Of a stretch of 22,003 nt of DNA, positions 1-22,003 are shown in pieces (within the stretch, counting starts at the first letter, position 1; the number at the start of each line of letters is the position of its first letter). The translations under genes and the position numbers were made by a program. The DNA is taken from the IMG/VR virus record IMGVR_UViG_3300049825_000898, positions 1 through 22,003 of that record; one strand, 5' to 3'. The notes below the pieces were generated by a model. It was not told the DNA's origin and searched no databases. It worked only from the letters and a program-made list of their open reading frames with translations. This DNA is from a virus.

Positions 1-1
1 G

Positions 2-1429
2 CAGCCTCTGGAGGTGCTCGCCGATCTTGATCGGCTCAAGGTGAGCGACGAATGGTTTTTCGAGCTGCGTCATCGCGTCATCCTGCAGGCGTTGCGCAAT
101 CAGCGCGATGATGGGAAGCCGATCGATCTTATCACGCTGTCCCAACGGCTAAAAGACTACGGAAACCTCGACGGCGTGGGCGGGTATCAATACCTATCTT
201 CACTTCCCGACGCTTCGCCCAGTGCCGCGAACCTGGAATATTATGTCACCATCCTGCGTGAGAAATTCGTGGCGCGTGCCTACATTGGCTTCAGCCAGCG
301 AGCCCAGGATTCGGTACGGGCAAACCCTGGCACCCTCGACAATTGGCTGCGCCGCACCTACGACGAGTTTGATCGGCTGGCCCAGGTGCAGACTGTGGGG
401 AGCGCCGGCTCCGCCGAGATGTATCTGCCCCCAGGTGAATTTGGCGACGAACATTGGCAGCGGTGGTTTGGCAAAACCCAGGGCGTCCCAGGCTTGCCGC
501 TGCCTGCGCTGGCCTTCGGGGATTTCCCGTTCCTGATTCGGGAAGCGGAGATGACGCTGATTTTTGGTGAAACCAAGGTCGGCAAGAGTACCCTCGTCTC
601 ATACATCGCGCTACACCTGCTAAGCCACGGCTGGAAGGTGGTCTACGATTCGCGTGAGGTGCATCGGGTGGAGACGCTCAAAAAACTATGCAACCAACTT
701 TTGGGGGTTAGCCAGTTGGCGTTGACGCCTGAGAATGAGCGCCTACTGCAGCGAGCGATCACCTGGCTCCACCCCCGACTGCTAATCAACCGCACGACCG
801 GCATCAAGCATTGGCGAGACATCCTCGAGGCCTGGCAGGAGCTGGCCACCCAGGGCTACAAGCTGTTCGTTCTCGACAACCTCATGCGCATCGGCATCGA
901 GGAGGATGATTTCAATCAGCAGGCCGCCGCCGCCGCGGCGTTTGCCAACTTCTGCATTGAGACCAGCAGCCACATGTTCCTCATCAATCATACGAACAAG
1001 GCCAATGAGGGTGATTTCCGCAAGCGTTCCGGCGGCAGCGCCAAGGTGATGAACAACGTGCACAACGTCTGCAGTGTCACCCGCAACGAAAAGAAGTGGG
1101 AGAAGCTCTGGCCCTGGCTCGACCTGCTCAAGGCCGGTACCATCACGCGTGAGGAGTACGAGGCGGAGGACGACGTCAAAAAGTACAGGGGGCAATTCGA
1201 CGCCAAGTTCTACGTGCATGCCCAGCGCCTTGATGGCGCCCGGCAAAACGCGGCCCGCGAGCTCTGGTTCAAATTTGGAGTCGGCCAGTATTTCGATCAG
1301 CGCCACCCGATGCCAGCGGAGGCGGTGAACTGGCTGGACCAGTGGGCGAAAAAGCCCGTCGTGCAAAGCATGGCGGACGAAGTCGCCGCGGATTGGCCCA
1401 AAGATGCCAGCATGAGTTTGAACACTTAG
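2..1429 (+). CDS. Replicative DNA helicase, DnaB-like (5' partial)
   Basis: The encoded protein would unwind DNA at the phage replication fork. A GTG lies at 14, but the frame stays open to the window edge and the visible start falls inside the DnaB N-terminal helical domain, so the true start is probably upstream. Numbering from that GTG, residues 1-90 match the DnaB N domain (HRVILQAL, PIDLITLSQRL, SAANLEYYV, LREK). A RecA-type ATPase follows, with Walker A GETKVGKST at 185-193, a Walker B strand LFVLDN ending near D288, and an INHTNK segment at 324-329 in the position of the later helicase motifs. The 471 visible residues are about the length of a full DnaB, so only a short N-terminus is missing. 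The last 70 residues do not look like a standard DnaB tail. The next gene starts 21 bases downstream. Family assignment is firm; the phage role is inferred from context. Confidence 0.85.
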   Translation, partial: QPLEVLADLDRLKVSDEWFFELRHRVILQALRNQRDDGKPIDLITLSQRLKDYGNLDGVGGYQYLSSLPDASPSAANLEYYVTILREKFVARAYIGFSQRAQDSVRANPGTLDNWLRRTYDEFDRLAQVQTVGSAGSAEMYLPPGEFGDEHWQRWFGKTQGVPGLPLPALAFGDFPFLIREAEMTLIFGETKVGKSTLVSYIALHLLSHGWKVVYDSREVHRVETLKKLCNQLLGVSQLALTPENERLLQRAITWLHPRLLINRTTGIKHWRDILEAWQELATQGYKLFVLDNLMRIGIEEDDFNQQAAAAAAFANFCIETSSHMFLINHTNKANEGDFRKRSGGSAKVMNNVHNVCSVTRNEKKWEKLWPWLDLLKAGTITREEYEAEDDVKKYRGQFDAKFYVHAQRLDGARQNAARELWFKFGVGQYFDQRHPMPAEAVNWLDQWAKKPVVQSMADEVAADWPKDASMSLNT

Positions 1430-1450
1430 ACCTCAACCATCGATCCGTAT

Positions 1451-2323
1451 ATGCCTCACTACGTTGTCATCTATCACCGGGCCGACTTCGACGGCCTGTT
1501 CAGCCGGGAGATTGCCCGGCGCGCGTTGCCGTCTGCCGAACTCATCGGCTGGGATTACGGCGATCCCATTCCCGTGATCCCACCGAGCGCGTTGCTCTAC
1601 ATGATCGACATCTCGATCGCCGGGCTCATGGACCACCCGAATCTCACCTGGATCGATCATCACAAGACCGCCATCGATCAGTGGGCGGCCGGCAAGAACG
1701 GCGAAGGAATCACCGGCCTGCACGTCGACGGTGTCGCCGCCTGCCGGTTGGCGTGGCAATGGTTCTTTGGGGTCGAAGATGGCTTCGCGGCCGCCATTCC
1801 GAAGGAGAATTACACCGATCGCCTGGTGATTGAGCCGATGGCCGTGCGCCTGGCTGGAGAGTACGACGTCTGGGACAAGCGCGATCCGGATGCCGACCTG
1901 TTCCAGCACGGGCTGCGCGCTCAGGAGTTGACTGATGCTATTTGGGACGAGCTGCTCGATGGCTCAAGGACTGATCGCGTGGCGGAATTGCTCGAACGCG
2001 GTCGCTACCTGCAATACGCCCAGCAACAGCAAGACGCCTCCATCATCAAGCGGAACGGTTTTACCGTCGTGTGGGAAGGCCTGCGATTCCTGGCGTGCAA
2101 TGCGTCGCGATACAATAGCCACCTCTTCACGGCGGCCATTCAGCCCGAACACGAGGCATTGCTCGGCTTCAACTGGACCGGCCGGCGCTGGAGGGTCTCG
2201 CTCTACGGCGCGCCGCTGCGGCCCGATCTGGATCTGTCCGGGATCGCCAGGAAATACGGCGGCGGTGGACACCGCCAGGCCTGCGGCTTTGAAGTGGACG
2301 ACCTGCCGTTCTCGCTCACGTGA
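1451..2323 (+). CDS. DHH/DHHA1-family phosphoesterase
   Basis: This is a 290-residue manganese-type phosphoesterase of the DHH superfamily, which includes NrnA nanoRNases, RecJ and c-di-AMP phosphodiesterases. Metal-binding motifs are visible in order: HRADFDG at 9-15, an Asp in MIDIS near residue 53, and the signature DHH at 69-71. The C-terminal DHHA1 substrate-binding domain ends with GGGGHRQACGF starting at residue 270, which normally grips the nucleotide substrate. No signal peptide or membrane segment is seen, so it should be cytoplasmic. It sits between the helicase and the terminase and shares a 4-base GTGA overlap with the terminase, so it is probably cotranslated. Plausible jobs are recycling short RNA/DNA oligonucleotides during replication, or destroying nucleotide signals; the sequence alone does not decide. 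ATG 1451 lacks a clear Shine-Dalgarno. Confidence 0.88.
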   Translation: MPHYVVIYHRADFDGLFSREIARRALPSAELIGWDYGDPIPVIPPSALLYMIDISIAGLMDHPNLTWIDHHKTAIDQWAAGKNGEGITGLHVDGVAACRLAWQWFFGVEDGFAAAIPKENYTDRLVIEPMAVRLAGEYDVWDKRDPDADLFQHGLRAQELTDAIWDELLDGSRTDRVAELLERGRYLQYAQQQQDASIIKRNGFTVVWEGLRFLACNASRYNSHLFTAAIQPEHEALLGFNWTGRRWRVSLYGAPLRPDLDLSGIARKYGGGGHRQACGFEVDDLPFSLT

Positions 2324-4263
2324 CCACTTTCCCCCTCCCGACACGGCCGGCGCCGCATCCGATCCTTCCGGGGTTCACTCCGGACCAGATCGACGCGCTC
2401 TTGGCCACGCCGGAGGGGGCGGGACAGTACGTCCGCTGGGTCAATGCCCACAACGAGCGCTTGCTTCTGGCGCAGGCCGATCCGCTTTACCACGGCCTCG
2501 CCCTGGACTGCTGGAAGATTGCGGACGAGCAGTTGGCGGATCCGGATGTCGACCTCCAAATTAACTTCGGCTGGAATCGCGGCGGAGGCAAGACGCACCG
2601 CGCCCTCAAGCTCCTGTGCGAAGCGGCTCTTGAATATCCCGCCCACGGCTCCTCGGGCTACCTTGTTCTGGGCGAGACCGAGGACAGCCTCAAATTCGTC
2701 CAGATGCCGGCCGTGTGGATGTTTCTACGCAAGTACATCGAACACCTCAATGGCCGGCAGAAGGGGCCCTATCGGGTCACCCACAAGCCCGGCACCGGAT
2801 TCACGGAAGGCTTGGTGATCATTCCCAGCGGACCCGTTCGGGAGGCCGACGGCACCATTACGGCCTGGCGCAGCACCTCCAACATTTGGTTCGACACCTA
2901 CAAGGGCGACCCCGGCAAGTATGAGGGGCGCGAGTTTGGCGGCCGCCTGCCGATTGTCGGGCGCACGGCCCGCGAGAAGGCGATCGTGCAGCTGTCCAAA
3001 CGTCCGGACGGATCGCTGGTGCAGAACGTCGGGGTCGTAGCGGATGAAGGCCTCGCCTTGAACTGGCTGCGCATGGTTAAACGCCGCGCGCCCTACCGCC
3101 AGGCCAAAGTGATCTGGGCCTACACTCCCATCAAAGGGATCACGCCAGCGATCAAAGAAGCAGTGGGTGTGCTCCAGGTCGAGTCCAGCGCGCCGGCGGA
3201 TCGCCACGTGACGTTTCGCAATTTCGTGGCGGACGTGCCCGGCTGTCCGCGGGGGCACATGCCGATCGCCGGCCGCTGCACCATGCCGGGGGCCAAGGCT
3301 GTCTATTTCCATATCGATCCCCAGGCGTTCAACGACTACTTCCGCATCGTTGCAGCGGATTGCCAGGGCAAGGACCAGCGGTACGTGGAGCGGATCGCGT
3401 TCGGATATTCGCGCGACACCGTGGATCGGCAGTTCGGAAATTTTGGCGGCCACAACATCGTCAAGCCGGAGCACCTGCCCGCGGCGGGGACGAACTACAT
3501 GATCTGCGATCCGGCGGACGTGCGACCTACGTTCACCATCTGGGTCCGGGTGGTGGCAGGCCTCGAGCCGGACAAGCCGGAGTATTGGATTTATCGCGAC
3601 TGGCCGGACGCGGCGACCTTTGGTGAGTGGGCGGTGCCCACGGAGCGCGAGGTTAACGAGGACACCCGGCGGGGCTGGGACGGCGACAAGGGCCCAGCGC
3701 AGGCCAATCCGGACCTCGGTTATGCCGGCCAGAAGCGCGTCTGGCTGCTGGCGGAGACGGTCCAGCCAACCGGCCGTGCGGAGCGGGATCCGTATCGCCG
3801 CACTCTCCAGGCGGCGGCCGCGGGCGCGGGCGCTGCTCTACGGCGAGAAACAATTTTCGAGCGGATTGTCGATTCCAGGTTTGGTCCACGGTTACATCAG
3901 ACGGAACACGGAATGACCTGCTGGACCTGGGAAATGGAAAAGGACCACACCGATCCGGCGAGCGGCGATTCGCTCGAGCCGATGAGTTTTCGGATGGCTG
4001 ACGGGAGCGCCATCGACCTGCATGCGATCAAGGAGTTGCTCGAATATCAACGCAACGACCAGGGCCAGATCAGTCGTCCACCGCGCCTGTTCGTGTGTGA
4101 GGACTGTCAGCAAGTGATTTGGGCGCTGAGCAATTACACCGGAAAGGCCGGCGAGGCGGGCGCCTCGAAGGATGTGATCGACACCATCCGCTATATGGCG
4201 GGCGCGCAGTTGATCCCAGTCGGCGGTGACACATTTAGCAGCCGCGGGGGAGGGAGCTATTGA
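2320..4263 (+). CDS. terL: Terminase large subunit
   Basis: This 647-residue protein is the DNA-packaging motor: an ATPase that pumps DNA into the prohead plus a nuclease that cuts concatemers. The N-terminal ATPase has a Walker A-like loop GWNRGGGKTHR (84-94), a Walker B VVADE (239-243) with the catalytic Glu, and a coupling motif AYTPIKG (267-273). The RNase H-like nuclease begins near residue 390 with YMICDPAD, supplying Asp397 or Asp400, and ends with DVIDTIRYMAG, supplying Asp618 and Asp621. Length is in the upper-normal range. A Cys/His-rich stretch CPRGHMPIAGRC (309-320) in the linker is unusual and might bind a metal. The GTG start overlaps the preceding stop. No small terminase subunit gene is recognisable nearby. 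Confidence 0.9.
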   Translation: MTTFPLPTRPAPHPILPGFTPDQIDALLATPEGAGQYVRWVNAHNERLLLAQADPLYHGLALDCWKIADEQLADPDVDLQINFGWNRGGGKTHRALKLLCEAALEYPAHGSSGYLVLGETEDSLKFVQMPAVWMFLRKYIEHLNGRQKGPYRVTHKPGTGFTEGLVIIPSGPVREADGTITAWRSTSNIWFDTYKGDPGKYEGREFGGRLPIVGRTAREKAIVQLSKRPDGSLVQNVGVVADEGLALNWLRMVKRRAPYRQAKVIWAYTPIKGITPAIKEAVGVLQVESSAPADRHVTFRNFVADVPGCPRGHMPIAGRCTMPGAKAVYFHIDPQAFNDYFRIVAADCQGKDQRYVERIAFGYSRDTVDRQFGNFGGHNIVKPEHLPAAGTNYMICDPADVRPTFTIWVRVVAGLEPDKPEYWIYRDWPDAATFGEWAVPTEREVNEDTRRGWDGDKGPAQANPDLGYAGQKRVWLLAETVQPTGRAERDPYRRTLQAAAAGAGAALRRETIFERIVDSRFGPRLHQTEHGMTCWTWEMEKDHTDPASGDSLEPMSFRMADGSAIDLHAIKELLEYQRNDQGQISRPPRLFVCEDCQQVIWALSNYTGKAGEAGASKDVIDTIRYMAGAQLIPVGGDTFSSRGGGSY

Positions 4264-4908
4264 ATGGATAGGCCGATAATTTTCTCCGGTTCAATGATCC
4301 GCGCCATTCTGGATGGCCGTAAAATTCAGACGCGTCGGACCATTAAACACGACCAACAATTTTGGGAGCACGGCGGCTACCGGCCTTGCTTGATGGAAGA
4401 CGGGGTGAAGTGGACATTCCTCGACCGGGAGACGGGGCTGTACGCAAAGTACGCTCCGCAATTCAAGTGTCCGTATGGTGCGCCTGGGGATCGGTTATGG
4501 GTGCGCGAGACGTGGGGCCCGTGTGACGGTGGTTTCTGTTACGCAGCCGACGAGGGTGTTCGGTGGAGAGACGTAAAACCAGATGACGGGCGGTGGCATT
4601 CATCAATCCACATGCCACGGGAGTTCTCTCGAATTACGCTTGAGATCGTCGCTGTTCGCGTCGAGCGGGTTTCAGACATCAGCGAGGATGATGCGATCGC
4701 GGAGGGCGTGGAAGAGATCCGCCCATTGCCGTCAATCCGTGGTGCAACGAAAGGCCGGGGATGGCGTGACTATGGTATCGGGGTTGGATTTCACCAAGCG
4801 CGCCAAAGCTTTCACTCGCTGTGGAACACCATCAACAAGGCCCGCGGTTTTGGCTGGGACCAAAATCCGTGGGTTTGGGTCATCACCTTCAAACGCGCCG
4901 CGCCATGA
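4264..4908 (+). CDS. ASCH-like phage protein
   Basis: This 214-residue protein belongs to a family common in phage genomes, often annotated as ASCH-domain or 'morphogenetic' protein. Characteristic segments are PIIFSGSMIRAILDGRKIQTRR (within residues 4-25), CPYGAPGDRLWVRETW (69-84), the MPR...SRITLEI strand (117-128), VERVSDISEDDAIAEGV (133-149) and the C-terminal LWNTIN...WDQNPWVWVI block (186-207). ASCH domains resemble PUA folds and are suspected RNA or modified-nucleotide binders; the family's true role in phages is not settled. The gene follows the terminase stop with no gap, and a GGGAGGGAG stretch about 10 bases upstream gives it one of the few good Shine-Dalgarno sequences here. Its stop overlaps the next ATG by four bases, suggesting translational coupling. 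Confidence 0.8.
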   Translation: MDRPIIFSGSMIRAILDGRKIQTRRTIKHDQQFWEHGGYRPCLMEDGVKWTFLDRETGLYAKYAPQFKCPYGAPGDRLWVRETWGPCDGGFCYAADEGVRWRDVKPDDGRWHSSIHMPREFSRITLEIVAVRVERVSDISEDDAIAEGVEEIRPLPSIRGATKGRGWRDYGIGVGFHQARQSFHSLWNTINKARGFGWDQNPWVWVITFKRAAP

Positions 4909-5243
4909 CCCACCAACAGCTGCATTCGATCATGGCTGACCCACGAACCCGCGCCGAAGCGATCGCGGATCCGGCGTTGCTGCCGGCGTTGCCGCAAACG
5001 ATCGATATGATCCAGGCGCTGCCGCTGCAGTTGGCCCCGTTCCAGGCCCGGTGGCTGCTCGGCAATTGCTCGGACGAAGTCCTCAAAGCGTTTCGCGAGC
5101 TCTACCCACAGATTGTCGTGCAGCGGTTTGGGCGCGGAAATGGCACCCGCTATCGCTACAGCAAATGCATTCTCTGTCGAGTGAGCAAGGTGCCCGTCGA
5201 GGTTGAGTCCCAGACCTCGACCTCCGCCAAGATACGCCCATGA
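4905..5243 (+). CDS. Small protein of unknown function
   Basis: I do not recognise this 112-residue protein. The start at ATG 4905 is chosen because it makes an ATGA overlap with the stop of the preceding gene; an earlier in-frame ATG at 4821 would overlap that gene heavily. The protein is mostly helical in appearance (residues 1-75, Leu/Ala-rich), followed by a basic stretch with GRGNGTRYRYSK near residue 80 and a Cys pair CILC. Such a helical plus basic layout could suit nucleic-acid binding, for example as a small packaging component, but this is speculative. It ends in another ATGA overlap with the next gene, so it is part of the terminase-portal operon. Confidence 0.6.
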   Translation: MTHQQLHSIMADPRTRAEAIADPALLPALPQTIDMIQALPLQLAPFQARWLLGNCSDEVLKAFRELYPQIVVQRFGRGNGTRYRYSKCILCRVSKVPVEVESQTSTSAKIRP

Positions 5244-5629
5244 CTACGACCGAAATCTCCCGTACCCAAACCCTCATCCATTTGCGGGAATCGATCGAGC
5301 ACTGGAACCGCCTGGCCACGGGCACGACTCTCGTTGGCGAGACTCATTACAGCGCGAGCTGCGCGCTGTGCGGGCTTTTCTGCCAGCGGCTGGATGATGC
5401 CAATGCCTGCATCGGGTGTCCGGTCATGGCCAAAACGGGCCGACGTGGGTGTGGAGGTACTCCATGGCATGACGTGGAGGAGTCCTACCAAGCGGGTGGG
5501 TTTGACTCGCCCGAATCGCCCGAATTCCGACGCGCTGCTGCGCAAATGCGCGATTGGCTGCAGCAGCTCTTGAATGATCTCCTGTCCTTTGAATCGGCAT
5601 CCATCCCAACCCAACTGACCGCATCCTAG
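5240..5629 (+). CDS. Small Cys-rich, zinc-ribbon-like protein
   Basis: This 129-residue protein has no function that I can name. Its clearest feature is a cysteine cluster: Cys41-x2-Cys44-x3-Cys48, then Cys57-x2-Cys60 and Cys71. Two CxxC knuckles separated by about a dozen residues are typical of a small zinc ribbon. Residues 8-26 and 94-118 look helical; the C-terminal helix is amphipathic. It is joined to the preceding gene by an ATGA overlap and stops three bases before the portal gene. Comparable small Cys-rich proteins of unknown role occur in many phage late operons, so a structural zinc site is more likely than catalysis. Confidence 0.6.
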   Translation: MTTTEISRTQTLIHLRESIEHWNRLATGTTLVGETHYSASCALCGLFCQRLDDANACIGCPVMAKTGRRGCGGTPWHDVEESYQAGGFDSPESPEFRRAAAQMRDWLQQLLNDLLSFESASIPTQLTAS

Positions 5630-5632
5630 ACT

Positions 5633-7897
5633 ATGAACACTGCCGAACGCTCCGCCGAAATCCCCGCCCAGGGCAACCCTCAGGCGGCGCCGAATGTCCC
5701 TGCCCTGATCAACGCCTTCCAGACCTGCTCGCCGTGGTCCCGCAATGGCTGGAATCGCGTGCGCACCAATGAGGACGTGCGCTTCCTCCGCTGGCCCAGC
5801 CAGAACGCCGAATGCAAGAAGACGGGCACACGAGATAAGCCGCCGTTTCCGTGGGAAGGCGCCAGCGACCAGAAGTGCCCCGTGGCGGATGACATCGTGA
5901 ACTCGATCGTGGACCACCTCGTGACCGCCTTCTGGCGTGCCTGGATGACGCCCAAAGCCGGCAGCCACGCGGTGAGCAACTACGCCGTGAAGCTGCTCGA
6001 TTACGTCGTCAACACCTGGCGGACGGATCACCTCGAGGAGCAGGTCGAGCTGGCGGCCAACTACCTCTACACCTACGGCTGGGTAGCCCTGCATCCCTGC
6101 TGGGACTTCGAGTTGAGCTTGGAGCAGCGCACGATCACTCTGGCCCAGTTGGCGGGCGTCGCCGAAACGCTGTCCAGACGTTTGGAAGGGCAGTCGGACA
6201 GCGTGCCGGAGGCGTTGCTGGGCTTGGTTCACCTGCCGGTGCTCATCGCGGATGCCAGCCGCGAGGCGCTGGCCATGGAGGCGTTGGATCTGGCGTGGCA
6301 GGCGTATGGCCTGCAGCAGCTCGGGCGGAGTGACATCAGCCTGCCGCCCCTGTCCACGGCCACGCTCCGTCGGGCGGTGCGGGATCTGCGGGCCCACGAG
6401 CAGGCAGACGTGCCCGTCCCCTACGTGTGCAAGGATCACCCGTCCCTCTACGCGCTCAAGCCCTGGGAAGAATTCCTGCTGCCTGGCAATGCCACCGACG
6501 TCGATCGCGTGCCCTGTTTTCAAGTCGATTGGCTCAGTGAAGTCGAGCTGCGCGCCAAGCAGCGCACGGAGGGCTGGGATCCCGGCTGGATCGGCGAGGC
6601 CCTCAAGCACAAGGGCAAGCTGTCGGCCTGGAGCCTGGGCACCACCGTGAACCGGCAGCCGGACGCAAGCATCAGCGCCGCCATGAGCGGGACTGGGCTC
6701 GAGAGCATTTACGAGCCGGCCACCACGCCCCATGAGCTCATTGAGATCGTCTATGCCGTCTATCGCATGGTCGACGACGATGGGGTGCCCGGCGTCTACC
6801 TGACCGTGCTGCATCCTGCCATCGGAAGGGCGGGAGATTCTAGCGTGAGCAAGGCGAGCAACCATGCCTGGCACGGCCTCCTCAAAGACGCCAGAGGCCG
6901 TGTGCCCTACGTGGTGGGCAAGCGGGAGCACGTGGCCCGGACCATCACGAGCAGCCGCGGCGTGCCAGAGATCTGCCAGAGTTGGCAGCGGATGACCAAG
7001 ATCCAGGTGGATGGCGCCATGGATTGGACGAGCATCGGGGTGCTCCCGCCAATCAACGAGTACGCCACGGCCATCAAAACGAACTACAAGTACGGACCGG
7101 CCGTGCGCAACACGGTGCAGCAGGGCAAAGAGCCGACGTTCATGCAGATCCCTGGGCAGGGTGTGCCGGTGGCGTTTGAGATGCTGGACCGGATTGAGAT
7201 GTGGGTCGATCGCTACTTCGGCCGGCGGAACACCAAGCTCCCGAACGAGGAGGCGGACGTGCGCATGCAAAAGAAGGTGAACTCCTTTCTGCTGCTGATG
7301 ACCCGCGCTCTTCTGCGCTCCATCGACCAATGCCAGGCACGCATGCCGGACGCTAAATTCGCCGAGATCACCGGAGCGCCGCCGGGCTGGCTCGAATCCA
7401 ATCGCGGCCAACCTGGTCTGCTGAGCGCCCGGCTGGAGTGCGACATCCGCGAGCTCAATCCGGAGTACGTGGCCGCGATGCTCAAAACAGTCAATGAAGC
7501 CGTGATCCCGCAAGATGTGAACGGCATGACCAATCGGGCGGCCTGGACCCGCGCGCAATGGCAAATGATCAATCCTCGCCTGGCGCGCAGCGTGGTCGTG
7601 GACGCCGGCGATGCCAGCGAACAGATGTTCGAGAAAGTGAAGAGTGACGTGGCGCTGATGTTTGTGGGCCAGGAGGCAAAGTACGTCGAGAACGATCCCA
7701 GCGCCAAGGCGAAGGTGGGCTACGTCCAGCAAATCCTCCAAGCCAACCCCAATTACACCGCCGCTCTGCAAAATAATGCCCGCTTTCGGGAGTTGCTCGA
7801 GAAGTATGTGACCAACCTCCAGTTCAGCATCACCCAGGATCAAAATAAGATGGTCGGGCGAGTCGGTGTGCAGCCCGATTCCATGGAGAACGCATGA
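5633..7897 (+). CDS. Portal protein (P22-like)
   Basis: This 754-residue protein should form the dodecameric portal ring through which DNA enters and leaves the head and to which the terminase and tail dock. The best signature is the N-terminal block around residues 70-95, PPFPWEGASDQ followed by VADDIVNSIVDHL, which is typical of large P22-type portals, preceded by a VRFLRWP segment. Size, position after terL and placement before scaffold and capsid agree. Residues 150-245 are a Leu/Ala-rich region that may be an insertion relative to simpler portals. The C-terminal 100 residues are helical (VGYVQQILQANPNY), as in portal crown or barrel regions. ATG 5633 has no visible Shine-Dalgarno. The 3' end overlaps the next gene by four bases. 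Assignment rests on family resemblance plus gene order. Confidence 0.85.
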   Translation: MNTAERSAEIPAQGNPQAAPNVPALINAFQTCSPWSRNGWNRVRTNEDVRFLRWPSQNAECKKTGTRDKPPFPWEGASDQKCPVADDIVNSIVDHLVTAFWRAWMTPKAGSHAVSNYAVKLLDYVVNTWRTDHLEEQVELAANYLYTYGWVALHPCWDFELSLEQRTITLAQLAGVAETLSRRLEGQSDSVPEALLGLVHLPVLIADASREALAMEALDLAWQAYGLQQLGRSDISLPPLSTATLRRAVRDLRAHEQADVPVPYVCKDHPSLYALKPWEEFLLPGNATDVDRVPCFQVDWLSEVELRAKQRTEGWDPGWIGEALKHKGKLSAWSLGTTVNRQPDASISAAMSGTGLESIYEPATTPHELIEIVYAVYRMVDDDGVPGVYLTVLHPAIGRAGDSSVSKASNHAWHGLLKDARGRVPYVVGKREHVARTITSSRGVPEICQSWQRMTKIQVDGAMDWTSIGVLPPINEYATAIKTNYKYGPAVRNTVQQGKEPTFMQIPGQGVPVAFEMLDRIEMWVDRYFGRRNTKLPNEEADVRMQKKVNSFLLLMTRALLRSIDQCQARMPDAKFAEITGAPPGWLESNRGQPGLLSARLECDIRELNPEYVAAMLKTVNEAVIPQDVNGMTNRAAWTRAQWQMINPRLARSVVVDAGDASEQMFEKVKSDVALMFVGQEAKYVENDPSAKAKVGYVQQILQANPNYTAALQNNARFRELLEKYVTNLQFSITQDQNKMVGRVGVQPDSMENA

Positions 7898-8361
7898 ACT
7901 GGAAATTGTGGCAATGGCCGGCCCGTTGCGCTGCGGAGCTCAATGCCATCTGCGCCCAGCGGGACCGTTACATGAAGGAGCGGGATACGTGGCGCCGTGC
8001 CGCCATTGAGTCCGGGGAGGAGAACTCCCGGCTCGAGCAGCGATTGCGCGAGCGGGATGCCGTGATCGCCGATCTCCAAAAGCAAATGGGCTGGCGAAGG
8101 GTCCCCCGCGTCGCCCCGGAAACCGATCAGCAACTCCTATCCGCGCTGGCCGTCGTGGACGATACCACGCCTTTGTGGCGGGCCGTCCATCAATTGATCG
8201 ACCTGCACGACTGCGAGGAGATGGAAGCGCTCTTGCGACCTGGCTTGGACGATCAGGCCCGCCATTACAATGCCGGCCGCGTGGCCGTGCTCACGGACCT
8301 GCGTTTCAGTCTGGTGCAAAAGTGGCGAGAGGCTCAACGGGTTAATCAGGAGACGCAATGA
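7894..8361 (+). CDS. Coiled-coil protein of unknown function
   Basis: This 155-residue protein starts with an ATGA overlap on the portal stop, and a GGAG sequence lies about seven bases upstream. Residues 16-68 form a charged, heptad-like helix rich in Glu and Arg, which suggests a coiled coil. The remaining half is helical with a pattern of Leu and Trp (LWRAVHQLIDLHDCEEMEAL). No enzyme motif or signal peptide is visible. Between portal and scaffold genes phages often place small head-assembly or accessory proteins, so a minor structural or assembly role is a reasonable guess, but nothing in the sequence proves it. Confidence 0.6.
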   Translation: MNWKLWQWPARCAAELNAICAQRDRYMKERDTWRRAAIESGEENSRLEQRLRERDAVIADLQKQMGWRRVPRVAPETDQQLLSALAVVDDTTPLWRAVHQLIDLHDCEEMEALLRPGLDDQARHYNAGRVAVLTDLRFSLVQKWREAQRVNQETQ

Positions 8362-8630
8362 GCGCCATCGACTTCGCCATCGCGTACCGTAACTGGCTGG
8401 AGAGGCGCGCCCCAACCAGAGTCGAACCGCGGGAGCCAATCCCGGATGAGCATGGTCTGCCCGCCGTCCGCGACGCGATGGGCTGCCGCATCGGCGAGCA
8501 TCTGCTGGCGGAACCTCTCCGCCTGGCCGTGCGGTTGGACTGGGAGGCGGACGTGCTGGCCAAAGTCCGAGCAGGCTCCGGCCTCTGGAATGCGTCAAAA
8601 CATCGCCGGAACCGGACGACAAGTGCGTAA
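8358..8630 (+). CDS. Small protein of unknown function
   Basis: This 90-residue protein begins in an ATGA overlap with the preceding gene, and an AGGAG sequence at about 8348-8352 provides a convincing ribosome site. It is rich in Arg, Ala and Glu, with no membrane segment, signal peptide or recognised motif. It ends in a basic tail (SKHRRNRTTSA). It is the last gene of the packaging-portal operon; the longest non-coding stretch of the window follows directly. Coding status is supported by the overlap and ribosome site more than by any homology I can recall. Confidence 0.55.
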   Translation: MSAIDFAIAYRNWLERRAPTRVEPREPIPDEHGLPAVRDAMGCRIGEHLLAEPLRLAVRLDWEADVLAKVRAGSGLWNASKHRRNRTTSA

Positions 8631-8714
8631 ATCTTAGGGAAAATGACGCCTAACTGCCTTCTCAGCGAAAAAGACATCTCCGTGTCTTAGGAAACTCGCA
8701 TTTCGCACTCCGTT

Positions 8715-8750
8715 AAGTGCCATTTAGTGCCATGGAGTGCCATTGAGTGG
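8715..8750. repeat. 10-bp tandem repeat, AGTGCCAT core
   Basis: Three consecutive 10-base units read AAGTGCCATT, TAGTGCCATG and GAGTGCCATT, followed by a partial unit GAGTGG. The core AGTGCCAT is identical in all three; only the bases flanking it change. A period of one DNA helical turn places each copy on the same face of the helix, which is what would be expected for cooperative binding of a regulator. A stray GCACT lies just upstream in inverse orientation. It could also be a simple slippage repeat. Confidence 0.75.
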
Positions 8751-8769
8751 AAACACGCCCTTCCCTTCC

Positions 8770-8810
8770 AGGCCCCGCGTGCGGTAGAGGTCCAACCGAA
8801 CGCGGGGCTT
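8770..8810 (+). terminator. Strong hairpin, terminator-like
   Basis: An 11-base outer stem (AGGCCCCGCGT against ACGCGGGGCTT, one G-T wobble) is followed by a single G/A mismatch and a 4-base inner stem (CGGT/ACCG), closing a 9-base loop. The 3' arm leads into a short TTTG rather than a long T run. It is stable enough to stop transcription from the upstream operon, but the weak T tract leaves open an RNA-processing or regulatory role. Confidence 0.55.
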
Positions 8811-8835
8811 TGTCGATTCGCCCGCCTTCCAGGTG

Positions 8836-8867
8836 AAGCCGGTCCGGAGTGGATGCCGGCCCGGCTT
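8836..8867 (+). terminator. Second hairpin with matching architecture
   Basis: A 7-base outer stem (AAGCCGG/CCGGCTT), one T/C mismatch and a 4-base inner stem (CCGG/CCGG) enclose an 8-base loop. This repeats the design of the hairpin 26 bases upstream: outer stem, one mismatch, 4-base inner stem, 8-9-base loop, 3' arm ending in GGCTTT. The stem sequences differ, so the two are not simple copies. It ends 43 bases before the scaffold ATG and could be a tandem terminator or a leader structure. Confidence 0.45.
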
Positions 8868-8914
8868 TAACCGGACGAATTGATTCCGCCGACATGCCGG
8901 CGTTAAAGTCATGA
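8849..8914 (+). CDS. Possible 21-residue leader peptide
   Basis: A GTG at 8849 opens a 21-codon frame (MDAGPALTGRIDSADMPALK then Ser) whose TGA overlaps the scaffold ATG as ATGA, the same junction used by confirmed gene pairs here. An internal ATG at 8894 would give only six codons. The scaffold gene lacks a Shine-Dalgarno, so termination-reinitiation from this frame would explain how it is translated. However, the frame is short, its GTG lies within the loop of the upstream hairpin, and no ribosome site is evident for it. Confidence 0.2.
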   Translation: MDAGPALTGRIDSADMPALKS

Positions 8915-10095
8915 GCGAACCAACGACCATTCCAGAAGCGTCTGCTGAGAGCCAGGCGCCAGTCTCAGGGGCTGTCCCCCCTGCCGGAAGCGCGCCAGCC
9001 GCGCTTTCGTCCGCCCTGCTCAGCGAGCGCATCAAGGCGCAGCTCACGGGCGCGTCACCCGCAATCACGCCTCCCGCGCCCAGCCCAGAACCATCGCTAG
9101 GCGCGTCGGGCACACCCCCGTCCCAAACCATTCCCCCTCCGTCTCCGGCGCCAACGGATCCGCCGTCAGACTCTGATGATGACTCCGATGACGAACCGGC
9201 CGGCTTGCCGCCGCGCGCTCTCGCGGCCTTGAGCCAGGCGCGGAAAGCCAAACGCGAAGCGAAAGCTCGCGCCAAAACGCTCGAACAGGAAAACGCCGAA
9301 CTCCGAGCGGAGCTTGCTGGCAAACCCGGCAAGCCTGCGGACCATGACGCGGCCACGGCGGCCACTGCCGTCCCCACGACCACTGAGCTGCGCATTCCTG
9401 AACTGGTCCAGGCCGAGAAGGTGGTGGGTGAGCAGGAAGGCCTGCGCAACTGGGCTCGGACCCAGACCTCGGTCTTGCGTCGCGCCATTGATGCCGGTGA
9501 TGTCGACGCGGTGATCAGCCGACTGCAGTCCCAGGTCAAAGACCACAACGTCACGCTCCCCACTGATCCGGAAGGCGTGATGGAGTGGATCGACGGCGTG
9601 CGGACTACGGCGGAGGATCGCCTCGAAGAGGCTCGTCTGGATGTGCGGTTCATTCGACAGCGCGCCCAGACCCAGGGCGCCGCCATGCGCACCGAAAGTC
9701 AGGCCCTGGCGAGCGAATGGGCGCCCAAGATGACTGACGCCACCAGTGAGCAGGGCAAGAGGGCCTCGATGATTCGGAATTACTTTCCGGCCCTCGAGCA
9801 GCATCCGCTCGGACCCCGGTTCATTGCGGCGGCGGTGCGCGGTTGGGAGGTCATCACTGCTGAGCTCAGTGCCAAGCCTGGTCAGGCTGGAGCCGCCTCG
9901 CCGGCCATGGCAGCCGCCTTACCGCCGAAGCCGGGCGCCAAACTGCCCGGAGCGCCGGCGGTGGTCCCGGCCCGGCCAGATGAAGGCGCGGAGTCCAGCG
10001 GGTCCCTCGCGGCCAAAATGCGCGCAGCGACGTCGGAGACGGAGCGGGAACGGTTGAAAACGGAATGGGTGAAAGCCGCTTTGGCTGGGCGATAG
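8911..10095 (+). CDS. Probable capsid scaffolding protein
   Basis: This 394-residue protein should act as the internal scaffold that guides capsid assembly and then leaves or is digested. Its composition fits: residues 1-85 are Pro/Ser/Ala-rich and probably disordered, 86-95 form an acidic patch (SDSDDDSDDE), 102-137 are a Lys/Glu/Ala-rich coiled coil, and 170-330 are largely helical. Another Pro/Ala linker leads to a C-terminal basic amphipathic helix (residues 368-394, RAATSETERERLKTEWVKAA), the kind of element that binds coat protein in other scaffolds. It lies directly before the capsid gene. No protease motif is visible, so it is not obviously a prohead protease. Identification rests on position and architecture rather than recognisable family sequence. 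Confidence 0.7.
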   Translation: MSEPTTIPEASAESQAPVSGAVPPAGSAPAALSSALLSERIKAQLTGASPAITPPAPSPEPSLGASGTPPSQTIPPPSPAPTDPPSDSDDDSDDEPAGLPPRALAALSQARKAKREAKARAKTLEQENAELRAELAGKPGKPADHDAATAATAVPTTTELRIPELVQAEKVVGEQEGLRNWARTQTSVLRRAIDAGDVDAVISRLQSQVKDHNVTLPTDPEGVMEWIDGVRTTAEDRLEEARLDVRFIRQRAQTQGAAMRTESQALASEWAPKMTDATSEQGKRASMIRNYFPALEQHPLGPRFIAAAVRGWEVITAELSAKPGQAGAASPAMAAALPPKPGAKLPGAPAVVPARPDEGAESSGSLAAKMRAATSETERERLKTEWVKAALAGR

Positions 10096-10143
10096 CCTGG
10101 CCGGCACAAGAAGGTTCAGAACCTATATTTGTAACGCAACCAA
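10096..10143 (+). promoter_or_regulatory. Leader of capsid gene with small hairpin and TATATT
   Basis: This 48-base gap contains a perfect 5-base stem with a 3-base loop (AGGTT/AACCT, 10112-10124) and an A/T-rich patch with TATATT at 10124-10129, one base off a -10 box. No matching -35 hexamer is seen at 16-18 bases, and no Shine-Dalgarno precedes ATG 10144. It may boost expression of the capsid gene, but evidence is weak. Confidence 0.2.
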
Positions 10144-11136
10144 ATGGAAACCATCGATCAATTGGTCGGTAACCAGGAAGATTGGGCACAATACGTGACC
10201 AATATCGAGATGCGGGAAACCCCGTTTCTCGACTGGCTGCCGGTCGGGGACAAGCCTGTGAATCCCCTCTTCAACTACCAGGCTGAGAAGTTCCGCACGC
10301 CGCGCCGCAATGCGCACGTGGACGGCAAGCCATTCGCTGAGCCGTTCAGCGCCGGCGATTCCCGCACGCAGGTCAAAGCCCTCGTGCAGTGGTTCGACCA
10401 CGGCGTCTCGGTCAGCAAGCTGGCCCAGGATGTCAGCAACATCGCCGGCATCGCCGACGAGCTGGCGCGTGAGATCCCCAAAGCCCTCAAGGAAATGGCG
10501 ACCGACATGGAGGTCAATTTCCTGGAGGATAACGACGGGCGCGAAGACAACAAGGTGGTGGGCTATCTGACCCGCGCGGCGGGATCCTGGCACGCCACCG
10601 CGGCTCAAACCCTCTACCCGGTGGACGCCAACTTCCGGCCCCCGACCGCCAGTGTCGTCAGCACGGCCTGGGCAACGATAACGGAGGACGCCGTGCGTGC
10701 GGTGCTGCAGAGCATTTGGGAGGAGTCCAAGAGCAGCGAGATGCTCACCGCTCAAGCCGGCAGTGATGCCATCAAGGGCATTGCCAACTGGCAATACCTC
10801 ACACCCGCGAGCAACGTCGGCACGCCCGTGGTGAATGCCGCGGTCAAGCGCGAGTTCAAGGACAAGACCGTGAGCCGCACGGTGCGACGCTATGAAGGGG
10901 ACTTCATGGACGTCGAGTTCGTGCCCAATCCGTGGCTCGTGTTCCTGACGGGCACGGCGAACAACCGTAAGGGTCGAGTGTATTACCAGCATCGATCCAA
11001 GTGGGAGATCCGATGGAATCAAAAGCCGCGCGTCTATCGGCCCGAGTTCAAGGGAGGATCCTACGAAGCCTTCATGGACGCGCTGGTGATGCTCGTCTGC
11101 AAGAACCCCCGCGCCGAAGGCATGCAGAATCCGTAA
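10144..11136 (+). CDS. Major capsid protein (SU10/DUF5309-like)
   Basis: This 330-residue protein should be the main shell subunit with an HK97-type fold. Its N-terminus (GNQEDWAQYVTNI then ETPFLDWLP, residues 9-33) resembles the start of SU10-like capsid proteins, which typically read 'NREDL...I.NI...ETPF'. A region around 86-133 (VSVSKLAQDVSNIAGIADEL followed by a long helix KALKEMATDMEVNFLEDN) corresponds to the family's spine helix area. C-terminal strands follow (GDFMDVEFVPNPWLVFL). There is no N-terminal delta domain, consistent with a separate scaffold gene upstream. Position after scaffold and before a small beta-rich protein agrees. Family placement is from memory of conserved motifs. 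Confidence 0.83.
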   Translation: METIDQLVGNQEDWAQYVTNIEMRETPFLDWLPVGDKPVNPLFNYQAEKFRTPRRNAHVDGKPFAEPFSAGDSRTQVKALVQWFDHGVSVSKLAQDVSNIAGIADELAREIPKALKEMATDMEVNFLEDNDGREDNKVVGYLTRAAGSWHATAAQTLYPVDANFRPPTASVVSTAWATITEDAVRAVLQSIWEESKSSEMLTAQAGSDAIKGIANWQYLTPASNVGTPVVNAAVKREFKDKTVSRTVRRYEGDFMDVEFVPNPWLVFLTGTANNRKGRVYYQHRSKWEIRWNQKPRVYRPEFKGGSYEAFMDALVMLVCKNPRAEGMQNP

Positions 11137-11170
11137 GCGCCGGCCGGCAACTGAACCATAGCGAACGAAC

Positions 11171-11647
11171 ATGAAATTCATCAAACTTGGTCCCGATTAC
11201 GACCTGAACCAGGGATTCACCCACAAGGTGGTCATTGGCTTTGCCGACGTAATCGCGCTCACGAGCGCTTCCGCTTACTCGATCAACCCGTCCTCGGCCC
11301 GCTTGGCCGTGCTAGCGGCCTCCGCTGCCACGAATCCCGCGGGGACGATCGTCAAACAATGCGCTGCGCGCGTCACCACTGCCTTCGCGGGCGGCGCTGG
11401 CACGCTGGCCATCACTGTTGGGGACGGCGGCGACGTCGCCCGATACCTCGCGTCGTCCGACATGAAAACGGCCGCCTTCTACGGTCCAACGCTGAAGATG
11501 CCGTTGCTCTACCTTGTCGCCGACACGGTCGACTTCATCATCACGGCGGGCACCGCCATGACGGGATGGACCTCCGGAGAAATGGAGATCTACCTTGAGC
11601 TCGGCGATATCAACGCCCTCAACTTCCCGCGGAGCTCCCTCGGATAA
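11171..11647 (+). CDS. Probable head decoration protein
   Basis: This 158-residue protein is rich in Ala, Thr, Gly and Ser and looks mainly beta-stranded, with alternating hydrophobic segments such as KVVIGFADVIAL and AAFYGPTLKMPLLYLVADTV. It has no signal peptide or catalytic motif. It lies 34 bases after the capsid gene and before a strong hairpin, the usual place for a decoration or cement protein that stabilises the expanded shell. The ATG has no Shine-Dalgarno. An alternative is a head fibre base. Confidence 0.5.
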   Translation: MKFIKLGPDYDLNQGFTHKVVIGFADVIALTSASAYSINPSSARLAVLAASAATNPAGTIVKQCAARVTTAFAGGAGTLAITVGDGGDVARYLASSDMKTAAFYGPTLKMPLLYLVADTVDFIITAGTAMTGWTSGEMEIYLELGDINALNFPRSSLG

Positions 11648-11652
11648 TCACC

Positions 11653-11680
11653 CGGCGGGGCGGCTCACGTCGCCCCGCCG
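11653..11680 (+). terminator. GC-rich hairpin after the head genes
   Basis: A perfect 10-base stem (CGGCGGGGCG/CGCCCCGCCG) with an 8-base loop starts five bases after the stop of the decoration gene. Only CTGTT follows, so the T tract is poor. A partial terminator here would leave capsid transcripts abundant and connector transcripts scarcer, a common phage strategy. It ends 8 bases before the next ATG, so it may also affect translation initiation. Confidence 0.6.
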
Positions 11681-11688
11681 CTGTTCCC

Positions 11689-12078
11689 ATGGCCATCCTG
11701 ACGGTCGATCTCACGGCCCTGCCGCTCAACGCTCGTCGCACCTTCGACGCGGTGATGAAGAGCGAGACCGCGGCCGAAATTGTCCGCGCCAAGGCGCGGC
11801 AGCGCCGGATCGCTCAGTGGTTTCACAACAATCGCCCGCGCGCCATCGAGGGCCTCGGCGGCCAAATCATGGCGATCGATCCCTTTATCTGGTCCGCCTT
11901 GCGTCGCGTCTGCAAGGCCGTGCCTGGTGAAGACCAGGAAGTGCAGAACTGGGCCGCCCGCAAATATCCGGAGCTTCGCGTCCGCCACCAACCTACCCGA
12001 GTGCAGGTCGGCTACGGCAGCACCTCGGAACGCAACCTCAAGTTTTCCAAAACCTATGTCACATCGTCTGGTCGGTAA
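11689..12078 (+). CDS. Probable connector-region protein, unknown function
   Basis: I do not recognise this 129-residue protein. It starts eight bases after the GC hairpin with no Shine-Dalgarno. Residues 10-60 are helical and basic (RRTFDAVMKSE, KARQRRIAQWFHNNRP), the middle is mixed, and the end is beta-like (VQVGYGSTSERNLKFSKTYV). There is no membrane segment. Its position between capsid and a neck-like gene suggests a role in head completion or closure, but that is guesswork from gene order. The 3' end overlaps the following gene by 23 bases in another frame. Confidence 0.5.
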   Translation: MAILTVDLTALPLNARRTFDAVMKSETAAEIVRAKARQRRIAQWFHNNRPRAIEGLGGQIMAIDPFIWSALRRVCKAVPGEDQEVQNWAARKYPELRVRHQPTRVQVGYGSTSERNLKFSKTYVTSSGR

Positions 12079-12466
12079 GCGCATCGAATTCGAGTTGGAA
12101 TCGCAGGACGGCCCGCGCTGCCGTCACGTGGCCCTGCTCAAGCCGGGCCGCCACGAGGGCGAGGTCTTCCTCGTGCCTGAAGACCCGGACGGTCCACGAG
12201 GCTTCCTGGCGGTCGGGCTCCTCTACGTGCATCGGGAATTGGCGCCGGCGCCGGTAGGGGCGACCGATTCGGCGCCAGCGGACGAACCGCCTCCCGTGCC
12301 AGCCCTCGAGGACGAATCGGCGCAAGTGACCGATGCGCGCCGGCTCTCCGAAACGCCGATCAGCTCCGAAACTCGCCGACGCCGGGGACGCGGAGGGCCG
12401 GTGGACCACGGCAGCGCCGCTGCCGGACCGGACGAGTACCAGCCCAAAGGCCTCGCGCTGGAGTAA
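12056..12466 (+). CDS. Small protein with disordered Arg-rich tail
   Basis: The chosen start, ATG 12056, gives 136 residues and a 23-base overlap with the preceding gene. A much longer upstream extension in this frame exists but would overlap that gene almost entirely. Residues 1-60 look like a compact beta-rich domain (KRIEFELESQ, HVALLKPGRHEGEVFLV, GFLAVGLLYVH). Residues 62-136 are Pro/Ala/Glu-rich and probably disordered, with a basic patch TRRRRGRGGP near residue 105. Such a tail could contact DNA or other head proteins. No family is recognised. Confidence 0.5.
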   Translation: MSHRLVGKRIEFELESQDGPRCRHVALLKPGRHEGEVFLVPEDPDGPRGFLAVGLLYVHRELAPAPVGATDSAPADEPPPVPALEDESAQVTDARRLSETPISSETRRRRGRGGPVDHGSAAAGPDEYQPKGLALE

Positions 12467-12492
12467 TCGTCCAGACGTTCGGACTCCCTGCC

Positions 12493-13530
12493 ATGATTCG
12501 CCGCGTGGATTACGTCGACCTGCTCCAGCACAGCGCCCGCTGTGCCGGGCTGGATCCGGACACGCTCAGCACGGGCGAGTTCCGCGACTTCCGACTGTTC
12601 CACAGCGATCGTCTGCAGCGCATCTGGGAAGCGCGGGACTGGGTCGAGATCAAGCCGGTGGAGAAACGCTACTTTCGGGATCTGTACGCCAGCGCCACCT
12701 CCTACGCGGCCGGAGCGGAGGTGTTCTACGCCGGTCCACGGGCCTACTACCAGATGCTGCGCACGGGCGGCGTGTCCGGCCAGGCGCCCGCGACGCTGAG
12801 CGGCACCTGGATCCCCAATCTGGCCTATTGGGCGGAGTGCCAGACGGAATACACGGCGGATGAATACGAGGCGAGCGCCACCTACGTGCAGGGTGATCAG
12901 GTGTATTACAGTGTCACTGATCGTTACTACCAGCTCTTTGCCGCCACGAGTACGGGAAACCTGCCGACCGACACCAGCAAATGGGGTGTCCTGACGCCCT
13001 TCGATCGCTACGTGGCCTATGCTCAAACGGGTCTGACGGCGTTTGACCAGGCGTTTGCGGCCTACGATCGCGATCCGGAACTCGACGGGCGCGCCCGAGC
13101 CTTGACGGCCTTCCAGAGCGAGTTGGGCCTCCAGGTGATGGACGACGTCCCGTGGGCCTGGGTCGACTTCCGGCGCCGGGTCCCCTCCTTGTCGGGCGAC
13201 ACGTGGGACTCGACCGCGACCTATGCCGTGGGCGACCAGGCCTATTTTTCCAGCGGAACGGCGCGCGGGAACTTTTACGATTGCATCACGGCCACGAGCG
13301 CGGGCGAGTCGCCCCTCACCGCCGCCGCCAAGTGGAGCCTGGTGCAGATCCCCTTTGCCTTCCGTGGATGGCTGATTCACGGCGCCGCGGCGGACTACGC
13401 CCGGCCTGACGGCAACCTTTCGATAGCGGATCGGGAGGAGGCCCTGGCCCGAACCGCCCAGGAGCAAGCCACCCTCACCTTTGATGCGCAGTCCGCACAC
13501 GCGCATCGCACCACTGTGTTCACCCGCTAA
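12493..13530 (+). CDS. Probable neck/adaptor protein with three beta modules
   Basis: This 345-residue protein begins with a helical segment (residues 6-50, DYVDLLQHSARCAGLD... and RLQRIWEARDW) reminiscent of head-tail adaptor proteins in podovirus-like phages. Three related modules of about 45-50 residues follow at roughly 65-113, 123-170 and 236-288. Each reads like Y-x-A-S-A-T-Y-x2-G-x2-V-Y-Y, then an aromatic pair, a T/S-G-x-x-P turn and a closing W. This pattern resembles small carbohydrate-binding beta modules of the CBM5/12 type. Helical adaptor-like sequence lies between modules two and three and after the third, so the modules look inserted. The protein has no signal peptide. A neck role is inferred from place and N-terminus. 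Confidence 0.55.
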   Translation: MIRRVDYVDLLQHSARCAGLDPDTLSTGEFRDFRLFHSDRLQRIWEARDWVEIKPVEKRYFRDLYASATSYAAGAEVFYAGPRAYYQMLRTGGVSGQAPATLSGTWIPNLAYWAECQTEYTADEYEASATYVQGDQVYYSVTDRYYQLFAATSTGNLPTDTSKWGVLTPFDRYVAYAQTGLTAFDQAFAAYDRDPELDGRARALTAFQSELGLQVMDDVPWAWVDFRRRVPSLSGDTWDSTATYAVGDQAYFSSGTARGNFYDCITATSAGESPLTAAAKWSLVQIPFAFRGWLIHGAAADYARPDGNLSIADREEALARTAQEQATLTFDAQSAHAHRTTVFTR

Positions 13531-13544
13531 CACCTCACCTCACC

Positions 13545-13901
13545 ATGGGCTATACCATTCCAATCCAACAGGCGGACCGGCGCTATCCCGTCGCCGCCAC
13601 CAATCCTCTGGCCGCCTCCGCTGTCGTGGCCGCCACGCCGGGCTGGTTGCGCGGGATCTACGGGTACAATTCCGGCCCGTCGCAATTCATCCAGATTCAC
13701 GATGCAGCGGCACTGCCCGCTGACACCACCGTGCCATTGTTTTCGCTGCCGGTGGCAGCGGGCCAACCCTTCTCCTTTGTGTTCTCGGAAGAGCTCCGCG
13801 TCACCAACGGCATTCAACTCTGCAATTCCTCAACCGCCGCCACCAAAACCATCGGGGCTGCTGACGTTCAATTCCTATGCACCTATCGCTTGCGCGCTTA
13901 A
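13545..13901 (+). CDS. Small beta-rich virion protein
   Basis: This 118-residue protein is of a type I associate with phage structural regions: a beta sandwich with a segment like GIYGYNSGPSQFIQIHDAAA (residues 37-56), a P-L-F-S-L-P-V strand and a highly characteristic end, RVTNGIQLCNSSTAATKT followed by IGAADVQF. It probably decorates the head or tail. It has no signal peptide, in contrast to the gene that follows and overlaps it by 25 bases. The ATG lies in a C/A-rich leader without a Shine-Dalgarno. Function is not known to me. Confidence 0.6.
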   Translation: MGYTIPIQQADRRYPVAATNPLAASAVVAATPGWLRGIYGYNSGPSQFIQIHDAAALPADTTVPLFSLPVAAGQPFSFVFSEELRVTNGIQLCNSSTAATKTIGAADVQFLCTYRLRA

Positions 13902-15295
13902 TTCTCATCCTGACGCTTTGTTTGCCTTCGCTCGCCGTCGCGCAGTTGGGTGGCGGCATTTTCACCGGGAACGGTCTGTCGTCCAGTGTCCTCTACGTCA
14001 ACAGTGGAGCCAACCTGTCGAACGCATTCCGCTCAATGCGTTCGGGGATGACCATGTTTATTGGACCGGGCCTTTACAACACGCCATCCCAGCAAGGGGA
14101 CTGGCTCTTGACAAGCTTGGGGCTCACTAATCTGGTAAACTTTGCGATCATCGGATCCGGTCCAGGTACAGTCCTCTCCAATAATCTTTTTGGCAGTACA
14201 ATTGCCATGGAACGGTGCTCTAATTTCGTCATGCAGGGGTTTACGATGATCGGCACCCGCACAAACAATGGTGGTGCAACCCATAATACCTACGCCGGCG
14301 CGGTCATGGGGGTTGCCACAAATGGTTATGGAACGTTCCGTGATGTTACAATTACCAATTTTGACACGCACGGCATTTCGTTGAATGGCGGAACGCCTGG
14401 AAATCCAGTTGGGCCGGGCTCAATCGGCATGCGTTACCTAAATTGTAACTTTTACGGGATTGGAACAACAAACTATAACAACGCAGGGCCGGGAACACCG
14501 GGGGTTGACGGTGTTGCGGTAAACGGAGTCTCGAGCGACACTGCATTCCACAATTGTCGTTTCCTCGGCAATGTTCGCGACATCGAGATATATGACGTGA
14601 TCGACACAAGTAGCCTTTCGATTTCTGGATGCTACTTTGAGGCAACCGAGGACGCTGCCATCTGGCTCGGGCATCAGAACAATTCGGTCAAGATCCGAGG
14701 TGTCTCCATCATTGGAAACTACTTCAGTGGTCGCACCAATATCGCGCCCGCGTTGTTCAGGCCGTTTGCGATCAGGTTTGCCGGTTGTGATGGCCTGGTG
14801 ATTCAGGGGAACTATTTTTCTGGATACGCGTACCAGATTGCCAACGTTTCCGCGGCGGACTACCCGATCCTCAATCTGGATGTCTCCGGCAACACGTTTT
14901 TTGGTCCGTACTTCGATGGGATCCAGCTGGCCTACGATTCTGGACTTACGACGCGAGCCACCAATGTCGTCGTGCGGCATAATAATTTTGAGTTTATAGG
15001 TCGACACGGGTTGAGGTTTGCCATATCCGCCGGAGAAGTGTCGTGGAACAGATTTCACCTCACCGGCTTGGCCGGCGGGGGAGGCGTGGGCTATGGGATG
15101 GAAGTGGGCGCGGCGCCATTTGTCACCAATGTGAACTCCATCATCAGGGAAAACTTGTTTCGCGACACGGCGTCCGGAGGTATTCGGCTCGAAACTGGGT
15201 CGAGGACAAATTACGTCATCCGCAATCGCATGGACGGAGCGGGCACCGTCGTCAGTGACGCTGGCGTTGGCAATTCCATCACCACATTCCCATGA
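13877..15295 (+). CDS. Secreted right-handed beta-helix protein
   Basis: This 472-residue protein opens with a signal peptide (residues 1-22, MHLSLARLILILTLCLPSLA then VA, cleavage before Gln23) and continues as a parallel beta helix of the pectin-lyase type. The fold start is visible at 49-100 (MRSGMTMFIGPGLYN, NFAIIGSGPGTVL), followed by many N-G-x-x-I and G-N-x-F turns (NCNFYGI, GCYFEA, GNYFSG twice, RHNNFEFIGRHGL, RENLFRDTASGGI). Phage tailspikes use this fold to bind or cut surface sugars, but tailspikes normally have no signal peptide. Catalytic residues cannot be assigned by eye. The gene is visibly richer in A/T (rows near 50% GC by count versus about 65% in the neck gene), suggesting recent acquisition. 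It overlaps the genes on both sides. Confidence 0.75.
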   Translation: MHLSLARLILILTLCLPSLAVAQLGGGIFTGNGLSSSVLYVNSGANLSNAFRSMRSGMTMFIGPGLYNTPSQQGDWLLTSLGLTNLVNFAIIGSGPGTVLSNNLFGSTIAMERCSNFVMQGFTMIGTRTNNGGATHNTYAGAVMGVATNGYGTFRDVTITNFDTHGISLNGGTPGNPVGPGSIGMRYLNCNFYGIGTTNYNNAGPGTPGVDGVAVNGVSSDTAFHNCRFLGNVRDIEIYDVIDTSSLSISGCYFEATEDAAIWLGHQNNSVKIRGVSIIGNYFSGRTNIAPALFRPFAIRFAGCDGLVIQGNYFSGYAYQIANVSAADYPILNLDVSGNTFFGPYFDGIQLAYDSGLTTRATNVVVRHNNFEFIGRHGLRFAISAGEVSWNRFHLTGLAGGGGVGYGMEVGAAPFVTNVNSIIRENLFRDTASGGIRLETGSRTNYVIRNRMDGAGTVVSDAGVGNSITTFP

Positions 15296-15792
15296 ACCGC
15301 CTTCGCCTTATTTCTCCCATTTTCGTCTTCGTCGCAGTCGTGATCGGCCACGCGGCAATCGCCGCCCCGTCGGTCACGCTCGCCTGGAATGCCAACAGTG
15401 AGACCAACCTCGCCGGATATCGCCTGTATTGGGGGCCCGCCGCCCGCACCTACGGCCAGAACCAGACGGTGCCCGTGCCGACCACCATTGCGACGGTGAC
15501 GAATCTGGTCCCGACGAAAACCTATTTCTTCGCGGTGACCGCCTACACCACTGATGGACTCGAATCGGATTACTCCGACGAGGTCAGCTACACGGTGCCG
15601 CCGCCCAGGCCGGTGGCACCACGCGACCTGCGGATCGTGACGAGTCTGCAGGCCAGCCAATCACCAAGTGGGCCATGGACAAACCTATGGACAATGAGCC
15701 AACCCGTCCCGGCTATGCCGGCGAAATCGCCCCTGGACCTTCCGGTCGACGGCGGATGGTTTTATCGGAGCCAGAGCCAGCTGACAGAGTGA
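15292..15792 (+). CDS. Secreted fibronectin type III protein
   Basis: This 166-residue protein has a signal peptide (residues 1-24, hydrophobic core ISPIFVFVAVVI, cleavage near AIA-AP) and one fibronectin type III domain at about 26-103. Diagnostic segments are VTLAWNANSETNLAGYRLYW, VTNLVPTKTYFFAVTAY and ESDYSDEVSYTV. A C-terminal segment (115-160, SLQASQSPSGPWTNL to GWFYRS) resembles the short 'S.....W.....FYR' endings that I associate with secreted Verrucomicrobiota proteins. Fibronectin domains in phages usually mediate loose sugar or surface contacts. The gene overlaps the beta-helix gene by ATGA, so both are coupled. As an exported protein it would act in the periplasm or at the cell surface. 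Confidence 0.75.
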   Translation: MNRLRLISPIFVFVAVVIGHAAIAAPSVTLAWNANSETNLAGYRLYWGPAARTYGQNQTVPVPTTIATVTNLVPTKTYFFAVTAYTTDGLESDYSDEVSYTVPPPRPVAPRDLRIVTSLQASQSPSGPWTNLWTMSQPVPAMPAKSPLDLPVDGGWFYRSQSQLTE

Positions 15793-15914
15793 AAGCGGCT
15801 TTGGCGAACGACGAGACAAAGCGCCGAATCTACAAATATCTGCATGCCAACGCTGAGCTACAAGAAATGGATGAACACTCTGTTTGGGATGTTCATCCAG
15901 GGCGGGGCGCATAG
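15789..15914 (+). CDS. Possible 41-residue nested protein
   Basis: A GTG overlaps the stop of the fibronectin gene (GTGA) and opens a 41-codon frame, MKAALANDETKRRIYKYLHA onward, whose second half overlaps the holin-like gene in another frame. It would be soluble, charged and helical. The stop-start junction imitates real gene pairs here, and overlapping small genes are common in lysis regions. Nevertheless it is short, with no ribosome site or recognised family. It may simply be a ribosome pathway to the holin start at 15844. Confidence 0.25.
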   Translation: MKAALANDETKRRIYKYLHANAELQEMDEHSVWDVHPGRGA

Positions 15915-16143
15915 CGCCGTGGCGACCTTCGGCCTGGCCGGCGCCCACGCGATGGGCGTGCCCGTCCAGCCGTTGGATCTCCAACAGGTCTCGGCAATTT
16001 TCCTGGCCGGAGCGGTCATCAAGACCATGCGGTTCCTCGAGCATTCTCCAGTGCCGGAATTCAACGGCGCCGGCACCGACACCACCCCGCCGTTCACCCA
16101 AACCACCAAAGACCATGAAAACAACAATGAAACGCTGCTCTAA
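15844..16143 (+). CDS. Holin-like small membrane protein
   Basis: This 99-residue protein has two predicted membrane segments: about 12-34 (TLFGMFIQGGAHSAVATFGL) and about 46-65 (QQVSAIFLAGAVIKTMRFL), followed by FLEHSPVP at 64-71 and a polar tail. The layout, Gly/Ala-rich first helix and 'yLkqSPLP'-like motif after the second helix match a family of small phage membrane proteins usually annotated as holins. A holin would form lesions in the inner membrane to time lysis. No endolysin is visible in the window, so the lysis role is inferred. The gene overlaps the outer-membrane barrel gene by 29 bases, which ties the two together. Confidence 0.6.
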   Translation: MPTLSYKKWMNTLFGMFIQGGAHSAVATFGLAGAHAMGVPVQPLDLQQVSAIFLAGAVIKTMRFLEHSPVPEFNGAGTDTTPPFTQTTKDHENNNETLL

Positions 16144-16666
16144 ACTTCTCGTCCTTCTGTCCTTCTGCGCCGCTGTGATCTACACGGCCCGAGGAGCCGA
16201 ACCGGGGACTCCCCCGGCGCCAGCACCGGTCGACGCCTTTAGGGCCTACGCGGCGGGACACTGGCAGATCTCGCCTTTCTACGCCTATCAGGCGACGGAG
16301 CTCGGTCGATTCAACGGCCGGCAGGCCGCCGGCGTGGCGGTGGGCTACCTGCTCGCGGACAACATCGAGGTGGAAGTCTCCGCGCTGAGCTACCGATGGC
16401 AGCGCGATCCGGTCATCGACACGATCGACGAGGCTGCAGTCGATTTTAAGGGCTTTCTGCCTCTCGGTCACAGCGGGCTGGCACCCTTCGGGTTGATTGG
16501 CTACACCCGGGATCACGCGTTGGATCAGAATCTCATGAATGCCGGCGCCGGCCTCGACTGGCGCTATCGATGGTTCCACGCGTTCGTCGATGGACGTTAC
16601 CGCCAGTCCTTCGTGAGTCACGGCAATCAATTCCTCTTCCGCCTGGGAGCGGGAATCACGTTTTAG
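16115..16666 (+). CDS. Secreted outer-membrane beta-barrel protein
   Basis: This 183-residue protein (start at ATG 16115; ATG 16127 is an alternative) has a basic n-region and hydrophobic core (residues 1-28, KLLVLLSFCAAVIY, cleavage near ARGA-EPG), a Pro-rich spacer, then alternating-hydrophobicity strands: HWQISPFYAYQA, AAGVAVGYLLADNIEVEVSALSYRW, AAVDFKGFLPL, APFGLIGY, GAGLDWRYRW, FHAFVDGRYR and LFRLGAGITF. The protein ends in Phe, the classic signal for the outer-membrane assembly machinery. Size and strand count suit an eight-stranded OmpX/OmpW/OmpA-like barrel. Phage lambda's Lom is a comparable phage-encoded outer-membrane barrel in the tail-fibre region. Surface conversion or blocking of a phage receptor are the natural hypotheses. 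Confidence 0.75.
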   Translation: MKTTMKRCSKLLVLLSFCAAVIYTARGAEPGTPPAPAPVDAFRAYAAGHWQISPFYAYQATELGRFNGRQAAGVAVGYLLADNIEVEVSALSYRWQRDPVIDTIDEAAVDFKGFLPLGHSGLAPFGLIGYTRDHALDQNLMNAGAGLDWRYRWFHAFVDGRYRQSFVSHGNQFLFRLGAGITF

Positions 16667-16672
16667 GGTCGC

Positions 16673-18313
16673 GTGATCCGTTGCCTCCAAACGTTTGGAC
16701 TCGTCGTGGTGCTCGTGGTGCTCGGGAGCGCGCCGGAGCTCCGTGCTCAGATCCCGCGCACCAACGCGACGCCCGTGCGCTCGGTCCTCATGCTGCCGGC
16801 GCTGTGGGACGGAAAAGTGTTTTCCAACTTCGTCTTCCAATTGGCGGGCCGGGACGAGCTCTTGCTCTGGCCGGCCGGTGCGCCGGCGGCGCCGACGTCT
16901 GTCGCTCCGGTGGTGGGAATCGCTCCGGGCACCAATACGACCGTCAGCACCAACGCAACCGCGACGACTACCACCTACCGCGTGCATGCGACGGGATCGA
17001 GCTCGGGAGGTGTCACCAACGTGGTCAACGCGTCGACCAATCCTCCGGGCGGAGTCGTAGGATGGTTGGGCCCCACGAATAATGGCGACGTCCGAGTCAA
17101 AACCCTCAGCGTCTCGGGAGCGTTGGTCGCAACCGATCAGGGCACGAACGTCGACCTGTCGACCAGCGGAGGCGTCGGCGAGGCGAACTTTAACGCGGAC
17201 GTGTTCACCAACAGCGTGGTCCTTGGTTGGGTCTACGACAAGATCGGCGTCACCAATCGCCTCCGCACGTTCCGCGTTGGCTTCGGATTGAGCGGTACGA
17301 ACGAAAGCACCAATCTGGTGGCGGCGGTCGATGCCTCTGTAATCGCGGGTCAGACCGATCTGAATGCGGCGTCCAATGTCTTGCGCGGGGACATCGCGAA
17401 CCTCCAAGGGGCCACCAACGGTCTTCATGGGCGCGTTGGAAATCTGGAGGGCGCCACCAACGGGCTCCGCACGGACGTGCTCAATCTGCAAGGCGGGACC
17501 AACGGCCTTGCCACCCGCGTGGCAAACCTGGAAGGCGGAACCAATGGCCTCCGCACGGACGTCTTGAACCTTCAGGGGGCAACCAATGGACTGCGGACGG
17601 ACGCCCTAAATCTGCAAGGTGCAACGAACGGTTTACGAACAGACGTATTGAATTTACAGGCCATAACCAATCGGAATGCCAACCAGTTTGGGGCCAGCGC
17701 AACGCTGACCGTAAAGGATGGCGCCAAGTTCACGAATGTGGTTCTCGAGGCCACGTCGACGGCCTACCAAATGGGAGTCTCGAACCTGGTCGCAACCAAT
17801 GCCGCCGTGCGAGCTGGAGCGTCCGCAAGCAACGCCTGGATCGGTGGAGTCATCTATGTCGATCTGGCGTCTCGGACAAACCACTCGACGGTCAACAGCT
17901 ACACAAATCTCGCGACGTTCACGCTACCGGCGCATGCGTTGACGAACAGCGGAGATACTGTGGAGGCGACCTGGACAGGAGTGTACCTATCCGGCACCAA
18001 CCGGTTTGTCATGGGCTTCGGATCGATCACGAATGTCGTCGATGTCTCCGGCGTCACCAACGGCGCCGCCGTGCCCGCCGGCTGGCGTGCCAGCCTGCAA
18101 ATCACCAGAACCGCAAACACCGCCCAGCGGGTTGCGGCGTGGATCCAGTTCAACCTCGGATCGGGTATCACCTACGCCTACACGAACCGCCTAATCGATA
18201 TCGCCGAGACCAACGGAATCGACAACCTCATCCGGTTGCAGGGCTCGGCGATCCGAGCGGGTGGTATCACGAACAATTTTCTGGCAGTGGAGTTCCGGCC
18301 TGGCCCCCGCTGA
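16673..18313 (+). CDS. Signal-peptide-bearing coiled-coil fibre protein
   Basis: This 546-residue protein starts at GTG 16673, six bases after the barrel gene, with a signal-like N-terminus (residues 1-25, core FGLVVVLVVLGSA, cleavage near LRA-Q). Residues 30-240 are Thr/Asn/Val/Gly-rich beta sequence. Residues 243-331 carry six 14-residue repeats of the form NLQGATNGLRTDVL plus half a unit; Leu2 and Leu9 at d positions and Thr6 and Val13 at a positions give two heptads per repeat, as in a trimeric fibre stalk. The C-terminal part (340-546) is beta-rich and probably the distal tip. Frequent 'TN' pairs give it a distinctive composition. It lies before a gp10-like tail gene, so a tail fibre is likely, yet a signal peptide is unexpected for one. 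Confidence 0.65.
   Translation: MIRCLQTFGLVVVLVVLGSAPELRAQIPRTNATPVRSVLMLPALWDGKVFSNFVFQLAGRDELLLWPAGAPAAPTSVAPVVGIAPGTNTTVSTNATATTTTYRVHATGSSSGGVTNVVNASTNPPGGVVGWLGPTNNGDVRVKTLSVSGALVATDQGTNVDLSTSGGVGEANFNADVFTNSVVLGWVYDKIGVTNRLRTFRVGFGLSGTNESTNLVAAVDASVIAGQTDLNAASNVLRGDIANLQGATNGLHGRVGNLEGATNGLRTDVLNLQGGTNGLATRVANLEGGTNGLRTDVLNLQGATNGLRTDALNLQGATNGLRTDVLNLQAITNRNANQFGASATLTVKDGAKFTNVVLEATSTAYQMGVSNLVATNAAVRAGASASNAWIGGVIYVDLASRTNHSTVNSYTNLATFTLPAHALTNSGDTVEATWTGVYLSGTNRFVMGFGSITNVVDVSGVTNGAAVPAGWRASLQITRTANTAQRVAAWIQFNLGSGITYAYTNRLIDIAETNGIDNLIRLQGSAIRAGGITNNFLAVEFRPGPR
17399..17664 (+). repeat. 42-bp in-frame tandem repeat (coiled-coil stalk)
   Basis: Six 42-base units begin at 17399, 17441, 17483, 17525, 17567 and 17609, and a partial unit starts at 17651. 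Each encodes 14 residues (two heptads). Units differ mainly at third codon positions while the protein stays the same, showing selection on the coiled coil rather than recent slippage. Length could change in steps of 42 bases without breaking the frame. Confidence 0.9.
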
Positions 18314-18314
18314 A

Positions 18315-20615
18315 ATGCCCCTCAACACTCGCCAAGCCGATCTCGACGAAGCGCCCCTCCTGGATGGCGACGAGCGGTTTTTGGGAGTCCAGATGCGGGG
18401 TCACCCGGCTGGTCTTGGACCGGGGTGGGTCGCTAGCGCGATCAATTGCCGCTTCCGTGAGGGCGTCATGGAATCGCGATTAGGCAGTGTCAAGCCGGCG
18501 TGGCTCAATCAGATCTCCGGCACCTCTGTACGGGCCTGGGATTCCATGCAGGGTCGCGGCGCTTATCGCGATGCGACGGGGCGCCAGTGGACGCTCGTGG
18601 CTGTCAATGGTCAAGTGCGTGCCATCCTGCCGCACAACGCGCCGCGGACGGTCCCGCTACCGGCAGGTGTAACGCTCGTCGGCGGCGAGCAATTTTTGCA
18701 GTTCGGCACCGCGGTGCTTCTGTTGCGTGGAACAGAGGGAGAGACCCTGCAGTTGACCGACCTGGCGGTCGGGTTTCAGCCGGTCCCAGCTCCGGTCGTG
18801 CCGGGCTTGAACGCGATTCCCACGGCCCGCCGCGGTGCGGTCGCTGGCGATCGCGTGTGGCTCGTCACGACAGGCAACCAGATCTGGGCCAGCGATTTGC
18901 TCGATCATACAAGCTACCATCCTCTGAATCAGTTCAGCGTAGGCGATGGAGCGGAAGAGCTGGTGACGGTCGCGCTATTCGGCCAAACCAGCCTCATCGT
19001 GTTTCTTCGCCGGACGGTCTATCGACTTACCGACGTGCTCAACGCGGATGCCCAGGGGCTGCTGACCAATACCACGGCGCCGCGCGTGACGGCTCGCTAT
19101 GGCTGCATCGCCGCGGACAGTGTCGTGGACGTGGGCACTGATCTGTTGTGGCTCTGTGAGGAGGGCATCGCGAGTCTCACGCTGACCGAGCAAGGCGAGG
19201 TGCAGAGCGGAGTGGGACCGAATCGGCCTCCCATGTTTTCCGACCCGATTCATCCGATGATTCAGCGAATCCGCTGGGATTACGCCGGCAACGCTCAGGG
19301 AACGTTTTGGGATGGCAAGCTTTACATGGCCGTTCCGATCGATGAAGCAGAGGTCCTCGGCTACGAACGGTTTTCCGTCGGCCATTTCATGTATTTCGGA
19401 GCCACCATCCAAGTTCAACCGATCACGATCGGCCGGCGCTATCGGTGGATCCAAGGCGATAACCAGGTGAGCTTGACCAATGGCTCCCAAACGTTGACGC
19501 AGAGTGGAGAGTTTGTGGCATCAAACACGAGCGTCACGCTCGCGATGTCGGGGTTTAGCCCAGGAACGATGGTTGGCAGCCTCAAAGAGGTCTATCGCGG
19601 CGTCAACAATGCGGTGCTCGTCTACGACTTCAAGGCGCTCCAGCCGGGCTGGCAGGGTTACGATGAAGCCGCGGGGCTGCTCTTTCCCCAATACTGGTTT
19701 CGGCGGGACTACAATGGGAAGGAGCGCTTATTTTTCGTCGCCGGCGACGGCTGGGGCACGCTCTACGAGGAGGGCTACGAGGATGCCATCGGCCAGCCCT
19801 ACGTCGACGTCATCGTCTCCACCGAGCCTGTCGCGGGCAACACGGTGCAGGTAAATGGCGGCACCTTGGTCACGGCCGACGCGTTCTCGCCGTCCGCAAA
19901 CTCGGGATCCAATTGGGGCCGCGGCATGAGCTACGGCGCCGGTGGAGCGCTGTGGGCAGATGAACCAGGCGACGGCGGCTACAACCAGGCGGAGACAAAC
20001 CATTGGGCGGCGCCGAACACAGTCCCGGTTTACTTACCCGCCACCAATCCGGCGTACGCCAAAGGAGTCCGATTCTTCTCGACCACCGGCCAGCGCCCGA
20101 CCGTCACGACCACGGGCGCCTGGTCTACAGTCAACGTGTATCAGTGGCAGGACATCCGCATCGAGCTGATCAGCCGAGGCTATGGCACGCCGGCCCGCCT
20201 TGAGCGAAAATCTGCCTTGAAACTGCAGGTGCTATGCGAAACATGGAATCCAGCCTACTCGGTAGCGTTGCGATCTGACGGGATCAGCGAAGAGACGACG
20301 TTCGTCGCTGCGCAGACTCGCAGTCGCACGCGCTACGACCGGCCCTTCGATCGAGCTGCATGGAATCCCGCCAACACGGCCGATGATTTCACCGCGCCCT
20401 ACCGACAGGACTATAGTCTCAACCTCAGCACGGCCTTCAAGCTGGGGCAAGGGCTTGGCGTCGGTCTTCACCAGGCGGCGGAGCATACGATTGCCGTGGC
20501 TGGGCGGGCGCGGGCGCACCAGATTCGCATTAACAACACCACTGGCCGCCTGCGCCTGGTAGGCCTGGGCTATGAAGGGCGGCGACGCGAGCGCGGGCAG
20601 GGCATCAAGGTCTGA
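18315..20615 (+). CDS. P22 gp10-like tail stabilisation protein
   Basis: ATG 18315, two bases after the fibre stop, gives 766 residues; an earlier ATG at 18261 would overlap the fibre gene. The first 60 residues (PLLDGDERFLGV, GWVASAINCRFREGVMESR, LGSV) are typical of proteins that coat short-tail hubs. A propeller-like segment follows: DRVWLVTTGNQIWASDLLDHT (179-199), then VALFGQTSLIVFLRRTVYRL (228-247), then YGCIAADSVVDVGTDLLWLCEEGI, the order seen in P22 gp10-type tail stabilisation proteins ('event site... drives ... instrument' blades). The rest is beta-rich with aromatic repeats and ends in a basic tail. It would plug or extend the short tail and help close the DNA channel. Together with the absence of a tape measure gene, it supports podovirus morphology. 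Confidence 0.65.
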   Translation: MPLNTRQADLDEAPLLDGDERFLGVQMRGHPAGLGPGWVASAINCRFREGVMESRLGSVKPAWLNQISGTSVRAWDSMQGRGAYRDATGRQWTLVAVNGQVRAILPHNAPRTVPLPAGVTLVGGEQFLQFGTAVLLLRGTEGETLQLTDLAVGFQPVPAPVVPGLNAIPTARRGAVAGDRVWLVTTGNQIWASDLLDHTSYHPLNQFSVGDGAEELVTVALFGQTSLIVFLRRTVYRLTDVLNADAQGLLTNTTAPRVTARYGCIAADSVVDVGTDLLWLCEEGIASLTLTEQGEVQSGVGPNRPPMFSDPIHPMIQRIRWDYAGNAQGTFWDGKLYMAVPIDEAEVLGYERFSVGHFMYFGATIQVQPITIGRRYRWIQGDNQVSLTNGSQTLTQSGEFVASNTSVTLAMSGFSPGTMVGSLKEVYRGVNNAVLVYDFKALQPGWQGYDEAAGLLFPQYWFRRDYNGKERLFFVAGDGWGTLYEEGYEDAIGQPYVDVIVSTEPVAGNTVQVNGGTLVTADAFSPSANSGSNWGRGMSYGAGGALWADEPGDGGYNQAETNHWAAPNTVPVYLPATNPAYAKGVRFFSTTGQRPTVTTTGAWSTVNVYQWQDIRIELISRGYGTPARLERKSALKLQVLCETWNPAYSVALRSDGISEETTFVAAQTRSRTRYDRPFDRAAWNPANTADDFTAPYRQDYSLNLSTAFKLGQGLGVGLHQAAEHTIAVAGRARAHQIRINNTTGRLRLVGLGYEGRRRERGQGIKV

Positions 20616-20617
20616 CT

Positions 20618-21283
20618 ATGTTCACCGTCACACTTATTCCAGGAACGTACTGGGCGAGCACAGACAACGTGTCTGATGCCAAGCTCAACCTCACGGCCAA
20701 TCCCACCGTCCAGGTCAATGGAAACTTTGCGGACCTGACCGACTACGCCGCGGTCAGTGCTACGACCAAGACGTTTACCGCGTTCGACCTCGGCAACGAT
20801 ATCCTGCGAGTCGCCGGCGGCCATGGCGCCAGCTTGGGCCAGCGGGTGAAGGTGAGCAGCTCTACCACGTTGCCCACCGGGCTTTCCGCCAGCTACGAGT
20901 ATTACCTGCGGCCGGACACCACGAACCCAGGCACCGACTTCACGCTGCACTACACTTCCGCCGGCGCCACGGCCAACACGGACCGCGTGGATGTGAGCGC
21001 GGCGGGCGCGGGCACCCACACGCTGAGCTATTTCGCTTACGCCAGCGGCGCGCCGCTGATCTTCGATGCGGGCGGCGCGACGTGGGAGAAGGGCCTCGTG
21101 AGCCCGGAGAACTTACCCGAGTATGTCGGGGCAACGGCCAGCACGCCGGGCGTGCGGGGAGCGGTACCGCCGTCGGCACCGTCCCAACGTGACAAGTATC
21201 TCCGCGGTGACAATGCGTGGGCGGATCCCACGGCCGGCCTCTCCACGGGGACCAATCTTTTCTTTTACGCCAACCTCTATTGA
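20618..21283 (+). CDS. Probable fibre or tip protein
   Basis: This 221-residue protein is beta-rich with Thr, Ala and Gly in abundance and no signal peptide. A segment at 176-201 (TPGVRGAVPPSAPSQRDKYL followed by RGDNAW) is a motif that recurs in phage fibre and appendage proteins, usually just before the distal domain. The middle region (61-115) resembles small beta domains that precede such motifs. It starts two bases after the gp10-like gene. It is probably attached to the tail or head surface, with host-contact function likely but unproven. Confidence 0.6.
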   Translation: MFTVTLIPGTYWASTDNVSDAKLNLTANPTVQVNGNFADLTDYAAVSATTKTFTAFDLGNDILRVAGGHGASLGQRVKVSSSTTLPTGLSASYEYYLRPDTTNPGTDFTLHYTSAGATANTDRVDVSAAGAGTHTLSYFAYASGAPLIFDAGGATWEKGLVSPENLPEYVGATASTPGVRGAVPPSAPSQRDKYLRGDNAWADPTAGLSTGTNLFFYANLY

Positions 21284-21286
21284 TCT

Positions 21287-21679
21287 ATGTCCACCACACC
21301 CTCCTTTGCTTCGACGCCGCGGATCTCCGTTGGCCGGCCCACCACCGCCGAAACGTCCCTGAGCGCGCCCACGCAGGCGGTGCTCGTGTTCACCGCGGGC
21401 GCCGCGGGGTCACGGATCCATCGCATCGACATTACCGCCCTGGCGACCACCACGGCGGGCATGGTCAATCTGTTCTGGTATGACGGATCGAATTATCGGT
21501 TGTGGAAGTCCATCAAGGTGGACGCCATCACCGTGGCGGCAGGGACGGCCCCATTCCAAGTAAGCCTGGTGTTCCCGGAGGGCGTGCCCGTGCCGGGAAC
21601 CACGGGCTTTACCGCCCTCTTCGCCGCGACCTACACGGGGGATGATTTCGATGTCGTCGCCTATGGAGGAGACCTCTGA
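21287..21679 (+). CDS. Small beta-rich virion protein
   Basis: This 130-residue protein belongs to a type common in phage structural operons. The marker segment is at 44-75 (IHRIDITALATTTAGMVNLF, then WYDGSNYRLWKSI), predicted beta-sandwich. A second strand pair appears at 89-120. It lacks a signal peptide or catalytic motif. It starts three bases after the preceding stop, without a Shine-Dalgarno, and overlaps the next gene by one base (TGATG). A decoration or fibre-associated role is likely. Confidence 0.6.
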   Translation: MSTTPSFASTPRISVGRPTTAETSLSAPTQAVLVFTAGAAGSRIHRIDITALATTTAGMVNLFWYDGSNYRLWKSIKVDAITVAAGTAPFQVSLVFPEGVPVPGTTGFTALFAATYTGDDFDVVAYGGDL

Positions 21680-22003
21680 TGAATGCCGGTGTCCTGGGCC
21701 TGCCGACCCAGCGCGTCCGCTACTTCGAGAGCGAGGAGCGGGCCATCGATGTCAACACGAACCAGATCTGGTACCACAACCTGGGCCATCCGCCGGCGGG
21801 TTACAAGGTCACGCTGGTCTGCAAGACCGCGGAGAACGGCTATGTGGCGGGCGACGAGATCCCCGGCGATTATTTTTGGTTGGCGCAGGCGACGGACGCC
21901 AATCGGCCTCCTGCCCTGGCCCATCGCGCCAGCGCCTCCGTCATCACGGTCCGAATCTACGCGACGGCCGCCAACAAAAGATCCGTGTCGGCGGTCACCA
22001 AAG
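21679..22003 (+). CDS. Fibre-associated protein (3' partial)
   Basis: The first 108 codons of a gene cut by the window edge. ATG 21679 is well supported by GGAGGA at 21665-21670, the clearest Shine-Dalgarno of the region. Visible sequence (RVRYFESEERAIDVNTNQIW, HNLGHPPAGYKVTLVCKTAE, NGYVAGDEI) resembles beta domains that recur in phage tail or fibre proteins, with a 'HNLG..P' turn followed by a hydrophobic strand. No stop is seen, so length and C-terminal function are unknown. Confidence 0.55.
   Translation, partial: MNAGVLGLPTQRVRYFESEERAIDVNTNQIWYHNLGHPPAGYKVTLVCKTAENGYVAGDEIPGDYFWLAQATDANRPPALAHRASASVITVRIYATAANKRSVSAVTK

Follow-up and report, generated by a model that had tools for sequence, protein, structure and literature searches.

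What is a run of genes for predicted exported proteins, two of them fibre-like or beta-helical, doing among the tail genes of a phage late operon? Exported morons are already known, and the late region of phage lambda encodes exported envelope proteins with lom and bor. Virion proteins of tailed phages assemble in the cytoplasm, and signal peptides on fibre-type proteins are therefore unexpected. We analysed such a run in the IMG/VR record IMGVR_UViG_3300049825_000898, a linear viral fragment of 22,003 bases that is called the window here.

The window virus and the slot that holds the block

Every gene of the window lies on the plus strand, in the order helicase, DHH phosphoesterase, terminase, portal, scaffold, major capsid protein, tail proteins, the block, and further tail proteins. 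The capsid protein matched the phiM5/BroderSalsa podovirus-type family, and terminase and portal matched those of phage C75C1 at 24-25%; by these sequence matches the virus is a podovirus-type contig. A portal profile retrieved 80 viral relatives with a best identity of 35%. The portal was also present in two genome-scan contigs, both from Verrucomicrobiota, and the portal family occurred in 10 of 241 Verrucomicrobiota genomes, one copy lying within a 3.75-Mb contig. Judged from this distribution, Verrucomicrobiota is most likely the host phylum, in agreement with the fn3 homologues found in Verrucomicrobiota chromosomes. As single queries against viral contigs, the major capsid protein, the beta-helix protein and the 18261/18315 protein retrieved no relatives, and the fn3 protein retrieved one. 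The genes of the block and its borders are the following.

12493..13530, plus strand: tail protein in the position of tail tubular protein A, left slot border (blastp to 26 relatives' proteins, best 9.6e-26)
13545..13901, plus strand: small protein of ~100 aa; relatives have a counterpart by position, not by sequence, right before the fibre gene
13877..15295, plus strand: exported right-handed beta-helix protein, 472 aa (Pfam Beta_helix 2.4e-10; predicted signal peptide)
15292..15792, plus strand: exported single-fn3 protein, 166 aa (Pfam fn3 2.5e-9; predicted signal peptide; phage and Verrucomicrobiota homologues with signal peptide)
15844..16143, plus strand: small, weakly hydrophobic protein, holin-like by position only
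16115..16666 (or start 16127), plus strand: small exported outer-membrane beta-barrel candidate, 183 aa, C-terminal Phe (homologue among Verrucomicrobiota outer-membrane proteins)
16673..18313, plus strand: exported coiled-coil fibre protein, 546 aa, GTG start, NGLRTDVLNLQGAT-type repeats (predicted signal peptide; phrog_7599 3.1e-4)
18315..20615, plus strand: conserved tail protein, head-closure Hc3 / tubular B-like, no signal peptide, right slot border (11 relatives, best 9.5e-39)
20618..21283, plus strand: fibre-like protein without signal peptide

The tail protein at the left border is ~100 aa longer than in the relatives and carries a weak CBM_5_12 carbohydrate-binding match (E=0.009) and two or three similar short repeats. 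The gene after the block probably starts at the ATG at 18315 and not at 18261; the C75C1 homologue of its product is annotated 'head closure Hc3'. By position on the gene maps, the 20618 protein corresponds to the relatives' fibre at this place, and blastp found no homologue of it among the portal relatives.

The tight spacing described in the original prediction was confirmed, with an ATGA overlap at 15292, 29 shared bases between 15844 and 16115, and 6 bases before 16673. In addition, 13877 overlaps the 13545-13901 gene by 25 bases, and a gap of 51 bases precedes 15844. No convincing promoter or terminator was found inside the block: the counts were at or below shuffle expectation, and the plus strand held no promoter-like site. 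The spacing and the lack of internal signals are consistent with the single transcriptional unit that had been proposed.

Gene order is conserved among the relatives and runs from terminase, portal, scaffold and capsid through the 12493-type tail protein and the ~100-aa protein to the fibre, the small membrane/lipoprotein genes and the 18315 homologue. The slot flanked by the tail genes on one side and the 18315 homologue on the other contains, in about 80 relatives, a fibre without signal peptide and small membrane or lipoprotein genes. Homologues of the five block proteins were not found by blastp among these portal relatives. Since the borders are kept and the block proteins lack homologues there, the block replaces the slot's fibre and lysis genes. 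Some prophages of the same portal lineage in Verrucomicrobiota carry in this slot a long exported protein directly after a fibre without signal peptide (L251, 384 aa; L250, 397 aa); the SP-like N-terminus of the 397-aa protein was missed by our heuristic scan. In L251, a 963-aa fibre ORF (reverse complement, 4943-7834) has an SP-like stretch ~125 residues inside (RRLKRAAVAVLASTAFSAFGQ).

Signal peptides and domains of the block proteins

Signal peptides were called with a heuristic of our own, not SignalP, that asks for a positive n-region, a hydrophobic core and small -3/-1 residues. The four genes for which Sec-type signal peptides had been predicted, 13877, 15292, 16115 and 16673, were all positive at their called starts. 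In each case this is the first in-frame start, a remote TTG upstream of 16115 lying inside the neighbouring gene, and the n-region is positive, the core 10-13 residues long and the -3/-1 residues small; the predicted cut sites are at about A22 for 13877 and about A24 for 15292. None of the other window genes was positive. That virion proteins normally carry no signal peptide was borne out in the relatives, where the heuristic called 0 of 246 core virion or packaging proteins. Their genes as a whole gave a background of 18/1042 (1.7%), none over 250 aa, and the post hoc chance of four or more positives among five genes is about 4e-7. After shuffling of residues 2-35, 4-23% of sequences still passed; part of the signal is thus due to composition. 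An N-terminal scan of the block proteins found no lipobox.

The domain classes originally assigned to the block were also supported, with direct Pfam matches for the beta-helix and fn3 proteins, a coiled-coil fibre, and a candidate barrel backed by a host outer-membrane homologue. The beta-helix gene occupies the position of the relatives' fibre without signal peptide. Its GC content of 0.536 is the lowest of the listed genes (0.57-0.69 elsewhere), and this deviation suggests recent acquisition. The 15292 protein has its predicted signal peptide directly before one fn3 domain, as in exported fn3 proteins of phages and Verrucomicrobiota; those in Verrucomicrobiota chromosomes are 35-45% alike to it, and one adjoins capsule/EPS-type genes. 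The 15844 protein (best 19-residue hydropathy mean 1.28) found no family match in our searches and is a weak holin candidate.

The 16115 protein is 25% identical (E=1.4e-7) to an exported 185-aa Verrucomicrobiota chromosomal protein, which itself matches OMP_b-brl at 6e-6, slightly below the curated cut-off, and both end in an aromatic residue. Direct searches with 16115 gave a weak OprF match and no Pfam barrel family; backed by its host homologue, it is a candidate outer-membrane barrel. Single-sequence AlphaFold models of the barrel and the beta-helix reached pLDDT 32 and 41 and were unusable. The 16673 protein showed a weak coiled-coil match to the tail/adsorption protein of Lactobacillus phage Ldl1. 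Pfam gave no YadA-type anchor on it, the only such match being a weak one (0.017) on the separate barrel. Family searches of the fibre and beta-helix proteins for a virion-docking domain found none.

Predicted exported fn3 and fibre proteins in other phages

We scanned viral contigs with an fn3 motif chosen regardless of the N-terminus, and 62 readable contigs matched. A signal peptide lay upstream in 54 of the 62 and directly before the fn3 domain in 47, and diverged fn3 families kept the signal-peptide character while residues changed. The neighbours were mixed (tail, endolysin, replication and other genes), and the gene for an fn3 protein with signal peptide is thus a widespread accessory that is not tied to lysis; confinement to lysis cassettes was rejected on the same ground. 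Short exported single-fn3 proteins are common in environmental phages, in varied contexts (contigs L171-L233 and L113-L132). The closest phage fn3 protein, 59% alike to that of the window, is encoded outside a late operon (L207).

A longer run was present in a siphovirus (G263 and G262, 99.97% alike and thus one phage) whose head genes are unrelated to those of the window. It encodes an exported 579-aa fibre, an exported 339-aa protein, an exported Invasin_D3/Big_1 protein and an exported YadA-like fibre of 614 aa, and continues with an fn3 protein with membrane anchor, a small membrane protein and an exported 193-aa protein ending in Phe. The last three genes follow the window's order of fn3, small membrane protein and exported Phe-ended protein; the fn3 proteins are 45% alike, and the Phe-ended protein is not clearly homologous to the window's barrel (E=0.013). 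Downstream of the exported barrel-like gene of this phage lies a gene for a patatin-like protein (L136, 2053-2931, minus strand). In L225 an exported fn3 protein, a membrane/coiled-coil protein and a lipoprotein follow one another, and L227 has five consecutive exported proteins including fn3 beside a Pfam beta-helix, adjoining siphovirus tail genes. Two further genomes (G264, contig L138; G265, contig L139) encode exported fibre-like proteins in which the signal peptide is followed by canonical phage-fibre sequence. SP-like starts also occurred on small proteins encoded near capsid genes (L138, 4494-4964; L136, 18517-18954, minus strand).

To compare fibres with and without signal peptide, we scanned viral contigs for the canonical C-terminus ..YVCxATNTWKRAALSTW. 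Among the matches listed, at least 66 distinct complete fibres carried this module, 64 without and two with a signal peptide (L266, L268), to which G263 is added. The shorter motif WKR[AV]AL was found in 1 of 388 Verrucomicrobiota genomes. On the Verrucomicrobiota chromosome G099, the module belongs to an exported fibre of 701 aa that carries a GDSL lipase domain; membrane proteins and a lipoprotein are encoded next. The prophage fibre loci of this chromosome (L256 and L257) lie near 3.72 and 3.76 Mb, and a second copy close by is fragmented. In L268 the domain after the signal peptide shares 38-45% identity with the N-terminal regions of phage tailspikes (colanidase, tail collar), and in the homologues tested this domain begins at the first residues, without a signal peptide. 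Some exported fibres, at least, thus descend from genuine tail fibres. The L268 gene (reverse complement, 8198-8995) is followed by two genes for further small exported proteins.

The original prediction had suggested that the block may be a host-envelope programme or fibres assembled outside the cell, and had noted no described system of this composition. Exported proteins in one late unit, unlike the relatives' virion proteins, stood up to our analysis; a fixed five-gene system did not. The complete set was found in none of about 80 portal relatives, so its parts may be unrelated passengers, and parts of it recur in other phages.

A proposed late cassette for the host envelope and its alternatives

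Several known systems resemble the block in part. As with lambda lom, a small exported outer-membrane barrel, here a candidate, is encoded beside fibre genes in the late region; unlike at lom, four exported proteins are encoded in a gapless run, of which two are fibre-like or beta-helical, and no sequence link between the window proteins and Lom was found. P22-type tailspikes share the right-handed beta-helix class and the fibre-slot position. However, the window protein has a signal peptide in place of their N-terminal virion-docking domain, and we kept the block proteins out of the tailspike family because that domain was looked for and not found. Holin/endolysin/spanin cassettes have the same slot position, a small membrane protein adjoins exported envelope proteins in the block, and the relatives have lipoproteins there. 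The window, by contrast, is without endolysin, lipobox or Rz-like pair and has fn3 and a barrel instead; a spanin identity was rejected for want of a lipobox. No endolysin was recognised within the 22-kb window, and its gene may lie outside because the contig is a linear fragment. A signal peptide with a coiled-coil fibre, or an exported beta-helix with a separate outer-membrane barrel, also recalls YadA trimeric autotransporters and two-partner secretion. Unlike the former, the window fibre ends without an anchor barrel; the latter was rejected, as the mature barrel of about 156 aa is far too small for a TpsB and has no POTRA.

We consider it about an even call that the block is an exported late envelope/fibre cassette, moron-like in the manner of lambda lom and partly built from tail-fibre genes. 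The heuristic signal peptides, slot position, domain classes and recurrence are observed, whereas we infer export, destination and function. The block would be an accessory cassette occupying the variable fibre/lysis slot in the late operon of a Verrucomicrobiota podovirus, and its four exported proteins would be made late alongside virion proteins and exit the cytoplasm via Sec. The small barrel would insert in the outer membrane, and the fn3 protein, beta-helix and coiled-coil fibre would occupy the periplasm or extend to the cell surface, to be released at lysis. The trio of fn3 protein, small membrane protein and barrel may modify or weaken the outer membrane around lysis, or block re-adsorption. 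The beta-helix and the fibre, built from or modelled on tail-fibre genes, could be exported binding or degrading proteins that target surface polysaccharide.

Host-derived morons of the lom/bor type, which entered the slot singly and serve superinfection exclusion or lysogenic conversion with no role in lysis, are an unlikely reading with several points in its favour: barrel and fn3 protein resemble host secreted proteins, the GC content of the beta-helix gene deviates, and genes for fn3 proteins with signal peptide occur in many phage contexts beyond late operons. However, the tight overlaps and the lack of an internal promoter tie the genes to late expression, the order fn3, membrane protein, outer-membrane protein recurs in the unrelated G263, and no integrase was seen in the window, a partial contig. 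It is improbable that the hydrophobic N-termini are neither cleaved nor used for export and instead help to anchor or assemble ordinary virion proteins. All genes do lie in a structural operon, and composition alone passes the scan in a share of shuffles. Yet n-, h- and c-regions are present in four successive proteins, export is needed for a Phe-ended barrel that has an outer-membrane homologue in the host, and fn3 families conserve signal-peptide character despite divergence.

We also think it unlikely that the fibre and the beta-helix serve as true receptor-binding proteins, crossing the periplasm and attaching to tails once the cell has lysed. Both genes lie in the fibre slot, fibres with signal peptide and canonical fibre C-termini exist in G263, L266, L268 and a Verrucomicrobiota prophage, and in L268 the signal peptide precedes the tailspike domain that starts related phages' proteins. 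Late docking is possible, as P22 tailspikes bind tails in vitro. On the other hand, the window proteins gave no docking domain in family searches, a separate fibre-like gene without signal peptide lies downstream at 20618, and few fibres with the shared C-terminal module carry a signal peptide. The wider proposition that some tailed phages export genuine receptor-binding fibres via Sec to the periplasm and add them to virions only once lysis has occurred, the window block being one case with an added outer-membrane module, seems to us rather doubtful.

The literature, searched by title, abstract and term count, yielded no description of signal peptides on fibres, and as far as titles and abstracts were searched, runs of exported proteins including fibre types in a tail-fibre slot are not described. 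There is a small chance that this is categorically new, if exported fibres reach virions. The recurrence in unrelated phages, one with a tailspike N-terminal domain, raises the question whether fibres are exported as free weapons, as decoys or as late-mounted virion parts. Where the whole fibre slot is annotated 'tail fibre', envelope-directed genes may be overlooked.
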